Part shown: positions 1 through 64,000 of the stretch, piece after piece
How positions within the stretch are numbered: position 1 is the first letter of the stretch
Layout: every line of letters starts with the position of its first letter
Source of the DNA: Micrococcaceae bacterium Sec5.1
Lineage (GTDB): Bacteria; Actinomycetota; Actinomycetes; Actinomycetales; Micrococcaceae
Direction: 5' to 3'
Assembly: GCA_039636795.1 (NCBI GenBank)
Contig: CP143430.1
Location: 5,146,001-5,210,000, forward strand
Length of the DNA stretch: 64,000 nucleotides
Position numbers and translations under genes: made by a program
The notes under the pieces: model-generated
Database searches by the model: none
The model's input: the letters and a program-made list of their open reading frames with translations, nothing else
Told to the model about the DNA's origin: nothing

Positions 1-744
1 GAGCCATCCGCCGCCGGCGTAGGCGGACTCGACGATGCGTCTGCCGTGTTCGGCGTCCCGGTAGTCGAAATCGTGCTGTCCCCGGAAGATGAATGCGAAC
101 CCGGGCTTCCCACCTGCCGGATGGATGGTCAGGGAGGTTCCTGGTTCGTTGTACAACAGCACAGTGCGCGGATCTTCGATCGGCGCAGGCGCGCGCACCG
201 TACCGACGAACATGCCGAAGGGGCGGGAAAAACGTTCTTCGGGGCCGAATGCCAAGCGGCGAACGGTGGAGTGGAGTCCGTCCGACCCGATGATCAAGTC
301 ATAGCGACGGGAAGGGGTCCGCTGAAACTGGACGTCGATACCCCTGTCGTCCTGGTGCAAAGCGGTGATCGAGTCGTCCCGGATGATGAGGCTTGTCTCG
401 TGTGCCTTCTCAAGCAACACGTCGACGAGTTCATTTCGTGCGACCTCGACCTCCTGTGGGCTGCCACCGCGTAGCCGCGTGGGGATCTTTGCCTGTGCAC
501 GCCCGTCGGCGTCGACGAAGACCAAGCGTTCGACTCCGGTCGCGACCTCTTCCAGGTGGGACCAGATGCCCATTTGCCGTGCAATAGCGACGGCTCCTCC
601 ACGTACGTCAATAGGGTTGCCACTAGATCGGATGTCGGCCGCTCGTTCCACAACCGTGACCGACCAACCTGCCTTCGCCAGCCAATACGCGGCCGTGGAA
701 CCGGCAATGCCAGCGCCGGAGATCAGTATGTTGCGGTCCACCAT
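1..744 (-). CDS. FAD-dependent monooxygenase, C-terminus off the left edge
   Basis: I translated this frame by hand: 248 codons are open from ATG at 744 to the window edge. The N-terminus has the dinucleotide-binding motif GAGIAG (residues 10-15) after a beta strand, followed by VVER. The second FAD motif GSDGLHSTVR lies about residues 155-165. These mark the PHBH/UbiH-type flavin monooxygenase family, which uses NAD(P)H and O2 to hydroxylate aromatic or related substrates in the cytoplasm. The typical length is about 380-400 aa, so roughly one third is missing to the left. The substrate cannot be read from the sequence. The start was chosen as the first ATG before the glycine-rich motif; there is no strong ribosome site. 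Confidence 0.88.
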   Translation of the reverse strand, partial: MVDRNILISGAGIAGSTAAYWLAKAGWSVTVVERAADIRSSGNPIDVRGGAVAIARQMGIWSHLEEVATGVERLVFVDADGRAQAKIPTRLRGGSPQEVEVARNELVDVLLEKAHETSLIIRDDSITALHQDDRGIDVQFQRTPSRRYDLIIGSDGLHSTVRRLAFGPEERFSRPFGMFVGTVRAPAPIEDPRTVLLYNEPGTSLTIHPAGGKPGFAFIFRGQHDFDYRDAEHGRRIVESAYAGGGWL

Positions 745-1057
745 GCATTTCATTCAAGCACTCAGCCCTGGCGTATCCCGCGTATTGACCCCAATTTGCT
801 CGGGCAAGTCAGCGGCAATCATGCGGGCAAGGATCAAAGTGGTCCCAGTTCCACGAGACACAGATGAGTACGAGCCGATGCTGTTGGCTGCTCCCTGGCA
901 CCACATGCAGAGGAGGACCCTGGGCAGCCGACAGGGGCCGCATTCACACGGGCCCTGCTGTTGTAAACATCCTCCTGCCTACAACTTTGAGCTTCCCACG
1001 CCGATGCCAAACTACAGAGTGCTATCCCAGTCCCCTCACTTTTCCGCCATTTGGAGC
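745..1057. other. intergenic stretch with no recognisable gene
   Basis: No frame on either strand gives protein-like sequence, and no clear terminator or promoter stands out. It separates the leftward monooxygenase from gene remnants at 1058-1549. The 244 bases at 1550-1793 are likewise without a recognisable gene. Confidence 0.5.
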
Positions 1058-1290
1058 TCAATTTGGAGAGCCGCTGGGCATTAGGCGTCTCAGTACACCC
1101 GTCTGCTGGAGTAGGGAGAAACGGTCCGGAACGCCCCAATGCTCGGAGATACGTCCGTCGACGACGACGGCAATGTCGATGACCGTCACCTCGACCGGCT
1201 TCCCGCTGGGTGGTCCGAAGAACGGTCCCGTGTTTGTTCCTCGTCCGTGGAAACGCACCCAGGCCGTAGTGCCTCGGGTGGCCCAGTCCT
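1058..1290 (-). pseudogene. remnant of a SnoaL-like/ester-cyclase gene (C-terminal half)
   Basis: Reading leftward from about 1290 to the TGA at 1058-1060, the frame gives GTTAWVRFHGRG, then GPFFGPPSGKPVEV, then DGRISEHWGVPDRFSLL. This is the usual C-terminal half of SnoaL-like polyketide-cyclase/NTF2-fold proteins (G-x-F-x-G-x-P-x-G, then DG-x-I-x-E-HW). The normal N-terminal half (about 60-70 aa) is absent: upstream of 1290 the frame stays open but turns into the antisense of a TetR-like fragment. I therefore read it as a 5'-truncated gene, presumably non-functional. Confidence 0.6.
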
Positions 1291-1297
1291 TGCTACC

Positions 1298-1549
1298 GAC
1301 GAGAGCCCCCAGACGCGGGAGCTGCTGCGCGCCAAACTCGCAGGCCGGGACCAGATCATGGACGCGATGATCGCCGCGCTCGGGGGCGAACTCACCGTAC
1401 CCCTGGACGAGGCACAGGCAATATTCCGCGGCCTGGCCGCCCCCGGCCTCTACCGGGAACTCGTAGAGCAACTCGGCTGGACCCCGCATCGCCTCGCCGA
1501 TTGGATGAGTGAGACGCTCCAGCACCACCTGCTTCGAGCAAAAGACTGA
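1298..1549 (+). pseudogene. remnant of a TetR-family regulator (C-terminal domain only)
   Basis: The last ~80 residues of this frame (RELLRAKLAGRD..., then FRGLAAPGLYRELVEQLGW, then ADWMSETLQHHLL) match the C-terminal ligand-binding domain typical of TetR regulators, where 'spelYrlLv.erGWs...yeaWLaetL..lLL' is a common ending. The N-terminal helix-turn-helix is missing. The frame runs back to 1139, but upstream of about 1298 it is antisense to the neighbouring SnoaL-like remnant. The two fragments abut head-away at about 1290-1298, suggesting an old deletion or rearrangement joint. Confidence 0.55.
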
Positions 1550-1793
1550 TGTAAGGACGTTGTCCAGGAGTCAGGTCCGCCCCGGTCAATCATCGTCTGC
1601 ACTACCGAGCGCGTGGGTGCCTGGACCTGCCGCAGCCACTCCGATGAATGGCTGCGCGGACCCAGAAACGCAGCCAGGTCGATGCTGTCAGGCCCGACCC
1701 GTACTGGTGCAGCTACCGCCTGCTCGCGGGGGATCGGGATGCCGTTGCGGTACGTCTGGCGCCGCGGGCTTGTCCTAGGGCAGGATCGTTGCC

Positions 1794-2645
1794 ATGACAC
1801 AGATGCTCCCCGCCCCGCGTCTGCTTGCGGACGGCTTCGCGATGATTGAGTCCGGACGTTGGCACGAAGGCCGCCTGTGGTTCGCTCACTGGGGTGCCGG
1901 TGAGGTGTTGGCCGTCGACCTCCTGGGCCAAACTGAAGTCATGGCATCCGGACCGACGAGGATGGGCTGGGCCATCGACTGGTTGCCCGACGGCGATTTG
2001 CTGGTCTCCGGCGAGGATCTGACCCTGGTGCGGCCAGACGGCTCCACGGACAGGTACAGCGAGCAGGGAGGCAACGAGGTCATCGTCGGCCCGGCCGGCC
2101 ACGTCTACGTAAACGGGGCCGACTTCGACTTCGCCGGGGGCGCGGAACCCACACCGGGGTGGATCCGCTTGGTCGCTCCAGACGGCACCACTCGCGAGGT
2201 AGCCGGCGACATCGAGTTCCCCAACGGCATGGTCGTGACTCCTGACGGATCGACGCTCGTGGTCGCCGAGTCCTTCGCCGGTCGACTATCGGCCTTCGAC
2301 ATCGGGCGCGACGGCTCCCTGTCCGGGCGCCGCAATTGGGCAGAGGGTCTTGGACCCGACGGCATCTGCATTGACGCCGCCGGCGGTATCTGGTCCCAGA
2401 CGGCTGACACTTTCGCGCACACACGCGTCGAGGGCGCGCCCGCTGGAGCAGTCGTCCGGGTGCTCGACGGCGGCGAGATCACCCATCGGATCGAGACTGA
2501 CGTACCGTGCTTCTCATGCGCGCTCGGCGGGCCGCAGGGTCGGCACTTGTTCCTGCTCTGCAACGAGTTCGAGGGAGTCGACCAGCTCAGGGCGGTGCAG
2601 GAGCGGCGCAGCGCCCGGATCTACGTGACCGAGCTGCCAAGCTGA
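1794..2645 (+). CDS. SMP-30/gluconolactonase/LRE family protein
   Basis: 283 aa, near the usual 280-300 aa of the SMP-30/gluconolactonase beta-propeller family. Expected divalent-metal ligands are visible: E19 in the ESGRW motif, N107 in VYVNG, N144 in FPNGM and D189 in GPDG. Such enzymes open sugar or other lactones in the cytoplasm; the substrate is not decided by sequence. It has no signal peptide. It is not in an obvious operon, standing between the TetR remnant and a gene-free gap. The ATG at 1794 begins the conserved first strand (LLADGFAMIESGRW), so no other start is needed. Confidence 0.88.
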   Translation: MTQMLPAPRLLADGFAMIESGRWHEGRLWFAHWGAGEVLAVDLLGQTEVMASGPTRMGWAIDWLPDGDLLVSGEDLTLVRPDGSTDRYSEQGGNEVIVGPAGHVYVNGADFDFAGGAEPTPGWIRLVAPDGTTREVAGDIEFPNGMVVTPDGSTLVVAESFAGRLSAFDIGRDGSLSGRRNWAEGLGPDGICIDAAGGIWSQTADTFAHTRVEGAPAGAVVRVLDGGEITHRIETDVPCFSCALGGPQGRHLFLLCNEFEGVDQLRAVQERRSARIYVTELPS

Positions 2646-2957
2646 CCGGCGCCTGAATCACTGCGAGGATGCTAAGGATACGGATGGTTACTTCATCAAC
2701 CGGGGCGAACCAGTGCCCGACGTACCTTCCTGGACGCTTTTCGCCCAGATGCTGCTCGCTGCCAGAGTGTATGCATAAATAACTGCAATTTCGGCGCGGC
2801 CCATCTCACCTTCAAATAGCGCTGTAAAAACACCGCCACTTGTCGCCGAAAGTCACAGTCGCAGGCACTGTGGTGCTTACGGCCGGCTCCCCTTGTGAGA
2901 CTCACCCTCGTTCAACTTAGGCGGGGACTACGAAAGCGCCAACGAGGTGGACTTGAG
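2646..2957. other. intergenic region with a possible coding remnant
   Basis: No intact gene. On the plus strand, a frame overlapping the SMP-30 stop (2641 to a TAA at 2776-2778) reads protein-like at its end (DGYFINRGEPVPD, then WTLFAQMLLAARVYA) but has no start or upstream continuation; it may be a degraded gene end. The remaining bases to 2957 show nothing. Confidence 0.3.
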
Positions 2958-3572
2958 CTAGGAAGATCGCATGAGGCGCGAGACGAGCTCGCGCCAGGAG
3001 TCAGTGAGCCGCTTCGGCGAGATGCCGTGGACGCGCACGTCGTTGACGATTCGTTCCGGGTCCAGCGCGGAAAGCAGAGACATCGCCATGACCCACGGAT
3101 CGGCGATACCAGCCTCACGAAGCAGGACCTCGATATGTCGGTGCGCAAGGACAGTGGCCGGCACGTCAAAGCGATTGCGGGCATTGGTTGCGGCCGCTTT
3201 CAGGAGCTCGCCATTTTCCAGGACGAAGTAGATGCGGCCCTCACCGTAGGCCATGAGGCGTTCGCTGGGTGCGGCGCCCGGGCCCAAGGGCGGCGGACCA
3301 AACATGAAGCCGCGCTGGAATTCAGATTCAGAGTCACTGAGAAGGGTCATCATCAGGCCGGCCCTGCTACCGAAGCGACGGAACACGGTCCCCTTGCCAA
3401 CGTTGGCCTTGCAGGCGAGCGCGTCCATGGTGAGTGCTTCCACCCCGAACTCGTCAACCAGCTCGCGGGCAGCGCAAAGGAGCCGTTCGCGATTCCGGGC
3501 GGCGTCACTGCGCTCATGAGGCGGACCAAAAGGCACGTCCGGCTGGATTGGGATCGAGCTCACAAAAAACAT
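2958..3572 (-). CDS. TetR/AcrR family transcriptional regulator
   Basis: 204 aa. The N-terminal helix-turn-helix is clear at about residues 26-72: RERLLCAARELVDEFGVEAL, then MDALACKANVGKGTVFRRFG. The C-terminal region (about 85-200) is the variable ligand-binding domain. The gene is divergent from the FMN reductase at 3650, and the 77-base gap holds a 14-bp perfect palindrome (3594-3607), the natural candidate operator. It most likely represses both genes, as is common for TetR genes divergent from oxidoreductases. The effector is unknown. The ATG at 3572 is used; a GTG three codons in is an alternative. Confidence 0.9.
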   Translation of the reverse strand: MFFVSSIPIQPDVPFGPPHERSDAARNRERLLCAARELVDEFGVEALTMDALACKANVGKGTVFRRFGSRAGLMMTLLSDSESEFQRGFMFGPPPLGPGAAPSERLMAYGEGRIYFVLENGELLKAAATNARNRFDVPATVLAHRHIEVLLREAGIADPWVMAMSLLSALDPERIVNDVRVHGISPKRLTDSWRELVSRLMRSS

Positions 3573-3593
3573 TCTAGACCCGGGAATAGAAAC

Positions 3594-3607
3594 CGGACCG
3601 CGGTCCG
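3594..3607. promoter_or_regulatory. palindromic TetR-type operator
   Basis: CGGACCGCGGTCCG is a perfect 14-bp palindrome, extended imperfectly by flanking A/T. It lies 22 bases before the TetR start and 43 bases before the FMN reductase start, where binding would cover both divergent promoters. That the TetR protein binds it is inference. Confidence 0.7.
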
Positions 3608-3649
3608 TTTAGTATCAGTGAAGGTCCAAACACTTACAAAGGAGACACC

Positions 3650-4216
3650 ATGTCAAAGAGCACCGTTCTTACCCTCGTCGGCAGCCTCCGCGCTGATTCC
3701 CACAACAAGAAGCTCGCCGAAGCCATCCAGCTGAACGCGCCCGAGAACGTAGACGTCCAGATCCACGATTCCCTGGGCAGCATCCCGTTCTACAACGAGG
3801 ACATCGACGTCGAAGGCCAGGTTCCCGCTGAAGCTGCGGCCCTGCGTGCTGCCGCAGCCAACGCCGACACCCTTCTCCTCGTCACCCCCGAGCACAACGG
3901 CACCATGCCCGCATCACTGAAGAACGCCATCGACTGGCTGTCCCGCCCGTACGGCGCTGGCGCCCTCACCGGCAAGCCGACCGCCGTCGTCGGAACCGCT
4001 TTCGGCCAGTTCGGTGGAGTCTGGGCACAGGACGAGGCCCGCAAGGCTGTTGGCATCGCCGGCGCCAAGGTCCTTGACGACGTCAAGCTGGCCGTCCCGG
4101 GTTCCATGATCCGCTTCGCTGAGCTGCACCCGAAGGACGACGCTGAGGTTGTTGAGCAGATCAAGGCCATCTTCGAGCCCCTGACTGCCGTTCAGGAAGA
4201 AGAAGCAGCAGCCTAG
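3650..4216 (+). CDS. NADPH-dependent FMN reductase (flavodoxin-like quinone/azo reductase)
   Basis: 188 aa. The flavodoxin-like fold is shown by the FMN-phosphate loop VGSLRADSHNKKLA (about residues 11-24), by LLLVTPEHNGTMPASLKNAIDWLSR in the middle (the PEYN-type loop is PEHN here) and by GTAFGQFGG further on. Proteins of this family reduce FMN, quinones or azo compounds with NAD(P)H in the cytoplasm. AAAGGAGAC lies 8 bases before the ATG, so the start is firm. The C-terminus is a short Glu/Ala tail (EEEAAA). It is controlled most simply by the divergent TetR gene, suggesting a role in electrophile or quinone detoxification. Confidence 0.92.
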   Translation: MSKSTVLTLVGSLRADSHNKKLAEAIQLNAPENVDVQIHDSLGSIPFYNEDIDVEGQVPAEAAALRAAAANADTLLLVTPEHNGTMPASLKNAIDWLSRPYGAGALTGKPTAVVGTAFGQFGGVWAQDEARKAVGIAGAKVLDDVKLAVPGSMIRFAELHPKDDAEVVEQIKAIFEPLTAVQEEEAAA

Positions 4217-4229
4217 TCTTTTCGCTTTC

Positions 4230-4277
4230 AATGCCCCCGCTCCATGCCTGCGAATCGCAGTGCTGAGTGGGGGCATT
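4230..4277 (+). terminator. hairpin terminator after the FMN reductase
   Basis: AATGCCCCC (4230-4238) pairs with GGGGGCATT (4269-4277), with an inner CTGCG/CGCAG hairpin at 4248-4260. It begins 13 bases after the reductase stop. The T-rich tail is short, so termination strength is uncertain. Confidence 0.65.
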
Positions 4278-4422
4278 TGCGTTGGCGGTGTCCACGTTTC
4301 GGCGGCTGGTGCAGGCAGCGTGATCAACTCTTGTCCGAACCGTCACCGTAGCGGCATTTTGCTGCATGTCACACGGGCCTAACGTTGAACTACAGGTGGA
4401 CGGACAGGAGCGTGGGGCTGTC

Positions 4423-5253
4423 ATGCGTGCCGGGCGGAGACCAACAAGTACGACGGCGATCCCGGCTGCCTGCCTCGTGCTGGGTCTGCTGCTGGCTGGC
4501 TGTACTTCGGCCCCAGGGACCCTGCCCTCCGCCGGGGATACGTCATCTGCTCCAGTGGTGGGCCCATCCGGTTCGGTGCGTGATCCTGCGGCGGATGGGG
4601 CTTCGGACACTCCGTCTTCGACATCCACGGCAACGGGAAGCGGCGCTGCGACTCGTCCGGATGCACTCGCCACTCCCTCAAGCATTTCCGGCTCCGATGG
4701 TGCTGGCTCTGGCGACGGTGACGGTGGCACGGCATTGGCCGCAACGCCTGGGCCGAGTGCCGGCGTCGAGCTTTTACCCGTCGATACGCCAAGCCCTTCA
4801 TCGACGGCTGTTGTTCCCGTTGCCCGGGGTGCGACCGTACCCCAAGACCTGAACTTGGGGCCGGCCGTCTACTACGTTGCCGTTGACGACGGGGGCGCCA
4901 GAGGTGTTCGCTTCGGATGCAACGACAGCCTGGTGCCTGTCCGCGGCGCACTGGCACCCGGTGACCCTTTGACGGTGGCGCTCAGCCGATTGCTGGAAGC
5001 TGGCATGCCCTTGGACACCGGCGCGGGCCTCTACGATTCACTGGCTAATTCCTCGTTGCACTTCCAGTCCGGATACGTCAGCGGAGCAACAGTGGTGGTG
5101 AACCTGGGGGGCACGCTGCAGCCCGGTGGAGTGTGTGACATCCCGCGCATCGAGGCACAGTTAACGCACACCATCGTCTCCGCCAGCGGGGCATCCCGGG
5201 CCGAAATTTACGTCAATGGCAAGACTTTGGCTGAGGCGCTGAGCCTGCGATAG
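4423..5253 (+). CDS. lipoprotein with a GerMN-type C-terminal domain
   Basis: 276 aa from the ATG at 4423, chosen because it opens a normal lipoprotein signal: basic MRAGRRP, then hydrophobic ACLVLGLLLAGC with the lipobox LAGC. An ATG 57 bases upstream would add an odd acidic leader. After the Cys comes a long Ser/Thr/Gly/Ala-rich linker (about 110 residues), then a domain with VYYVAVDDGG..., DPLTVALSRLLEAGMP, then VSGATVVVNLGG and LTHTIVSASGASRAEIYVNGK. This is the layout of GerMN (sporulation/germination-like) domains found in actinobacterial cell-surface lipoproteins. Its exact role is unknown; a cell-envelope function is likely. Confidence 0.8.
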   Translation: MRAGRRPTSTTAIPAACLVLGLLLAGCTSAPGTLPSAGDTSSAPVVGPSGSVRDPAADGASDTPSSTSTATGSGAATRPDALATPSSISGSDGAGSGDGDGGTALAATPGPSAGVELLPVDTPSPSSTAVVPVARGATVPQDLNLGPAVYYVAVDDGGARGVRFGCNDSLVPVRGALAPGDPLTVALSRLLEAGMPLDTGAGLYDSLANSSLHFQSGYVSGATVVVNLGGTLQPGGVCDIPRIEAQLTHTIVSASGASRAEIYVNGKTLAEALSLR

Positions 5254-5373
5254 CGCGTCGGACCCTCCGCGGGAGACATACATTGTCAACCCGCTTAGTC
5301 GTTGCAGGGGGCCAGCAAAGATTTAGCGGTGCAGGAACTTAGTTGAGGTTGCTGAGGTTTCAGTGCCGTGGCT

Positions 5374-5913
5374 TCAGGCCGTTGCGATGGCGAGTACCCG
5401 CCGCAGCGCCCACGCCACACGGAGCAGTGCCAAGACGGACGCGAAGGTGAGAACGAAGACAACCGCCTCCGGAATCCAGAGGCCCCTGGGACCATCGCCC
5501 TCCAACACCACTGTGACGAGGGCAGCAACCACCAGCAGGCCTAGGCCCGGGATGGCGAAAAGGAACACTTCTCCGATTTGGCGACGATGAAAGGCGGTGA
5601 GCTTCTCCAAAGGAAGCTCGCGCTGCCCAGGCGCCGCCTTTTTGCCGAGCACGTTGATGAGCATGGAGACGCTGGTGAGCGTGAGGCCAGCGGTAGCCCC
5701 AGCCAAAGTAGCAAGGGTCTGGAACAGGGTTCGACGGGCACCCGGATCGACGCCCTCCAGCATCAACGGCTGCTTCAAGAGCCACCCCAAGCCAAGCCAC
5801 ATCAGCACAGCCAAAATCGCCCACGCATAGTCTGCCGGCGGATGGAGCAGAAACCACCTCCAGACCGTCCGGCGGCGGCCGGTGCGCTCGACGTCAACCT
5901 CGTACAAGCTCAT
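5374..5913 (-). CDS. integral membrane protein, second gene of an unrecognised two-gene module
   Basis: About 179 aa from the ATG at 5913 (MSLYEVDVERTG...); an upstream ATG at 5952 is possible. I do not recognise the family. Four hydrophobic segments are visible: AWAILAVLMWLGLGWLL, TLAGATAGLTLTSVSMLINVLG, VFLFAIPGLGLLVVAALVTVVL and AVVFVLTFASVLALLRVAWAL. The loop between the second and third is basic (KKAAPGQRELPLEK). The gene overlaps the end of the upstream 361-aa gene by 20 bases (stop at 5894), so the two are translationally coupled and probably work together. Confidence 0.8.
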   Translation of the reverse strand: MSLYEVDVERTGRRRTVWRWFLLHPPADYAWAILAVLMWLGLGWLLKQPLMLEGVDPGARRTLFQTLATLAGATAGLTLTSVSMLINVLGKKAAPGQRELPLEKLTAFHRRQIGEVFLFAIPGLGLLVVAALVTVVLEGDGPRGLWIPEAVVFVLTFASVLALLRVAWALRRVLAIATA

Positions 5914-6979
5914 GATCCGCGCTGCCTTCTGAGCCCTGGGCTGACTTCCCATCCGCAGGTTTCACGCTGGCCGGTTCCGCCTTTGTGGGTTCTTCCTTTG
6001 AAGCGGCCGCCGCCAGCGCCTCACGCACTGCTGCCATTCCGCCTGCGACGATGTCCGGCACAGAGACCGAATCTGCGGAGCCTCTGATGTCCGGCAGTGT
6101 GAGGGCGAAGAAGGCCTCGTTATCCCTGGCCTGTTTACTGAGGATGGCAATGGCCTCGGCAGTGGACTTTCGGGGATCGTTGAAGACATCCGGGTCCACT
6201 TCGATGTGGGAGACGAAACGCTCCTTGAGCAGATCAATCACTTCGCGGTCGCCGGTCAGGGAGTCCTTGCCCTCGGCCACGACGTAGTCGAAGTGCTCAA
6301 CTGATCCCGCCCTACGGAAGAGATCAATGAGCTGCTGGATGCGCTCCCGGATCCGCTGCTTGTCCTCGGCCCTTCCTGAACGGCCCACACTGAGGGAAAT
6401 CCGGAAGGTTCCCTGGTTCATCAAGCGTGAGGCACTGTCCAGAACGTCAGCCCATTCACCCTCCATCAATTTTTCGGAGAGGCGTTCAGCGGGAAGCGCG
6501 AACTCGAAGCGACTCACCTCAAGCCTGCTGAGGATCTCCTCGATGTCCTCACGGACCACCGGGACCAATCCGAGCTCAAGCCCCAACATGCCTTCGAGGT
6601 ACTCTCCCATCCTCGACGCCCGAGGACCATTGCCGCTGGTCAACACGGCGATGACGTTCCGCTTCAGGAAGGCAAAGTAGGTGGTTTCCAGGAGGTGGTC
6701 GCCCGGCGCCAACGGGAGGGGTTTGCGGCGCCCAAGTGCGTCCCCCACGCTGGGCAGGTTGGTGTCGCGCACCCGGTCCAAGAGGATCACCGGATGCGGT
6801 GAGAATGATGCCGTTTGCGCCAGCAACACCGTGCCGTCCGCCCCGATGAAATGCCGCTCGGTCCCAGCCTCTTGGGCCCTCTGGAGTGCCTCGGCCACCC
6901 GGCGCGCCGGAAACGGAGAGCGCAGATCATCGCCATTCAGTTGCTCAATGCGCCAGAACTGCACACTGCGTCTCGCCAT
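5894..6979 (-). CDS. uncharacterised 361-aa soluble protein, first gene of a two-gene module
   Basis: I do not recognise this protein with certainty. It starts MARRSVQFWRIEQ, has a conserved-looking core (DHLLETTYFAFLKRNVIAVLTSGNGPRASR at about residues 93-122), a charged alpha-helical middle (RIRERIQQLIDLFRR) and an Ala/Lys/Glu-rich low-complexity tail of about 45 residues. There is no signal peptide or membrane segment. N-termini of this sort occur in DUF6731-like proteins of unknown function, but this is only a resemblance. It overlaps the downstream four-helix membrane protein gene. A soluble protein coupled to a small membrane protein is the form of several phage-defence or toxin systems, but nothing here proves that. 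Confidence 0.75.
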   Translation of the reverse strand: MARRSVQFWRIEQLNGDDLRSPFPARRVAEALQRAQEAGTERHFIGADGTVLLAQTASFSPHPVILLDRVRDTNLPSVGDALGRRKPLPLAPGDHLLETTYFAFLKRNVIAVLTSGNGPRASRMGEYLEGMLGLELGLVPVVREDIEEILSRLEVSRFEFALPAERLSEKLMEGEWADVLDSASRLMNQGTFRISLSVGRSGRAEDKQRIRERIQQLIDLFRRAGSVEHFDYVVAEGKDSLTGDREVIDLLKERFVSHIEVDPDVFNDPRKSTAEAIAILSKQARDNEAFFALTLPDIRGSADSVSVPDIVAGGMAAVREALAAAASKEEPTKAEPASVKPADGKSAQGSEGSADHELVRG

Positions 6980-7091
6980 CCGCCCTCCCCTGCCTACCGG
7001 TCTTTGCTGCTGATTCCAAGCTAACGGTGGGGTCAGACATTAAAGCCAGGTTCCGCCGTCGTGCGCTTTCATCTGCCGCAAACCGCGCGAC

Positions 7092-7940
7092 TTACGGCCG
7101 GTACTTGGGTCCCTGGGCGAAGAGCGCATCCATTTCGTCGTGGCTGCGGGTGCCTGCCAATCCCGCCCAGTTTCCGTCCCCCAGGATCTCCTTCGCCACC
7201 CGCGCAACTTTTGCGTAGGCAGCTTTCGCCGTATTTCCGCCGATGCTGACCCGCCGTATGCCGGCGTCGTGAAGTTCCAGGGGCGATGGCGCACCTACTC
7301 CCGCAAGGGCATTCAAGGGTGCGGGGATCTTGCTGGAGAGTTCATGCAGGACGTGAAGGTCCACGACGCCGGGAACGAAGATGCCGTCCGCACCCGCCGT
7401 AAGGTAGGACTCAGCACGGTGCAGGGTCTCTTCGTAAGCGCTGTCCGGATACTGTCCCGAGAGGTAGGTGTCCGTTCGGGCATTGATGAACAACGGGATT
7501 CCGCGCTCGTCCGCCACGGCACGGATCAAAGCGATTCGCCGCGATTGTTCGTTGATTTCCGTGAGTGGCTCTGCAGCGGAGTCCTCAATGTTGATGCCAA
7601 CCGCGCCTGCATCCAGCACTCCGTGCACGGTGGCCCGCAGTTCATCGTCTGTACGCCCGTATCCAGTTTCGATGTCTGCAGTTACCGGCAGTTTGGTTGC
7701 CCCTACCACCCGCCCCAGCGCCGCCATCGCCAACCCCCACGGCACGTGGTCACCGTCCCGGAAGCCCAAACTCCAGGAAACCGCCGAACTCGAAGTGGCT
7801 ATCGCCGTCGCACCAGCCTCCTGCACCACTCGGGCGGAGGCGGCATCCCAGACATTCACCAGGACCAGCGGCGTGGGCCCGGCATCGTGAAGCTTGTGGA
7901 AGAGTTCGGCCTTGGTCACGGATCCCCGGTGCAGTGTCAT
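7092..7940 (-). CDS. isocitrate lyase/PEP mutase superfamily protein
   Basis: 282 aa from the ATG at 7940 (MTLHRGSVTKAELF), preferred over an upstream start at 7988 because the family begins at about this point. Key motifs: LVNVWDAASARVVQEAGATAIATSS near the N-terminus, TADIETGYG (Mg-binding acidic pair) and GINIEDS. It is a cytoplasmic TIM-barrel enzyme, often annotated as a PEP-mutase/carboxyphosphonoenolpyruvate phosphonomutase-like or oxaloacetate/2-methylisocitrate lyase-like protein; the lyase-specific KKCGH motif is not present, so I do not name a reaction. It is divergent from the aminotransferase at 8051. Confidence 0.85.
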   Translation of the reverse strand: MTLHRGSVTKAELFHKLHDAGPTPLVLVNVWDAASARVVQEAGATAIATSSSAVSWSLGFRDGDHVPWGLAMAALGRVVGATKLPVTADIETGYGRTDDELRATVHGVLDAGAVGINIEDSAAEPLTEINEQSRRIALIRAVADERGIPLFINARTDTYLSGQYPDSAYEETLHRAESYLTAGADGIFVPGVVDLHVLHELSSKIPAPLNALAGVGAPSPLELHDAGIRRVSIGGNTAKAAYAKVARVAKEILGDGNWAGLAGTRSHDEMDALFAQGPKYRP

Positions 7941-8012
7941 AGCTACATTCCAGCCCCTGGCGTTCCCGGCGTAAAGGAAACACCGCAAACCGGCGCGTTC
8001 TTGAAAACATAT

Positions 8013-8029
8013 GTTGCCTAATTAGCAAC
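8013..8029. promoter_or_regulatory. short inverted repeat in the divergent promoter region
   Basis: GTTGC (8013-8017) and GCAAC (8025-8029) flank an AT-rich core containing the 8-bp palindrome CTAATTAG (8018-8025). It lies 22 bases before the aminotransferase GTG start and about 70 bases before the PEP-mutase-like start. A regulator is not adjacent. Confidence 0.4.
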
Positions 8030-8050
8030 CTTCGGGGGTATCCTGTCACT

Positions 8051-9361
8051 GTGACCCACGAAACATTGGATGCCGGCACCAAGCTGCCCGCTGAAGCCAT
8101 CGACGCCATTGAGCGGGCCGCTACGGCTGCCGCCCACCCACACGAGGAGCTGTTCTCCGCGCGGGCCGCCAACATCAAGCAATCCGCTGTCCGCGACGTC
8201 TTCGATATCTCCATGCGGCCCGGCCTTGTCTCGCTCGCAGGCGGCAACCCATATCTGCAATCGCTGCCGCTGGAGAAGCTTGGCCAGACCGCCGCCAGGA
8301 TCATCGCCGAAGACGGGATGACCGCCCTGCAATACGGCGGTGGCCAAGGGACCGCGGAACTGCGCCAACAAATCTGCGAGATCATGGCAGCAGAGGGCAT
8401 CATGGACGCCCAGCCTGAGAACATCGTGATTACTGCAGGTTCCCAGTCAGCGCAGGATGTGGCAACCAAGGTCTTCTGCAATCCCGGCGACGTTGTCCTC
8501 GTCGAAAACCCCACCTACGTTGGGGCCCTGAATACCTTCGAGGCTTACCAAGTGCAGGTAGAGCCGGTCGAAATGGACGACGACGGGTTGGTACCTGAAC
8601 TCCTCGAGGCCAGGATCGCAGCGCTTCAGGCAGAGGGCAAAAACATCAAGTTCCTCTATACGATTCCCAACTTCAACAATCCCTCGGGCATTACCCTGGC
8701 TGAAGCACGCAGGCAGCGGATCGTAGATATATGCCGCAAGGCGAATATCATCGTTTTGGAGGACAATCCCTACGGCCTGCTGCGGTTTGACGGTCACCCA
8801 ATCACCCCGATGCGGGCTGCAAATCCAGATGACGTCATCTACTTGGGATCCTTCTCCAAAATCTTCGCGCCGGGTCTTCGCATTGGTTGGGCCTTGGTGC
8901 CTGCCCACCTGCAGCGTCGTTTCTACCTGGCCTCCGAAGCAGTCACGCTTTGCCCGCCGCCTCTGAACCAAATGCTCGTATCGGCATATTTGCGCGAGTA
9001 CGACTGGCGGGGACAGATTGAAACCTATCGCGGCCTCTATGCAGAACGGTGCAAAGCCCTGCTCACGGCCTTGGACGAATACATGCCGGCCGGACTCTCG
9101 TGGACACGCCCCGACGGCGGATTCTTCGTCTGGGTAACGCTGCCCCAAGGCGTGGACACCTACCCCTTGTTGAAGAAGGCCATCGACGCGGGGGTTGTCT
9201 TCATTCCCGGCGCAGCTTTCTCGCCGGCAGACGGACCCTCCAACAAGCTGCGCCTGGCCTTCAGTGCTGTACCGCCGGATACGATTGCCGAAGGCGTACG
9301 TCGTCTGGCCCCTGTTCTCGCAGAGGCCATCAAAGCCACCACTGAAGGAGCAGCACTATGA
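8051..9361 (+). CDS. PLP-dependent aminotransferase, 2-aminoadipate aminotransferase/LysN-like
   Basis: 436 aa, starting with GTG at 8051. It is a fold-type I class I/II aminotransferase: YGGGQGTAELR (~95-105), the cofactor Asn/Asp region PNFNNPSGIT (~206-215), VLEDNPYG with D238, and the Schiff-base lysine K270 in SFSKIFAPGLRIGW. The sequence pattern is that of the 2-aminoadipate/aromatic (MocR-type catalytic domain) group, with no N-terminal DNA-binding domain. Its stop overlaps the start of the UspA gene (ATGA), so they form an operon. The amino-acid substrate cannot be fixed from sequence. Confidence 0.88.
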   Translation: MTHETLDAGTKLPAEAIDAIERAATAAAHPHEELFSARAANIKQSAVRDVFDISMRPGLVSLAGGNPYLQSLPLEKLGQTAARIIAEDGMTALQYGGGQGTAELRQQICEIMAAEGIMDAQPENIVITAGSQSAQDVATKVFCNPGDVVLVENPTYVGALNTFEAYQVQVEPVEMDDDGLVPELLEARIAALQAEGKNIKFLYTIPNFNNPSGITLAEARRQRIVDICRKANIIVLEDNPYGLLRFDGHPITPMRAANPDDVIYLGSFSKIFAPGLRIGWALVPAHLQRRFYLASEAVTLCPPPLNQMLVSAYLREYDWRGQIETYRGLYAERCKALLTALDEYMPAGLSWTRPDGGFFVWVTLPQGVDTYPLLKKAIDAGVVFIPGAAFSPADGPSNKLRLAFSAVPPDTIAEGVRRLAPVLAEAIKATTEGAAL

Positions 9362-9786
9362 CCGGGGTTGTCATTGTAGGAGTAGACGGTAGCGAGACGG
9401 CGATGAGGGCGGCCAAGGCTGCCCAGCAACTGGCCATCGGGATTGGAGCCAGTCTTCGCGTGGTGAGCGCTTTCGACAGCAACAAGACCGAGGTGGTTGA
9501 GATCGGGACGGACAAGTGGATCGTGTCAGACGCCGCCGAGGCCGAAGCCGTCGCCCGCACCGTCGCGGAGCGCCTGTCTGATGACCGCCTTGAGGTCACG
9601 TACTCGGCGGCCCGCGGCAAGCCCGGTGAAGCCTTGGTCAAGGAAGCAGAAATGCTCGAAGCACGGTTGATCGTGGTGGGCAACCGGCGCATGCAAGGCC
9701 TGGGTCGTGTCCTTGGCAGCGTAGCCAACACTGTGGCCCACAACGCTCCTTGCGATGTCTATATCGCCAAGACCGACCAACCATAA
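9358..9786 (+). CDS. universal stress protein, UspA family
   Basis: 142 aa, one UspA domain. It begins GVVIVGVDGSETAMRAAKAA, with the first-strand Asp, and ends with the nucleotide-binding loop VVGNRRMQGLGRVLGSVAN, which fits the G-2x-G-9x-G-S/T pattern of ATP-binding members. Cytoplasmic stress-response protein. It overlaps the aminotransferase stop by 4 bases, and AAGGAG sits just before its ATG within that gene, so it is translated from the same message. A strong nested hairpin follows. Confidence 0.92.
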   Translation: MTGVVIVGVDGSETAMRAAKAAQQLAIGIGASLRVVSAFDSNKTEVVEIGTDKWIVSDAAEAEAVARTVAERLSDDRLEVTYSAARGKPGEALVKEAEMLEARLIVVGNRRMQGLGRVLGSVANTVAHNAPCDVYIAKTDQP

Positions 9787-9794
9787 GCGACCTG

Positions 9795-9840
9795 AATCAC
9801 GCCGCCGGGTGGGGAGGCTCACCCGGCTTTTGGCGTGATT
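9795..9840 (+). terminator. nested hairpin terminator after the UspA gene
   Basis: Inner arms GCCGGGTG (9804-9811) and CACCCGGC (9820-9827) are followed by TTTT. Outer arms AATCACGCC (9795-9803) and GGCGTGATT (9832-9840) can pair around them. It starts 9 bases after the UspA stop. Confidence 0.8.
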
Positions 9841-9930
9841 TAGGCCTGGCACCAGAAGTCATCGTTATAAAATTGAGATGCCCCCAATGGCGTGAGCCAT
9901 CCTCCATCAACTGACTTCAGGGGACTTCAC

Positions 9931-10269
9931 TTGCTTACTTTGCAGCCGCGCCAGCGCGTTGGACACGACATCCTGCTTGCCCGCCACGGCAACAGCATCA
10001 GCACGATGCGTTTTGACCGCGCGAATGACCGCATCATCGCGATGCTCGACGACGGTTCCTGGGACAGCGCGCCAAACATGATTTCCCCTAGCTTGACCAT
10101 GCCGGAAACTTTCGGCAGCATCATGCGCAAGGACTGGCGGTTCCTCTCCCTTGCGTGCGTCGCAATGATCACCTTCGCGGCCATGGCTATGGGCATCAGC
10201 GCGGAGATGGCAAACCACATGTCCACCACGGAACTTCAGGCGTTGCTGGTTAATTACCCCGCGTTCTAA
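9931..10269 (+). CDS. hypothetical protein with one membrane segment
   Basis: 112 aa from a TTG at 9931, selected because CAGGGGA lies 7 bases upstream; an ATG at 9892 would add 13 residues without a ribosome site. The first half is hydrophilic (HDILLARHGNSISTMRFDRANDRIIAMLDDG), and one hydrophobic segment (FLSLACVAMITFAAMAMGI, about 75-94) follows KDWR. No family is recognised. It lies between the UspA terminator and the convergent PAP2 gene. Confidence 0.55.
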   Translation: MLTLQPRQRVGHDILLARHGNSISTMRFDRANDRIIAMLDDGSWDSAPNMISPSLTMPETFGSIMRKDWRFLSLACVAMITFAAMAMGISAEMANHMSTTELQALLVNYPAF

Positions 10270-10328
10270 GCGGGGCCGCCGCCCTTGCAGCAGGCCTCGG
10301 AGGCCTGCCCCGCCGCGAGCGGCCTGCC

Positions 10329-11054
10329 TCAGAGCATCCATTCCTGCAGCAGCCACCAGGACCCTCCGATGACGATGCCGCCGAACAAAGAACCGGCGAC
10401 GACTTGCCCGAGCGTATGGGCCCGCAGAACCACGCGCGACCATCCAACGGCCGGCACTATGCCCAACACGGGCAGCCAGCCGGGCCCGAACATCATCACC
10501 ACAATGACGGCAGCGGCGGCGATTGCCGAAGCGTGTCCACTCATCTTCCAAAAAGCGCTCACCACGGCCAGAACGGCAATGCCTCCGATCAGGGCGATGA
10601 TCATGAGTGAAACGCTCACCGGCCCCTTGATCAGCTGCAGCACCATCAGGCCCACAAGCACGGAAATCAAGGCAAGCAGCAGCAACGCGGGCCGCTGACG
10701 ACGGTCGCTGACATGATGATCGGTGATTCTGCCCAGACGGATCATCACCAGCACGTATGCCAACGGCAGGACGCAAACGAAGAGGGCTCCCAGCAGCCCG
10801 AAACCCATCGTCCCGGGAAACCCCGGTTCGATAGCCGAACTGATCAACAGTAAGGCCGTCACTACGATCGGCGGCTGAAAGGCTTCCGTTAGAACCTGGG
10901 CGACGATGCGCCAGGGTCCTGATAGCAACTGGTGTCCTGACCGCAACTGGGCAGGCACGTGACCAGCCTCGTCAGCGGCCAAAGCGGTGTTCGGCCCTTC
11001 GCTCGCATTGGTGGCGGCCAGGCGATCAGTCAAGCAACAATGCCGGTTCTTCAA
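10329..11054 (-). CDS. PAP2-family membrane phosphatase
   Basis: 241 aa. About six hydrophobic segments. The PAP2 motifs are present: SDRRQRP (first, K/RX6RP type), SGHAS (second) and [16 protein letters not shown] (third, R-x5-H, with Q where many members have D). Such proteins dephosphorylate phosphatidate, undecaprenyl-diphosphate or similar lipids at the membrane. The ATG at 11054 overlaps the E2 stop by 29 bases; a TTG at 11033 is an alternative start with an 8-base overlap. It therefore forms the tail of the 2-oxoacid dehydrogenase operon, but shares no obvious function with it. Confidence 0.82.
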
Positions 11055-12627
11055 GAATGGCAGCTACATCAGCCATAAAGCGGGCCGAGAGGTCGCCGTC
11101 AACCACCCGGTGGTCAAAGGACCCACCCAGCGTGGTGATCCACCGCGGAATCACTTCCCCGTCCAGGACCCATGGCTTCTGCTTGATGGTTCCAAACGCA
11201 ATGATGGCAACCTCGCCCGGGTTGATGATGGGCGTTCCCGTATCGATGCCAAGCGCACCGATGTTGGTGATGGTCAGGCTGCCGCCCTGCATCTCGGCAG
11301 GCTGCGTCTTGCCCGCCCGGGCCTTCGTGGCGAGATCGTTGAGGGCGAGGGCCAACTCCTTCAAGGAGAGATCCTGGGCGTCCTTGATATTGGGCACCAT
11401 CAAGCCACGCGGTGTTGCAGCTGCAATACCCAGGTTCATGAAGTGCTTGACCTGGATCTCCGCACCGCCGTTGCCATCAGCGTTAGCTACCCACGTGGCG
11501 TTGACACTGGGGTTCCGCGCGGCGGCCCAAATGACTGCTTTGGCCAAAATAAGAAGCGGGGATACTTTGATGCCTTCGAAGTCCCGCGAAACCTTGAGCC
11601 GTTTGACGAACTCCATGGTCCGGCTCGCGTCGACGTCAACAAAGATGCTGACGTGCGGTGCCGTGAACGCGGACTCCACCATGGCCTTGGCGGTTGCCTT
11701 ACGCACGCCTTTAACAGGTACACGCTCGATCCTCTGGTCCTGCGGCTTCTTGGAAGCGCCCCAGAACGACTCCGCCTGATCAAGCTCAGCGTCACGCTGC
11801 GCCTGATAGCTGACCAGGTCCTCGCGGGTCACCTCGCCGCGCTGTCCTGTGGCTACGACGTCTGCAAGGTCAATGCCAAGATCGCGGGCGAACTTGCGCA
11901 CCGGCGGCTTCGCAAGGACCTTGTTGACGAGCCCGCTGATGGTACCGCTGATGGCGGCACCGCGTGATGCGGCGGTCTGGGGCGCTGAAACTCCCGGCGC
12001 TGTGACATCCCGCGCTGTGACGTCGGGCGCTTGAGTGCTGGCCGCTGGCGTGACCGGCGATTGCATGACCGGCGCGACGGCGGCGCGTGCCGACGTCGGG
12101 CGTTGAGGCATTGGCACCTGGGCTGCTTGGGCAGCCAAAACCGCTTGGTGGTCCTGGACTGTACCTTCGGCGTTTTCCGCAACTGTAGTTGGCTCGCCAG
12201 TACCGGCTGGACGCTTGCGCGCACGGCGCTTCACGGCGTCGGCCTTGGGGCCGGAACCCACAAGCGGTCCGCCTGCCGGCCCGTTCTCGCCACTGTCGAT
12301 ATCAACAGGAAGCTTTCCGTAGAGAGGGGCATCGACGGCGGGAGTCGCCGCCGGAGCCTGCGTCACCGGCGCTGCATCCCCGGGCTGGTTGTCCGAAACC
12401 GCGATGATTGCGGTGCCAACCTCCACCGTGATGCCTTCTTCGACCAACAACTCGGTGACCGTGCCGGCGAAGGGCGAGGGGAGCTCAACGAGCGACTTCG
12501 CCGTCTCGATCTCACACAGTACGTCGTTGATGGCAACGGTGTCGCCGGGCTTGACCTTCCAAGCCACTACCTCGGCCTCGGTCAGGCCTTCGCCGACGTC
12601 CGGCAGGTTGAATTTCTTTACAGTCAC
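11026..12627 (-). CDS. dihydrolipoamide acyltransferase (E2) of a 2-oxoacid dehydrogenase complex
   Basis: 533 aa. Domains in order: one lipoyl domain (residues ~3-77, lipoylated lysine K44 in EIETAKS), a long Ala/Pro/Thr linker, an E3/E1-binding domain (~235-270, [17 protein letters not shown]), and the catalytic acyltransferase domain ending in FDHRVVDGD with catalytic H506. It carries acyl groups from E1 to CoA in the cytoplasm. The ETAKS lipoyl site and pairing with E1alpha/E1beta point to the branched-chain (BKD) or related complex rather than actinobacterial PDH, which uses an AceE-type E1. It is last of E1alpha-E1beta-E2; no E3 (lipoamide dehydrogenase) gene is nearby. Confidence 0.93.
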
Positions 12628-12682
12628 AGTGGTCCTCGATTTCCGTCTGCCCGGCTGTGAAGCCGGACTGGATCAGGGCGGT

Positions 12683-13663
12683 TTAGTAAGCCAGGGAGCG
12701 GTCGAGCGCTTCGAGGATCTTGTCGATGTCCGGCAAGTAATCCTCTTCAACCTTGGCCACGGGATACGGCATGTGGAAACCGCCAACACGGATCACAGGG
12801 GCTTCAAGGTGCAGGAACGCCCGTTCGCTGATGCGGGCTGCAATCTCTCCGCCGATACCACCGAATGTGGGGGCTTCGTGGGCGACGATCAGCCGGCCGG
12901 TCTTCTTGACCGACGCCTCAATGGTGTCGAAGTCCACGGGCGAGATGGAGCGGAGGTCGATGACCTCAATGCTGCGTCCATCCTCAATTGCAGCATTTGC
13001 TGCAGCGAGGGCAACCGGAACCAACGGCCCGTAAGCCACAATCGTGGCGTCCGTACCTTCACGGACCACATGTGCCTTGAACGGGTCTTCTGACAGACCA
13101 GCATTCTCAACATCCACCTCGCCCTTGAGCCAGTAGCGGCGCTTGGGTTCGAAGAAGATCACAGGGTCCTGGCACTCAATGGCTTTCTGGATCATCCAGT
13201 AAGCGTCATGGGCGTTGGACGGCGAAATGATACGGAGGCCAGCGGTGTGGGCGAACAACGCTTCCGGGGATTCGGAGTGGTGCTCAATGGAACCAATTCC
13301 GCCGCCGTAGGGGATCCGAATAACCACAGGAACAGTCAGGCGGCCATGGCTGCGGGCGTGGATCTTGGCCAGCTGCGTGGTGATCTGGTTGAAGGCCGGA
13401 TAGACAAAGCCATCGAATTGGATTTCGCACACCGGCGAGTAGCCACGCAATGCGAGCCCAATAGCAGTTCCCACAATGCCGGACTCTGCCAGAGGGCTGT
13501 CGACGACGCGGTCGGCCCCGAATTCCTTGATCAGGCCATCCGTCACCCGGTAGACGCCACCGAGATGCCCGATGTCCTCGCCCATCAAGAGGGACTTGGG
13601 GTTGCTCTTCAGCGATACGCGGAGACCCTCGTTGATGGCCTTGGCAATGGTCATGGTCGCCAT
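12683..13663 (-). CDS. 2-oxoacid dehydrogenase E1 component, beta subunit
   Basis: 326 aa, the normal length for E1 beta. Transketolase pyrimidine-binding domain first (MTIAKAINEGLRVSLKSNPKSLLMGEDIG), followed by the C-terminal domain with EVIDLRSISPVDFDTI and IVAHEAP. The motif YGGGIGSIEHHSESPEA lies in between. It forms the alpha2beta2 thiamine-diphosphate decarboxylase with the upstream gene. The ATG at 13663 shares its A with the TGA stop of E1alpha (TGATG), showing translational coupling. Most like BkdA2; pyruvate or acetoin as substrate cannot be excluded. Confidence 0.93.
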   Translation of the reverse strand: MATMTIAKAINEGLRVSLKSNPKSLLMGEDIGHLGGVYRVTDGLIKEFGADRVVDSPLAESGIVGTAIGLALRGYSPVCEIQFDGFVYPAFNQITTQLAKIHARSHGRLTVPVVIRIPYGGGIGSIEHHSESPEALFAHTAGLRIISPSNAHDAYWMIQKAIECQDPVIFFEPKRRYWLKGEVDVENAGLSEDPFKAHVVREGTDATIVAYGPLVPVALAAANAAIEDGRSIEVIDLRSISPVDFDTIEASVKKTGRLIVAHEAPTFGGIGGEIAARISERAFLHLEAPVIRVGGFHMPYPVAKVEEDYLPDIDKILEALDRSLAY

Positions 13664-14856
13664 CAGTTAGCTGCCTCCTGGTCGGTTTCGAAGCCTGCCG
13701 AGTATTCCTCGAACCACGCCTGTTCCTCTGCAATCAGCGGGTGTGCTTCGGCATAGACGTTGGCGAAGGAATCGCGGATGTTCGGCACCTCCAGGCCGTG
13801 CGTGGTGCTGCGGACATACTTGGCCAGCTCATCCCCGTCGGCTTGAACCTGTTCGAAGAAGGCTTCATCGGCGAGCCCTTCAGTCCGCAGGTATTTCTCC
13901 AAACGCTCCAGCGGATCCTTCGCACGCCACGCGGTCTCTTCGGCCAATTCGCGGTACTTGGTGGGGTCGTCAGCTGTGGTGTGCGCACCGACACGGTAGG
14001 TGTACGCCTCGATAAGTACAGGGCCGCGGCCCTCACGGGCATGCTCCAAGGCCCATTCAGTGACGGCATGCACGGCAATGACGTCGTTGCCATCCACACG
14101 GATTCCCGGGAATCCATAACCCTTGGCGCGGTTGGCCAACGGGACCTTGGTCTGGACTTCGGTAGGCACAGAGATGGCCCAGTGGTTGTTCTGGCAGAAG
14201 AAGACAACCGGGGCGTCGTACGAGGCAGCGAAAACCATTGATTCGTGGACGTCCCCTTCGGAGCTGGCGCCGTCACCGAAGTAGGCAACCACTGCAGCCT
14301 TGGGATCATTGGAACCATCGGCAACCGCGAGCTTCTGGTCACGCTGGATGCCCATGGCGTAGCCCACTGCGTGAAGCGTTTGGGCGGCCAGCACCAGTGT
14401 GTAGAGGTGGAAGTTGTTCCCCCGCGGGTCCCAGCCTCCGTTGGAGACTCCGCGGAACTGCTTCAACAATTCAGCAAGGTCCACGTTGCGCACAAGCGCG
14501 ACACCGTGTTCACGGTAAGTGGGGAAAATGTAGTCCTGGGGCTGGCTGGCGTGGGCCGAGCCGATCTGGGCGGCCTCTTGACCGGTCAGCGGCACCCACA
14601 AAGCGAGTTCGCCTTGGCGCTGCAGCGCGGTGGCCTCCTGGTCAAAACGGCGAATCCTGGCCATGTCGGCGTAAAAGACGCGGAGCTTTTCGGGGTCTAT
14701 CCGCTTGGCATAGTCAGAGAAGACGGGATCGGTGCCTAGCTTTCCGTCAGGGCCGAGCAACTGGACCATCTCTACGGGTTCACCCGAGGCAGCTACAGCC
14801 GCTGAGGTTGCCGCCAGAGTTTCATCGGTCCCGGGGGGCAGTTGTGTCGAGCCCAT
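13663..14856 (-). CDS. 2-oxoacid dehydrogenase E1 component, alpha subunit
   Basis: 397 aa from the ATG at 14856, which follows AAGGAGAC; an upstream ATG at 14892 lacks a ribosome site. The thiamine-diphosphate motif begins GDG at residues 194-196 (GDGASSEGDVHE) and ends at the Asn pair 223-224 (CQNNHWAIS). The phosphorylation-loop region YRVGAHTTADDPTKYR is present. It decarboxylates a branched-chain 2-oxoacid or pyruvate and passes the acyl group to E2 lipoate. First gene of the operon; a 42-bp palindrome lies 51-92 bases upstream. Confidence 0.93.
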   Translation of the reverse strand: MGSTQLPPGTDETLAATSAAVAASGEPVEMVQLLGPDGKLGTDPVFSDYAKRIDPEKLRVFYADMARIRRFDQEATALQRQGELALWVPLTGQEAAQIGSAHASQPQDYIFPTYREHGVALVRNVDLAELLKQFRGVSNGGWDPRGNNFHLYTLVLAAQTLHAVGYAMGIQRDQKLAVADGSNDPKAAVVAYFGDGASSEGDVHESMVFAASYDAPVVFFCQNNHWAISVPTEVQTKVPLANRAKGYGFPGIRVDGNDVIAVHAVTEWALEHAREGRGPVLIEAYTYRVGAHTTADDPTKYRELAEETAWRAKDPLERLEKYLRTEGLADEAFFEQVQADGDELAKYVRSTTHGLEVPNIRDSFANVYAEAHPLIAEEQAWFEEYSAGFETDQEAAN

Positions 14857-14906
14857 TCCGTCTCCTTGCTTGCCGCAGCTAGTGCCGGGCAATGTCTGTC
14901 GCTGGG

Positions 14907-14948
14907 ATATATGCCCATTCCGGAATGCATTCCGGAACGGGCATATAT
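14907..14948. promoter_or_regulatory. 42-bp near-perfect palindrome upstream of the E1alpha gene
   Basis: Arms ATATATGCCC (14907-14916) and GGGCATATAT (14939-14948) flank an inner perfect palindrome TTCCGGAATGCATTCCGGAA (14918-14937); only the A/C pair at 14917/14938 does not match. It lies between the aminotransferase stop (15006) and the E1alpha start (14856), so it is a probable operator for the dehydrogenase operon. The cognate regulator is not in view. Confidence 0.75.
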
Positions 14949-15005
14949 TTTGGCTTTCGTCCTTACTTTATCGGCAGTAAGTAGCGTAGGCGCATTTGTT
15001 AACCG

Positions 15006-16124
15006 CTAGGAACTGTGCGGAGCCTTTGTATAACCTGCACAGAGTTTCAGGAACCTTGTATTGGCTTCCACTTCGCCAATGCTGACCCGGACTCCCTCAT
15101 TACCGAAGGCCCGGACAGATAGGGCCTGCTCGGCTGCCAACGCCGCAAACTCGCCGCTGTTCTCCCCCAAGTTCAACCAAACGAAGTTCCCCTGGGCCTC
15201 CGGCACGAACCATCCGAGAGCGCGGAGACCCGAAGTGACGCGGTCCCTCTCCTCCACCAGGCTTTGTACCCTTTCGACAACCTGGTCGAAATTTTCGAGG
15301 GATGTAATCGCTGCGCGTTCTGCAATTTGCGATACGGCGAAGGGGGTAGCCGTAACGCGAAGGTGCTGGGTGAGCTGCGGGCCGGAAACACTGTATCCAA
15401 CCCGCAGTCCTGCCAACCCGTGGGCTTTGGAGAAAGTCCTCAGCACCACAACATTGGGGTATTTCCGGTAAAGCTTGATCCCGTCTACGGCGGCTTGGTC
15501 CCGGACGAATTCCTGGTAAGCCTCATCAATGACCACCACCACGTTGGGCGGCACCGACTGGATGAAGCGCTCCGTTTCCTCAGCCGTGAGGATGGGCCCG
15601 GTGGGGTTGTTCGGGGTGCAGAGCAAGATCACCTTGGTGCGCACCGTGACCGCAGCGGCCATGGTTTCGAGATCGTGACGGCCGTCCGGAAGCAACGGGA
15701 TCTGCACGCTGGCCGCCCCCGCAAGGCCCACACAAATGGGGTAAGCCTCGAAGGAGCGCCAGGCGTAGATCACCTCGTCCGACTTGCCGTCATCATTCTG
15801 GCCCGCGAAGGTGGCAAGAATCTGGTTGAGCGCGCCGAGGCTTCCTGCACCGGTGACGACGTCGTCAGCAGGAACATCCAGGAAGTCAGCCAAAGCATTG
15901 CGCAGTTTGGTTGCCAAGGGGTCTGGGTAGCGGTTGATGTCAGTCTGATCCGCGATGGCCTGCAACACTGCAGGGATCGGAGGCAGCGGGTTTTCATTGG
16001 ACGACAATTTGTAGCTGGTGAGGCCCTCGATCGCAGCGGGGGGTTTACCAGCCGCGTACTTGGGGAGCCTGTCCACGACCGGTCGAGGGAGTACGCCCTC
16101 CGGTGCGTTGTCAGTAGTAGTCAT
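15006..16124 (-). CDS. histidinol-phosphate/aromatic aminotransferase (HisC/Pat-like)
   Basis: 372 aa from the ATG at 16124 (MTTTDNAPEG); an upstream start at 16175 would add an atypical basic leader. Fold-type I PLP enzyme: KLSSNENPLPPIP near residue 40, TPNNPTGPILT (~170-180), VIDEAYQEF (~198-206) and the Schiff-base lysine K233 in TFSKAHGLAGLRVGY. Actinobacterial HisC-like proteins with this N-terminus (DRLPKYAAGKPP) are usually annotated as Pat, the phenylalanine/aromatic aminotransferase. It precedes the 2-oxoacid dehydrogenase operon in the same direction, but the palindrome between suggests separate control. Confidence 0.85.
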   Translation of the reverse strand: MTTTDNAPEGVLPRPVVDRLPKYAAGKPPAAIEGLTSYKLSSNENPLPPIPAVLQAIADQTDINRYPDPLATKLRNALADFLDVPADDVVTGAGSLGALNQILATFAGQNDDGKSDEVIYAWRSFEAYPICVGLAGAASVQIPLLPDGRHDLETMAAAVTVRTKVILLCTPNNPTGPILTAEETERFIQSVPPNVVVVIDEAYQEFVRDQAAVDGIKLYRKYPNVVVLRTFSKAHGLAGLRVGYSVSGPQLTQHLRVTATPFAVSQIAERAAITSLENFDQVVERVQSLVEERDRVTSGLRALGWFVPEAQGNFVWLNLGENSGEFAALAAEQALSVRAFGNEGVRVSIGEVEANTRFLKLCAGYTKAPHSS

Positions 16125-16250
16125 GGATTCAAGCCTACTTGCACCCTTGTGGCGTTTGGCATGTTCGGCAGCCAACGTTCATCCTCATCCAGTTGCCTTT
16201 CCATAGTGATGTCCCAGCCGAGCCACAGACGAGTATGAAAGCATGGGTGC

Positions 16251-16679
16251 ATGGGTTCATTCATCGTTCGCGTCCTGATCAACGGCCTGGCTCTGTGGAT
16301 CGCCAGCTGGCTCTTGGATGGACTGGAGATCTCTTCCTCTGCCACTGAAAAGGCGGCAGCCAACGCCGGGATCACTGAAGGCGCGGATGCAGCGGGGATC
16401 GTCTTGGCGTACCTCTTCATCGGCCTGATTTTTGGAGTCGTCAACGCGTTCGTCCGCCCGCTGGTCAAGATTCTGTCCCTCCCCGTGACGATCCTGACCC
16501 TGGGGCTGTTTACGATCATCATCAATGCGGCAATGCTGTACCTGACAGCGTGGCTGAGCAGCTTCACGCCTGTGCACCTCACTATTGACTCGTTCTTCTG
16601 GACAGCCATCCTCGCCTCGATCATCATCAGCATCATCAGCGTGGTTGCCGGCCTGATCCCCGGGGCCCGCAAACGCTAG
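16251..16679 (+). CDS. phage-holin-4-superfamily (YvlD-type) membrane protein
   Basis: 142 aa, four hydrophobic segments: FIVRVLINGLALWIASWLLD, GIVLAYLFIGLIFGVVNAFV, LSLPVTILTLGLFTIIINAAML and FFWTAILASIIISIISVVAGL. The pattern (short N-terminal helix, FGVVNAFVRPLVKILSLPVTILTLGLF) is that of the Pfam Phage_holin_4_2/YvlD family, widespread chromosomal membrane proteins despite the name; no other phage gene is near. No clear ribosome site; the ATG at 16251 is the most natural start. Function unknown. Confidence 0.85.
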   Translation: MGSFIVRVLINGLALWIASWLLDGLEISSSATEKAAANAGITEGADAAGIVLAYLFIGLIFGVVNAFVRPLVKILSLPVTILTLGLFTIIINAAMLYLTAWLSSFTPVHLTIDSFFWTAILASIIISIISVVAGLIPGARKR

Positions 16680-16759
16680 ATGCAGTTCCCGCCGCTGGGC
16701 CTGTTCTCACTGTTGGCGCCGCACTAACCATTGGCACTGCAGTCACCATTGCGCTGTAC

Positions 16760-18100
16760 TTACCGCGCTCCGGCCCCGGAACGTGTCTCGGGAAGATTGG
16801 GGTTCCGCAGGCTCGGCCTCTTGTCCGGCAAGGGTGACCGTTCCAGCTTGAAGTGCGTCACCTTTGCCGCGCCTCCCACACCAACAACACCCGCGAACAC
16901 TGCCGTAGAAGCTGCAAGGGAGGCATCCTTACTCGCCGTGACCAATTCCGCGCCTTCGGCGTAGTTGTCGAGTCGGTGACCGGGACCCAGGCCCGGGTCT
17001 TCTCCCTCTGGAGTTTTGACTTCATTGTTCAGCGTTACCGTCACCCTGTCCTTGGTATCAGGGTTCACCCTGCCGTCCGAACCAGGGACCCAGTCCTGGA
17101 CGTGCTCCAGGTGCAATGAAGCAATGCCGGGTTCCGCGCTAAGACCGCCAGCAGGGGCTCCAGCCGTCAGTACATATTTGAGGTCGAATTCGCTCAGGAA
17201 TGCCTTGTTCTGGCCGAGGTTCATGGCGTGTGCGCCTCCTTGACTGTGCCCGACTGCTACCACCTGGTCTCCGGCTTCAGCGCCGGCTTCTCTCAATGCC
17301 TGACCAATGGCCGGAACCACTTCTTCAGAGTCGTACCCGAGTGCTTCACCTACACCCGCTTTGTCGAAGGGATTGGTATCTGGTGCTTCGGATTGCGTTC
17401 CCGGAATCAACACCATCCAGGAGGACGAGCCATCGTTGCCCAGCTGGATGATCTCAATTTCTCCATCGCCCCGGGCATGGAGTTTCTCGAGTCGCCGGAT
17501 GCTCTGTGCCATGGATGGATCGAGTTGCTCGACCGACTCGTCCATCTTCTCGATGCTCACCGGGCGCGGCCTCAGTCCGGGAACGAGGGGGGACTGCAGC
17601 AGTCCATGCATGATGTCCCGCGCCGCCATCCCCGGTGGAATGATGGTTGTGACCACGTTGTGCGCGATGTCCCGGCCAGGCATCCAGGGTGCACCTGACA
17701 TCTTCATCTCATCAAGCCTCAACATCCGCGGGAACAGGTTCTTGACCTCGGTTTGGACGTAATCGTGATGACTGGAACGCACACTGGCGCTGACACCAAC
17801 CAATTCCTGACGCACCCTGCCTACGTCTTGACCGCTTTCAGCCACCGCATCGATTGCCGCACACCCCGAGGCGTACGAGTCGAAGAGGTAAGGCCCCAAA
17901 TCAGCCTGCACCCTGCGGGTTTCTTCTTCCACACCAATCAACTGCTGAACCAAGTCATCAAGGAGTGCGGCTCCACGCAGGAGCTCTTCCAACTGGCAGG
18001 ACATTCCGCCCACTCCCCCACGGATGCTGAGGATCCCATCCGGGGCCGGGGCCATAGGTTGAGGGGCTGAACCCCCACCAACAGGAGCAACATCAGCCAT
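16760..18100 (-). CDS. alpha/beta-hydrolase (lipase-like) protein paired with a WXG-like gene
   Basis: 446 aa from the ATG at 18100, whose A is shared with the upstream TGA (TGATG). The N-terminal ~140 residues are helical (LEELLRGAALLDDLVQQLIGVEEETRRVQADLG), like an ESX/WXG-type module. The C-terminal part is an alpha/beta-hydrolase with the nucleophile elbow GHSQGG (S286) after VVAVG, followed by LTAGAPAGG and a late Asp region (HVQDWVPGSDG) and GPGHRLDNY as candidate acid and His. No signal peptide. It resembles actinobacterial proteins in which an N-terminal WXG-like domain carries a lipase or toxin domain to a type VII secretion system, although no secretion genes are here. Confidence 0.75.
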   Translation of the reverse strand: MADVAPVGGGSAPQPMAPAPDGILSIRGGVGGMSCQLEELLRGAALLDDLVQQLIGVEEETRRVQADLGPYLFDSYASGCAAIDAVAESGQDVGRVRQELVGVSASVRSSHHDYVQTEVKNLFPRMLRLDEMKMSGAPWMPGRDIAHNVVTTIIPPGMAARDIMHGLLQSPLVPGLRPRPVSIEKMDESVEQLDPSMAQSIRRLEKLHARGDGEIEIIQLGNDGSSSWMVLIPGTQSEAPDTNPFDKAGVGEALGYDSEEVVPAIGQALREAGAEAGDQVVAVGHSQGGAHAMNLGQNKAFLSEFDLKYVLTAGAPAGGLSAEPGIASLHLEHVQDWVPGSDGRVNPDTKDRVTVTLNNEVKTPEGEDPGLGPGHRLDNYAEGAELVTASKDASLAASTAVFAGVVGVGGAAKVTHFKLERSPLPDKRPSLRNPNLPETRSGAGAR

Positions 18101-18426
18101 CAGTGCCCCCTCCCGTCGGAGACGGCGACGTTCTGTGAATGACGGAGAACCGAGGCGGCTGCATCTTCCAGTGATTCCCGTGCCCGCATCAGTGCTGAGG
18201 CGTGAAGAGCAATAGTTGTCCTGTAAGCACTTCCGGCCGGCGACTGCCACTCTTCCAACTGGGTCCGCCGCAAGGATGCCAGCACAGCATCCGTCTGATC
18301 CACGGAGGCCTTAATTCGCCAAGCGAGCCTCTGGACTTCGTGGCTGCGCGAGGCGCACTCCAGGGGATCGAAGGTGGGTGGGTTGGCTGCAGGCATCAAG
18401 CCGACGCTCATGTCCGTGTACTCCAT
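18100..18426 (-). CDS. small WXG100-like protein
   Basis: 108 aa, mostly two helices separated by a turn with EEWQSPAGSAYR, which is the W-x-(S/G)-type turn of WXG100/ESX proteins (W followed by S-P-A-G here). Helix 1 covers about 28-56 (SHEVQRLAWRIKASVDQTDAVLASL) and helix 2 about 70-95. It overlaps the lipase-like gene by one base (TGATG), so both are made together, as is usual for WXG partner and LXG/WXG-effector pairs. ATG at 18426; role as secreted partner or chaperone is inference. Confidence 0.7.
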   Translation of the reverse strand: MEYTDMSVGLMPAANPPTFDPLECASRSHEVQRLAWRIKASVDQTDAVLASLRRTQLEEWQSPAGSAYRTTIALHASALMRARESLEDAAASVLRHSQNVAVSDGRGH

Positions 18427-18577
18427 TGATTGTTCTGCTGATCGGTAGGTACGACGCTACGGAGCCGGGGAACCGGGCGGAAGCGCCGCCGTCGGCTATG
18501 TGGATAACGCGGGCGGCTGTCCACATAGCCAAGTCACCAACTCGGGCGCCTCCACGGAACATGAAAGAATAGGCCCC

Positions 18578-19984
18578 ATGGCTGAATCCCCTCGCGTGTC
18601 CCTCGCTTCCGAACCCCTCGCCCTTGGCGCCCTCGATGGCCGCTACCGTGCCACCGTCGCGCCCCTCGTTGACTACTTGTCCGAGGCCGCATTGAACCGC
18701 GATCGCGTTCACGTTGAGGTTGAGTGGCTTATCCACCTGACCAGCCAGTCGGTGCTGCCCGGAGCAGGTCCCCTGACGGACGAGCAGGTTTCGCAGCTCC
18801 GTGCCATCGTCACCGAATTCAACGCCGCATCGGTCAACGAACTCGCCGAGATCGAGGCCGTCACGGTCCACGACGTCAAGGCAGTGGAGTACTACATCGG
18901 CCGCCGCCTCCCCGCGATTGGCATCGAAAACCTCACAGCCATGGTTCACTTCGGCTGCACGTCAGAGGACATCAACAACCTCTCTTACGCCGTTGGTATC
19001 AAGGGCGCCGTAGAGGATGTGTGGCTCCCCAACGCCACCGCACTGGTCCAGCAGATCGAGGCCATGGCAGAAGCCAACCGTTCTGTGCCCATGCTGTCCC
19101 GTACCCACGGCCAGCCCGCCACGCCCACCACACTCGGCAAGGAACTCGCGGTCATCGCGCATCGCTTGAACCGCCAGCTGGCACGGATCGCCAAGACTGA
19201 ATACCTCGGCAAGATCAACGGCGCCACGGGCACCTACGCAGCACACGTTGCTTCCGTCCCGAGTGCCGACTGGGAAGCCATTGCCAAGACCTTCGTCGAA
19301 GGGCTGGGCCTCACCTGGAACCCGCTCACCACGCAGATCGAAAGCCACGATTGGCAGGCAGAGCTCTACGCCGATATTGCCCGCTTCAACCGCATCCTGC
19401 ACAACGTCTGCACGGACATCTGGAGCTACATCTCCATCGGATACTTCCGCCAGATTCCCGTTGCTGGTGCCACCGGATCCTCCACCATGCCGCATAAGGT
19501 CAATCCGATCCGCTTCGAAAACGCCGAGGCCAACCTGGAAATCTCCAACGGCCTGCTGGACACCCTGGGCGCAACGCTGGTTACTTCCCGCTGGCAGCGC
19601 GACCTCACGGACTCCTCCTCACAGCGCAATATCGGTGTTGCCTTCGGTCACTCCCTGCTGGCAATCTCCAACGTCGCCAAGGGCCTTAAGGCCCTCGACG
19701 TCGCCGAGGAAGTCCTTGCTGGCGACCTCGACACCAACTGGGAAGTCCTGGGCGAAGCCATCCAGATGGTCATGCGAGCTGAAGCCATCGCCGGCGTGGA
19801 AGGCATGGAGAACCCCTACGAGCGCCTGAAGGACCTCACCCGGGGCCAGCGCGTAGATGGTGCCCGGATGCAGGAGTTCGTGCAGGGGCTCGGCCTCTCC
19901 GCCGACGCCGAAGCCCGCCTGCTCGCCCTCACCCCCGGCAAGTACACCGGCATCGCCGAGAAATTGGTGGACCACCTGAAGTAG
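18578..19984 (+). CDS. purB: adenylosuccinate lyase
   Basis: 468 aa, E. coli PurB-like subgroup. It cleaves SAICAR to AICAR plus fumarate and adenylosuccinate to AMP plus fumarate in purine synthesis; cytoplasmic homotetramer. Visible motifs: GALDGRYRATVAPL at the N-terminus, VHFGCTSEDINN (~124-134), SRTHGQPATPTT with H177 (general acid), and the fumarate-lyase signature GSSTMPHKVNP (300-310) containing the catalytic loop serine. The ATG at 18578 starts the family N-terminus; the frame is open upstream but that part is not conserved. Monocistronic by appearance, with a strong terminator after the stop. Confidence 0.96.
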   Translation: MAESPRVSLASEPLALGALDGRYRATVAPLVDYLSEAALNRDRVHVEVEWLIHLTSQSVLPGAGPLTDEQVSQLRAIVTEFNAASVNELAEIEAVTVHDVKAVEYYIGRRLPAIGIENLTAMVHFGCTSEDINNLSYAVGIKGAVEDVWLPNATALVQQIEAMAEANRSVPMLSRTHGQPATPTTLGKELAVIAHRLNRQLARIAKTEYLGKINGATGTYAAHVASVPSADWEAIAKTFVEGLGLTWNPLTTQIESHDWQAELYADIARFNRILHNVCTDIWSYISIGYFRQIPVAGATGSSTMPHKVNPIRFENAEANLEISNGLLDTLGATLVTSRWQRDLTDSSSQRNIGVAFGHSLLAISNVAKGLKALDVAEEVLAGDLDTNWEVLGEAIQMVMRAEAIAGVEGMENPYERLKDLTRGQRVDGARMQEFVQGLGLSADAEARLLALTPGKYTGIAEKLVDHLK

Positions 19985-19998
19985 CAGTCAACGCTCGA

Positions 19999-20043
19999 CG
20001 ACGGCGGGCCGGGGCTTGGTGCCTCGGCCCGCCGTCGGCGTTT
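19999..20043 (+). terminator. intrinsic terminator after purB
   Basis: Perfect 13-bp arms: CGACGGCGGGCCG (19999-20011) and CGGCCCGCCGTCG (20025-20037), then GCGTTT. It begins 14 bases after the purB stop. Confidence 0.85.
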
Positions 20044-20219
20044 AATTAGTGGGTCCCGGCTCTTTCCTGCCCACTTCGTCACCGAGCCACACTCTTCCAG
20101 GTGCGGAGAAACGGCGTGTCGGGGCGTTCGCTCGCGTTCACCGCTGATTGGCTGGAACCAACTGGGCGGGAACGCACGGCCAGGACAGATAAGGCAACAA
20201 CGTAAGGAGCGGAGCACCC

Positions 20220-20876
20220 ATGAAGCTCCTACTGATCAGGCACGGACAGACCCCCGGCAACGTTGCTGGCCAATTGGATACTGCCTTTCCTGGCCCGGGG
20301 TTGACGGAACTCGGCGAACGGCAAGCGGCCGCGCTCCCGGAGGCTCTTGCAGACGAGTCCATTCAGGCCCTCTACACCTCCACGCTGCTCCGAACCCAGC
20401 GGACGGTGATACCGCTCGCCAAGGCCACGGGACTGGAACCGGAAATCCTGAACGGCGTCCATGAGATTGAAGCTGGTTCGTTGGAGAAGAAGACGGATCA
20501 TGAATCGCATTTGCGGTACATGAGCACGGTGTTCGCCTGGTCCGACGGCGACCTCGACGTTCGCATGCCGGGCGCCTTCAACGGCCACGACTTCTTTGCC
20601 CGCTTCGATGCCTCCGTGGAAAAGGTCGCGGCCGCGGGCCATTCGACGGCGGCCATCGTCAGCCATGGAGCCGCAATCCGCTGCTGGGCAGGCCGCAGGG
20701 CAGAGGATATCGACACTCTCTTCGCTGAGACCCATCAATTGCCCAATACCGGAATCGTGGCGCTGGAAGGCGATCTGGAATCAGGCTGGCGCGTGCTGCA
20801 CTGGGACCAGATTCCCGTGGGTGGGCTCGCCTTGGCAGATCAGACGGCCGAGGACCCAACGGGCGAGGCATTGTGA
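20220..20876 (+). CDS. histidine phosphatase family protein
   Basis: 218 aa. The N-terminal phosphatase motif is LLIRHGQTPGN (RHG with the catalytic His), followed by LTELGERQAAALPEAL; the second histidine is in AAIVSHGAAIRCW (~140-150). This is the phosphoglycerate-mutase-like branch 1 family, which dephosphorylates small metabolites; the substrate is not determined. AAGGAG lies 11 bases before the ATG, giving a firm start. It stands alone between purB and a GNAT gene in the same direction. The C-terminal 30 residues are a less conserved tail. Confidence 0.9.
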   Translation: MKLLLIRHGQTPGNVAGQLDTAFPGPGLTELGERQAAALPEALADESIQALYTSTLLRTQRTVIPLAKATGLEPEILNGVHEIEAGSLEKKTDHESHLRYMSTVFAWSDGDLDVRMPGAFNGHDFFARFDASVEKVAAAGHSTAAIVSHGAAIRCWAGRRAEDIDTLFAETHQLPNTGIVALEGDLESGWRVLHWDQIPVGGLALADQTAEDPTGEAL

Positions 20877-21046
20877 GGCCCGCTCTTGCGCGCCAAATCC
20901 ACCCGAAAGTGCGCAGAGGGGCCCCGCAATGCAGGAAATTCAGCAATTCTCCCGAAGCTTACGCGCAGGAAACACGGCGGTAACCACAGCTTCCTAGGCT
21001 TAAGACGCATAAACACCTCAGCGAAACCAAGCGAAATGAGGCATTG

Positions 21047-21550
21047 ATGCAGACCAACCCCCGGCTCAACATCCGGCAGGTCACCTGGGCGAATCCGGTA
21101 GGCGCTGACCTCCGCGCCGCGCAACAGGCTGAACTGGATGCCCGGTTCGGAACAACGGATCACGAGCCCGGTCCCCCGCCCACCGAAGCTGACACTGCGG
21201 TTTTCGTTGTGGCTTACGAGAAATCCTCCGGACAACCGCTCGGATGCGGCGGCCTGAGGATGTTGGACGAGAACACAGCTGAGATCAAGCGTCTGTACGT
21301 GGTTCCCTATGCGCGGGGTTCAGGAGTCGCGAGCTCCATCCTGGCCGCGCTCGAAGCACAGGCCCACTCACACGGTTTCAGCGTGATAGCAGCTGAGGCA
21401 GGATCAGCCCAGTCTGATGGACGGAGCTTCTACGTGAGTGCTGGATTCGCCGAAGTTCCCAATTTTGGCCCTTACGTCGGCGTAAACGGGTCTTACTGCT
21501 ACTCCAAGCGGATCAACTCCCACAGCGCCTCCCGCACGGCGATGGCCTAG
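21047..21550 (+). CDS. GNAT family N-acetyltransferase
   Basis: 167 aa from the ATG at 21047 (a TTG precedes it by one codon). The acetyl-CoA-binding motif A region is EIKRLYVVPYARGSGVASSILAALEAQA (~84-111), with the R-x-x-G-x-G/A pyrophosphate loop as ARGSGVA. The first half contains PLGCGGLRMLDENTAEIK. A cytoplasmic acetyltransferase of unknown acceptor, perhaps an amine, amino acid or antibiotic. GAAATGAGG precedes the start. It follows the histidine phosphatase with a 170-base gap. Confidence 0.88.
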   Translation: MQTNPRLNIRQVTWANPVGADLRAAQQAELDARFGTTDHEPGPPPTEADTAVFVVAYEKSSGQPLGCGGLRMLDENTAEIKRLYVVPYARGSGVASSILAALEAQAHSHGFSVIAAEAGSAQSDGRSFYVSAGFAEVPNFGPYVGVNGSYCYSKRINSHSASRTAMA

Positions 21551-21634
21551 CCAACCGACAAGAAGCGTTGACAGAAGCAACCAAGCGTCGCGCAACATCA
21601 AGCACACCCTGCGGTAGTCAGATAATCTCGGAAA

Positions 21635-22069
21635 ATGGAAAAAGCAGACATCACCTTCCGCACCCGCAAATGGGTGCGGCCCGAGGACCTTAATGCCAAC
21701 GGCACACTCTTCGGTGGAAGCCTGCTGAAGTGGATCGACGAAGAGGCAGCGATCTACGCCATCCTCCAGTTGGGCAATGGCCGCGCGGTCACCAAGTACA
21801 TCTCCGAAATCAACTTCGTGAGCTCAGCGGTTCAGGGCGACCTCATAGAGATGGGGCTGACGGCCAAACGCTTCGGCCGCACCTCCTTGACCATGCGCGC
21901 GGAGGTCCGGAACATGATCACCCGGCAGAGCATCCTGACCATTGAGGAAATCGTGTTCGTGAACATGGGCGCCGATGGCCGCCCGCAGCCCCACGGCTAC
22001 ACGGAAATCACGTATGACCGGGACCGCATCCCCACCCATCACCTGACGGAAACGCTGCACGAGGACTGA
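21635..22069 (+). CDS. acyl-CoA thioesterase, hotdog fold
   Basis: 144 aa, one hotdog domain of the YciA/BFIT type: VRPEDLNANGTLFGGSLLKWIDEEAAIYA (with the N-x-x-G-T-x-F-G-G active-site helix motif, D/E as acid residue) and later FVSSAVQGDLIEMGLTAKRFGRTSLTMRAEV. It hydrolyses acyl-CoA to free acid and CoA in the cytoplasm. The ATG lies 23 bases beyond the end of a weak promoter-like AT stretch, with no strong ribosome site. A perfect hairpin separates it from the convergent SDR gene. Confidence 0.9.
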   Translation: MEKADITFRTRKWVRPEDLNANGTLFGGSLLKWIDEEAAIYAILQLGNGRAVTKYISEINFVSSAVQGDLIEMGLTAKRFGRTSLTMRAEVRNMITRQSILTIEEIVFVNMGADGRPQPHGYTEITYDRDRIPTHHLTETLHED

Positions 22070-22129
22070 ACCACGCGCCGTCGGGCGTTACTGGTTAAAC
22101 GGTTGTTGGAGAACGCCAGGAAAACGGGT

Positions 22130-22159
22130 GCTGGCGGCCGCGAAAACGCGGCCGCCAGC
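22130..22159. terminator. bidirectional hairpin terminator between convergent genes
   Basis: Perfect 13-bp arms at 22130-22142 (GCTGGCGGCCGCG) and 22147-22159 with an AAAA loop. It lies between the thioesterase stop and the SDR stop. The T tract is weak (TTGTATTT on the plus strand). Confidence 0.8.
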
Positions 22160-22205
22160 TTGTATTTCCGGTGAGGGAGTGAACCACCGGAATCTGAGGG
22201 GCGCT

Positions 22206-22955
22206 TTAGCGCCGGTCGAACGTCAGGCCGCCGGGTACCTGGAACGTCGGCATGAGCTCAAGCATGCCCACGTTGACGTGGCGGGGCGTTTCGATAGCGT
22301 AGTCCAGGGCATTCACGATGTCGTCCGTGGTCAATGACTCGTAGCCCTCGTAGTACGTCTTCCAGGCTTCTTCCATGGCCTCGGGTGTGCCGCCCATATT
22401 CCGGCCGAAAATTTCTGTCTCCACGCGTCCCGGGCAAATCTCGGTGACGCGGATCCGCTTGCCGACGGTGTCGTTGCGAAGCTGGCGGGAGATCTGGTGC
22501 ACGGCAGCCTTGGTGGCGTGATACACGGTGTGTCCATAGAAGTTGTAGGTGCCGGCGATCGAACTGATGTTGATGACGTGGCCAAGGTCCCGCTCCACCA
22601 TGCCCGGCAGCACCAGGCGGGTGAGCTGAAGCAGGCCGCGGAGATTGACGTCCACGAGTTCGTCGATGTCCTCTTCGGACGAGTCCAGAATGTTCCCCGG
22701 CCGGGAAACCCCGGCGCAGTTCACCAGGACGTCCACGCTGAGGTCATTCACGACGGCGGCCAGCGCGGCTGTGTTGGTCAGGTCCACTACGTGCGGGATC
22801 GCCCCGGTGCGGTCGGCCAATTCGGCAAGGCGTTCCTCGTTGCGGGCCACGGCGTGAACCGTCAGGCCGCGCTTGGCGAGTCGTTCGGAAATGGCTGCAC
22901 CCATTCCGGTTGACGCTCCGGTGACGAGAGCCGTGGTGTAGTCGGAAAAAGTCAT
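22206..22955 (-). CDS. short-chain dehydrogenase/reductase
   Basis: 249 aa. Classical SDR: cofactor loop TALVTGASTGMGAAISERLA (TGxxxGxG), VLVNCAGVSRPG (NAG replaced by NCAG), catalytic Ser in INISSIAGTYNFYG and YHATKAAV (Y-x-x-x-K). The cofactor is probably NADP(H), since basic residues (ARNEER) follow beta-2. The ATG at 22955 was chosen because the glycine-rich loop starts 10 residues later; the frame stays open upstream across an antisense gene but that part is not conserved. It is the last gene of the pxp operon; its substrate is unknown. Confidence 0.9.
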   Translation of the reverse strand: MTFSDYTTALVTGASTGMGAAISERLAKRGLTVHAVARNEERLAELADRTGAIPHVVDLTNTAALAAVVNDLSVDVLVNCAGVSRPGNILDSSEEDIDELVDVNLRGLLQLTRLVLPGMVERDLGHVINISSIAGTYNFYGHTVYHATKAAVHQISRQLRNDTVGKRIRVTEICPGRVETEIFGRNMGGTPEAMEEAWKTYYEGYESLTTDDIVNALDYAIETPRHVNVGMLELMPTFQVPGGLTFDRR

Positions 22956-23035
22956 TGGGTTCTCCAAACGTGGGGAATCGGTGGTGCTTCTGCGTCCGGC
23001 TGGGCCGGACGCAGAAGCCCAAAGGTCGGTAGTTG

Positions 23036-24376
23036 CTAAGCGTCGCGCAGCGGCTCGTGGGCCCGGTCCTTGACCGTGCTGACGGCGATGAGCGTCCCGA
23101 GTGCCGTGATTACTGCGTAGAAGGCTGGCATGTAGATGTTGCCCGTGCTGCTGATAAGCCAGGTCATGAGAAGCGGAGCCGTGCCGCCGAAGAGTGCCGA
23201 CGAGATGTTGTAACCCAGCCCGTATGCCGAGTACCGGACCCGTGTGGGGAACAGCTCGACGATCAGAATGTGGATGACTGCGGTATGTCCAGCGAAGACG
23301 ACTGCCATGATGCAGGCACCGAGGATTGCCAGGCCCATTTGGCCGGTTGCAATGAGGGCGTACGAGGGGATGCCGAGGGCTGCCATGGCGATGGCGGAGC
23401 CGGCGATAACCTTCTTGCGCCCCACGCGATCCGACAGCGCACCCATGAACGGGATCGCGATGCAGATGACAACCAGGCTGCAGGCAGTCACCAGGAGCGC
23501 CTCGCCGATGGTGAAATTCAGCTGCTTGCCCTTGAGGAACGTGGGCATGTAGGAGAACAGGACGTAGTAGCCGGAGCCATTCATGAGCGGGATGAAGAGG
23601 GCCAGGAGCATGGCACGGCGGTGCTCGGCGGATTTGAAGGCTTCCTTCAGCGGGTTCTTTGAGAGTCCGCCCTCTTCCTTGAGCTTTACGAAGTTGGGGG
23701 TATCGGCGATGGCCTTGCGAATGTACCAACCAATGATGCCCATGGGGATGGCGACCAGGAACGGGATGCGCCAGGCGAAGGAACCGAAGCCGCCTGCGTC
23801 AATGGCCGCCTGCGTGAGCCAGGGGGACATGGAGAACGCCACAAGCGTACCGGTGAGCAGTGCTGCGAAGGAGGCAATCTGCGCATAGGAGGTGATGATG
23901 CCGCGCTTACCCTCAGGGGCGTGCTCAGCGAGGAAGGTCATGGCACCGGCAGCCTCGCCGCCCACCGAGAAGCCCTGAAGCAGACGCAGGAGAACCAGCA
24001 GAATTGGAGCCGCAACACCAATGGCCGCGAATGGCGGCAAGAGGCCGATGCCAGCGGTGGCAACACTGATCAGGAGAATGACGAAGACCAGTAGCTTTTG
24101 CCTCCCGATCCGGTCTCCGAGGTAACCACAAACAACAGCGCCGAGGGGTCGCACGAAGAACGAAACGGCGTATCCAGCGAACACGAAGAGCAGGGCGTTG
24201 TCCGGGTTACCCGGTGCCAGGAAGACGAGCGCCAGCGTGCCCGCCATGAAGGCGAAAATGCCGTTGTCGTACAGTTCCACGAAGATGCCGACGCAACCTG
24301 CGGTGACAACTTTGCGGGTTTGGCGGCCCGTGAGCCGCTCATGCTGCGTGGGCGCAGCGTTGGTGCTTGCGGTCAT
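23036..24376 (-). CDS. MFS transporter, metabolite:H+ symporter (MHS) type
   Basis: 446 aa, 12 membrane segments. The family motif after helix 2, RPLGAVVCGYLGDRIGRQKLL, and the LLRLLQGFSVGGEAAGAMTFLAEHAP motif at helix 4 are typical of ProP/ShiA/KgtP-like MHS symporters for small organic acids or zwitterions. It lies between pxpC and an SDR gene, downstream of pxpAB in the same direction, so import of 5-oxoproline (pyroglutamate) or a related acid is a reasonable inference; no direct evidence for the substrate. Confidence 0.9.
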   Translation of the reverse strand: MTASTNAAPTQHERLTGRQTRKVVTAGCVGIFVELYDNGIFAFMAGTLALVFLAPGNPDNALLFVFAGYAVSFFVRPLGAVVCGYLGDRIGRQKLLVFVILLISVATAGIGLLPPFAAIGVAAPILLVLLRLLQGFSVGGEAAGAMTFLAEHAPEGKRGIITSYAQIASFAALLTGTLVAFSMSPWLTQAAIDAGGFGSFAWRIPFLVAIPMGIIGWYIRKAIADTPNFVKLKEEGGLSKNPLKEAFKSAEHRRAMLLALFIPLMNGSGYYVLFSYMPTFLKGKQLNFTIGEALLVTACSLVVICIAIPFMGALSDRVGRKKVIAGSAIAMAALGIPSYALIATGQMGLAILGACIMAVVFAGHTAVIHILIVELFPTRVRYSAYGLGYNISSALFGGTAPLLMTWLISSTGNIYMPAFYAVITALGTLIAVSTVKDRAHEPLRDA

Positions 24377-24431
24377 GACTTTTCCTTACTAGATGAGCGT
24401 AGCAACGCCTACTGGTATGACGACAGGGTCT

Positions 24432-25445
24432 TTAGCTGCATGCCGCAACTGGTAGGTCCTGCCACTGGGGACGGCATCCGATGCCGAGGAGTCCGAAGAC
24501 GGTGTTGACGGATTCGCGGAGGGTTTCAAGCTGCGCCCGCGAGCGCCGATGGGCGGCAGTTGCTTCTGCCACTGTGGTTTTCCGAAAACGGACTTTGTCC
24601 CCTGGCCGTGCTTGGGCCAGGACGTCCAGTCCGGCGCTGGTTACTACTGCGAGTACCGGATACCCGGCGGTGACGCCGCGTCCCCGGTGCAGTACCAGCA
24701 ACTCTTCCCTTGAAGGAACCTCGACGGCGCCCACTGGCACGCCGCGGGAAAGCACCTCGCCGCTGGAGGTTCTTTCCGGAAGGTCTCCGCCAAGCCGCAG
24801 GCCGATGTGGTTGCTGCGGCCGCTGACGGTGTACTCCGAAGTGAAGAGCAGGCCACCGGATTCGCCAAACTCGGCGATGTCCGGTCCGTCGGTCACATCG
24901 ACCGACAGGTCTGATCCCATGGTTGGCCGTTCAAGGCCCAACCGGAAAAGGGGGAGGTCGAAGTAAGGCTGGCGTACCGGCCCCACGCTCCGACGGATGG
25001 GAAGGCTGGTACCTTCCTTGAGCTGGAGTCCAAAGCCCACCACGGTGTCCGGGGCTACACTGCCAAGCAGCGTGTCTGCCTCGATGGAACCATGGATAGC
25101 GAGGTAGGCGCGCAGTCCGCTATGAAGTCGACGAATGGACACTGATTCTCCCGCCCTCACTGACACCGGTTCCCATTGGCTCGATGGGCGACCGGCGACG
25201 GTGAGCGTGAGAGGGGTTCCGGTGACTGCGATCAGGATGTCAGTGGTGGCTTTCATCCGAAAGTCGAGGGCCGTGATCTCCACCAACGGATCGTTGTCCA
25301 AATTGCCCACCAAAATGTTTGCCGCTCGGGCTGAGTACTGGTCCAAAGCTCCGTTGACCGGCAACCCGAAACGGGGGCCGCGTGTACGTCCGAGGTCCGT
25401 GACGACCGAGTTGCCGGGCTGCTGGATCAGGATTCCGCCGTTCAT
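24432..25445 (-). CDS. pxpC: 5-oxoprolinase subunit C (biotin-dependent carboxyltransferase-like)
   Basis: 337 aa from the ATG at 25445, overlapping the pxpB stop by 4 bases. KipA/AHS2 (allophanate hydrolase subunit 2-like) domain: ILIQQPGNSVVTDLGRTRGPRFGLPVNGALDQYSARAAN at the N-terminus, FTVAGYPVLAVVTSAGLD-type region near the end (GVTAGYPVLAVVTS). With PxpA and PxpB it forms the bacterial ATP-dependent 5-oxoprolinase, which opens 5-oxo-L-proline to glutamate. The start is well placed at the conserved MNGGILIQQPG. Confidence 0.92.
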   Translation of the reverse strand: MNGGILIQQPGNSVVTDLGRTRGPRFGLPVNGALDQYSARAANILVGNLDNDPLVEITALDFRMKATTDILIAVTGTPLTLTVAGRPSSQWEPVSVRAGESVSIRRLHSGLRAYLAIHGSIEADTLLGSVAPDTVVGFGLQLKEGTSLPIRRSVGPVRQPYFDLPLFRLGLERPTMGSDLSVDVTDGPDIAEFGESGGLLFTSEYTVSGRSNHIGLRLGGDLPERTSSGEVLSRGVPVGAVEVPSREELLVLHRGRGVTAGYPVLAVVTSAGLDVLAQARPGDKVRFRKTTVAEATAAHRRSRAQLETLRESVNTVFGLLGIGCRPQWQDLPVAACS

Positions 25446-26194
25446 GGCCGCACTCCGGATGCCGACGGAGCCAGCTCCAGCGGAGCCAGTTCCAGGCCTG
25501 CGTAATTGTTGAAGTCCTCGGCATGGATCTCCCGGAAACGCAGGATGTCGCCCGGCTTGTACGGGACCAACGGTTCCCGGCGGATGTTCAGGACTGACAA
25601 GGGGGTTTGGCCAATGACGCACCAGCCACCGGGGGCCACAGCCGGAGCGATGACCGCTTGGCGGCCGGCGACTGCAACAGCACCTGCCGGAACACTCAGC
25701 CTGGGATCTTTGAGGCGGGGTACGGGCTTGGGGAACGCAGGCCCGTCCATCATGGGCGAACCTGCAGGCGCACCCAGGCAACGAACCGTGTACGTTTTTT
25801 CGGTGTGGAGCCGGATGACTTCCTCGGTATCAATCCCCTGATACAGCGCAACGCGCTCCAGGTCCGGCCCGTAATGGCCGCCATAGACCACGGGAACATC
25901 GAACTCGCGGGGGGCCGTTGCCGGTTCTCCCGTACGTCCAATTTCAAGCAGTCCGAGTTTCACGAATGCCCGTACCTGCCGGGCGGAAACCAGAATGGGA
26001 TCGAATTCAACGAGTACCGAATCGTATGTGGGAACCGCGCCGTGAAGGCCCTCGGCGCCGCAGTTTTCCAGCCACTGGGCCAGTCCATGCACTGTAAGCC
26101 AGTTCTCTTCGCTTGCCTCCGAGATCGCGACTACACGCAGTGCGGAGTCTCCGGATTCGTAGACTTCGGTGGGGACCGTTGTAAGCACGGACAT
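25442..26194 (-). CDS. pxpB: 5-oxoprolinase subunit B (KipI/AHS1 domain)
   Basis: 250 aa from the ATG at 26194, one base after the pxpA stop. AHS1 cyclophilin-like domain: ALRVVAISEASEENWLTVHGLAQWL early on, YDSVLVEFDP, FDVPVVYGGHYGPDLERVA and a C-terminal FLGAPAGSP-like motif (CLGAPAGSP) followed by PRLSVPAGAVAVAGRQAVI. Partner of PxpC in 5-oxoprolinase; the older name KipI reflects the B. subtilis kinase inhibitor. Overlaps pxpC by 4 bases, confirming an operon. Confidence 0.93.
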   Translation of the reverse strand: MSVLTTVPTEVYESGDSALRVVAISEASEENWLTVHGLAQWLENCGAEGLHGAVPTYDSVLVEFDPILVSARQVRAFVKLGLLEIGRTGEPATAPREFDVPVVYGGHYGPDLERVALYQGIDTEEVIRLHTEKTYTVRCLGAPAGSPMMDGPAFPKPVPRLKDPRLSVPAGAVAVAGRQAVIAPAVAPGGWCVIGQTPLSVLNIRREPLVPYKPGDILRFREIHAEDFNNYAGLELAPLELAPSASGVRP

Positions 26195-26195
26195 G

Positions 26196-26984
26196 TCAGG
26201 CCGCCTTCCTCTTGGCATGCATGACCTCGGCGAGCGGGGCGAGGCGGACACCCGCTGAGACGAGCTCCGAGCGGATCAAGCGGGCGAGTTTTACGGCACC
26301 GGGGTTGTCCCCGTGCAGGAGGACGGTGTCGACGTCGATATCCATGTCCACGCCGTTGGCGCAGCGGATCTTTCCGTCGACCACCATGCGCAGGGTCCGC
26401 TCCAGGATCTCTGCGGGATCATGCAATACGGCACCGGGCTGGCTGCGGGGAACCAACGTGCCGTTCTCCTGGTAGGCGCGATCCACGATACCTACGATTG
26501 CAACACCGAGTCCGGCGGCACGGGCGGCGGTGGCCAGCTCGCCTTCCTGCGCCACGACGATGAGTTCGCTATCCACCCGCACTGCCGCCTCCGCAACAGC
26601 CTGGGCGTAGTCGGCCCGCACTGCCACCAGGTTGCCGAGCCGGCCGTGCGGCGCGAGATGGGTGACCTTCGTGCCGTGGAACGCGGCGAAACCGTTGAGC
26701 GCACCCAACTGGTAAAGCAGATCGTTCTGAACCTCGCTGGCGGAAAGGGCCATATCGCGCCGGCCGAAACCTCGCAGGTCCGGGAAGCTCGGATGCGCAC
26801 CGATGCCAACCCCACGGCGAACACATTCAGCAACAGTGGTTGCCATAATGTCCGGATCACCGGCGTGGAACCCGCACGCAATATTGGCACTTGTGACGAT
26901 CTCCAGGAGGTCGGAGTCGTCGCCAATGGTGTAGGCGCCAAATCCCTCTCCGAGATCCGCTACAAGATCAATTGTCGGGTTCAC
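26196..26984 (-). CDS. pxpA: 5-oxoprolinase subunit A (LamB/YcsF family)
   Basis: 262 aa; the family is about 250 aa. Motifs: DLVADLGEGFGAYTIGDDSDLLEIVTSANIACGFHAGDP at the N-terminus (D-x-N-E-x-x-G-type start, here DLGEGFG), GVGIGAHPSFPDLRGFGRR and VLLHGDNPGAVKLAR near the end. It is the catalytic TIM-barrel-like part of the PxpABC 5-oxoprolinase. First gene of the leftward operon pxpA-pxpB-pxpC-transporter-SDR, with the divergent LysR gene at 27282. GAAAGAGAATC lies just before the ATG. Confidence 0.94.
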   Translation of the reverse strand: MNPTIDLVADLGEGFGAYTIGDDSDLLEIVTSANIACGFHAGDPDIMATTVAECVRRGVGIGAHPSFPDLRGFGRRDMALSASEVQNDLLYQLGALNGFAAFHGTKVTHLAPHGRLGNLVAVRADYAQAVAEAAVRVDSELIVVAQEGELATAARAAGLGVAIVGIVDRAYQENGTLVPRSQPGAVLHDPAEILERTLRMVVDGKIRCANGVDMDIDVDTVLLHGDNPGAVKLARLIRSELVSAGVRLAPLAEVMHAKRKAA

Positions 26985-27143
26985 GTGATTCTCTTTCCGT
27001 GATTGTTATTTCGTAGGGAGAAAAGCGGGCAACTGTCTCCGCAGGGGATAAATAAATTCCAGGGAATACCCTGCGATTTCTACAATCCGCGTCGCGGCCT
27101 GAAGTTCTTCCAAAAGTCTCGCACCGCCCAACGACGTTGCACA

Positions 27144-27184
27144 AAGACCTAATAGCTATCCCGTAATAGCTCTCCGTTATGACG
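27144..27184. promoter_or_regulatory. bipartite LysR-type motif in the pxpA-lysR intergenic region
   Basis: AAGACCTAAT at 27144-27153 and TTATGACG at 27177-27184, 33 bases apart start to start. The same two half-motifs with the same spacing occur at 30789-30829 upstream of the aminotransferase-RraA operon. Between them lie two TAATAGCT copies. Likely binding site of the adjacent LysR regulator; this is inference from position and repetition. Confidence 0.65.
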
Positions 27185-27281
27185 TGGACCACCCTGTACT
27201 GTGGCGTGGGTCCCAGTGCTGCCGGATAGAATTTCCTTATGGCATGCCACCCGGGGACGTGGCCCCTCCAGGAAGGCAGAC

Positions 27282-28226
27282 ATGGATACGCGCAAACTCG
27301 CATACTTCGTGCAAATCGTTGACTCCGGGAGCATCACCAAGGCAGCTGCTGCCCTCCATGTTGCCCAGCCGGCCCTTAGTCAACAGGTGTCTGCGCTGGA
27401 AAACGACCTCAAGCAGCGCCTGCTGATCCGCAGCAAGCAAGGCGTTGAACCCACCGCGGCGGGACACACCCTCTATCGCCACGCCCAGTCGATTCTGCGC
27501 CTGGTTGAACAGGCCCGGCAGGACGTGGCATCCTCAGGAGCCGCCCCCTCCGGCAGGGTCTCCATCGCGATCGCGCCCTACAGCATGGCGTCGAGCCTCA
27601 CGCCCAGGATCATCAGCGAAGTCGGCCGACGCTACCCGGACATCGTGCTCCATTTAACCGAAATTTTCGGCGGCGTCCTGAGCGAGGCCATCAAGAACGG
27701 ACGCCTGGACATGGCGCTGATCTATGAGCCGGGAAAGATCCGGGGCGTGCAATTTACCACCATGATCGTCGAAGACCTCCACCTGGTGGTCCACCCTGAT
27801 GTGGATGTCAACCACGGCAAGGACATAGTCACTCTTGCGGAAGCGAGCACGGTGGGCCTGTTCCTTCCGGAGAAGAACCACACTTTGCGCCAAATCATCG
27901 AGAAGGGCCTTGCAGATCACGAGCTACCGCTCCGCCTGGTGGGCGAAGTGGAGTCCGTCCCCTCCTTGACCAGACTCATCCAGGCAAACCTTGGCGGCAC
28001 GGTCCTGCCCAAGTCTGCAGCCGATGCCCTCTTCCCGGACCAGGACTTCAAGGTGCTGCGGATCGTTGAGCCCGGGCTGCAAAGCAAAATCGCCCTCTGC
28101 ACTCCGGACCACGAGCCACTGTCCGAAGCCGCGTCGGCGGTGCTCTTGGTGGTCAAGGAGATGCTGCATCAACAACTCATCAGCAAGTACGGCGCCGACC
28201 CCGTGCAGTTGCCGGCCCATCCATAA
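27282..28226 (+). CDS. LysR-family transcriptional regulator (Nac-like)
   Basis: 314 aa from the ATG at 27282, which follows AGGAAGG. N-terminal wHTH: MDTRKLAYFVQIVDSGSITKAAAALHVAQPALSQQVSALE, with K-Q-x-L-I-R-S-K-Q-G following. The C-terminal LysR-substrate domain spans about 90-300. It is divergent from pxpA, and a bipartite motif in the gap recurs before the aminotransferase gene at 30704, so it probably regulates both operons. The effector might be 5-oxoproline or glutamate, but this is inferred from gene order alone. Confidence 0.93.
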   Translation: MDTRKLAYFVQIVDSGSITKAAAALHVAQPALSQQVSALENDLKQRLLIRSKQGVEPTAAGHTLYRHAQSILRLVEQARQDVASSGAAPSGRVSIAIAPYSMASSLTPRIISEVGRRYPDIVLHLTEIFGGVLSEAIKNGRLDMALIYEPGKIRGVQFTTMIVEDLHLVVHPDVDVNHGKDIVTLAEASTVGLFLPEKNHTLRQIIEKGLADHELPLRLVGEVESVPSLTRLIQANLGGTVLPKSAADALFPDQDFKVLRIVEPGLQSKIALCTPDHEPLSEAASAVLLVVKEMLHQQLISKYGADPVQLPAHP

Positions 28227-28349
28227 CAAACACTTATCCGGACAGACAGCTTTGGTCTTATTCAGCAGCGTTTTAATTTCCTAGTATCGAATTAGCAAGA
28301 AATTCGAAGCAGCTCACGGATTCCGCGGGCAAGTTCAAAGGAAACAACG

Positions 28350-28571
28350 GTGAAAAGGATCAGCACAACCGGATGGGTTTCGAATCCAACCCGCGGAACA
28401 ATGAGCGCCCGAACAGGATTTCACTGCCCACGAAATGGCTTTTGGCGTCCGACCGGCGGCATTGGTGAACCACTGTTCGTCTTTGAGGGAAGCCTGATGC
28501 CCGCCCACGCCGGCAACAGCATCGAATGGCACTTGGTGGATACCCGCCCCGGACACGCCGGACTCGACTGA
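28350..28571 (+). CDS. small hypothetical protein with CPxxGxWxP...EGSxMP motif
   Basis: 73 aa from a GTG at 28350; AAAGGAAAC lies about 9 bases upstream. The sequence reads as a genuine small protein: TGFHCPRNGFWRPTGGIGEP, then FEGSLMPAH, then SIEWHLVD. Small actinobacterial proteins with a Cys-Pro...Gly-x-Trp and 'EGSIMP' pattern exist, without known function that I can name. It stands alone after the LysR gene. A modest composition difference from neighbours is not evident. Confidence 0.5.
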   Translation: MKRISTTGWVSNPTRGTMSARTGFHCPRNGFWRPTGGIGEPLFVFEGSLMPAHAGNSIEWHLVDTRPGHAGLD

Positions 28572-28660
28572 GCCCCTCAGGCCCAAGCCTCCCGCGAAAC
28601 CCGGCCAGCCGCCGTCGTACGTCAACAAAAGTCGTACATCAACCAAATCTGCAGCACCCC

Positions 28661-28689
28661 AAGGCGCCCTGCCACTGGTAAGGCGCCTT
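28661..28689. terminator. hairpin between small gene and RraA gene
   Basis: AAGGCGCC (28661-28668) pairs with GGCGCCTT (28682-28689), followed by TCCC. It can serve the rightward small gene; no strong T tract. Confidence 0.5.
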
Positions 28690-28695
28690 TCCCAT

Positions 28696-28743
28696 GCCCG
28701 ACTGCGGCGCCGCCCGATTGCGGCCTTGCCCGATTGCGGCGTC
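28696..28743. repeat. three tandem copies of a 16-bp unit
   Basis: Units GCCCGACTGCGGCGCC, GCCCGATTGCGGCCTT and GCCCGATTGCGGCGTC follow one another at 28696, 28712 and 28728. They lie between the hairpin at 28661 and the RraA stop, outside any gene. Confidence 0.8.
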
Positions 28744-28799
28744 AAGAAAGGGCCGGCCGCAACGCCTCTCACGACGCGCGACCGGCCCACTGCAGACGG

Positions 28800-29474
28800 T
28801 TAGTCTTCGACCAGGAGGCCCTTCTCCTTGAGCTTCTCCGCCAGGCCGCAGAGCTCAATGGTGTTGCCGCCATCGTGGTACAGCTTGATGAGTTCACGCT
28901 CATGGTCGTCGCGGGCCTGGGACAAAGCGATGACTTCCTCGGCCTCCTCAAGGCGGACAACCACCACGCCGTCAGCGTCACCGCGCAGGATGTCGCCGGG
29001 ATAGATGATTTCGTCGCCGAAGATGAGTGGATGATTGATCGGGCCGAGCGTTTCCTTAACCGTGCCTTTGATACTGATACTGCCGGAGAAGACCGGCAAG
29101 CCGAGTTCGATCAGGTCCTGGGTGTCGCGCACGCCGGAATCGGTGACCATCGCGGCAATGCCCTTGGCCTTCATGGCGTTGCCGAGAACGTCGCCGAAAG
29201 TGCCGGCCTCAGCCATTTCCTTGGCACTCACAAGGACCACGTCGCCGGCCTGTGCATAGTGGATGGCGACCTGGAGCATCAGGTTGTCCTGCGGTGCACA
29301 AGCGACCGTGACGGCCGGTCCGCAGAACGACATGGAGCGGTCGATCGGTTTGATCCTGGAGCTCAAAGCTCCTCGACGGCCCTGTGCCTCGTGAATGGTC
29401 GCCGAGGAAAAGGCAGCGAGGCGGCTGACAACGTCGGCGGCCGGGCGCTCGAACTTGGTCTTAACGTGGATCAT
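28800..29474 (-). CDS. RraA-family aldolase/decarboxylase (4-carboxy-4-hydroxy-2-oxoadipate aldolase-like)
   Basis: 224 aa from the ATG at 29474. RraA-fold class II pyruvate aldolase: the substrate/metal motif DSGVRD (residues 112-117), with Arg and Asp used by HMG/CHA aldolases, and GDILRGDADGVVVVRLEEAEEV near the C-terminus. Members split 4-hydroxy-4-methyl- or 4-carboxy-2-oxoacids, and commonly decarboxylate oxaloacetate to pyruvate. It directly follows (22 bases) an aspartate-type aminotransferase, whose product can be oxaloacetate, so an oxaloacetate decarboxylase role is attractive though unproven. Confidence 0.86.
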   Translation of the reverse strand: MIHVKTKFERPAADVVSRLAAFSSATIHEAQGRRGALSSRIKPIDRSMSFCGPAVTVACAPQDNLMLQVAIHYAQAGDVVLVSAKEMAEAGTFGDVLGNAMKAKGIAAMVTDSGVRDTQDLIELGLPVFSGSISIKGTVKETLGPINHPLIFGDEIIYPGDILRGDADGVVVVRLEEAEEVIALSQARDDHERELIKLYHDGGNTIELCGLAEKLKEKGLLVED

Positions 29475-29495
29475 TTTCAAAATCTTTCTGTGTGC

Positions 29496-30704
29496 TTAGG
29501 AAAGTGCGTTGATGGCGTCGCGGATCGAGTCCACGCCGGCGTTGATGGTCTCCAGCGATGTCGCGAAGGAGATCCGGAAGTAGGGGCCCAGACCGTAAGC
29601 CGAGCCCTGAATGACAGCGACGCGGGCAGCGTCCAGCAGGTACAGCGTGAAGTCCTGGTCGTTCTCGATGACTTTGCCGTTGGGCGTGGTCTTGCCGATG
29701 ACGCCCAAGCAGTTCACGTAGGCGTAGAAGGCACCCTCTGCCGGAGCAACGGAAAGCCCATTGATGGCGTTCAGACCCTCGACGGCGGCGTCCCGGCGTT
29801 TGCGGTACACCTCCACGCTGTCGCGGACGAAGGATTGATCTCCGTTGAGCGCCGCTGCGGCCGCGGCCTGGCTGATGGACGACGGGCACGAGGACGTCTG
29901 CGATTGCAGTTTGTTCATGGCCGCGATCAAAGGGGCCGGGCCGACGCCGTAGCCAAGGCGCCAGCCGGTCATTGCATAGGCCTTGGAGACGCCGTTGACC
30001 AGGAGGATCCGGTCCTTGAGCGCCGGCACAGCCGTGACCAGGCTGGTGACGCGGCCATCGCCGAAGTGGATTTCGTCGTAGATTTCGTCCGTGAGGATAA
30101 GGACGTGCGGGTGCTCCTCAAGGACGGCTCCGAGTGCCTGCAGTTCCTCGCGGGAATACACGGCGCCGGTCGGGTTGGACGGAGCGTTGAGGATGAGCCA
30201 CTTTGTTTTGGGGGTGATGGCTTTTTCCAGGGCAGCCGGGGTCAGTTTGAAGCCTGTATCTTCCCCGCACGGGACGATCACGGGGGTGCCGTCGTTGGCC
30301 AGGACCATGTCTGGATAGGAAACCCAGTACGGCGCCGGGACGATCACTTCGTCGCCTGCATTGAGCGAGGCCATGAGCGCAACGTAGAGGACCTGCTTGG
30401 CACCCCCACCCACGGTCAACTGGTTCGGTTCGTAGTGGTGGCCAGTGTGATTTTCGATCTTGCGCAGGATGGCGGTCTGCAGCTCGGGCGTCCCGGTCAC
30501 CGAGGTGTACTTGGTCTCGCCGGCCTTGATCGCCTCGATGGCTGCGGCCTTGATGTGGTCAGGGGTGTCGAAGTCCGGCTCGCCGACGGTCAAGTCGATG
30601 ATTGGGATGCCTTCAGCTTTTAGTTCGCGGACGCGGGCGGCGGCCGCAACGCTGGCTGAGGACTTGATGCGGGTGACCCTCGACGCCGGCAGGTAGTCGG
30701 ACAT
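29496..30704 (-). CDS. aspartate-type PLP aminotransferase (class I)
   Basis: 402 aa from the ATG at 30704, which follows GGAGGAG; an upstream start at 30749 has no such site. Motifs: LTVGEPDFDTPDHIKAAA, YTSVTGTPELQ, the cofactor region NAPSNPTGAVYS, LTDEIYDEI (Asp for pyridine N), and the lysine loop LLVNGVSKAYAMTGWRLGYG. It belongs to the Ib aspartate/prephenate aminotransferase group and transfers amino groups between aspartate/glutamate-type acids in the cytoplasm. First gene before the RraA enzyme; the promoter carries the motif shared with pxpA. Confidence 0.92.
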   Translation of the reverse strand: MSDYLPASRVTRIKSSASVAAAARVRELKAEGIPIIDLTVGEPDFDTPDHIKAAAIEAIKAGETKYTSVTGTPELQTAILRKIENHTGHHYEPNQLTVGGGAKQVLYVALMASLNAGDEVIVPAPYWVSYPDMVLANDGTPVIVPCGEDTGFKLTPAALEKAITPKTKWLILNAPSNPTGAVYSREELQALGAVLEEHPHVLILTDEIYDEIHFGDGRVTSLVTAVPALKDRILLVNGVSKAYAMTGWRLGYGVGPAPLIAAMNKLQSQTSSCPSSISQAAAAAALNGDQSFVRDSVEVYRKRRDAAVEGLNAINGLSVAPAEGAFYAYVNCLGVIGKTTPNGKVIENDQDFTLYLLDAARVAVIQGSAYGLGPYFRISFATSLETINAGVDSIRDAINALS

Positions 30705-30788
30705 GTCTCCTCCAGGAATGTGGAACCATGGACGCGCGGATTCACGCATCCCCTTTTTCGAGACTAGGGATTCGCGAGCGCTGTGGAT

Positions 30789-30829
30789 AAGACCTAATGT
30801 GCGTGGATCTATAAGGCACTCTTATGACG
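30789..30829. promoter_or_regulatory. second copy of the bipartite LysR-type motif
   Basis: AAGACCTAAT at 30789-30798 and TTATGACG at 30822-30829, again 33 bases apart, 85-125 bases before the aminotransferase ATG. An inverted repeat ATAAG-N5-CTTAT (30811-30825) lies in its right half, fitting a LysR T-N11-A box. Confidence 0.65.
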
Positions 30830-30901
30830 CGCGGCCCCGACCCTGCGCTCACGCGCAGCTCAACCGTTGAGGGTCCGGCCTATAACGGGTAGAACGGAAG
30901 C

Positions 30902-31276
30902 ATGACCGACGTGAACTCGTGGATGAGCCAATACATAAGCGCGTGGACCTCGAACGATCCCGACGACATCCGGGCATTGTTCACTGAGGACGCCATCTAT
31001 TACGACAGGCCGAACACGGAATCCCCGTGGAACGGCCATGAAGAAATCGTTACAGCGTGGTTGGAGGCCGGGGATAAGCCCGATGACTGGACCTTCGAAT
31101 GGACGCTCCTTGGCCAGGACGGAGATACGGCTTTTGTCCAGGCCGTGACGACGTACCTCAACGATCAGCCCACCTACGACAACCTCTGGGTCATCCGCTT
31201 TGCCGAGGACGGCCGTGCGCGCGAATTCACTGAGTGGTATATGGCCAGGAAAGACACTCCCTCCGAACCCAGCTAG
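30902..31276 (+). CDS. SnoaL/NTF2-like family protein
   Basis: 124 aa. Cone-shaped NTF2-like fold pattern: WMSQYISAWTSNDPDDIRALFTEDAIYYDRP at the N-terminus, then GHEEIVTAWLE and NLWVIRFAEDGRAREFTEWYM at the C-terminus. Usual for small-molecule-binding or isomerase-like domain proteins; catalytic role unknown. The start has a short GGAAG before the ATG. Divergent from the aminotransferase operon. Confidence 0.87.
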   Translation: MTDVNSWMSQYISAWTSNDPDDIRALFTEDAIYYDRPNTESPWNGHEEIVTAWLEAGDKPDDWTFEWTLLGQDGDTAFVQAVTTYLNDQPTYDNLWVIRFAEDGRAREFTEWYMARKDTPSEPS

Positions 31277-31288
31277 TACGAAAGCAGT

Positions 31289-31319
31289 GCGGGTGAGGAT
31301 GGCCAGCCCGCTCACCCGC
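31289..31319. terminator. hairpin between convergent genes
   Basis: GCGGGTGAG (31289-31297) pairs with CTCACCCGC (31311-31319) between the NTF2-like gene stop and the lipoprotein stop. No T tract, so termination is inferred from position. Confidence 0.6.
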
Positions 31320-31327
31320 CACCCGAG

Positions 31328-31774
31328 TCAGTAGCGGGATGGCTTGCTGACCAGGACATTCTCGTGGACCTGGGTCCAGCCCCGGTATTCCGGTCGGTTG
31401 GCGTCGACGCCGTCGTTGATGAGCTTCGCCTCTGTACCATCCCCGCCGGAGATGGTGACGATCTGCTCGCTTGTCGCGACCGCTGCGCAACCCGCCCTCC
31501 ACCGCTCCGGGAGTCCTACAGGTACCGCAATCAAACAGACAGTCCCGGAAGTGGAACTTTTAGCCCCGTAGTACTTCACGTCGTCGTACGTTGCCAGCAA
31601 CCGGGCTGTCCCGGCCTCGACGTTCAGATCCACGCCGGTAAGGCTCACGGACTCCGGAAGCTTGTCCTCCGCTGACGCTTCCCGGTCCAGGGCTTTCAAC
31701 CCGGCCTGAGCCGAACAACCAGTCAGCCCCAGTGCGGCGACCACGGAAAACACAGCTATCGCACGACGATTCAT
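31328..31774 (-). CDS. hypothetical lipoprotein
   Basis: 148 aa. Lipoprotein signal MNRRAIAVFSVVAALGLTGC with lipobox LTGC (Cys20). The rest is a small soluble domain (LTGVDLNVEAGTARLLATYDDVKYYGAKSS, CLIAVPVG, GCAAV) with two more Cys in about positions 80-96 that could form a disulphide. Family not recognised. It lies at the downstream edge of the hpa cluster, in the same direction, upstream of its own stop at 31328; no functional link is apparent. Confidence 0.82.
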   Translation of the reverse strand: MNRRAIAVFSVVAALGLTGCSAQAGLKALDREASAEDKLPESVSLTGVDLNVEAGTARLLATYDDVKYYGAKSSTSGTVCLIAVPVGLPERWRAGCAAVATSEQIVTISGGDGTEAKLINDGVDANRPEYRGWTQVHENVLVSKPSRY

Positions 31775-31825
31775 AGCGCTGCCCCCTCAGGCTCTGGTTC
31801 GTCGAGCCTAACCCATCCGGGAACG

Positions 31826-32629
31826 TCAGTAGCTGTCGCGTTCCGCCGTTTCAGACACGGGAATGAACGTCTCCGCGTACCGTTCGGACGCCCGCGCCAG
31901 GACAGAAACATCGGCGCCTACCAGTACAAAGGAGGCACCGGCGTCGAGATAGGCGCGCGCGGTGGACTCGTTGAAGGCGTTCACGCCTGCTGGCTTGCCG
32001 GCCGCTTTGGCGGCCTCGAGGCAATGCTCGACGACGGCCCTCACCAAGGGATTTTCCTGCTGTCCCAGCAGGCCCATGGAGGCTGCGAGGTCCGAGGGGC
32101 CAAGGAAGATGCCGTCCACGCCGTCGACGGCCAGGATCTCCTCCACGGCCGAAGCCGCTGCCTCTGATTCAATCTGAACCGTGAGGCTGATCGATTCTGA
32201 AGCCGCAGCAAGGTAGTCAGGAACGCGGTTCCAGCGCGAAGCCCTGGCCAATGCCGAACCCACACCGCGAACGCCCAGCGGCGGATAGCGGACGGCGGAA
32301 ACTGCGGACGCCGCTTCGAACGCGGAATTCACCATGGGAATCAGGAGATTCTGCACGCCGAGGTCAAGGTATTGCTTGATGACTACGGTGTCGTTGACCG
32401 GCGGCCGGACCATGGCCTGGACGGGGTAGCCACTTACGGCGTGGAGTTGCGCGAGGATCGATTCAAGGCCATTGGGACTGTGCTCGGCGTCGATCAACAG
32501 CCAGTCCAGCCCGGATCCCGCACAGACCTCAGCCACCAACGGACTACCCGAACAGACCCACATGCCAGCCAACGGACGGCCAGCCTCCGAGAGGGCTGAA
32601 TAGAACGTGGGGTTCAGTCGAAATTGCAT
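31826..32629 (-). CDS. hpaI: HpcH/HpaI aldolase (4-hydroxy-2-oxoheptane-1,7-dioate aldolase)
   Basis: 267 aa. TIM-barrel class II pyruvate aldolase: GMWVCSGSPLVAEVCAGSGLDWLLIDAEHSPNG (with the metal-site acids), MVRPPVNDTVVIKQYLDLGVQNLLIPMV, VQIESEAA and DGIFLGPSDLAASMG. It cleaves 4-hydroxy-2-oxoheptanedioate to pyruvate and succinate semialdehyde at the end of homoprotocatechuate meta-cleavage. The ATG at 32629 lies 16 bases inside the hpaH end, so it is translationally coupled. Last gene of the hpa cluster. Confidence 0.93.
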   Translation of the reverse strand: MQFRLNPTFYSALSEAGRPLAGMWVCSGSPLVAEVCAGSGLDWLLIDAEHSPNGLESILAQLHAVSGYPVQAMVRPPVNDTVVIKQYLDLGVQNLLIPMVNSAFEAASAVSAVRYPPLGVRGVGSALARASRWNRVPDYLAAASESISLTVQIESEAAASAVEEILAVDGVDGIFLGPSDLAASMGLLGQQENPLVRAVVEHCLEAAKAAGKPAGVNAFNESTARAYLDAGASFVLVGADVSVLARASERYAETFIPVSETAERDSY

Positions 32630-33399
32630 GTCACGACTCCCAAAGGTCCGTAGTCCGCGTGTACGGTATCACCTTTGTACACCCACATGGGGCGAGTAAA
32701 CGAGCCCGCAAGGATAATATCTCCGGCCTTCATCGAGTCCCCGTGGGCGGCGATCTTATTGGCCAACCAGTGGACGCCATTGGCCGGGTGATCCAGCACT
32801 CCGGCTGCCACTCCGGTCTCTTCCACAGTCTGGTTTTTGTACAGAATCGCGGAGACCCAGCGGAGGTCGACGGCGTCGGGACGCACTGGTCGGCCTCCTA
32901 TCACCATGGCCCCCATGGCGGCATTGTCCGAGATGGTGTCCACGATGGTCCGGCCCTCCATTTCGATCCTGGAGTCCAGGATTTCGAGGGCCGGAACAAC
33001 GTAGTCGGTTGCGTTGAGGACATCGAAAATCGTGCAGCCAGGGCCCTTGAGCCCGTCCTTCAGGACGAATGCGAGCTCCACCTCGACGCGAGGGTGCGTG
33101 TACTGGTCCCATTGCACGGAGCAGCCGGTTTCGAGGACCATGTCATCGAAGATCGCCCCGTAGTCCGGCTCGGTGATACCGGTAGCGGCCTGCATTGCTT
33201 TGGACGTGAGGCCGATCTTGCGCCCCACCAACGTTCGCCCAGCTTCCTCGTTCCGTCGCCGCCACAACTGCTGGACGGCATAGGAATCCTCCACCGTCAT
33301 GTCAGGGTAGCGGGCGGTGAGGCGCGGCACCGGTTTGCGCTTCCGGCCGGCCTCGAGCAGTTCGTCGGCAATGGCTTCGATCGTCTTCGCGTCCATCAT
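32614..33399 (-). CDS. hpaH: 2-oxohept-3-ene-1,7-dioate hydratase
   Basis: 261 aa, MhpD/HpaH-like member of the FAH superfamily. Motifs: RYPDMTVEDSYAVQQLW and LVGRKIGLTSKAMQAATG, then VEVELAFVLKDGLKGPG (metal-site E-x-E) and PALEILDSRIE. It adds water to 2-oxohept-3-enedioate, giving 4-hydroxy-2-oxoheptanedioate for HpaI. The start ATG-ATG pair at 33399 lies 3 bases after the hpaD stop, so the two genes are coupled. Cytoplasmic, Mg-dependent. Confidence 0.92.
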   Translation of the reverse strand: MMDAKTIEAIADELLEAGRKRKPVPRLTARYPDMTVEDSYAVQQLWRRRNEEAGRTLVGRKIGLTSKAMQAATGITEPDYGAIFDDMVLETGCSVQWDQYTHPRVEVELAFVLKDGLKGPGCTIFDVLNATDYVVPALEILDSRIEMEGRTIVDTISDNAAMGAMVIGGRPVRPDAVDLRWVSAILYKNQTVEETGVAAGVLDHPANGVHWLANKIAAHGDSMKAGDIILAGSFTRPMWVYKGDTVHADYGPLGVVTCNFD

Positions 33400-33402
33400 G
33401 GT

Positions 33403-34500
33403 TTAGACCTGTGCCCCCAACTTGAAACCTTCAGCAGCCTCGCCGGATGAACCCGAGGGACGAGTGTAGGAGAATCCGTCAGCGCCTACGGTGACCGCCA
33501 TTTCGGACTTCTCTTCGCGTTCGATGACGGGCTGGGGGTTGCCGTCGAGGTCCAGGACCAGGGAGGCCTCGGTGTACCAGGACGGGACCACGGGGTTGCC
33601 CCACCAGTCGCGGCGCTGGTTGTCATGGACGTCCCACGTGACGGTGGGGTTGTCCGGATCGCCGGTGTAGTAGTCCTGGGTGTAGATCTCCACGCGGTGG
33701 CCATCCGGGTCAAGGATGTAGAGGTAGAACGCGTTGGACACGCCGTGGCGTCCAGGGCCGCGTTCGATCCGGTCGGAGATGCGCAGGGCGCCCATTTTGT
33801 CGCAGATCTGGATGATGTTGTGCTTCTCGTGTGTGGAGAACGCGATGTGGTGCAGGCGCGGTCCGTTGCCGCCGGTCAACGCAGTGTCGTGCACAGTCTG
33901 CTTGCGGTGCATCCACGCGGCGTACGTGACGCCGTCGGAATCCTTGATGTCTTCGGAGACGCGGAAGCCGAGGTCCTCCAGGTACTTACGGCCGCGGGGC
34001 ACGTCCGGGGTGACCTGATTGAAGTGGTCCAGGCGGACCAGTTCGCCGGCGGAGTAGAGGTCGTAGCGTTGGGTGAGGCGCTCCACGTGCTCCACGTCGT
34101 AGAAGAACTCATACGGGAAGCCCAACGGGTCCTCCACCCGGACGGAGTCGCCCACGCCCTTGGTGAAGCCTTCCTTGCGGCGTTCAACCCGGCAGCCGAG
34201 TTCGCGGTAGTAGGCCTCGGCAGCGTCCACCTCGGCTGGGGACTTCACGCGGTAGGCGAAGGCAGCGGCAGCGGCGACCGGTCCCTTGCGGAGGACCAGG
34301 TTGTGGTGGATGAACTCCTCGAAGGAGCGCAGGTAGATGGTGTTCTCGTCCTCCTCTGTGACATGCAGTCCCAGGAGGTCAACGTAGAACGCACGGGACT
34401 TGGCGAGATCCGTGACCACGAGTTCAAGGTAGGCGCAGCGGACGATATCCGGGGCCGGGACCGTGGGGGTGGGGATGGGGCCAGTGAAGGGGTTGCTCAT
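33403..34500 (-). CDS. hpaD: 3,4-dihydroxyphenylacetate (homoprotocatechuate) 2,3-dioxygenase
   Basis: 365 aa, a type I (vicinal oxygen chelate) extradiol dioxygenase of the Mn/Fe homoprotocatechuate group; sequence closely follows the Arthrobacter globiformis MndD pattern. The 2-His-1-Glu metal ligands are at H159 (RLDHFNQV), H218 (RLHHIAF) and E271 (HRVEIYTQDYY), 4 residues beyond the H155/H214/E267 numbering of the B. fuscum enzyme. It opens the ring of homoprotocatechuate to 5-carboxymethyl-2-hydroxymuconate semialdehyde. Metal (Mn or Fe) is not decided by these ligands. Start after GAAAGGGG-like site; 30 bases downstream of hpaE. Confidence 0.95.
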   Translation of the reverse strand: MSNPFTGPIPTPTVPAPDIVRCAYLELVVTDLAKSRAFYVDLLGLHVTEEDENTIYLRSFEEFIHHNLVLRKGPVAAAAAFAYRVKSPAEVDAAEAYYRELGCRVERRKEGFTKGVGDSVRVEDPLGFPYEFFYDVEHVERLTQRYDLYSAGELVRLDHFNQVTPDVPRGRKYLEDLGFRVSEDIKDSDGVTYAAWMHRKQTVHDTALTGGNGPRLHHIAFSTHEKHNIIQICDKMGALRISDRIERGPGRHGVSNAFYLYILDPDGHRVEIYTQDYYTGDPDNPTVTWDVHDNQRRDWWGNPVVPSWYTEASLVLDLDGNPQPVIEREEKSEMAVTVGADGFSYTRPSGSSGEAAEGFKLGAQV

Positions 34501-34530
34501 GATGGTCTCTCTTCGTTGAAAGGGGAGGTG

Positions 34531-36075
34531 TTAGCTGTCGCCCGCGGAAGCGGAGTCGTCGATGCTGCCGAACTTGGGGGTGTGCACGGAGCCGAGGGTG
34601 ATGTGCACGGCCTGCTGGTCGGTGTAGAAATCGATGGAGCGGTAGCCGCCTTCGTGGCCCAAGCCGGAGGCCTTGACGCCACCAAACGGGGTGCGGAGGT
34701 CGCGGACGTTGTGGCTGTTGAGCCACACCATGCCGGCTTCGACGTTCTGGGAGAAGTTGTGGGCACGGGTCAGGTTCTGCGTCCAGATGTAGGCCGCCAG
34801 GCCGTACTTGGTGTTGTTCGCCAAGGCGAGGGCTTCGTCGTCGTTCTCAAACGGCGTGATGGCCACGACGGGACCGAAGATTTCCTCCTGGAAGATGCGC
34901 GCATCAGGCGCGACGTCGGCAAACACCGTAGGTGCAATGTAGTTGCCTTCGGGCAGGTGGTCGGGTCGGCCGCCACCGGCAAGAAGCCGGCCTTCAGACT
35001 TGCCGATCTCCACGTACGACGCCACTTTCTCGTAGTGCTCGGGGTGGACCAGCGCGCCCACCTGGGTCTTGGGATCGTGGGGATCGCCCACCACGATGTT
35101 CTTGGCACGGGCAGCGTACTTTTCGCAGAATTCGTCGTAGATGCCCCGCTCCACCAGGATGCGTGAGCCGGCGGTGCAGCGTTCGCCGTTGAGGGAAAAG
35201 ACACCGAACAGGGCGGAGTCGATGGCGGCGTCCAGATCGGCATCGGCGAACACGACGCACGGGGACTTCCCACCGAGCTCCATGGACAAGCCTTTGAGGT
35301 TGGCGGCCGCATTGCGGAAAATCGTCTGGCCAGTGGTGGTCTCACCGGTGAAGGAGATCAGCGGCACGTCCGGGTGCTTTACCAGGGCATCGCCGGCTTC
35401 TTCGCCCAGGCCGTTGACCAGGTTGAACACGCCGTCGGGAAGGCCAGCATCCTTGAAGATCTGCGCCCATAGTGATGCGGACAAAGGCGTGAACTCGGCA
35501 GGCTTGAGGACCACGGTGTTGCCGGTAGCCAGCGCCGGAGCGAGCTTCCAGGACTCAAGCATGAACGGGGTGTTCCACGGCGTGATCAAGCCCGCGACGC
35601 CGATTGGTTTGCGGTTCACGTAGTTGATCTGTGAGCCGGGGACCTTCATGGCGTCATCGAACTGTGCCACGATCAGGTCCGCGAAGAAGCGGAAGTTCTC
35701 GGCTGAACGCAACGCCTGGCCCTTGGATTGGGTGATCGGGAGGCCGGTATCAAAGGTCTCCAGCTCGGCCAGGCGCTCTTCCTGGGCCTCCACGGCGTCG
35801 GCGATTTTGTTCAGCACCCGGGCGCGTTCGCGCGGCTTCATCCTCGGCCACGGGCCATTGACGAACGCTTCACGGGCGGCGGCCACGGCGAGGTCGATGT
35901 CTTCCTTCTGGCCGGCGGCTGCCGTGGCGTAATTTCCGTTGGATACCGGGTCCAGGACGTCAAAAGTCTTCCCGGAAACGGAGTCTACGAACTCGCCGTT
36001 GATGAAGTGCTGGATGTGCGTGGGGAGGTTCTCCGGCACGTGATGCTTTGCTGATGTTTCTACAGGGGTCGTCAT
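34531..36075 (-). CDS. hpaE: 5-carboxymethyl-2-hydroxymuconate semialdehyde dehydrogenase
   Basis: 514 aa, NAD-dependent aldehyde dehydrogenase. Catalytic C300 (NGERCTAGS), general base E266 (MELGGKSP) and N168 (TPWNTP) are all present; Rossmann motif FTGETTTGQTIF follows. It oxidises the semialdehyde made by HpaD to 5-carboxymethyl-2-hydroxymuconate. AAAAGGAAG precedes the ATG. It follows a large inverted repeat (36096-36158) and precedes hpaD by 30 bases in the same direction. Placing with HpaD identifies it, since related aldehyde dehydrogenases look alike. Confidence 0.93.
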   Translation of the reverse strand: MTTPVETSAKHHVPENLPTHIQHFINGEFVDSVSGKTFDVLDPVSNGNYATAAAGQKEDIDLAVAAAREAFVNGPWPRMKPRERARVLNKIADAVEAQEERLAELETFDTGLPITQSKGQALRSAENFRFFADLIVAQFDDAMKVPGSQINYVNRKPIGVAGLITPWNTPFMLESWKLAPALATGNTVVLKPAEFTPLSASLWAQIFKDAGLPDGVFNLVNGLGEEAGDALVKHPDVPLISFTGETTTGQTIFRNAAANLKGLSMELGGKSPCVVFADADLDAAIDSALFGVFSLNGERCTAGSRILVERGIYDEFCEKYAARAKNIVVGDPHDPKTQVGALVHPEHYEKVASYVEIGKSEGRLLAGGGRPDHLPEGNYIAPTVFADVAPDARIFQEEIFGPVVAITPFENDDEALALANNTKYGLAAYIWTQNLTRAHNFSQNVEAGMVWLNSHNVRDLRTPFGGVKASGLGHEGGYRSIDFYTDQQAVHITLGSVHTPKFGSIDDSASAGDS

Positions 36076-36095
36076 CGTTGTCTTCCTTTTTCATC

Positions 36096-36158
36096 CAACG
36101 CGGGGTCACTTATGGCCCATGTTGAGTGCGTTTGGGGGCCATAAGTGACCCCGCGTTG
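36096..36158. repeat. 23-bp perfect inverted repeat between gntR and hpaE
   Basis: Arms at 36096-36118 and 36136-36158 are exact complements over 23 bases (core GGGGTCACTTATGG on the left), with a 17-base loop. It starts three bases after the gntR stop and ends 21 bases before hpaE. The leftward transcript has no T tract after it; the hpaE ribosome site lies beyond it. It could attenuate, protect mRNA ends, or be a dispersed repeat element. Confidence 0.85.
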
Positions 36159-36160
36159 CT

Positions 36161-36829
36161 TTAGTTGGTAGTGGCGAGGTACGCGTCCAGTGTTGCGGCC
36201 CGGTGCCGGCGTGCAGCGTGTTCGATGGTGTCGGCGTCCGCTCCAGACTCGATGAGTTGCAGCAACGCCTCGTGTTCGCGCACCGATTCCTGCGCGCGGC
36301 CGGGAACGAAGCGGAACGTCGACGAGCGGAGCGACGCGAGCCGGTTCCATCCGCGGTGGACCAGATCGAGAATGTGCGGATTGGGGCAGTGTTCAAAGAG
36401 GACGCTGTGGAAGTCCTGGTTCAATGCAGTGAAACGAACGGGATCGAAGTGCTCCAGGCATTCCCGCATTTCCTCGTTCACGGCGCGGGCCCGGGCAATC
36501 GCAACGGAATCAATCAACGGCGCGGACAACGCAGTGGCGGCACCCTCCACAATGCTCAGCGTCTGCATCGTGTACAAATACTCGGTGGGATCAATTCCGG
36601 AGACGGTGGCACCAACGTTCCGCTCGAACTTCACCAGGCCTTCGGCTTCCAAGCGGCGGATCGCTTCCCGCACGGGGACCACGCTGAAGCCCAGGTCCTC
36701 GGCAATCTTTGCGAGCACCAGCCGGTAACCCGGCGTGTAGATGCCTTCCACGATCCTGGCCTTGACGGCGGTATACGCCTGCTGGGACTTGCTTTGTGCA
36801 GCGGCGCTTTCGACGGCGGTTTCAGTCAC
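36161..36829 (-). CDS. GntR-family regulator (FadR/FCD subfamily)
   Basis: 222 aa. N-terminal wHTH (~15-78): AYTAVKARIVEGIYTPGYRL, DLGFSVVPVREAIRRLEAEGLV, where V-P-V-R-E-A-x-R-x-L is the GntR recognition helix. C-terminal all-helical FCD domain (~90-210) with His/Asp positions (e.g. DFHSVLFEHC, ESVREHEALLQLIESG) that usually hold a metal. It overlaps the hpaG end by 8 bases and lies within the hpa cluster, so it is the likely local regulator; the palindrome 38356-38367 before hpaG fits a FadR-type operator. Confidence 0.92.
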   Translation of the reverse strand: MTETAVESAAAQSKSQQAYTAVKARIVEGIYTPGYRLVLAKIAEDLGFSVVPVREAIRRLEAEGLVKFERNVGATVSGIDPTEYLYTMQTLSIVEGAATALSAPLIDSVAIARARAVNEEMRECLEHFDPVRFTALNQDFHSVLFEHCPNPHILDLVHRGWNRLASLRSSTFRFVPGRAQESVREHEALLQLIESGADADTIEHAARRHRAATLDAYLATTN

Positions 36830-38318
36830 TTTGGGCTCCTTGCCGGCTCTGCCAATCAGTAAACCTGGCCTGCCACTCCTTGTTCATGGGGTACAAACCA
36901 TCAACACTGTTGCCTTCCTTGACCATCTGGAAGATGAACGCTTCTTCCCTTTCCTGCTGGATGCAGTCATCCACCAGTTCCTCGGCGATGGCCGGCGGGA
37001 TCACCAGGATGCCGTCCGAATCGGCAACGATGATGTCTCCCGGCTGAACTGTTGCACCACCGCAGGCGATGGTGATGTCCGTATCCCAAGGAATGTGCCG
37101 GCGGCCCAGGACTGCCGGGTGCGGATTCGCAAAGTACGTTGGCATCTCGAGATCGGCCACTGCGGAGTAGTCGCGGACGCCGCCGTCGGTGATGATCGCA
37201 GCGGCTCCACGGACCTGGGCACGCAGCGCGAGGATGTCGCCAACCGTGCCGGTGCCCTTCTCGCCGCGGGCCTCCATCACGAGGATTTCGCCTTCATTCA
37301 CGGAGTCGATCGCGCGTTTCTGTGCATTGAATCCCCCACCGTGGGTCTTGAACAGATCCTCGCGGTTGGGCACATAGCGCAGGGTCCGAGCCAGTCCAAC
37401 CACCTTGCGGTCCGGGCGCGTGGCCTGCAGGCCGTCGATGCTCACGTTGTTCAGTCCGCGCTTGCGGAGCTGGGAAGAAAGCGTGGCTGTTGCGACGCTT
37501 TCCAGCTTCGCCTTCAGCTCGGGCGTCAACACACTGGCGGCAGGTGCGAGTCCGGCGGCTTCACGCGATCCGAACGCCTCTTCCCGCTGGGTGTCATCAG
37601 TCTTGGGCTTCGCGCCAAAGTCCGCGAACGGCGTCGTACCTTCCGTTACTTTGGTGGTCAGGCGGCCGCTGCTGAAACCGCCGCCACTTACCTCAATTTC
37701 GACGACGTCACCGGGCTTGGCAACCGACGCGCCGGCAGGGGTGCCGGTGAGGATAATGTCGCCCTCTTCGAGCGTGAGCAACTGGGAGAGGTCCGCGACG
37801 AGTTGTGTGAACGGGAAGAGCAGGTCCTCGGTGGTGTCGTCCTGGACGAGGTCGCCGTTGTGCCAGGTGCGGATCTCTAGCTGCGTTGGATCAACGGCGT
37901 CGGCCGGAATGAGCAAGGGCCCTACCGGCGTGAACCCATCGCCGCCCTTGGACCGGACGTTGGAGCCCTTGTCTGCGTAGCGGAGATCGTAGACACCCAG
38001 ATCGTTGGAAGCGGTCACCCACTCGACGTGGCTCCACGCGTCCTCCAGGCCAACGCGGCGGGCTGACTTACCAATGACGAGGGCGATTTCGCCTTCATAA
38101 CCAAGAAGTTCGCAGCCGGCAGGGCGTTCAATGATGCCCGGAGCCTCCGCGGAACCAAGCGCCAGGGAAGATGGCGGCTTCAAGAAGTACGACGGCTGCC
38201 CAGGGGTGCGTCCGCGCTGGGCAGCACGGCTAGGGTAATTGATATGGACGGCAATGACTTTGCGCGTACGGGCCAGCATGTCTTGGCTGACTTCCTCGGT
38301 CCGAAACTCCAATGTCAC
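36822..38318 (-). CDS. hpaG: bifunctional FAH-RraA fusion, homoprotocatechuate pathway decarboxylase/isomerase
   Basis: 498 aa in two parts. Residues ~1-235 are a fumarylacetoacetate-hydrolase (FAH) domain with metal ligands E75, E77 (YEGEIALV) and D106 (NDLG), plus K124 (SKGGDGF). Residues ~265-480 form an RraA-fold domain with DGGVRD (378-383) and PGDIIVADSDGILVIP. E. coli HpaG has two FAH domains, doing OPET decarboxylation and HHDD isomerisation; here the second is an RraA domain. RraA proteins decarboxylate oxaloacetate, so one domain could decarboxylate and the other isomerise; the assignment is inference. First gene of the cluster. ATG at 38318; the gntR start overlaps its end by 8 bases. 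Confidence 0.88.
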   Translation of the reverse strand: MTLEFRTEEVSQDMLARTRKVIAVHINYPSRAAQRGRTPGQPSYFLKPPSSLALGSAEAPGIIERPAGCELLGYEGEIALVIGKSARRVGLEDAWSHVEWVTASNDLGVYDLRYADKGSNVRSKGGDGFTPVGPLLIPADAVDPTQLEIRTWHNGDLVQDDTTEDLLFPFTQLVADLSQLLTLEEGDIILTGTPAGASVAKPGDVVEIEVSGGGFSSGRLTTKVTEGTTPFADFGAKPKTDDTQREEAFGSREAAGLAPAASVLTPELKAKLESVATATLSSQLRKRGLNNVSIDGLQATRPDRKVVGLARTLRYVPNREDLFKTHGGGFNAQKRAIDSVNEGEILVMEARGEKGTGTVGDILALRAQVRGAAAIITDGGVRDYSAVADLEMPTYFANPHPAVLGRRHIPWDTDITIACGGATVQPGDIIVADSDGILVIPPAIAEELVDDCIQQEREEAFIFQMVKEGNSVDGLYPMNKEWQARFTDWQSRQGAQSD

Positions 38319-38355
38319 GGCGCCTCCTCCTGATCGAACATCTATCGAGTACGAA

Positions 38356-38367
38356 ATCGTATACGAT
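38356..38367. promoter_or_regulatory. GntR/FadR-type palindromic operator before hpaG
   Basis: ATCGTATACGAT is a perfect 12-bp palindrome with the core GTATAC typical of FadR-subfamily GntR operators. It lies 38 bases before the hpaG ATG, in the gap to the divergent YdeI-like gene. The GntR protein at 36161 is the presumed ligand. Confidence 0.7.
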
Positions 38368-38467
38368 AACTATTACCCTTGAAGAGCAAGCCGTCAACCC
38401 CTTTCCCCCAACACATTCGTCCATCCATAGTGGTTGTTCTCAGCCCCAAAGCAGTGGAGGGAAGTAC

Positions 38468-39037
38468 GTGCCGGAAAAGAATGAGCTGCAGCTGCTGAGG
38501 TTTGCCAACGGTTCCGAATGGGAGTCGTGGCTCGCCGCGCACCACCAAACAAGCGCCGCAGCCTGGCTCGTGATCGGCAAGAAGAACGCCGGTGCCGAAC
38601 TACTCAGCATCCGGGAGGCCCTGGACGGTGCCCTGTGTTTCGGCTGGATCGACGGACAGCGCAAAGGAAATGACGAAGCGACATTCCTGCAGCGCTACTC
38701 CCGACGCCGGACACGGAGCTCATGGTCACAGGTGAACGTTGGCAAGGCGGAGGCGTTGATCAAATCGGGGCGCATGCATGCCGCAGGGTTGGCTGAGATC
38801 GAAGCAGCGAAGGCCGATGGCCGTTGGGAAGCCGCCTATGTTTCGCAGGCCAACGCGGAGGTCCCGGAAGACCTTGCAGCGGCGTTGGCCGGTAACCCAG
38901 CGGCCGACGAGGCCTTCGAGCGCCTCGGGAAGACGGAGCGGTACCTCATCATCCTGCAGTTACTCAAGGCCCGCACTCCGGACTCCCGGGCCGGGGCGAT
39001 GGCACGTTCCCTTGGAAAGCTCACGGGGAAGGCGTAA
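38468..39037 (+). CDS. YdeI/OmpD-associated family protein
   Basis: 189 aa from the GTG at 38468, chosen because GGAGGGAAG precedes it; the frame is open upstream without conserved sequence. Family features: LLRFANGSEWESWLAAHH at the N-terminus, AAWLVIGKKNAG, then SIREALDGALCFGWIDGQRK and FLQRYSRRRTRSSWSQVN in the middle, which are the conserved core of YdeI-like proteins of unknown function. The C-terminal TPDSRAGAMARSLGKL is family-typical. Divergent from hpaG, but the shared gap is long enough for a separate promoter. Confidence 0.88.
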   Translation: MPEKNELQLLRFANGSEWESWLAAHHQTSAAAWLVIGKKNAGAELLSIREALDGALCFGWIDGQRKGNDEATFLQRYSRRRTRSSWSQVNVGKAEALIKSGRMHAAGLAEIEAAKADGRWEAAYVSQANAEVPEDLAAALAGNPAADEAFERLGKTERYLIILQLLKARTPDSRAGAMARSLGKLTGKA

Positions 39038-39109
39038 ATTCTGCTGGATCATCGCATAATCCAGCAAAAATGAGTGCATCCTTCCCGTGGACTCCCGTAG
39101 GGTACCGGC

Positions 39110-39814
39110 ATGGACATCATCCTTGTACCTGGCTTCTGGTTGGACGCGTCATCGTGGGCGGAGGTCACGCCGCCGCTTATGGCGGCCGGACACACGGTTC
39201 ACCCCCTCACGCTTCCCGGACTGGAGTCCGGTGATGCCCCTCGCACCGGGATTGGCCTTCGGACGCACATCGACGCCGTGGTGGACAAGGTGGACTCCCT
39301 TGGCGGCAATGTGGTGCTGGTGGGCCATTCAGGCGGCGGGGCCATCATCCATGGCGCGGTTGACGCCCGCGCGGACCGCATAGACCGGGCCGTCTATGTG
39401 GACAGCGGCCCGCTCGGCGAGGGCGGCGTGATCAATGACGAACTGCCCGAGGACGGCGACGAAATCCCGCTCCCACCTTGGGAAGGCTTTGAAGACGCGG
39501 ACCTCATCGACCTGACCGATGAGCTCAAGGAAGCCTTCCGCGCACGGGCCATCCCGGAACCGAAGGGCGTTGCCTTCGATCAACAACACCTTCACGATGT
39601 CCGGCGCTACGATGTGCCGGCCACCATCATCGCCTGCCAGTTCCCGTCATCACTGCTTCAGGAATGGATGGACGCCGGGCACCCGTTCACGGCCGAACTC
39701 GCGCGGATTCGGGACGTGGACTACATCGACCTACCCACCGGTCACTGGCCACAGTTCACCAAGCCACGCGAACTTGGCGAAGCCATCCTGAAAGCCGTCG
39801 AGCGCACCAAGTAA
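39110..39814 (+). CDS. alpha/beta-hydrolase family protein
   Basis: 234 aa. Nucleophile elbow VGHSGGGAIIHG (S71 approximately) after a typical N-terminal IILVPGFWLDASSWAEVTPPL (oxyanion region). C-terminal catalytic His lies in PTGHWPQF. Similar proteins are EstC-like esterases; the substrate is unknown. No signal peptide. The stop lies inside a duplicated 19-bp stretch (39805-39844), so the 3' end may have been changed by local duplication. It follows the YdeI-like gene in the same direction after a 72-base gap. Confidence 0.87.
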   Translation: MDIILVPGFWLDASSWAEVTPPLMAAGHTVHPLTLPGLESGDAPRTGIGLRTHIDAVVDKVDSLGGNVVLVGHSGGGAIIHGAVDARADRIDRAVYVDSGPLGEGGVINDELPEDGDEIPLPPWEGFEDADLIDLTDELKEAFRARAIPEPKGVAFDQQHLHDVRRYDVPATIIACQFPSSLLQEWMDAGHPFTAELARIRDVDYIDLPTGHWPQFTKPRELGEAILKAVERTK

Positions 39815-39844
39815 CACTCGACGCTCACCAAGTAACGCTCGACG
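39805..39844 (+). repeat. tandem 19-bp duplication over the hydrolase stop
   Basis: CACCAAGTAAC-A-CTCGACG at 39805-39823 recurs with one change (A to G) at 39826-39844, period 21. Each copy carries CACCAAGTAA, so the duplication regenerates a TAA stop after the gene. The right copy resembles the CGACGG arms of the terminator family. Confidence 0.75.
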
Positions 39845-39911
39845 GCGGGATGGGCCTTGCGGGTTGGAGGAACCCGCGGGAACGCGAACCTAGGGGCTTG
39901 CCGCCAGGGGG

Positions 39912-40349
39912 TCAGGGCTTGGCCGGCGTATTGGTCGCCGGCCCTTCCGGCGCTGCGCCGCCTTCGTCCGTCCAATCGCTTCCTGTGTTGTCATCGAGCG
40001 CAGGATCGGACACTACGTCCGACCTGATTGGCGGGGTTGAGGTAGAAGCAGAAGCAGAGGAGCCGGTGCTGGAGTTGGCGTGCGGCCCGGACTTCGATTC
40101 CAGGATGCCCGGAAACATCGTCTCCGCCCTCTCCAGGAGCTTCTTGCCCGCTGCGTACAGATTGTCCAGGATGTCAGGGACTGATTCCTGGACGGTTTCA
40201 GTGGCCTGGTGGACGTTCTCTTGAACCTCCGGGTTCTTCCAGACCTTCTCGGCGCCTCCGCGAACGCGCCGATACACCTCCGGCCAGGACTTGGACCCCC
40301 ATACGTAGCCAACAGCAATGCCGGCGGCGAACAATGCTTTCCCTTTCAC
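39912..40349 (-). CDS. YtxH-like hypothetical protein
   Basis: 145 aa from the GTG at 40349, which follows AAAGGAG; another GTG at 40358 is less well spaced. N-terminal hydrophobic helix KALFAAGIAVGYVWGSKSWPEVY (a YtxH/DUF3618-type start), followed by a charged helical region (VWKNPEVQENVHQATETVQESVPDILDNLYAAGKKLLE) and a disordered Ser/Pro/Asp tail. Possibly a stress or envelope-associated protein; family assignment is tentative. Convergent with the hydrolase gene. Confidence 0.68.
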   Translation of the reverse strand: MKGKALFAAGIAVGYVWGSKSWPEVYRRVRGGAEKVWKNPEVQENVHQATETVQESVPDILDNLYAAGKKLLERAETMFPGILESKSGPHANSSTGSSASASTSTPPIRSDVVSDPALDDNTGSDWTDEGGAAPEGPATNTPAKP

Positions 40350-40534
40350 AGGACCCACTCCTTTCGAGGTGCTTTTCCTACGACACTAGTCCGGCCTTGA
40401 CCTGCTGTCACGTGCACATTCAACGCCGGATGGTTAATGGCCATTTGCTGAATTCGAAAAGAGGACTAAACTTTAATGCCAACCAGCGGAAAACCCGCAG
40501 GCACAACCACATGGCAACCCGAGGAGTGAAAACC

Positions 40535-40723
40535 ATGGGACTGGATGACAAGATCAAGAACGCCACGGAAGAAGCAACGGGCAAGGTCAAGGAAAAGACC
40601 GGCGAAGCCACTGGCGACAGGGACCTCCAGGCCGAGGGCGCGGGCGACCAAGCGTCGGCCAATGTGAAGCAGGCTGGCGAGCACGTCAAGGACGCCGCGA
40701 AGGACGCCTTCGGCGAGAAGTAG
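40535..40723 (+). CDS. CsbD-family stress protein
   Basis: 62 aa from the ATG at 40535, after GAGGAG; the upstream frame is a non-conserved extension. CsbD motif: MGLDDKIKNATEEATGKVKEKTGEATGD, then AEGAGDQASANVKQAGEHVKDA. Small, charged, helical, often induced under general stress in bacteria. Neighbours at 41051 and 41316 are also small stress-like proteins, so these three could share a stress regulon, but no sigma promoter is certain. Confidence 0.9.
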   Translation: MGLDDKIKNATEEATGKVKEKTGEATGDRDLQAEGAGDQASANVKQAGEHVKDAAKDAFGEK

Positions 40724-41050
40724 CCGGATTTCAAGGCCACACCACCCCCGTTCGAGGGGCAGGAACCCTAGACCGGCGAAATAGCAAGGTTACTTGCTGT
40801 TGTTCCCGGGACCAGCTAGCGTTGCTGTTGTAGTACTACGGTCCGGACCCTTGGACAGGAGTGCTTTGGCTGCACTTGATAAATTCAACGACGTTTGAAA
40901 CAGGCGTTTGCAAAATAACGCCCCGCCCCATATTCCACTGGGCCGTGTGTGGCCCTGTTACAGCACTTATCCGCTGGAACTGACAACCGATGAACGGAAC
41001 CGCTTCACCGAGTTCATGGAATTTCCATCAACAAGAAAGTAGGAGCAAAA
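40724..41050. other. intergenic region upstream of the GlsB-like gene
   Basis: No gene is seen in these 327 bases. Two small hairpins occur: GGCGTT/AACGCC at 40903-40922 with an AT-rich loop, and GGGCC/GGCCC at 40940-40955. They lie 95-150 bases before the GlsB-like ATG and could be part of its leader or the end of the csbD message. Confidence 0.5.
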
Positions 41051-41323
41051 ATGGGTTTCTTTGGTTTTCTTTTGCTCGGCCTTTTGGCTGGGGCTATCGC
41101 AAAGCTTATTCTTCCCGGACGCCAAGGAGGAGGCTGGTTCGTTACCTTGCTGCTGGGCGTCGTTGGCGCCCTGTTGGGCGGCTGGATCGGTGGCCTGATC
41201 TTCGGCGAGGGACTGACACAATTCTTCGCCATTCGGACGTGGCTACTGGCCATTGGCGGATCCATTGTCGTTCTGCTGATTTACGGCCTGGCCACAGGGG
41301 GACGTCGGGCCCACCATGGCTGA
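41051..41323 (+). CDS. GlsB/YeaQ/YmgE-family stress membrane protein
   Basis: 90 aa, three hydrophobic segments: FFGFLLLGLLAGAIAKLIL, WFVTLLLGVVGALLGGWIGGLIFG and WLLAIGGSIVVLLIYGLA. The small membrane family named transglycosylase-associated or GlsB/YeaQ/YmgE. RBS AGGAG 8 bases before the ATG. It overlaps the next small acidic gene by 8 bases, so they form one operon. Confidence 0.9.
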   Translation: MGFFGFLLLGLLAGAIAKLILPGRQGGGWFVTLLLGVVGALLGGWIGGLIFGEGLTQFFAIRTWLLAIGGSIVVLLIYGLATGGRRAHHG

Positions 41324-41576
41324 CGAAACCACGCCCAACACCAACCAGGACGACCTTGAGGGTCAGTATGCAGAAGGTGATTACGGCGCTGCCGGTGCAT
41401 CTCCTGAGGCCCTGAAGGAAGACGCTGGCGGGGACTACACCGCAGGCGACTACGCCGAGAAGACCGTCCCGTCCGCGGACGCGGAGCTCGACGAGCGCAA
41501 CACGGAAGACACCCCCGAGGACAGGCCGTTCTCGTCCGAGCCGGATGACGAAGCTTCCGGCTCAGGACATCCCTAA
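41316..41576 (+). CDS. small acidic hypothetical protein
   Basis: 86 aa, very acidic (many Asp/Glu) and low in hydrophobic residues, probably largely disordered: DDLEGQYAEGDYGAAG, a repeat-like GGDYTAGDYAEKTV and DEASGSGHP at the end. Starts 8 bases inside the GlsB-like gene, so translation is likely coupled. Family not recognised. A terminator follows at 41610. Confidence 0.75.
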   Translation: MADETTPNTNQDDLEGQYAEGDYGAAGASPEALKEDAGGDYTAGDYAEKTVPSADAELDERNTEDTPEDRPFSSEPDDEASGSGHP

Positions 41577-41609
41577 TATTCAGGCATCCGCAAGGTCCTG
41601 ATAACCACC

Positions 41610-41651
41610 AGAACCCGGAGACTGCAGTTGCAGCCTCCGGGTTCTTGCTTT
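41610..41651 (+). terminator. terminator after the GlsB-like operon
   Basis: AGAACCCGGAG (41610-41620) pairs with CTCCGGGTTCT (41635-41645), then TGCTTT. It starts 33 bases after the stop. Confidence 0.8.
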
Positions 41652-41794
41652 GCCGGGGTCCTGGCGTTGCGAAATCCGTTGACCTGGTCCTGATCCTCGT
41701 GGGCTTGATGTCGAAGCCTGATATTTTCGGGCATGGATAGTCGGGGCAGCGGCTGAGCCCGCACCGTAGCGTGATGATCAGGAATGGAGGGACA

Positions 41795-42697
41795 GTGCAG
41801 GAATGGACCAGGGCGCTTGAGCTCATCGAGCAGGACCTTACCGAATCGGTGGAGGTCAGCATGTTAGCCCGAACGGCATTGACGTCTGAATATCACTTCA
41901 GGAGGATGTTTGCCTCCTTGGCTGGCATTCCGATTTTGGAGTACATTCGTCGACGCCGGCTTACGTCCGCCACCGCAGAGATCATCGCCGGCGGAACAGT
42001 ATTGGATGTTGCCCTCCGCTACGGATATGGATCGCCCGAGGCATTCACACGTGCCTTTAAGGCCATGCATGGGCTGACTCCCTCAGAAGCACGGCAACCT
42101 GGCGCAGTCCTCCATTCCCAGCCTCAGTTAAGGTTCCACCTCCGCATTGAAGGGAATACTGTCATGAAGCACCGAATAGTCAACAAGGAGGCCTTTCATC
42201 TGATCGGCCTCAAAGCCCGGGTTCCGCTGGTCCACGAAGGTCCTAACGCTGCAATCATCGAATTTCAACGCAGCATGGACCCGGATGCGACAAAGCGTCT
42301 GATGGCGCTGGCCGACGTCGAGCCATCGGGGCCCCTGTCCGTAACGGACAAGATTGACGAAGAGCGCCGCGAAGGCAGTGAGCTGGACTATTGGCACGCG
42401 GTGGCTTCAACCAAACCCGCTCCGGAAGGTTTCGAGCGCTTGGACATCCCCGCTGGCCAATGGGTGGTGTTCGAAACGGAAGGAAGATTCCCGGATGTCC
42501 TGCAGCGCATGTGGGCGGACGCTGCTACTGAGTGGTTCCCGGCCAACCCTTACTTTTGGGCACGCGGCCCCGAACTGCTCAGTGTTAGGCCGGATCCGGA
42601 TGGGACCCACGGGAGCGGGCAACTGTGGATTCCAATCGAGTCCAGTCAGGGGCCCTTTAAGAGTTTCAGCACCTCGTCGAGTGGCAAAACCTTCTGA
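41795..42697 (+). CDS. AraC-family regulator with a GyrI-like ligand domain
   Basis: 300 aa from the GTG at 41795, preceded by GGAGGGAC. N-terminal AraC DNA-binding domain (~1-105): EWTRALELIEQDLTESVEVSM, EYHFRRMFASLAGIP and YGYGSPEAFTRAFKAMHGLTPSE. C-terminal GyrI/effector-binding-like domain (~125-290, ...FHLIGLKARVPL... FERLDIPAGQWVVF... QLWIPIES). The last ~17 residues (FKSFSTSSSGKTF) run antisense through the isochorismatase gene end by 52 bases, and look like an extension beyond the usual domain end. Similar to the Rob/SoxS/BmrR-type multidrug-sensing regulators. Confidence 0.88.
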   Translation: MQEWTRALELIEQDLTESVEVSMLARTALTSEYHFRRMFASLAGIPILEYIRRRRLTSATAEIIAGGTVLDVALRYGYGSPEAFTRAFKAMHGLTPSEARQPGAVLHSQPQLRFHLRIEGNTVMKHRIVNKEAFHLIGLKARVPLVHEGPNAAIIEFQRSMDPDATKRLMALADVEPSGPLSVTDKIDEERREGSELDYWHAVASTKPAPEGFERLDIPAGQWVVFETEGRFPDVLQRMWADAATEWFPANPYFWARGPELLSVRPDPDGTHGSGQLWIPIESSQGPFKSFSTSSSGKTF

Positions 42698-43200
42698 CGA
42701 TATTCACGGGTAAGAACCCGGAGGACTGCTTCGGCGGCCTCCGGGTTCTCTGTTGCCACGGCTTCAGCCGCGTAAATCACCCGGATGTTATGGGCGAAAG
42801 CGTCAGCAGCGGTCTGCGCGATGCAGTTGTGGGCCGAAACTCCAGCCAGAATGACGGTTTCCACACCCCAGTTCCTGAGGCGCATCCCTAAGTCCGTACC
42901 AACGAACGCGCTGTCGCGGGTTTTGACCATCTGCGGGAATTCGGCGGTCACCAGGCCAGGTACGAAGCTGGCCTGCTCACTTCCCCTGAAGATGAATCCT
43001 TGGTCATCGTCCAGCATGTTCAGGCTCCATGTGGATTTGTCCCGCTCGTGCTGGGTGCCAACCAAGAGGACGTTTGCCCCTGCCTCGCGTGCTGCGCTGG
43101 TCAACGAGTTGCAGGCAGCAACAACCTCTTCCTGACGCCGCTTCAGGGCCGGTTCCTCAAAAAAGGCGTTCTGCATATCGATTACCAGCACAGCAATCAT
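42646..43200 (-). CDS. isochorismatase-family cysteine hydrolase
   Basis: 184 aa. Catalytic triad visible: Asp in VLVIDMQNAFF (D8), Lys in MVKTRDSAF, and Cys in VSAHNCIAQTAADA. It belongs to the isochorismatase-like hydrolases (nicotinamidase, N-carbamoylsarcosine amidase, isochorismatase); the fold does not reveal the substrate. Convergent with the AraC-type gene, overlapping it by 52 bases. ATG at 43200 begins the conserved first strand (MIAVLVIDMQNAF). Confidence 0.88.
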   Translation of the reverse strand: MIAVLVIDMQNAFFEEPALKRRQEEVVAACNSLTSAAREAGANVLLVGTQHERDKSTWSLNMLDDDQGFIFRGSEQASFVPGLVTAEFPQMVKTRDSAFVGTDLGMRLRNWGVETVILAGVSAHNCIAQTAADAFAHNIRVIYAAEAVATENPEAAEAVLRVLTREYRQKVLPLDEVLKLLKGP

Positions 43201-43226
43201 GCGCGCATACCCTTTCCTGTCCTGGG

Positions 43227-44156
43227 TCAGAGACCCTTGCCGCCGGTCACCGGCAGCACAGCTCCAGAAATATAGGAGCCTTCGTCAGATGCGAGGAGCA
43301 CATAGGCCGGCGCCAGCTCAGCCGGTTGTCCGGCGCGACCCAGTGGCGTGTCCTGACCAAACGTTGGAAGCTTGTCCGGCCACTCGGTAGCGGGAATCAA
43401 CGGCGTCCAAATCGGTCCCGGGGCCACGGCGTTAACGCGGATTCCTTTGGGACCGAGTTCCTCGGCCATGGCTTTGGTGAAGGCTACCTGGGCGGCCTTG
43501 GTCATGGCATAGTCCACCAGCTGGGCGGAAGGATTAAAGGCCTGAATGGACGCCGTGACGATGATCGAAGCTCCCGGGCGGAGATGGGGAATCGCAGCTT
43601 GTGCAGTCCAGATCAGTGAGTACAGGTTGGTTTTGAAGACCCGATCAAATTCCTCGGTGGGGATGGTTTCCAAGCCCTCACGGTTCTTTTGGTACGCAGC
43701 GTTCAGGACCACGACGTTGAGCCCGCCAAGCTCCTGTACCGTGCGCTCCACAATCTCGGCCGCAAACTTTTCGTCGCGCGCGTCTCCTGGCAATAACAAA
43801 GCCTGCGCTCCGCACTCACGGATCCATTCCGCCGTCGACTTCGCGTCTTCCTCTTCCTCCGGAAGGTAGCTGATGGCGACGTCGGCACCTTCGCGGGCAT
43901 ATGCGATGGCCACAGCAGCGCCGATGCCTGAGTCACCCCCAGTGATCAGGGCTTTCTTGCCCTGGAGGCGACCGTGCCCAACATAGCTGGATTCACCATG
44001 ATCGGGCTGGGGGTTCAAGGGCTTGGTCAGGCCAGGCTGTTCCTGTTCCTGCTGGGGAAATTCCTCGGAGTGATATCCGCTCCGGGGATCCTTGGGCGCC
44101 GAAGTAAGGCGATGATCCCCGTTTGCTTGCTGTCCGCTTGGGTCGGCTTGAGTCAT
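43227..44156 (-). CDS. SDR family oxidoreductase (YhdF/general-stress type)
   Basis: 309 aa from the ATG at 44156; an upstream ATG (44192) is less likely. A polar N-terminal extension (~60 residues, GQQANGDHRL... GYHSEEFPQQEQEQPG...) precedes the SDR core: KKALITGGDSGIGAAVAIAYAREGADV, VVLNAAYQ (N-x-A variation), SIIVTASIQAFNPSAQL with Ser and YAMTKAAQVAFTKAMAEEL (Y-x-x-x-K). The long N-tail is that of the YhdF/GSP39-type stress SDR family; substrate unknown. NAD(P)-linked, cytoplasmic. Confidence 0.88.
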   Translation of the reverse strand: MTQADPSGQQANGDHRLTSAPKDPRSGYHSEEFPQQEQEQPGLTKPLNPQPDHGESSYVGHGRLQGKKALITGGDSGIGAAVAIAYAREGADVAISYLPEEEEDAKSTAEWIRECGAQALLLPGDARDEKFAAEIVERTVQELGGLNVVVLNAAYQKNREGLETIPTEEFDRVFKTNLYSLIWTAQAAIPHLRPGASIIVTASIQAFNPSAQLVDYAMTKAAQVAFTKAMAEELGPKGIRVNAVAPGPIWTPLIPATEWPDKLPTFGQDTPLGRAGQPAELAPAYVLLASDEGSYISGAVLPVTGGKGL

Positions 44157-44248
44157 GGTTCTGGCCTTTCTCAGATGTCTGATTCCCGGCATTCGACGCT
44201 ACCGTTGGCTGTACCCAGGCACTATCGACTCTAAACGCGCTGTGAGGG

Positions 44249-45052
44249 CTAGGTCCGGAGCGTTTTGGCCTTCACCATGAGGAACAGCCCGTAGGCGATC
44301 AGGCCAACGGCAACGGCTGCCAAGAGGTACGGGCCATACGGTTGCTCCCTTAACGCCCGCAGGCTTCCATCAAGTCCTGTGGATTGCTCGGGCTGAACGC
44401 GCACTGCGGCAATGACCACCAGCAGGCCAACGAGCAACAGGGCTATGCCTTTGGCGACGTAGCCCACAACGCCAACACCCGACTGGAACTTTCGGGCCGG
44501 CTCCTTGTAGGACAGCGCCAGGTCCTTCTCGAAAGTCCTCATGAAGCCGCGCACCGCGAACACGACGCCGGTGATCATGATCCCGGCGCCAATTGCGACG
44601 AGCAGGACTATCCCGAATGGAGCTTTCATGAGGGTCACAGTCACATCGCTGGCCGACTCGCGACTGTTTTTTCCCTTGCCCATGGTGAACGAGAGGATAG
44701 TGGCCGCCAGTCCCGCAAAGACTATCGCCTGGCCAACTGCGGAAAGCCGCTTGGAAGGCTTGTTGTCCGACTTCCTGCGGTAGCCGAGGGTTGCGTTGCC
44801 CAATTGCCACAAGGCCAAGGCAGCGCAGGCGCCGAAGCACGCCCAGAGCAGGATGGGACCCACCGGTTGCGCGGCCAGTTGGGCGACAGCGCCACTGACG
44901 TCGGCTTCACCGCCTCGCCCAAAGGCGACCTGAAACGCAATAACCCCGATGAGTAAGTGCAGAAGTCCGCTGACGGCATAACCAGCCCTGGCAACAATCT
45001 CCAGGCCACGTGAGTTTGAGGCTTCCTCGGCCGCATCAGCGGCCTTCTTCAT
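44249..45052 (-). CDS. DUF1206 family membrane protein
   Basis: 267 aa from the ATG at 45052, though a TTG/GTG start a little upstream cannot be excluded (AAGGAGG lies 18 bases before the ATG). Three DUF1206 repeats, each of two membrane helices: EIVARAGYAVSGLLHLLIGVIAFQVAFGR, SKRLSAVGQAIVFAGLAATILSFTMG, ARKFQSGVGVVGYVAKGIALLLVGLLVVIA. Function unknown; widespread in actinobacteria. It follows the YhdF-like SDR in the stress-like cluster. Confidence 0.85.
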   Translation of the reverse strand: MKKAADAAEEASNSRGLEIVARAGYAVSGLLHLLIGVIAFQVAFGRGGEADVSGAVAQLAAQPVGPILLWACFGACAALALWQLGNATLGYRRKSDNKPSKRLSAVGQAIVFAGLAATILSFTMGKGKNSRESASDVTVTLMKAPFGIVLLVAIGAGIMITGVVFAVRGFMRTFEKDLALSYKEPARKFQSGVGVVGYVAKGIALLLVGLLVVIAAVRVQPEQSTGLDGSLRALREQPYGPYLLAAVAVGLIAYGLFLMVKAKTLRT

Positions 45053-45171
45053 CTCCTCTTTGATGACAAGCCTCCTTATTATTTTGTGACTTGTCACCAT
45101 GGTGCCACTCGAACGACTACAAGACCACGGGCGGGCACCTCTGGTGCCCACCCGCCAAAGTTCAAATGTTC

Positions 45172-45375
45172 CTAGAAACCACACACCGACTGCGGCCAGA
45201 TGCTCCGAAGCCCCATACCCAGAGGGTTGAAGTGCTCCCGGACGGACGTGACCGCACGGGCCTGGCCGGGGACTTCGCCGCCATGGCCGCCAGCCTCTGC
45301 CGTGTGCGGGAAGGGGTCGGACGTCACGTGGGCAGCTCCAGTATTCAGGGACGTGGCTGCGATCTGGTCAGGCAT
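45172..45375 (-). CDS. small hypothetical protein
   Basis: 67 aa: MPDQIAATSLNTGAAHVTSD, ending in SVREHFNPLGMGLRSIWPQS. AGGAAGGACCACCGAA precedes the ATG, a good ribosome site, which is the main support. The protein is hydrophilic with no recognised family. It lies upstream of the DUF1206 gene in the same direction. The high GC of this region makes chance open frames common, hence the low confidence. Confidence 0.35.
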   Translation of the reverse strand: MPDQIAATSLNTGAAHVTSDPFPHTAEAGGHGGEVPGQARAVTSVREHFNPLGMGLRSIWPQSVCGF

Positions 45376-45563
45376 TTCGGTGGTCCTTCCTGAAAGTTCC
45401 CATCAACTCCATTGGCTGATAGTTCAACCATGGGACGGGGCCCTCAAGAAGGACGCCGGGTCATCTCAAGATTCAGTCAAGATTCCACGGCGCAGGGAAA
45501 GCATGTTCAGAAGGCGAAAATGACCTCCAGTTGCTGCCTGCTCGGGAGGAAGGTCACGTCGTG

Positions 45564-45974
45564 ATGTTGCGCAGATCACATTTGCTGCCTACGCTGGGGT
45601 GGCTGCAGCGTGGCAGCGAACGGATGAAAGGCAGCATATTGACCAGCGAGAAGCTCTCTGTAGTTGTTCGAGTCGACCTTGACGGAGCACAGATCCAGAT
45701 CGCAGCAACCGGTCACGTGACCACCTCCAATCTCCACGCGCTGTATCCAATCGTCCAACGCACCAACAGCCTGGCCGACGGCAGGGACGTCGAGATGGAC
45801 CTTACCGGGGCCATGATTGAGCCGGATGCACTTGAACAACTCCAGGGCTACGCGATGCTCCACGAGTTGCCGGTTCGTGTTGATCCCGGCCCAGCTGATC
45901 CGGATCTGGTGTCCCTGCCCGCCCTGCCGGCCCTGGCAGGATCGAAAATGGCGGGGGCTTGGCTGGCGGCGTGA
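45564..45974 (+). CDS. STAS-like hypothetical protein
   Basis: About 136 aa from the ATG at 45564 (AGGAAGG upstream, 12 bases); an internal ATG at 45624 is possible. The core SVVVRVDLDGAQIQIAATGHVTTSN and VEMDLTGAMIEPDALEQLQ gives the strand-helix pattern of a STAS-like/anti-anti-sigma-like domain, but the conserved phospho-site (D-x-S) is not present. No partner anti-sigma gene is near. Function unknown. Upstream 45376-45563 shows no gene. Confidence 0.55.
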   Translation: MLRRSHLLPTLGWLQRGSERMKGSILTSEKLSVVVRVDLDGAQIQIAATGHVTTSNLHALYPIVQRTNSLADGRDVEMDLTGAMIEPDALEQLQGYAMLHELPVRVDPGPADPDLVSLPALPALAGSKMAGAWLAA

Positions 45975-46013
45975 GTTGCGCCGGCCCTCAAGCCGAGGAC
46001 TAACCTGACTGCC

Positions 46014-46514
46014 ATGAGTCAGTCAACGCGCGCCTGGATTGGGACCATCGTCTTCCTTTTCCTCGCGCCCGGCATCGTGGCAGGTCTCATCCCGTGGCTC
46101 ATCTCTGGATGGCGGCTTTACGACTGGGACGGCGTGGCGTGGCTGGTGGTGCCCGTCGCCTGGATCGCGATCACCCTAGGTGTGGCTTTCCTGCTCTACG
46201 CCTTCGCGCTGTTCGCCCTTCACCGGGGAACACCCGCGCCGGTTGCGCCGACCCAGACGCTGGTGCTGACCGGGGTTTATCGATTCGTGCGCAATCCCAT
46301 GTACCTCGCGGTGCTCGCGACTATCCTCGGACAAGCCCTGCTCTTCGGCAGTTGGTGGCTGGTGGTCTACGCCGGGGTGCTTCTCATCGCCGTCGTCACT
46401 TTCGTGAAGGGTTACGAGGAACCCACCCTCACTGAGACGTACGGCGAGCAGTACCTCGAGTACCGGCGCAACGTTCCGGGATGGTGGCCGCGGCTGACGC
46501 CTTGGCGCGGATAA
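46014..46514 (+). CDS. isoprenylcysteine carboxyl methyltransferase-family membrane protein
   Basis: 166 aa, four or five membrane helices. The characteristic C-terminal block TGVYRFVRNPMYLAVLATILGQAL (SAM-binding, R-N-P-M-Y) followed by EEPTLTETYGEQYLEYRRNVP and WWPRLTPWRG, typical of the phospholipid/ICMT methyltransferase superfamily. No CaaX substrate can be deduced. It may methylate lipids or small thiols. The ATG has only a weak GAGGAC site 10 bases upstream. Stands alone in the rightward direction. Confidence 0.87.
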   Translation: MSQSTRAWIGTIVFLFLAPGIVAGLIPWLISGWRLYDWDGVAWLVVPVAWIAITLGVAFLLYAFALFALHRGTPAPVAPTQTLVLTGVYRFVRNPMYLAVLATILGQALLFGSWWLVVYAGVLLIAVVTFVKGYEEPTLTETYGEQYLEYRRNVPGWWPRLTPWRG

Positions 46515-46590
46515 CGGTGGGACGGGCAACGGGCTTCTGTGCTTCGCCCCTCCACGGATGCCATGAGCCAGTCCCTTAGGCGGCTGGCGT

Positions 46591-47112
46591 TCAGTCCCTC
46601 AGGCTCAGGGTGGCTTCGAAACGTCCGTTGCGATCACGGATTGCCGCAAGGTCCTCGAAGTTTCCAATCCGCACAATTCCGGTGAAATGCCCCACAGGTT
46701 CGTAGTAAAGGACCAGTGTCTGGCCCGGCGTGTAGTACCCGATCGTCAGCGGATCAGCGTCATCGCCGGCCGGAACGCCGTCGAGGGACAAGGGCGCCGG
46801 TAGTTCAGCATGCTTCTCCTGACCGCCAAAGTCAGTGAAGGACAGCGTCAGGGGAAACTGGTCAATCAGTGAGCGGGCGGTCGCGTTCCCCGACAGACTT
46901 CCGTTCACGGTCCGTCCGTCGATCTGGATGCTGATTGGAGTGTCTTCGGGGGTCTCTTTGGCTGTCATCGTTTGGGTTTCCTCCGTGCGGGCAGTTTCCT
47001 GCGGCGTCGTCGCTGTGTTTGTCGTGGCTGGACTGCCCGAAGCCGTCGTGCACCCGGTAAGGGCGAGGGTCAGCGCCGTGATCACGACCAGAGTTTGCTT
47101 CCTCATTGGCAT
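46591..47112 (-). CDS. lipoprotein with a cyclophilin-like domain
   Basis: 173 aa from the ATG at 47112, preceded by GAGGGGGA. Lipobox signal: MRKQTLVVITALTLALTGC (LTGC). Then a Thr/Ala/Glu-rich linker and a domain with ISIQIDGRTVNGSLSGNATARSLIDQFPLTLSFTDFGGQEKHAELP, YYTPGQTLVLYYEP and GIVRIGNFEDLAAIRDRNGRFEATL, which matches the cyclophilin-like (DUF369/Cyclophil_like2) fold. An extracellular small-molecule-binding role is likely. Same direction as the MarR gene at 47256, but unrelated by sequence. Confidence 0.85.
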   Translation of the reverse strand: MPMRKQTLVVITALTLALTGCTTASGSPATTNTATTPQETARTEETQTMTAKETPEDTPISIQIDGRTVNGSLSGNATARSLIDQFPLTLSFTDFGGQEKHAELPAPLSLDGVPAGDDADPLTIGYYTPGQTLVLYYEPVGHFTGIVRIGNFEDLAAIRDRNGRFEATLSLRD

Positions 47113-47255
47113 CAAGAATGTCCCCCTCGGCGGCAAAGTTCGATTCATTCCAGCAAAACAGCTGACGACGGCGAGCGGGAGCCCCTGCCGTTACAGGTAC
47201 TGAAAGGGACCCTCTGAGAAGGCGACGGTCATGGTGGGGAAGTCCCACAGCCAAC

Positions 47256-47720
47256 TCACTGGCTCAGCCGAACGGCCGCCTCCTGCTGGACGCGGGCAGC
47301 CTTGCTTGAGTAGTCGGCGATAATCCGGAGTTCGTCGTCGCTGTAGCCTTCCAGCAGCGCGGCCATCCCGGCCATGAAATCGGTGAAGTAGGGTGCAGCG
47401 GCGGCAACCTGGTCACCGACGAGCTCGATCAGGACCTTCCGCTTGTCCTCGCCGTGCTTGACCCGCCGGGCCACGCCTTTGCTTTCGAGTCGCTGCATGA
47501 GTCCGGTGACCGATGCTGGGGCCAGCCCGGAGTGTTCACCGAATTCACCCGCCGTCATTGGGCCGTGGCGCAGCAGGATATCGATCGCCTTGCCCTCGGT
47601 CGCCGACAGGCCCCGCAGTTCAGACAGTGTGGTGTGGAACATGATGGCGGCCGTGGACAGCTCCCTGCCCGAGGCATAAACAGCTTCCAGCAGAGCTTCG
47701 CGTTGCCCCTGATTCGTCAT
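47256..47720 (-). CDS. MarR-family transcriptional regulator
   Basis: 154 aa. wHTH with AIDILLRHGPMTAGEFGEHSGLAPASVTGLMQRLESKGVARRVKHGEDKRKVLIEL, the MarR recognition helix plus beta-wing with the D-x-R motif (EDKRK). Divergent from the FAD monooxygenase gene at 47827; two A/T-rich inverted repeats lie in the gap. It probably represses the monooxygenase and perhaps itself, with a phenolic or aromatic effector, as is usual for MarR genes beside such enzymes. Confidence 0.9.
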   Translation of the reverse strand: MTNQGQREALLEAVYASGRELSTAAIMFHTTLSELRGLSATEGKAIDILLRHGPMTAGEFGEHSGLAPASVTGLMQRLESKGVARRVKHGEDKRKVLIELVGDQVAAAAPYFTDFMAGMAALLEGYSDDELRIIADYSSKAARVQQEAAVRLSQ

Positions 47721-47740
47721 GCTCCGAGGCTAGCAAAATC

Positions 47741-47807
47741 TTTCGCTTGACCGAAACGATTGACCTGCCCACCACTCAGGATTATATTTCTTTTAACCGA
47801 ACGAAAT
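47741..47807. promoter_or_regulatory. two MarR-type inverted repeats
   Basis: TTTCG-N6-CGAAA at 47741-47756 and ATTTC-N12-GAAAT at 47786-47807. Both contain ACCGAA and lie in the 106-base gap between the divergent MarR and monooxygenase starts; the second overlaps the region just before the monooxygenase ribosome site. Confidence 0.55.
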
Positions 47808-47826
47808 AAATTCCCAAGGAGCTCCC

Positions 47827-49086
47827 ATGTTGAATTGCCTTGTCATCGGATCCGGCGTAGCCGGCCTTTCCACGGCCCTCTCACTCCAGAAAGCAGGCCA
47901 CTCCGCCACCGTTTTTGAAGCGCACAAGGGGCATTCTGAGGGTGTCGGCGCCTTCCTTACCCTCGCCGTCAACGGTTTCGACGCCCTGGACACTCTGGGC
48001 CTCAAGGAGGAAGCTTCGCAACTGGGCTTCAGCACCCCGCTCATGTCCATGTATCTGGGCAGCACGGGTCGCCACCTGATCGATTTCGATTTCGGCGGCA
48101 CCCTCCCGGATGGCACCACGGCCCGGACCATGACCCGCTCGGAGCTATACGCCCTCTTGCACGAGGAGTCAGTCCGCCGCGGGATCCGGATCGAGCACGG
48201 CAGGCGACTGACAGCGGTGGAGGAACTGCCCGACGGCGTCACGGCCGTTTTCGACGACGGTACCTCCGCGCGCGGCGACCTGCTGGTGGGGGCCGACGGG
48301 CTGCGCTCGGCGGTGCGGCCGCTGATCGACCCCGCCTCGCCCGCACCCCGCACCATCCCGCTGCTCAACACGGGCGGCATCATTCCTGCCAACACTGCCG
48401 CCTTGTCGCTCAAGGATGTGGATCTGGGCGTGCCTCCGGGGCGCATGAAGATGGTGTTCGGCAAGCGCTGCTTCTACTGTTACATGCCCAGCCCGGACGG
48501 CCGGATCTGGTGGTTCGCAAATCCTCTGCAGCGCTCCAGCTCCGATCCGTCATTGCTGGGCCAGGAAGAACTCAGGGATTGGCTGACCGGGCTGGTGGCC
48601 GGAGATCGGACACCGATGGCGGCCCTCATTCGCGCCACGGAAGACATCATCAAGCCCTATTCAACTTTCGATTTCCCCAGCGTTCCCCGCTGGCACCGCG
48701 GCAGGATGGTCCTGGTCGGCGATGCCGCTCACGCCTCCTCCCCGTCCTCGGGGCAGGGCGCGTCCATGGCAATCGAGGACGCAGTGATCCTTGGACGGGC
48801 CCTTCGGGGAGCCACAAGGGACGACACAGAACGGGGAAGCCTCCCTGCCAGGTTTGCGGCTTACGAAGCGGAGCGCCGGCCGCGTGCCGAGACGGTGGTG
48901 GCATGGGGCCGCCGGAATTCAGAACCCAAGGTCAGGAATCAGTTCACCCGGGTGTTTCAGGACCTGGCTATGCGCGCTATTTTCCGGGGACTGGCGCGGA
49001 AGGCGGCCGACAACTTCGATTGGCTCTACGGCCATCACATCGACTGGGATGCCGTCTCCACGTACGACGCCGAGACCCTGCGGTAA
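47827..49086 (+). CDS. FAD-dependent monooxygenase
   Basis: 419 aa, PHBH/UbiH type. N-terminal CLVIGSGVAGLSTALSLQKAGHSATVFEA (FAD-binding G-x-G-x-x-G, then E-A for ribose), GDLLVGADGLRSAVRPLID (second FAD motif) and MVLVGDAAHASSPSSGQGASMAIEDAVILGRAL (GD motif). Oxidises aromatic or similar substrates with NAD(P)H and O2. AAGGAGCTCCC precedes the ATG. The last 52 bases overlap the convergent MFS gene end, so the C-termini are coded on opposite strands of the same DNA. Confidence 0.9.
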   Translation: MLNCLVIGSGVAGLSTALSLQKAGHSATVFEAHKGHSEGVGAFLTLAVNGFDALDTLGLKEEASQLGFSTPLMSMYLGSTGRHLIDFDFGGTLPDGTTARTMTRSELYALLHEESVRRGIRIEHGRRLTAVEELPDGVTAVFDDGTSARGDLLVGADGLRSAVRPLIDPASPAPRTIPLLNTGGIIPANTAALSLKDVDLGVPPGRMKMVFGKRCFYCYMPSPDGRIWWFANPLQRSSSDPSLLGQEELRDWLTGLVAGDRTPMAALIRATEDIIKPYSTFDFPSVPRWHRGRMVLVGDAAHASSPSSGQGASMAIEDAVILGRALRGATRDDTERGSLPARFAAYEAERRPRAETVVAWGRRNSEPKVRNQFTRVFQDLAMRAIFRGLARKAADNFDWLYGHHIDWDAVSTYDAETLR

Positions 49087-50411
49087 ACAGGCGTCAGGAA
49101 CGCGATCAGTGCCGCGAGAATGAGAATGATGCCGGAGACCAGGAACACGAGGGCGATCCCGCGCGACGTACCTTGACCCAGCAGCGGTTCCAGTTGCGCG
49201 GCGCCCTCTGCGGAGCGGGCGTACGGGATGATCCAGAACTGGGCGAGCGGGGCGATGAGGAACGCTGTGATCGGCGCTGCGGCGGACTCGAAGGCCATGG
49301 CGAATCCGAATACCCTGCCCTGCCGGTTGAGGGGAACCACCTGTTGGATGACCGTCTGCTCGGCGGCTTCCACGATGGGAACCAAAGCCAGATACAGCCA
49401 GATGCCAGCCACATATAGCCACGCCCATTCACGCAGGGTGAACACTGCACCAAGGAACCCCATGGCGGCCACAACGATGAGCATGGTCCGCAAGGGATTG
49501 GAGCCCAGCCCAAACTTTCCCACCAGCGCACCGCCCACAAGGAATCCGGTGGAGCCTACGGCGAAGAACGTTCCCCACATCTCAACGGAGAACATTTCCA
49601 ATCCGTACGGATCCATCAAAGCCATGTACACACCGCCCACGAAGTTGTTGAACGTGGAAAATATGATCAATGCAAACAGCCCGGAGATAGCCAGCACAGC
49701 GGCAAGCGAGCCACGGAAGTCGAAACCGCCCTTTGCGTCAGTGGCTGCCGCTTGCACCTCTTCGGGCATTCGCAAAGTGAGTAGGTGTGCGAACGCCAAC
49801 GCGGTGAAAACCAGTGAAGCCACAATGGTCCAGCCCATGCCCAGCAGGCCCACTGACAATCCGGACAGGACCGAAGTAACAATGAACATGAGCCCCTGCA
49901 CCATCCCCACCATGCCATTGGCATTGGCCCGGCGATCAGGCTCGATAAGGATGGTGACGGTGGTGGAGAGGGCAATGTTGCGAAGGTTTTCCACGACGGC
50001 ACCCACAAGGGTGATCAGAGTGAAGACCCAGAACCACGGCTGTGTCAGGTCCAGCAGAAGACTCGTGGGGGTGAGGAGAAACATCACTCCTGACAGCACG
50101 AACATCACCAGGGTGAACCCAGCGGCAAAGCGCATTATGGCAAGCTTCCGATACCTGTCCACGAACGTCCCGAAGCTGATGCTGGAGAGCGCAATCAGCA
50201 GCATGTAGGCTCCTCCGACTACCCCGGTGGCAATCACATTGCGCGTTTCCAGGTAAACCCAGAACGTCAGGGCGAACCAGAGATAGCTTGTGGTGATATT
50301 TGCCAGGGCGGTGTTCACCAGGATCCCCATGAAAGTACGGGATCGCTGGGCCGGAGTGCGCAGGGAGAGGTCGATAACTTCAGTAACCCCAGCCGGTTCC
50401 TGCTCGGTCAT
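49035..50411 (-). CDS. MFS exporter
   Basis: 458 aa from the ATG at 50411 (MTEQEPAGVTEV), the natural start because the first helix begins about residue 24; the frame is open further upstream but out of family. About 10-12 membrane segments, including NTALANITTSYLWFALTFWVYLET and SSISFGTFVDRYRKLAIM (the MFS GxxxDRxGR-like loop with R-Y-R). Typical of the drug-exporter MFS_3 (macrolide-efflux-like) group. Convergent with the FAD monooxygenase by 52 bases. A detoxification exporter is plausible but not shown. Confidence 0.86.
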   Translation of the reverse strand: MTEQEPAGVTEVIDLSLRTPAQRSRTFMGILVNTALANITTSYLWFALTFWVYLETRNVIATGVVGGAYMLLIALSSISFGTFVDRYRKLAIMRFAAGFTLVMFVLSGVMFLLTPTSLLLDLTQPWFWVFTLITLVGAVVENLRNIALSTTVTILIEPDRRANANGMVGMVQGLMFIVTSVLSGLSVGLLGMGWTIVASLVFTALAFAHLLTLRMPEEVQAAATDAKGGFDFRGSLAAVLAISGLFALIIFSTFNNFVGGVYMALMDPYGLEMFSVEMWGTFFAVGSTGFLVGGALVGKFGLGSNPLRTMLIVVAAMGFLGAVFTLREWAWLYVAGIWLYLALVPIVEAAEQTVIQQVVPLNRQGRVFGFAMAFESAAAPITAFLIAPLAQFWIIPYARSAEGAAQLEPLLGQGTSRGIALVFLVSGIILILAALIAFLTPVYRRVSASYVETASQSM

Positions 50412-50543
50412 GCGTTCCAGTGTACTTACACCAATTGCCGCAGATAAGGGCCGGCGCCGACCCAAACCGTGTGACAATCCAACCGCACTAACCTCCCGGT
50501 AGGATCGGCAAGGAATCCTAAAGAAGCCTGGGGGAAATTCTTG

Positions 50544-51770
50544 ATGAAAGGTGCAAAAGGCCAACTGGCCTTCACCGGAGACTTTAGCCGGGATCTGGAG
50601 TTGCGGGAGTACGGCCTGGACCCCGGCGAGGATTCCACCCTGCTTCCCAATGCCGCCATAATGAGCGCGCTGCAGAACCTCGTTCGCCTTGCCACTGAGC
50701 TTTGCGGCGCCCCTTTCGGGGTAGTCAACATCATCAGCGCCGAGTACCAATACCAAATTGGTGCGTGGGGCGTGGAACCGGGTATGTGCTCACGAGAAGA
50801 TTCCATGTGTGCCAAGGTGTTTCTCTCCCGCGAGATCACCGTTATCCCCGACGCTTCGCTGGATCCACGATCCGTCGACAACCCATTCGTCACCGGTGAA
50901 TTGGGCAGGGTTCGGTTCTACGCTTCGGTTCCACTGCAAACAGAATCAGGATTCGTTCCCGGTACCTTGTGCGTCTTTTCCGATAAGGCCATGGAGATAC
51001 GACCCGAGCAAGTCAGCATGCTGGAGGTCCTCGCCAAGCAGGTGGTGGAACTGTTGGAGCTGCAGCACCGCACCGTCCAGCTGGATCGCACCTATGCCGA
51101 GCTGCGGGAGAGCAATGCCAAGTTGGCTGGGTTCGCGGGCCGTGTCAGCCATGATCTTCGCATTCCGCTCACCACCATCCTGGGTTACGTGGAGTTGGTG
51201 GAGGATGATCCCGACGTCCAAGCAGACAGCGTGGCAGCTAAATACCTGAGCCGGATCGGGGCGAGTGGCCGCCGGATGCTGGGGATGCTGGAAGACGTCC
51301 TGAGTTATTCGAGGGTGGGCGGCGGCATCCAGCCACAGCAGGTCTCACTTAAAGAGGCGGCAGGCGAGGTGGCCCGGGACCTGGGCATCGAGGACGACAT
51401 CCTTGAAGTGCGGGACCTGAATCTCCAGGCAGACAAGGGCCAACTGCGCACATTGCTACAGAATCTGCTGTCCAACGCCATGAACTATCGCAGCCCCGAA
51501 AGGGATCTGCACGTCCGGATCAGCGGCGTCTCCAATTATCATGGCGCCACCATCTTCGTGGCCGACAACGGAAAGGGCATCCACGCGGCAGACCGGGCCA
51601 AGGTCCTGGAACCATTGGTGCGCCTGCGCCGCGAAGGTGACGGACCTGGCTCCGGCCTGGGACTCGCCACCTGCAGCAGCATCGCCAAGGCCCACGGCGG
51701 CGAACTCACACTCTCCGAGACAGCCGGCGGCGGAACCACGGTAGCGGTGAGCTTCCCTTCCGAACCGTAG
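50544..51770 (+). CDS. orphan sensor histidine kinase with a GAF domain
   Basis: 408 aa. GAF domain (~30-170): QNLVRLATELCGAPFGVVNII, then CAKVFLSREITVIPDASLDPRS, and VRFYASVPLQTE. Then HisKA with phospho-accepting H203 in VSHDLRIPLTTILGYVELV, the N-box LLQNLLSNAMNYRSP, G1 VADNGKGIHA and G2 GPGSGLGLATC. No membrane segment, so the input is cytoplasmic, perhaps redox or light (GAF). No response regulator lies next to it. GGGGGAAATTCTTG precedes the ATG. Convergent with the Ser/Thr kinase gene over a hairpin. Confidence 0.9.
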   Translation: MKGAKGQLAFTGDFSRDLELREYGLDPGEDSTLLPNAAIMSALQNLVRLATELCGAPFGVVNIISAEYQYQIGAWGVEPGMCSREDSMCAKVFLSREITVIPDASLDPRSVDNPFVTGELGRVRFYASVPLQTESGFVPGTLCVFSDKAMEIRPEQVSMLEVLAKQVVELLELQHRTVQLDRTYAELRESNAKLAGFAGRVSHDLRIPLTTILGYVELVEDDPDVQADSVAAKYLSRIGASGRRMLGMLEDVLSYSRVGGGIQPQQVSLKEAAGEVARDLGIEDDILEVRDLNLQADKGQLRTLLQNLLSNAMNYRSPERDLHVRISGVSNYHGATIFVADNGKGIHAADRAKVLEPLVRLRREGDGPGSGLGLATCSSIAKAHGGELTLSETAGGGTTVAVSFPSEP

Positions 51771-51790
51771 CGGCACGCCAGGCAAGAAAA

Positions 51791-51823
51791 CGCACGACGG
51801 CGACCTGCCGCCGTCGCGCGTTT
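51791..51823. terminator. bidirectional hairpin (dispersed family copy 1)
   Basis: Arms CGACGGC (51795-51801) and GCCGTCG (51810-51816), extended by CGC/GCG, then TTT. Loop GACCTGCC. It lies between the convergent histidine kinase and Ser/Thr kinase stops, 20 and 14 bases away. Confidence 0.8.
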
Positions 51824-51836
51824 CCCACCAAGGGCG

Positions 51837-53240
51837 TTACCCCCGACCGTTCCCCTTGCCCTTTTCGGACCTGGCGTCGCTCTTTCCGCCGCTCTTGGCA
51901 TCCGCGACGTCTTGGGGCTCCGTATTTCCACCATCTTGGGCAGGCTCAGGGGCTTTAACGGCTGGCACCGGAACCGCTGGCTGATCTGGAACATCCACGA
52001 CTTCGACGGCAGGCGCAACGGCCGGCGGTGCAGTCTCCACGGGAGCCGGCCCACTCGGCTGGGACTCAATGACGGAGACACCAGGATCCACCTGTCGTGT
52101 GGGCTCGGCTGAAGTCTCTGCCGAAAAGACGCCATTAGTGACCAACGCGAGCCCGACAGGAACGGCGAGGGCCGCCGCAACCAGCCCGGCGAGGATCTTC
52201 GGCCTCTTTCCGAGAGTCTTTGAACCAGTAGCGGAAGCACGCCTTCCCGGTGCCGCAGCTGCCGGACCGCGGCTCGAAACCTGGACATGCGGCGGCCGTG
52301 ACGGCACAGCCGGCACCGATGCCAGCGACGGGGCTGCTGGCACCGACGGCAAGATTGCCGTTGCCATAGGCGGCAGCTTCCGACGTCGGCCCGCCAAGAC
52401 TTCCTCGACCTCCGAGGCCTTCGGGCGCCGCTCCGGATCCATGTCCGTCATTGCCTGGAGGAGTCCGCGCAGCCCGTTGGGGAGGTCTTCCGGGATCTCG
52501 GGTGCCCGATGAAGGCGTGCCGAGGCCGTCTCTACCGGGGTTCCTGGGTATTCGGGTTTGCCGGTGAGGCATTCCAAGAGCACCAAACCCAAAGAGTAGA
52601 TGTCGCTGGCGGGCGTCAGGTGCAGGCCTTGTGCCTGCTCCGGACTGAGGTACTGGGCTGTGCCGACAGTGAACCCAGTGGCGGTGAGGCGGTTGTCCTC
52701 CATTACCAAGGCGACTCCGAAATCAGCCAGTTTCACAGATTCGGCGCCATCGGGCCCGTCGGAAACCAGGATGTTTGCCGGCTTGATGTCGCGGTGAATG
52801 ACGCCTTGGGCATGCACCTGGGCAAGGGCGCCAGCCAGTCGCTCGCCAATGCGCGTGGTTTCGGGATGTGTCAGGGGCCCTTCGGACAATACGGCCTTCA
52901 GGTCACGACCCCCTGCGAGTTCCATGACGAGGTAGGCGCGCTCTTCGTCATTGCGGGTATCAACGCCCGCATCGAAGGCGGCCACCAGGCCTGGATGGTC
53001 AAAGCCGGCGAGCAGCCGCATCTCGGTTTCCTGACGGGCCCTGAACGAGTCGTCGCCAGAGCCAGGCAGAAAGATCTTGATTGCTACGTCCCGGCCAAGG
53101 AGCAAGTCCGCGGCGCGGTACACCGTGGACATGGCTCCCCGGCCCAAAACAGGTCCCAGCTGGTAGCGGCCATCGATGATGGTGGCAGCCGCACTGGAAT
53201 CGGTCACGTGGAACTCCACGGCCTCGTCATTGTTGCCCAC
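51837..53240 (-). CDS. membrane-anchored serine/threonine protein kinase (PknB-type)
   Basis: 467 aa from a GTG at 53240. Kinase domain (~20-285): glycine-rich loop LGPVLGRGAMSTVY, VAIK with K55, catalytic HRDIKPANIL (D151), DFGVA (D173), and APE-region SPEQAQG. A Pro/Ala-rich segment (~290-345) and one membrane helix (ILAGLVAAALAVPVGLALVTNG, ~349-371) lead to an extracytoplasmic tail rich in Ala/Pro/Val and ending in KSGGKSDARSEKGKGNGRG; no PASTA repeats are present. It phosphorylates targets in the cytoplasm; substrates unknown. Confidence 0.93.
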   Translation of the reverse strand: MGNNDEAVEFHVTDSSAAATIIDGRYQLGPVLGRGAMSTVYRAADLLLGRDVAIKIFLPGSGDDSFRARQETEMRLLAGFDHPGLVAAFDAGVDTRNDEERAYLVMELAGGRDLKAVLSEGPLTHPETTRIGERLAGALAQVHAQGVIHRDIKPANILVSDGPDGAESVKLADFGVALVMEDNRLTATGFTVGTAQYLSPEQAQGLHLTPASDIYSLGLVLLECLTGKPEYPGTPVETASARLHRAPEIPEDLPNGLRGLLQAMTDMDPERRPKASEVEEVLAGRRRKLPPMATAILPSVPAAPSLASVPAVPSRPPHVQVSSRGPAAAAPGRRASATGSKTLGKRPKILAGLVAAALAVPVGLALVTNGVFSAETSAEPTRQVDPGVSVIESQPSGPAPVETAPPAVAPAVEVVDVPDQPAVPVPAVKAPEPAQDGGNTEPQDVADAKSGGKSDARSEKGKGNGRG

Positions 53241-53476
53241 GAATTGTCACGCCCTTCAGGCCCACCTTGTGTGCATCGGACCCTAACAGTGTCCGTTGCT
53301 ACCAGGCAACGCCGCCGATCAAACTTTCACGAGAGCCGCGCGGCCGCCCTGTTCGGCGTAACCGCTACGGCTTGAGCAGTCCTGCGTCAAACAGCATCAT
53401 CCGGATTCACCAGATAAGTCATCAGGATACTTAGTATTGGCTCGGAAGGGAAACGGGCCATCCGTGAGGACGCCGC

Positions 53477-53923
53477 TTAGTCTCCTCCGAGTTCCGCCAG
53501 CCGCGAGCCGAGCAGGGACCGCAAATGCTGCTGCTCGTCCGCCGTCAGGCCCTGCCGCAATCGGCCCTCCACTTCATTCGCGGCCGCACTGGCTGCCTTC
53601 AATCGCCTGCTTCCGAGCGGAGTTAGCTTCACGGGGAGTGCCCGCCCGGCAACAGGCTGCGCCGGCCGGGAAACCAACCCGTCCCGCTCGAGCGCCTGCA
53701 GAAGCACGTTCATTGACTGCCGCGACACGAAGGCGCCGCGGGCAAGCTCGGAATTGGAGAGGCCGGGCCGTTGCGCCAGGAGTTCAAGGCATGCGTACTG
53801 CGCCACTGTCATCCCGAGGGGCCGGAGGGCAGCGTCCATTGCGCTCCGCAAAGCGCTGTGCACTTGCTTCAGGAGATAGCCCAGGGAGGTGTCCAGATCC
53901 ACGCCACTGCCGTCTTGACTCAT
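53477..53923 (-). CDS. MarR-family transcriptional regulator
   Basis: 148 aa from the ATG at 53923, because the domain begins shortly after it (DTSLGYLLKQVHSALRSAMDAALRPLGMTVAQYACLELLAQRPGLSNSELARGAFVSRQSMNVLLQALERDGLV). The wing follows with AGRALPVKLTPLG. There is no ribosome site in front, and the first operator (53922-53939) overlaps the start codon, so the message may be leaderless. Divergent from the VOC/glyoxalase gene at 53983; likely represses it and itself. Effector not known. Confidence 0.88.
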   Translation of the reverse strand: MSQDGSGVDLDTSLGYLLKQVHSALRSAMDAALRPLGMTVAQYACLELLAQRPGLSNSELARGAFVSRQSMNVLLQALERDGLVSRPAQPVAGRALPVKLTPLGSRRLKAASAAANEVEGRLRQGLTADEQQHLRSLLGSRLAELGGD

Positions 53924-53966
53924 GTCAATATTCTGACATACGTTGTTCATGTCAACATACTGACAT
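53922..53966. promoter_or_regulatory. two palindromic MarR operators
   Basis: ATGTCA-N6-TGACAT occurs at 53922-53939 and again at 53949-53966, center-to-center 27 bases. The first overlaps the MarR start codon; the second lies 17 bases before the VOC gene start. Both share the 6-bp arms exactly. Confidence 0.8.
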
Positions 53967-53982
53967 AACGAGGAGAGCAAGC

Positions 53983-54351
53983 ATGGCAACAATCGGTCCA
54001 GATTTCATTTCGCTGCAGGTCCGCGACCTTGAACGTTCGGCACTGTTCTACGAGCAGCAACTCGGGCTGACGCGCTCGGTGGCCGGTCCGCCGCATGCAG
54101 TTGTTTTCGATACCAAGCCGGTCGCCTTTGCGGTGCGGGAGCCACTGCCGGAAACCGAGCTGGATTCGCTCCCGCAACCCGGCGAAGGAATTGCCTTGTG
54201 GCTGCGGGCAACGGACGCCCAGGAACTCCACGACGCCCTCTCCGCCCATGGCACGCAGATCACGGCAGCACCCATCGATGGGCCGTTCGGGCGCACCTTC
54301 ACCTTTGCAGATCCGGACGGCTACCGGATCACTATCCACGACGCCGCCTGA
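53983..54351 (+). CDS. VOC family (glyoxalase/bleomycin-resistance-like) protein
   Basis: 122 aa, a single beta-alpha-beta-beta-beta module pair: ISLQVRDLERSALFYEQQLGLTRS (first strand and helix), AVVFDTKPVAFAVREPL and FGRTFTFADPDGYRITIHD at the C-terminus, the usual D-P-D-G-Y ending of this superfamily. The metal ligand set of glyoxalase I is incomplete here, so the reaction is not named. RBS AGGAGAG before the ATG at 53983. It is probably controlled by the divergent MarR gene and its paired operators. Confidence 0.9.
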   Translation: MATIGPDFISLQVRDLERSALFYEQQLGLTRSVAGPPHAVVFDTKPVAFAVREPLPETELDSLPQPGEGIALWLRATDAQELHDALSAHGTQITAAPIDGPFGRTFTFADPDGYRITIHDAA

Positions 54352-54367
54352 CACCAACGGCAACAAG

Positions 54368-54401
54368 CGTCCGACGGCGACCTCCCGCCGTCGGACGTTT
54401 T
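54368..54401 (+). terminator. hairpin (dispersed family copy 2)
   Basis: Arms CGTCCGACGGC (54368-54378) and GCCGTCGGACG (54387-54397) with TTTT after. Loop GACCTCCC. It lies 16 bases after the VOC stop. Confidence 0.85.
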
Positions 54402-54447
54402 CCTCACGTGACGCACGGAACTGCGGTCTGGACGGCCGGAAGGCACA

Positions 54448-55041
54448 ATGGAAGGCATGACCCTTACTACCTTCGCCCTCGTCCGCCATGGCCAGACCAA
54501 CTGGAACGCGGAGCGTCGGTTGCAGGGGGCCACTGACATTCCGCTGAACGACGTCGGACGCCAACAGGCGCGTGACGCCGTTGCCACTTTGGCCAATTAC
54601 GAATGGGACGCAATCGTTTCCTCACCTTTGAGCCGTGCCGCAGAAACCGCCGACCTGATTGCAGAAGGCCTGGGCCTCCGGGTCGCCCGGCGGGTTCCGG
54701 AGCTTATTGAGCGAAGCTTCGGACCGGCAGAAGGGCTGCAAGCCGGGCCGGAACTCGAGGCACTTCGCATCCCAGGCGGTTTCCGCGGGGGCGAGAGCGA
54801 TGATGACGCAGCCAGCCGCGGCATGGATGCCCTGGAACAATTGGCACAGGAATTTTCGGGACAGCGCGTCCTGGTGGTAACCCACGGTACGTTGATCCGG
54901 CTGTCACTGAGCCGCGCGATTGGACGCACGCTGGACAGCGTCCACAATGCCGTACTGAATCTCGCCCATCACCACGCCTCCGATGGCTGGAAGCTGGAGT
55001 ACTTCAATGGTGAGCTTCTGACGGCCGACGTGGACGGCTGA
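54448..55041 (+). CDS. histidine phosphatase family protein (phosphoglycerate mutase-like)
   Basis: 197 aa. Catalytic block ALVRHGQTNWNAERRLQGATDIPLNDVGRQQARD, with VRHG nucleophile His, the second His/Glu region FSGQRVLVVTHGTLIRLSL and the typical SPLSRAAETADLIAEGLGL after strand 2. Metabolite phosphatase or mutase of branch 1; substrate unknown. Start: ATG at 54448 or the ATG at 54457 (MTLTTF); GGAAGG lies 4 bases before the first. Next gene begins after a promoter at 55068. Confidence 0.9.
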   Translation: MEGMTLTTFALVRHGQTNWNAERRLQGATDIPLNDVGRQQARDAVATLANYEWDAIVSSPLSRAAETADLIAEGLGLRVARRVPELIERSFGPAEGLQAGPELEALRIPGGFRGGESDDDAASRGMDALEQLAQEFSGQRVLVVTHGTLIRLSLSRAIGRTLDSVHNAVLNLAHHHASDGWKLEYFNGELLTADVDG

Positions 55042-55067
55042 CACAACCGCGAAACTCAGGAATGTTA

Positions 55068-55098
55068 TTGACATTCCACATGCCAGTTTCTGTATGCT
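55068..55098 (+). promoter_or_regulatory. sigma-70-type promoter
   Basis: TTGACA at 55068-55073 and TATGCT at 55093-55098, with a 19-base spacer (slightly long) and TG ahead of the -10. It fits transcription start at about 55105, which rules out the GTG at 55102 as start of the next gene. Confidence 0.6.
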
Positions 55099-55149
55099 CA
55101 AGTGAGTCAAGCAGCTGGCGCCTTTCGCTCCGCTGCCCTGGAGGTCAGC

Positions 55150-55392
55150 TTGGCTCTCACACTTGTTGGCTCCCGACTAGTGACGACCGAAGCCTGCCGG
55201 GCCAACGCAATCACCCTGACCGCGAGAGTAACGCTGGCCACGGACGGCTGGTTTGAACTTCGCGTGGTGCAAATCCCCGGGCTGGTGCTTCACGTTTCCC
55301 GGCTGGAAAAGGCCGCCCAGGCCGTGCTCGACGCCGCAACGGCCTCGAGCGGACGGAAGCCGGAAGAGTTTGACGTCCAGTTCCAATGCTGA
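55150..55392 (+). CDS. small hypothetical protein, possibly HicB-like
   Basis: About 80 aa from a TTG at 55150, with GGAGG seven bases upstream and the promoter at 55068. The sequence ARVTLATDGWFELRVVQIPGLVLHVSRLEKAAQAVLDAATASSG has the strand-helix pattern of short HicB-type antitoxin-like proteins, without a DNA-binding domain; the similarity is weak. It overlaps the DUF488 gene start by 7 bases, so the two are coupled. No HicA-like partner is present. Function unknown. Confidence 0.5.
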   Translation: MALTLVGSRLVTTEACRANAITLTARVTLATDGWFELRVVQIPGLVLHVSRLEKAAQAVLDAATASSGRKPEEFDVQFQC

Positions 55393-55949
55393 GCAAGCCG
55401 ATGCCGAACGAGCAGAAACTCCTGACCGTTGGGCATGGCGCCACACCCCAGGCCGACTTTGCGGACCTTTTGCAGGCGGCTGGCGTGGCGTCGTTAGTGG
55501 ACGTTCGGATTGGTCCGGGAAGCCGGAAATACCCTCACTTCGGAAGAACCCACATGGAGCAGTGGCTACCGGCCGCCGGAATCGCTTATCGCTGGGAACA
55601 GCGACTGGGTGGGTTCCGGAAGCTTCCACCCGGCTCCCCCGACACGTCCCTGCGCAACGACTCTTTCAGGGCCTACGCGGCGTACATGCGCACAGCTGAG
55701 TTCACCGCAGCCCTGAGTCAGCTTTTGGCGGATGCGGCTGACCAAAAGACCGCCATCATGTGCAGCGAAACGCTCTGGTGGCGCTGCCATCGCCGCCTCA
55801 TCGCAGATCATTGCGTTCTGCTGGACTCACTGCCCGTCAGCCATCTCATGCCAGGAGCCAAGCTGGTCCCCCACGTCCCTACGGCCGGAGTGAGGGTGCA
55901 CCGCGGGCATCTGCAGTACGACCTACCCGTGGACGAGTCAGTGGGTTAG
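55386..55949 (+). CDS. DUF488-family protein
   Basis: 187 aa from the ATG at 55386; a second ATG at 55401 is possible. DUF488 features: LLTVGHGATPQADFADLLQAAGVASLVDVR at the start, SRKYPHFGR, RWEQRLGGFRK and MCSETLWWRCHRRLIAD (Cys-containing motif with W-x-x-C-H-R). Cytoplasmic, of unknown role; some members have been linked to nucleotide or sulfur chemistry. The stop lies next to a duplicated GTCAGTGGGTTAG (55936-55961), a small local repeat. Overlaps the preceding small gene. Confidence 0.87.
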   Translation: MLSKPMPNEQKLLTVGHGATPQADFADLLQAAGVASLVDVRIGPGSRKYPHFGRTHMEQWLPAAGIAYRWEQRLGGFRKLPPGSPDTSLRNDSFRAYAAYMRTAEFTAALSQLLADAADQKTAIMCSETLWWRCHRRLIADHCVLLDSLPVSHLMPGAKLVPHVPTAGVRVHRGHLQYDLPVDESVG

Positions 55950-55963
55950 GTCAGTGGGTTAGA

Positions 55964-56248
55964 TCAGCGTGCCTCAAGCCGGCTCCGCAGTTGCTGTGCG
56001 AAGTCGGGGTAAGCTGCGGCAACCTCCTCCAGGTCCATGGTCTGGGGGAAGTCGATCACGGGTTGGTGCTCGGCCAGAAAGTTGGCCGTCTCTTCAGTAA
56101 TGAACTGCCCGTCCTGGCCGTCCAACCCGGCCTCGGCCAGGAATTCAGGGGTGATCCGGAAGACGGATTCCCCGGTCTGCCCTTCGGATGCCCAGCGCAC
56201 CAAGTACTCATCCTGATTTACGAGTTCTACGTCGAATGACTTCTCCAT
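55964..56248 (-). CDS. small acidic hypothetical protein
   Basis: 94 aa: FDVELVNQDEYLVRWASEGQTGESVFRITPEFLAEAGL, then FLAEHQPVIDFPQTMDLEEVAAAYPDF. Acidic and soluble, family not recognised by eye; a similar short family occurs in Arthrobacter relatives, without function known to me. Convergent with DUF488 and divergent from the VOC gene. The ATG at 56248 follows no strong ribosome site. Confidence 0.72.
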   Translation of the reverse strand: MEKSFDVELVNQDEYLVRWASEGQTGESVFRITPEFLAEAGLDGQDGQFITEETANFLAEHQPVIDFPQTMDLEEVAAAYPDFAQQLRSRLEAR

Positions 56249-56306
56249 GTCAGCAGCCTACGTGGTGTTCAGCCGTGACCACTGGTTCTTCACTAGGATG
56301 ACTGAC

Positions 56307-56918
56307 ATGGCAGCCATCGAATCTGTAATTATCGAGGTCGCTCCCGCCATTCAGGTGGCGGAGGCCTTCTACACTGATGTTTTCAGCATGGGCAGCAGGG
56401 TTCAGGTACGTTCATCCGAGGCGCCGATCACCGGCTTTCGCGGATTTACGATGTCGCTTGTTGTCTCCCAGCCGGCCACCGTAAACAGTCTTATCGGCAA
56501 CGCCCATGACGCCGGCGCGACTATCATCAAGCCAGCCGCCAAATCCCTGTGGGGGTACGGCGGAGTAGTCCAAGCTCCGGACGGCACGATCTGGACAGTC
56601 GCATCCTCGTCAAAGAAAGACACTGGCCCGGCCGATCTGCAGATCGATGCGATAGTGCTCCAACTGGGAGTCGCGGATGTGGCTGCCAGCAAACAGTTCT
56701 ATCTCGACCGAGGCCTCACCATGGCCAAGAGTTTCGGCAGCCGGTACGTGGAGTTTGATACCGGTCCCGTCAAGCTGACGCTCAACAAACGCGGGGCGCT
56801 GGCCAAGACCGCCGGCGTGTCACCTGACGGCACCGGCTCTCACCGGCTCCTCATCAGCGGTGATGCAGGCACCTTTACCGATCCTGACGGATTCGCCTGG
56901 GAAACACCACTGACCTGA
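56307..56918 (+). CDS. VOC family glyoxalase-like protein, two-module
   Basis: 203 aa from the ATG at 56307; the ATG at 56298 is possible. Two VOC modules: the first IESVIIEVAPAIQVAEAFYTDVFSMG and GGVVQAPDGTIWTVAS, the second IDAIVLQLGVADVAASKQFYLDRGL and FTDPDGFAWETPL, each ending in a D-G-x-x-W-type strand. Such two-module proteins may act on glyoxal-type or aromatic substrates or just bind ligands. Metal ligands are not all present. A terminator follows at 56975. Confidence 0.87.
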   Translation: MAAIESVIIEVAPAIQVAEAFYTDVFSMGSRVQVRSSEAPITGFRGFTMSLVVSQPATVNSLIGNAHDAGATIIKPAAKSLWGYGGVVQAPDGTIWTVASSSKKDTGPADLQIDAIVLQLGVADVAASKQFYLDRGLTMAKSFGSRYVEFDTGPVKLTLNKRGALAKTAGVSPDGTGSHRLLISGDAGTFTDPDGFAWETPLT

Positions 56919-56974
56919 GGGGAACGACGGCGCCCTTGCGTTGGAGCTTTTGCGCCCGGACTGCAGGCGCAGAA

Positions 56975-57010
56975 ACGCACGACGGCGACCTCCCGCCGTC
57001 GTGCGTTTTT
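56975..57010. terminator. hairpin (dispersed family copy 3)
   Basis: Arms ACGCACGACGGC (56975-56986) and GCCGTCGTGCGT (56995-57006), loop GACCTCCC, then TTTT. It lies between the convergent VOC stop and the DUF6458 stop. Confidence 0.85.
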
Positions 57011-57026
57011 CTTGCTTTAGAGAGAG

Positions 57027-57269
57027 CTAAACTTCGGGACGCGGGCGCCGGTCGATGATGGTCTCTGGAGCATCACGCCGCTCCACGACATGGTCAGTAC
57101 GCCGGGTGCGGCCTGCCATGATGATGGAAATAATCAGGCCCAATACGCCTACAGCCATCAGGATGTAGCCGATCAGGACTTGGTCCACGAAGGGGATGAG
57201 TCCGGGGGCAAGCGCAAAGGCCAGAATCGCTCCAATGGCGATCAGTGCTATGGAAGAACCTATTCTCAT
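57027..57269 (-). CDS. DUF6458-like small membrane protein
   Basis: 80 aa. Two hydrophobic helices: SSIALIAIGAILAFALAPGLIPFVDQVLIGYILMAVGVLGLIISIIM, followed by a basic, Arg-rich cytoplasmic tail (GRTRRTDHVVERRDAPETIIDRRPRPEV). This is the actinobacterial DUF6458 pattern, unknown function. RBS GAGAGGAG before the ATG at 57269. Confidence 0.87.
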   Translation of the reverse strand: MRIGSSIALIAIGAILAFALAPGLIPFVDQVLIGYILMAVGVLGLIISIIMAGRTRRTDHVVERRDAPETIIDRRPRPEV

Positions 57270-57414
57270 GTCGTGCTCCTCTCACTTCCGACCGGCCCGC
57301 GAACGGGTGATCACGGAACTGCGTCGATATCGTAAGCATACTTCTCAATTTGCGACGCGCGAAAGATTGTGCCCGTCATTGTTCGCCTACCACGCGTGCT
57401 CGGAGTGGCCCCGA

Positions 57415-58320
57415 TCAGTGCCCGAAACCCGCTGCGAACCGTGCGATGGCGTCCTCAGGAGTGGGCGGCGGACCAAAAACTTCAGCTTGCCGGCTGGTGT
57501 TGGCAACGTATCGGCCCGTCTCGAACCACGCCGACATGCTGGCCATATCGCTTACCAGCGGGGCAAAGCGCGAGGTGACTTTGCCCAAGCCCTTGAGCAC
57601 CGGCGTCGGAACGGCCATGATCTTGATGTCCTTGCCGTCCGCCTCGCCATGCTTGGACAGGAGACCCGCCGCTTCTGACATGCTGACGGGCCGGGTCCAG
57701 CCAATGTCGATGCGTTCGCCATTAGCTATCTCCGCATCCACGGCATCCGCCAGATAACCCGCGAGGTCGCTCGTGAGGACGAAGGTCAGCGGGGTGTCCT
57801 TCGAACCGATCCACATGACGCGACCCTTCGCCAGAGGATCGCCGCCCATCCCGGCGGTCTGGTCGAAGAACGCACCGGGACGAAGCGCAACGAAAGGGAC
57901 GCCCAGCTGTTCGAACGTATCCTCGGCCTGCTTCTTGTGCCAAAAGTGCGGAACTTGGGGCGTCAGATCACAGGTGAGGATGCTGATGAGAACGAACCTG
58001 GGAACGCCCGTTTGTTGGGCGGCGACAGCCAGGTTGCTGTACCCAAAGGTATCGATTGCATTGGCGTTCTTGTCGTTCCGCGTGTACCCGGCGGCCGTCG
58101 AAATGACGCCGGCTACGCCTGTCATCGCGTGGATCAGGGACGCCACATCGAGCATGTCGCCCCGCACAATTTCGACACCTCTGGCTTCAAGCTTGCCCGC
58201 GTTGGATTTTGCCCGGACCAGCGCACGGACGCTCTTGCCGCGCTTGAGAAGTGCATCAACCACCTGACTGCCAAGGTAGCCGGTGGCGCCGACCACGAGG
58301 ACAGGCTTTTCGTCAGCCAT
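57415..58320 (-). CDS. NmrA/NAD(P)-binding Rossmann-fold protein
   Basis: 301 aa from the ATG at 58320, which follows AAGGAGC; an upstream start at 58407 has no ribosome site. N-terminal PVLVVGATGYLGSQVVDALLKRGKSVRALVRAKSNAGKL gives the NmrA-type GxxGxxG plus R-x-x-x-S/N-x-x-K that prefers NADPH. The SDR Y-x-x-x-K catalytic pair is not evident, so it may be a regulator-like or reductase protein of the atypical SDR group (isoflavone-reductase-like). Same direction as the QOR gene, 155 bases downstream of its stop. Possibly co-regulated by the TetR gene at 59640, unproven. Confidence 0.85.
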   Translation of the reverse strand: MADEKPVLVVGATGYLGSQVVDALLKRGKSVRALVRAKSNAGKLEARGVEIVRGDMLDVASLIHAMTGVAGVISTAAGYTRNDKNANAIDTFGYSNLAVAAQQTGVPRFVLISILTCDLTPQVPHFWHKKQAEDTFEQLGVPFVALRPGAFFDQTAGMGGDPLAKGRVMWIGSKDTPLTFVLTSDLAGYLADAVDAEIANGERIDIGWTRPVSMSEAAGLLSKHGEADGKDIKIMAVPTPVLKGLGKVTSRFAPLVSDMASMSAWFETGRYVANTSRQAEVFGPPPTPEDAIARFAAGFGH

Positions 58321-58402
58321 GATTTGCTCCTTGGACTCGCCGGGTTCGCTCCCCGGAACAGTCGTAGCACGCGGGCCGCGTTGATTCCAGACTTCACGCA
58401 AA

Positions 58403-58434
58403 CGCACGACGGCGACCCACCGCCGTCGCGCGTT
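58403..58434. terminator. hairpin (dispersed family copy 4)
   Basis: Arms CGACGGC (58407-58413) and GCCGTCG (58422-58428) with loop GACCCACC. No T tract (CGTTGTG), so weaker. It lies between the QOR stop (58475) and the NmrA start (58320). Confidence 0.65.
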
Positions 58435-58474
58435 GTGACCGGCTCACGGTCAACGTTCGTTGCTGACGGGAAAG

Positions 58475-59545
58475 TCACATGGTGATGGCAATCTTTCCGC
58501 GGGTTTTACCGGCGTCGAAGTACCGCATGGCTTCGGGAACCTGTTGAAGGGGATAGCTTCGATCGATGGCCGGGACGATGGTTCCGGCCTGGAGGAGCTC
58601 GGCGAGGGACTCAAGGTCCTCCGAACGCTCCGTACCAACGACCATGGTGAGCTTTTGACTGATGAAGGGGGACAGTGCCAAGGCCCGGAACTGCCTGTCC
58701 ATGCCACCAGTTAGAGGTCCACCCTCCTCACCACCGGTAAGAACTGCCGTTCCGCTGTGGGTGAGCGCGCGGCGAAGGCGTTTCAGGCTGGGGTTTCCCG
58801 CGAGATCGATGATCACGTCATAACGCTTAGACCCGTCGGCGAAGTCCTGTTTGGCGTAATCGATCACGCGGTCGGCACCGAGAGACAGCACATGGTCCAT
58901 CTTGCCGTCACTGCAGACCCCGGTAACTTCAGCACCCGCGGCTTTGGCGAACTGCACGGCGTATCCGCCAACTCCGCCAGAGGCACCGGTGATCAGCACT
59001 TTGAGGCCCGTCGCGGTTTGCCCTGCTGGTGTCCCTATTTCCAGCCCACCTGCAATCCCACCTGCACGAAGCGCCTGGAGGGCGGTACAGGCTGAAACGG
59101 GAACCACTGCTGCTTGTTCGAAGCTGATGCCGGCAGGCTTGAGGGCGAGATGGTCTTCCCCGGCTACGGCGTACTGGGCAAAGGAACCCTTGCCCACGCC
59201 GAAGACGTGGTTGCCGACGGCGAAGCGGGTTACCTCCGGTCCCACGGCCTCGACCGTCCCGGCGAGATCGAGCCCAGGTACCGGATTCTTGGGTCCTCGG
59301 AACCCAAAGGCCAGACGCAGGGCGTAAGGCTTCCCAGTCATGATATGCCAGGTCCCGCGGTCCAGGCCCGCAGAATGGACACGCACCAGCACCTCATCGC
59401 CCGCTATCTCCGGCTTGGGGATCCGGGCCAAACGAAGGACGTCGGCCGAGCCGTAGGCATCCTGCACTACGGCCTGCATGGTGTCTTCCGAGGTGGGCGC
59501 TGCGTTGGATGCTGACGTTTCCTTGGCTTGCTGACCAGTGGTCAT
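58475..59545 (-). CDS. NAD(P)-dependent quinone oxidoreductase / zinc-free MDR
   Basis: 356 aa. Medium-chain dehydrogenase fold: N-terminal GroES-like domain (QDAYGSADVLRLARIPKPEIAGDEVLVRVHSAGLDRG) and Rossmann domain (LITGASGGVGGYAVQFAKAAGAEVTGVCSDGKMDHVLSLGADRVIDYA). It lacks the structural zinc Cys cluster, so it fits the quinone/enone oxidoreductase (QOR) type. It uses NADPH to reduce alpha,beta-unsaturated carbonyls or quinones in the cytoplasm. ATG at 59545 after GAAAGGAAC. Divergent from the TetR gene, with paired operators in between, so it is probably induced by an electrophile. Confidence 0.88.
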   Translation of the reverse strand: MTTGQQAKETSASNAAPTSEDTMQAVVQDAYGSADVLRLARIPKPEIAGDEVLVRVHSAGLDRGTWHIMTGKPYALRLAFGFRGPKNPVPGLDLAGTVEAVGPEVTRFAVGNHVFGVGKGSFAQYAVAGEDHLALKPAGISFEQAAVVPVSACTALQALRAGGIAGGLEIGTPAGQTATGLKVLITGASGGVGGYAVQFAKAAGAEVTGVCSDGKMDHVLSLGADRVIDYAKQDFADGSKRYDVIIDLAGNPSLKRLRRALTHSGTAVLTGGEEGGPLTGGMDRQFRALALSPFISQKLTMVVGTERSEDLESLAELLQAGTIVPAIDRSYPLQQVPEAMRYFDAGKTRGKIAITM

Positions 59546-59577
59546 GGCCGTTCCTTTCAGGGCTTCAGCTACTTTTC

Positions 59578-59612
59578 GTACGCTGTACTAATAACGCTAC
59601 CGTACAATGTAC
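59578..59612. promoter_or_regulatory. paired TetR operators
   Basis: GTAC-N3-GTAC at 59578-59588 and 59602-59612, 24 bases center to center, each followed by TA. They lie in the 94-base gap between the divergent QOR and TetR genes, covering their promoters. Confidence 0.7.
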
Positions 59613-59639
59613 TAAAACGGAACACCCAGAGGAGATCCA

Positions 59640-60317
59640 GTGTCCACCGCAAGCCCGGAGCGCCTTCCGCTCAGCCGCGAAAGGGTTCTCGCATGCGCCG
59701 TGGAACTCGCGGACGAGTCGGGGATATCGGCGCTGACCATCCGCTCACTCGCGCAAAGCATGGGCACCAAGCCGATGTCCCTGTACTACTACGTGGCCAA
59801 CAAGGACGAGATCCTGGACGGCATTGTGGACATGGTGTTCAGCGAAATTAAGTTGCCCTCCCCGTCCGGTAACTGGCGGGAGGAAATGCACGATCGGGCA
59901 CATGCGATGCGCGCGGCCCTTACCCGGCATCCGTGGGCAGTGGGGCTGCTGGAAAGCCGCTCCTCCCCTGGCCCCGCAACACTCCGACACCACGAGGCGA
60001 CGCTCGCCACCTTGCGGGAAGCGGGATTTTCAGTCCAGCTGACCGCCCACGCGTACGCAGCGCTGGACAGTTACATCTACGGTTTCGCCCTCCAGGAGGC
60101 AGCCTTGCCGTTTGAAGGCCGGGATACCGCAGCCGAAATCACCGCCCCCATCATGGAGCGATTCTCAACCGGGGAGTACCCGCGGATGGTGGAGATCGCC
60201 GTCGAGCATGTCCTCAAACCCGGCTACGACTTCGGCGACGAATTCGACTTTGGACTGAACCTGATTCTTGACGGCCTCGGCCGATTGATGGACGATGTCG
60301 GCGCAGCAGGCGAATGA
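59640..60317 (+). CDS. TetR-family regulator (TetR_C_1-type ligand domain)
   Basis: 225 aa from the GTG at 59640, following GAGGAGATC. w[47 protein letters not shown], with the recognition helix KPMSLYYYV and the conserved K. C-terminal helices extend to the end; the region [20 protein letters not shown] and [14 protein letters not shown] is typical of the TetR_C_1 domain. It likely represses the divergent QOR and its own gene through the operators between them. Effector unknown. Confidence 0.92.
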
Positions 60318-60401
60318 CCTCCCCAGCCGTTGAGGTGCGTAAGGCAAAAGGGTACGGTCAGGGCATACTCGAGACGCCGTCCGATTTAAGGATCTGATGC
60401 C

Positions 60402-62318
60402 ATGGCCAGAATTGAGGACTATGCAATCATCGGGGACTTGAACACGGCCGCCTTGGTGGCCCGCGATGGATCCATCGACTGGATGTGCCTGCCCCGTTTT
60501 GACTCCCCCGCCTGCTTCGCCGCCTTGTTGCATACCCCTGAAGCTGGTCGGTGGCTCCTCGCGCCGGCAGATGCAGGGGCCCGGAACAGTGGAAACTGCA
60601 CCCGGCGCCGCTACCGTCCGGACACCCTGATCCTGGAAACGGAATGGGAAGTGGACGGCGGCGCAGTCCGTGTCACCGACTTCATGCCCGTCCGGGATGA
60701 CGCTGTAGATCTCGTTCGGATCGTGGAGGGCCTGTCCGGCGAGGTGGCCATGCGCGGGGAATTGATTCTCCGTTTCGACTACGGTCGCGTGGTGCCGTGG
60801 GTACGTCGCAACAAGCACGGAATCAGCGCCGTGGCGGGGCCCGACTCCGCCTATCTCACCACGCCCGCTCCGCTCAAGGGCCAGGACAGGCGCACGATCA
60901 GTGAGTTCACAGTGCGGGCCGGGGAACGCATCCCGTTCGTGCTTCGCTGGGCACCAAGCCACGAGCCGGAGCCCCGGCGTATCGACGCCGCCAAAGCATT
61001 TCACGCCACGGAATCCTTCTGGCGCGAGTGGATTGACCGAAGCGAGATGGAGGGCAAGTACAAGGATCCGGTGGAGCGATCCCTCATCACCCTCAAGGCC
61101 CTGACATATGCCCCGACTGGAGGCATCGTTGCGGCTGCTACAACGTCCCTTCCCGAGCAACTGGGCGGTTCCCGTAATTGGGACTACCGCTATTGCTGGC
61201 TGCGGGATGCAACACTGACCCTGCAGTCGTTGCTTGCCGCCGGATACACGGAAGAAGCGGCAGCTTGGCGGGAATGGCTGCTCCGTGCCGTGGCGGGCGA
61301 TCCTTCGGAGCTGCAAATCGTTTATGGCTTGGACGGCGCCCGCAGATTGCCGGAGGCCGAGATTCCGTGGCTTTCGGGCTACGAAAATTCCATGCCGGTC
61401 CGCACCGGGAATGCCGCCGCCCCCCAGCTGCAATTAGACGTTTGGGGTGAGGTGTTGGACGGGCTCTCCCTGACCCGGGCGGCTTCCCCGCCGGGCACCG
61501 TTGACACGTCCTGGGACATCCAAGTGGCGTTGATGGAGTACCTGGAAGGGGCTTGGAACCAGCCGGACAACGGGCTGTGGGAGATGCGAGGCCCCCGCAG
61601 GCATTTCACGCATTCCAAAGTCATGGCATGGGTAGCTGCAGATCGCATGGTCAAGGCCGTAAGAACCTCGGGGTTGCCCGGTCCCGCGGACCGCTGGGCG
61701 GCGCTGCGCAGGCAAATCCACTCGGAGGTTATGACCCGCGGTTTCGATGAAGAGCTCAACAGCTTTGTGCAGTCCTACGGCAGCAAGGAATTGGACGCCA
61801 GCCTGCTCTTGATCCCCCGCGTTGGCTTCCTGGGGCACCGCCACCCACGCGTTGCGGGAACGGTGAAAGCCATACAGGAAGGCCTGACCGAGGACGGCCT
61901 GGTACTGCGCTACCGAACCGAGTCAGGCCACGACGGCCTGCCCGGCGAAGAGGGAGTCTTCCTTGCGTGCTCGTTCTGGCTGGTGGATGCGCTACTCGGC
62001 ATTGGCCATACCGGCCAGGCAACGGCGTTGTTCGAGCGGCTGCTTACGCTCCGCAACGATGTCGGGCTGCTCAGCGAGGAATGGGATCCCAGAACCCAGC
62101 GCCAACTCGGCAATACTCCCCAGGCGTTCAGCCACTTTCCCCTGATCCACTGCGCCCTGCAACTCCATCACGGCGAAGCCCACGGCAGTGACACGCCGTT
62201 GCGCAGCCCGAAACACCCGGAACAAGGTACCGACCAGCTCCCACAACAGGCCATCTCCGAAAGCGGCCCGGGCACCGATCATCCGGCGCCAAGAAAGCGC
62301 CCCGAACCCAGCCGCTAA
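60402..62318 (+). CDS. glycoside hydrolase family 15 protein (trehalase/glucoamylase-like)
   Basis: 638 aa. Strong GH15 pattern: IEDYAIIGDLNTAALVARDGSIDWMCLPRFDSPACFAALL (N-terminal beta-sandwich), then the (alpha/alpha)6-barrel with NWDYRYCWLRDATLTL (~259-274) and later LSEEWDP near residue 560 as the general base/acid region. Mycobacterial family members act as trehalases, others as glucoamylases; the present sequence does not decide. No signal peptide, so it is cytoplasmic. The C-terminal ~50 residues are a low-complexity polar tail. ATG at 60402; the ribosome site is weak. Confidence 0.92.
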   Translation: MARIEDYAIIGDLNTAALVARDGSIDWMCLPRFDSPACFAALLHTPEAGRWLLAPADAGARNSGNCTRRRYRPDTLILETEWEVDGGAVRVTDFMPVRDDAVDLVRIVEGLSGEVAMRGELILRFDYGRVVPWVRRNKHGISAVAGPDSAYLTTPAPLKGQDRRTISEFTVRAGERIPFVLRWAPSHEPEPRRIDAAKAFHATESFWREWIDRSEMEGKYKDPVERSLITLKALTYAPTGGIVAAATTSLPEQLGGSRNWDYRYCWLRDATLTLQSLLAAGYTEEAAAWREWLLRAVAGDPSELQIVYGLDGARRLPEAEIPWLSGYENSMPVRTGNAAAPQLQLDVWGEVLDGLSLTRAASPPGTVDTSWDIQVALMEYLEGAWNQPDNGLWEMRGPRRHFTHSKVMAWVAADRMVKAVRTSGLPGPADRWAALRRQIHSEVMTRGFDEELNSFVQSYGSKELDASLLLIPRVGFLGHRHPRVAGTVKAIQEGLTEDGLVLRYRTESGHDGLPGEEGVFLACSFWLVDALLGIGHTGQATALFERLLTLRNDVGLLSEEWDPRTQRQLGNTPQAFSHFPLIHCALQLHHGEAHGSDTPLRSPKHPEQGTDQLPQQAISESGPGTDHPAPRKRPEPSR

Positions 62319-62327
62319 AAAACGCAG

Positions 62328-62549
62328 TTACGATTCCGTCTTTTGATCGTCCGGATCCGCGGCTTCAGCCTTGTGCTTGGCTTCCTCCAAATGTTGATCC
62401 AGCTTGCGCTCGGCCTCCCGCCGACGCTGGCCGATAGTCCTCATCTGTTGTGTGGTCGGAGATCCAGCGTCGGTATCCTGCCACTGATCGCGTTCCTCTG
62501 ACCCTGCGCCCTCGGGCACGCCGGGGCTCTTCTTCTCTTCATCGCCCAT
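62328..62549 (-). CDS. small charged hypothetical protein
   Basis: 73 aa, rich in Glu, Lys and Arg: EEKKSPGVPEGAGSEERDQW, then RTIGQRRREAERKLDQHLEEAKHKAEAADPDD, a predicted coiled-coil helix. No recognised family; looks like small actinobacterial stress-type proteins. ATG at 62549; GGAAAT is not a good ribosome site. Convergent with the GH15 gene and close (10 bases). Confidence 0.6.
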   Translation of the reverse strand: MGDEEKKSPGVPEGAGSEERDQWQDTDAGSPTTQQMRTIGQRRREAERKLDQHLEEAKHKAEAADPDDQKTES

Positions 62550-62602
62550 AAGGAAATCGTCCCATCGCGTGGGCTTCTGCGGTAGGACCAGTGGCTGGAT
62601 AA

Positions 62603-62637
62603 ACGCCCGACGGCGACCTCCCGCCGTCGGGCGTTTT
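62603..62637. repeat. hairpin (dispersed family copy 5) in a divergent gap
   Basis: Arms ACGCCCGACGGC (62603-62614) and GCCGTCGGGCGT (62623-62634), loop GACCTCCC, followed by TTTT on the plus strand. It lies between two divergently transcribed genes (62549 start leftward; 62741 start rightward), so it does not obviously terminate any annotated gene. Confidence 0.75.
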
Positions 62638-62740
62638 CACCCCGAACCCTTGTCATCCAGAGCCCACGGCGTCTAGGCTCAAAGCGGAGAAATCGTACTT
62701 GTGCCCAAGGTATCCGGTCTCCACTTGTTACAGGATGATC

Positions 62741-63178
62741 ATGCCTGCGCAATCAGCCCACCCTCCTTTTCCCCTCTCCCCCTTGCCTTCCGAGCCCTTC
62801 TGCGACCAGTGCGGAACGGATGAGCACCTCCTCATCGAAACCATCGAACTCATCCAAACCGGCGGTAAAGCCCCCGGATCTACCGCAGGGTTGATCCACG
62901 TGGAGTATCGTTGCCAAGCTTGCGGATTCTCGCGGTCCCACGCAGCAGAAGTGGCCGACGTCGCCGATGTCCTGATCCGCTCGGATGAACCCCTGGGCGT
63001 TCTGCAATTCGGACGCCACCGTCTCCACTGTGGGGTGCCTATGCACACGGGCCCCGGGAAACTCCACCTGATTTCCTCAGGCGCCACAGGCCGGGCAGAT
63101 CCGGAGCTTGAGACCTACTTGAATACCCGGGTGCTGCATTGCGATGAGTGTGGGTTCCAGATGGAGATACCGGACTAG
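62741..63178 (+). CDS. zinc-ribbon hypothetical protein
   Basis: 145 aa from the ATG at 62741, following CAGGATGATC; an ATG at 62735 is just upstream. It contains two CxxC pairs (FCDQCGT near 23, CQACGF near 58), one HCG and a final CDECGF (~135), which suggests two zinc-ribbon sites. The centre is soluble with no clear domain. Function unknown, though related small Zn-ribbon proteins appear in actinobacteria. Stands alone before the MFS gene. Confidence 0.7.
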   Translation: MPAQSAHPPFPLSPLPSEPFCDQCGTDEHLLIETIELIQTGGKAPGSTAGLIHVEYRCQACGFSRSHAAEVADVADVLIRSDEPLGVLQFGRHRLHCGVPMHTGPGKLHLISSGATGRADPELETYLNTRVLHCDECGFQMEIPD

Positions 63179-63259
63179 CGCACATTTTCCTGGCTGCCGA
63201 AAAGAGTCCCTCCGAGACCGGGACTCCCTCAGGCCCGGCGCCTGTGATGGTCTGGAACC

Positions 63260-64000
63260 ATGACCACTGATACCCGGCGCGCACCATCAACCCGTCGCCT
63301 GCCGCTTGTTACCTATGTGCTGGCTGCGGGCGTGTTCCTCATGGGCACCACAGAATTCGTGGTGGCAGGGATCCTTCCAGAGATCGCCCAGGATCTGGGT
63401 ATCACGGTAGGAAATGCCGGGCTGATGATTACCGTCTTCGCGGTTGGCATGATCGTTGGAACGCCCACCATGTCGATCCTCACCCTCAAGATGCCGCGAC
63501 GCGTCACGCTCAGTCTCGCGTTAGTGGTTTTCGCCGTCGGGCACGTCATCGTCGCGCTCACCACCGACTTCGCAGTGATACTCGGTGCCCGGTTCCTGAC
63601 GGCTCTGGCCACTGGCGCGTTCTGGGCCGTCGCCGCCGTCGTGGGTGCTAAGGCGGCCGGTGCCGCTTCAGCCTCCCGCGCGTTGGGGGTGGTCCTGGGC
63701 GGCGGCATGCTCGCCAACGTGATCGGCGTTCCGTTGGGGGCGTTTGCCGGCCAGTCGATCGGTTGGCGGGGTCCTTTCTGGATCCTCACCGTCCTGGCAC
63801 TCATGGCGGCAATTGTTGTTTACCGTTTGGTCGGCGTCGAACCTTCCTCTGGCCCCATCCCCTCAGTCCGGGCCGAGATCGCGAGCATGCGTGACGCGCG
63901 GGTCTGGCTTGTGCTTGCAGGTTGCGCAATCGTGTGCGGATCCTCCCTTGCCGCTTACAGCTTCATCTCTCCGCTCCTGACACAGAACACCGGCATGGGG
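63260..64000 (+). CDS. MFS transporter, DHA1 type; C-terminus off the right edge
   Basis: I translated this by hand: 247 codons from ATG at 63260 to the end of the window. N-terminal GVFLMGTTEFVVAGILPEIAQDLGI followed by LMITVFAVGMIVGTPTMSILTLKMPRR is the usual motif of AraJ/CmlA-type proton-driven exporters (DHA1 family); the TEF and the acidic residue of helix 1 are present. Typically ~400 aa, so 12 helices are expected with roughly 6 to 7 seen here. Substrate unknown, probably drug or metabolite export. Confidence 0.88.
   Translation, partial: MTTDTRRAPSTRRLPLVTYVLAAGVFLMGTTEFVVAGILPEIAQDLGITVGNAGLMITVFAVGMIVGTPTMSILTLKMPRRVTLSLALVVFAVGHVIVALTTDFAVILGARFLTALATGAFWAVAAVVGAKAAGAASASRALGVVLGGGMLANVIGVPLGAFAGQSIGWRGPFWILTVLALMAAIVVYRLVGVEPSSGPIPSVRAEIASMRDARVWLVLAGCAIVCGSSLAAYSFISPLLTQNTGMG

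Follow-up and report, generated by a model that had tools for sequence, protein, structure and literature searches.

A FAH-RraA fusion protein as the probable replacement of HpaG in actinobacterial homoprotocatechuate operons

In the window (the whole 64-kb stretch of DNA that was analysed), a single open frame at positions 36822..38318 of the minus strand encodes a 498-aa protein in which a FAH domain is fused to an RraA domain. This fusion is a real and widespread actinobacterial variant of the HpaG step. Very probably, it replaces HpaG, whichever half does what, because all 47 genomes with a strong HpaD carry a fusion nearby, the gene order around it is conserved, and HpaF is nearly absent. 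Our preferred reading, to which we give a probability of about one half on the strength of sequence comparisons, is that the fusion would do the work of HpaG and HpaF together, the FAH half isomerising the tri-acid and the RraA half removing the C1 unit.

The fusion protein and its operon

The joining of a FAH domain to a domain of the RraA/HMG-aldolase type, as proposed in the initial annotation, is confirmed by profile matches, the call being a choice among the listed families. Checked half by half, the protein has one FAH domain (residues 20-214; 37677..38261, minus strand) and one RraA-like domain (residues 277-439; 37002..37490, minus strand), the latter with a match to PF03737 and the RraA fold. 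The full-length model of its family, NF009399/PRK12764, gives 897.3 bits over residues 7-492 against a cut-off of 444. The FAH-RraA architecture already has an NCBIfam model in NF009399, although a nameless one, and we found no description of such a fusion in the literature as judged by titles, the beginnings of abstracts and text passages. An assembly artefact or a frameshift is ruled out by the single open frame, the match to the full-length family model, and the 48 of 198 genomes in which the fusion scores over the cut-off. The protein is below every HpaG/HpcE cut-off (139.5 bits against 276.4 for TIGR02303, the HpaG-C model; 90.2 against 228.65 for TIGR02305; and 121 against 811 for PRK15203). 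It has one FAH and one RraA domain rather than the tandem FAH pair of HpaG/HpcE, and it is encoded, as HpaG/HpcE is, together with hpaE, hpaD, hpaH and hpaI.

Downstream of the fusion gene, on the same (minus) strand, lie the genes for a GntR/FCD regulator (36161..36829; PF07729 and PF00392), which overlaps the fusion gene by 8 bp; for HpaE, the CHMS dehydrogenase (34531..36075; TIGR02299, 667.6 bits, cut-off 638.35); for HpaD, the homoprotocatechuate 2,3-dioxygenase of the type I extradiol class (33403..34500; TIGR02295, 445.8 bits, cut-off 321.4); for HpaH, the OHED hydratase (32614..33399; TIGR02312, 371.5 bits, cut-off 351.5); and for an HpaI-like aldolase (31826..32629; PF03328), for which TIGR02311 is the best model even though its 305.4 bits are under the cut-off of 368.8. 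These genes of a soil actinobacterium make up a meta-cleavage operon for homoprotocatechuate, an aromatic acid derived from tyrosine, and neither HpaF nor a two-FAH HpaG was found within it. The gene order in E. coli BL21 is hpaG-hpaE-hpaD-hpaF-hpaH-hpaI; here, the fusion occupies the position of hpaG, and hpaF is missing. Past the 3' end of the operon, still on the same strand, are 5-oxoprolinase-like genes related to PxpA and PxpC (24432-26984).

A palindrome, ATCGTATACGAT, is present at 38356..38367, 37 bp upstream of the start of the fusion gene, and this is its sole exact copy in the window. With up to two mismatches it occurs in 27 of 31 upstream regions (26 of 30 distinct loci), as compared to 0.5% of 3,100 mononucleotide shuffles. 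It is the probable operator of the GntR/FCD regulator, whose gene follows that of the fusion.

HpaF was sought beyond the operon as well. The PF02962 model had no match in the genome of the present strain; no control genome was matched in the genome-wide searches, and the sensitivity of the model rests on the 170.9 bits that it gives to E. coli BL21 HpaF. An HpaF hidden elsewhere in this genome is disfavoured, since a query with the E. coli HpaF protein found nothing better than E 0.75. Two tautomerases of the 4-OT type (PF01361) do exist elsewhere, one of which adjoins a second HpaE-like dehydrogenase at 2.73 Mb. With order and phylum taken, here and below, as those of an Arthrobacter-like actinobacterium, PF02962 was matched in two of the 198 genomes of the order, both fusion-bearing and both on contigs other than the hpa contig; in a set of 24 genomes, it was matched in none of the 14 that bear the fusion; and across 296 genomes of the phylum there were six matches (five over the cut-off), none in an HpaD genome. 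For C. aurimucosum, a passage in the genome paper reports hpaGLEDHI with hpaF elsewhere (PMC2830990), and PF02962 had no match in three other Corynebacterium genomes. As HpaF is missing from the operon and was not found in the genome, the reactions of the fusion may go beyond the two of HpaG. At the same time, CHM can isomerise spontaneously, according to a passage in PMC12718150; with two 4-OT-type tautomerases also present, the job of HpaF need not fall on the fusion.

Distribution and variant clusters

In the 198 genomes of the order, HpaD (TIGR02295) was over the cut-off in 51 and the fusion in 48. Whenever HpaD scored more than 400 bits (47 of 47 genomes), the fusion was on the same contig, 2,505-4,788 bp away; in the one fusion genome without an HpaD match (G171), the contig stops 0.7 kb beyond the fusion. 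The association yields a Fisher p of ~1e-39 with the kinship of the genomes ignored. The remaining four HpaD genomes of the order (G089, G117, G145 and G173) belong to one genus, referred to as f9, and have a stand-alone RraA by HpaD. Across the phylum (296 genomes), HpaD was over the cut-off in ten and the fusion was found in five, the same five as in the order sample; the other HpaD genomes have either a stand-alone RraA by HpaD (G327) or a single FAH with a DHDPS-family gene (G252, G278, G300 and G329). These last four rule out a universal need of HpaD for RraA. When both samples are taken together, the fusion is present in 47 of 56 HpaD genomes.

The best 80 matches from a scan of GTDB contigs with an RraA alignment comprised 51 close loci and 29 more distant RraA proteins; as this set was picked by RraA, it is silent on HpaD clusters without RraA. 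The close loci among these matches range from Arthrobacter to Corynebacterium, Gordonia, Rhodococcus, Amycolatopsis and Saccharopolyspora, and 27 of the 51 show the order fusion-GntR-HpaE-HpaD-HpaH-HpaI, in genera that include Arthrobacter, Microbacterium, Cellulomonas, Corynebacterium, Gordonia and Amycolatopsis. The initial annotation had suggested a survey for the fusion in hpa clusters of Micrococcaceae; the fusion was found near HpaD, and confinement to Micrococcaceae is ruled out by the close loci in many actinobacterial families. The operon is also present on plasmid pTC2 of P. aurescens TC1, with an 85%-identical fusion and an HpaD that the gene table does not list. A passage of PMC3534580 reports growth of Arthrobacter sp. 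Rue61a on 4-hydroxyphenylacetate, homoprotocatechuate and tyrosine; by analogy, this growth would lend functional support to the pathway in such bacteria, the operon being known from the relative P. aurescens TC1.

Of the 71 loci that we classified (L064-L134), 20 of them hand-picked, 64 were fused. Seven were not counted as fused: the four f9 loci; L068, which has a second HpaD copy without RraA; L100, where the contig ends within the gene; and L087, where the FAH part is under the threshold. The contig of L087 is labelled Stenotrophomonas maltophilia, its fusion gene is of the actinobacterial type in the RraA tree, and the label is probably due to contamination. HpaE of at least 500 bits was seen in 60 of the 64 fused loci; the exceptions are L069, where the contig ends early, L130, L132, and L134, which has a 58-bit remnant. 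Where FAH is present, HpaE, which makes the tri-acid, tends to be present too. A strict co-loss of FAH and HpaE is not upheld, as L130, L132 and L134 have the fusion but no HpaE of this strength close by. Forty-seven of the 64 fused loci have HpaH and/or HpaI, and 11 have a DHDPS-family gene (L082, L112, L115, L117, L123, L128, L131, L133, L132, L134 and L069; PF00701 in the three tested), never both together, and six show neither in the available stretch. DHDPS-family hydratase-aldolases occur in other meta pathways, and here the gene is likely a one-for-two replacement of HpaH and HpaI downstream. It follows from this pattern that RraA is unlikely to be the hydratase or the aldolase of the pathway.

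The four f9 loci (L064-L067) have a stand-alone RraA with HpaD and HpaI in all four and HpaH in three. No FAH or HpaE match was seen within these 17-kb loci, and no f9 genome has an HpaE over the cut-off (best 410-484 bits against 638); genome-wide, there are three to six FAH-family matches in each, so FAH genes may exist elsewhere. In the RraA tree, the four f9 proteins are nested in the fusion clade under a 35-row branch with support of 100/98. Most likely, then, they descend from fusions that lost FAH. Another stand-alone RraA (L184, in G327) accompanies an HpaD-like dioxygenase and a DHDPS gene without an adjacent FAH, HpaE-like matches of 410 and 232 bits lying 3-6 kb away. As it branches near the base of the tree beside a fusion, its RraA-alone state may be independent of that in f9. 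The reverse arrangement is seen in four HpaD-bearing loci of the same phylum without RraA (L180-L183), each of which has one FAH with an intact dyad; the lid of L180, read separately in its own frame, has the dyad as well.

The active sites of the two halves

In an alignment of 34 fusion rows, one of them the present locus, H25, R31, R35, E75, E77, D106 and K124 of the FAH half are invariant. They include the metal ligands E75, E77 and D106 (38001..38096 from the first to the last codon, minus strand; invariant in 34 of 34) and three residues of the lid segment (residues 25-37; 38208..38246, minus strand). Position 34 is Q in 32 of the 34 and E in the other two. The C-terminal FAH domain of E. 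coli HpaG has the same metal triad, together with a His-Glu dyad in the lid NYADHASE, and the N-terminal domain has neither. At the position of the dyad histidine, the fusion has R31, and the histidine is absent from all 34 fusions; thus, of the triad plus dyad that mark the decarboxylase domain of HpaG, the triad is kept, the dyad His is replaced by Arg, and the place of the dyad Glu (position 34) is taken by Gln in all but two fusions. L173 and L177 (misaligned) were removed before this comparison with HpaG and the single-FAH clusters.

The FAH tree, a small chosen sample of 29 rows from which L180 (FAH gene cut by a run of 100 N) and L187 (misaligned) were left out, places the fusion FAHs in a clade (98/99) within a superclade (100/98), here called SR-type, that they share with stand-alone FAHs of other ring-cleavage clusters and that is separate from HpaG-C and the dyad-bearing FAHs. 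The lid signature VHL(N/T)(Y/H)xSR is common to fusion FAHs and SR-type stand-alone FAHs. The SR-type FAHs without RraA are mostly beside an aldehyde dehydrogenase, and an ADC-fold protein is present in 8 of the 10 such loci examined. In our sample, the loss of the dyad histidine therefore coincides with a partner: RraA in the fusions and, in these eight loci, the ADC-fold protein, beside which the FAH may do the decarboxylation. In several loci (L168, L173, L175, L176 and L186-L189), a FAH lies close to both an HpaE-like dehydrogenase and an ADC-fold protein (MppR-like in L168), and L168 and L176 also have a LigB dioxygenase; these loci possibly represent a further meta-pathway variant.

In the RraA half, D361, R382 and D383 (37170..37238, minus strand) are invariant in the 34 fusions and in the three f9 RraA proteins that were aligned. 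We take D361-X20-R382-D383 to be the D-X20-R-D catalytic motif, a name attributed to Mazurkewich 2014. The RraA tree has 85 rows, with bootstrap values not fully settled and with rows of ambiguous residues and loci with too short an RraA match left out; in it, the present fusion groups with those of Arthrobacter and Pseudarthrobacter. A 403-aa FAH fusion of R. erythropolis pRLCBG43 (L167:7983-9194) has a shortened RraA half without the R-D motif; its gene adjoins those of an HpaD-like dioxygenase and an MhpA-type hydroxylase.

The initial annotation had viewed the protein as an HpaG in which one FAH domain was exchanged for a non-homologous one. This stands insofar as a fusion is at the hpaG place with an RraA fold where the second FAH would be expected, but the protein is not an HpaG in which a single domain was swapped. 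Its FAH half retains its metal ligands; however, it belongs to another clade, lacks the dyad histidine, and scores 139.5 bits where HpaG-C requires 276.4. As both halves are unlike those of HpaG, a simple domain exchange does not describe the fusion.

A possible division of labour

From the architecture, motifs, operon, co-occurrence, phylogeny, and the absence of HpaF and two-FAH HpaG from the operon, we infer catalysis and its assignment to the domains as follows. In this operon, and likewise in the 47 of 56 HpaD genomes that carry it, the fusion would convert the tri-acid CHM, formed by HpaD and HpaE, to the C7 di-acid that HpaH hydrates. The FAH half, with a metal site and no His-Glu dyad, would act as a tautomerase/isomerase of the tri-acid (CHM to OPET), and the RraA half, with the metal/enolate site of HMG/CHA aldolase, an oxaloacetate decarboxylase, would remove the C5 carboxyl as CO2. 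This could proceed through a metal-held dienolate in a vinylogous version of oxaloacetate decarboxylation, giving HHDD/OHED, and the fusion might retain the unstable tri-acid on its way from one site to the other, which the OPETD-HHDDI complex of Acinetobacter may do as well. In HMG/CHA aldolase, according to passages of PMC5065237, Arg123 stabilises the pyruvate enolate, Asp124 binds the metal, and oxaloacetate is decarboxylated too. Such a division agrees with the loss of both the dyad and HpaF, with the active site of RraA, and with the f9 clusters. In the latter, however, there is no HpaE and hence no tri-acid, so RraA must act there on a different C1 unit or substrate. It is rather unlikely, but conceivable, that the RraA half releases C1 units more broadly: it would decarboxylate the tri-acid supplied by a FAH tautomerase that replaced HpaF and, alone in f9, would take the semialdehyde or a related ring-fission product to the hydratase substrate with release of formate. 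If true, the homoprotocatechuate-type meta pathway would thereby have a shortcut that needs no dehydrogenase.

The roles of the halves might instead be distributed differently. The FAH half could be the OPET decarboxylase, perhaps the tri-acid isomerase too, with the RraA half as an HHDD isomerase replacing the metal-free N-terminal domain of HpaG. We regard this as possible although somewhat unlikely. The metal triad and K124 are invariant, as in HpaG-C; RraA survives without HpaE and a cluster FAH, as would a step common to both routes; HMG/CHA aldolase exchanges the methyl protons of pyruvate, which amounts to enolate protonation (a passage in PMC5065237); and the Acinetobacter decarboxylase is said in part of PMC12718150 to work well only with its isomerase partner. 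However, the dyad histidine of HpaG-C is missing, the reactions given for HMG/CHA aldolase in the same passages of PMC5065237 are aldol cleavage and decarboxylation, and C1 removal in the f9 clusters still needs an agent. The missing histidine does not by itself exclude decarboxylation, since FAH enzymes are capable of decarboxylation, and the main role discussed for the dyad concerns the water of the hydrolase reaction (in passages of PMC8398924). Similarly, FAHD1 is described in a passage of PMC12176266 as coupling tautomerase and decarboxylase activities, so a FAH may do more than one step.

It is quite doubtful that only one half is catalytic in the pathway with the other being a structural or regulatory partner that stabilises a complex, because the active-site residues of both halves are invariant across the 34 fusions. 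In A. baumannii, nonetheless, activity depends on the OPETD partner, and a complex is suspected by the authors of that study (passages of PMC12718150), and a degenerate RraA half persists in the 403-aa R. erythropolis fusion. A role of the RraA half as an RNase E-type regulator that is carried along by a metabolic enzyme is highly improbable: the fold of this half and its closest solved structure, S. coelicolor RraAS2 (titled an unusual RNase ES inhibitor), would agree with such a role, but the RNase E regulator model PRK09372 gives 47.8 bits against a cut-off of 136, the D-X20-R-D motif is invariant, and the linkage to hpa genes is close.

Our preferred reading, isomerisation by FAH and C1 removal by RraA, would explain an actinobacterial homoprotocatechuate route without HpaF or a two-FAH HpaG in the operon. 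It would suggest a likely role for the nameless family NF009399, whose model, "fumarylacetoacetate hydrolase family protein", carries no specific function, whereas the fusion studied here is tied to the homoprotocatechuate pathway; and it would correct labels such as "putative dimethylmenaquinone methyltransferase" (P. aurescens TC1). The relatives, RraA without FAH and dyad-bearing FAH without RraA, are natural experiments that make the split between isomerase and decarboxylase testable. The fusion stays within known fold chemistry and is notable for specialists.

HpaG/HpcE of E. coli (PDB 1gtt/1i7o; TIGR02303 plus TIGR02305) resembles the fusion in its operon place, presumably in its net reaction, in being a two-domain single chain, and in the FAH fold and metal triad of its C-terminal domain. 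It differs in having two FAH domains, where the fusion has one FAH, of another clade and without the dyad histidine, joined to an RraA fold, and no HpaF in the operon. In a passage of the 2025 Acinetobacter paper (PMC12718150), the functioning of the two HpaG domains is called ambiguous. HpaG1/HpaG2 (OPETD/HHDDI) of Acinetobacter, Pseudomonas and Burkholderia, as described there, likewise use two cooperating units for the isomerise-decarboxylate step; unlike the fusion, they are separate proteins, both of FAH fold, with CHMI present too. The HMG/CHA aldolase-oxaloacetate decarboxylase (PDB 3noj) is set apart by the FAH partner of the fusion and by LigK/CHA aldolase scores far below the cut-off (74 bits against 304.5 for TIGR02798 and 83.3 against 179 for PRK09262), and a retro-aldol reaction is not needed in fusion clusters because 58 of the 64 fused loci have HpaH/HpaI or a DHDPS-family gene. 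SR-type stand-alone FAHs, such as that of Streptomyces canus NZ_CP107732, share the superclade (100/98) and the lid signature with the fusion; the S. canus cluster is without RraA and has an MppR-like ADC-fold protein instead.
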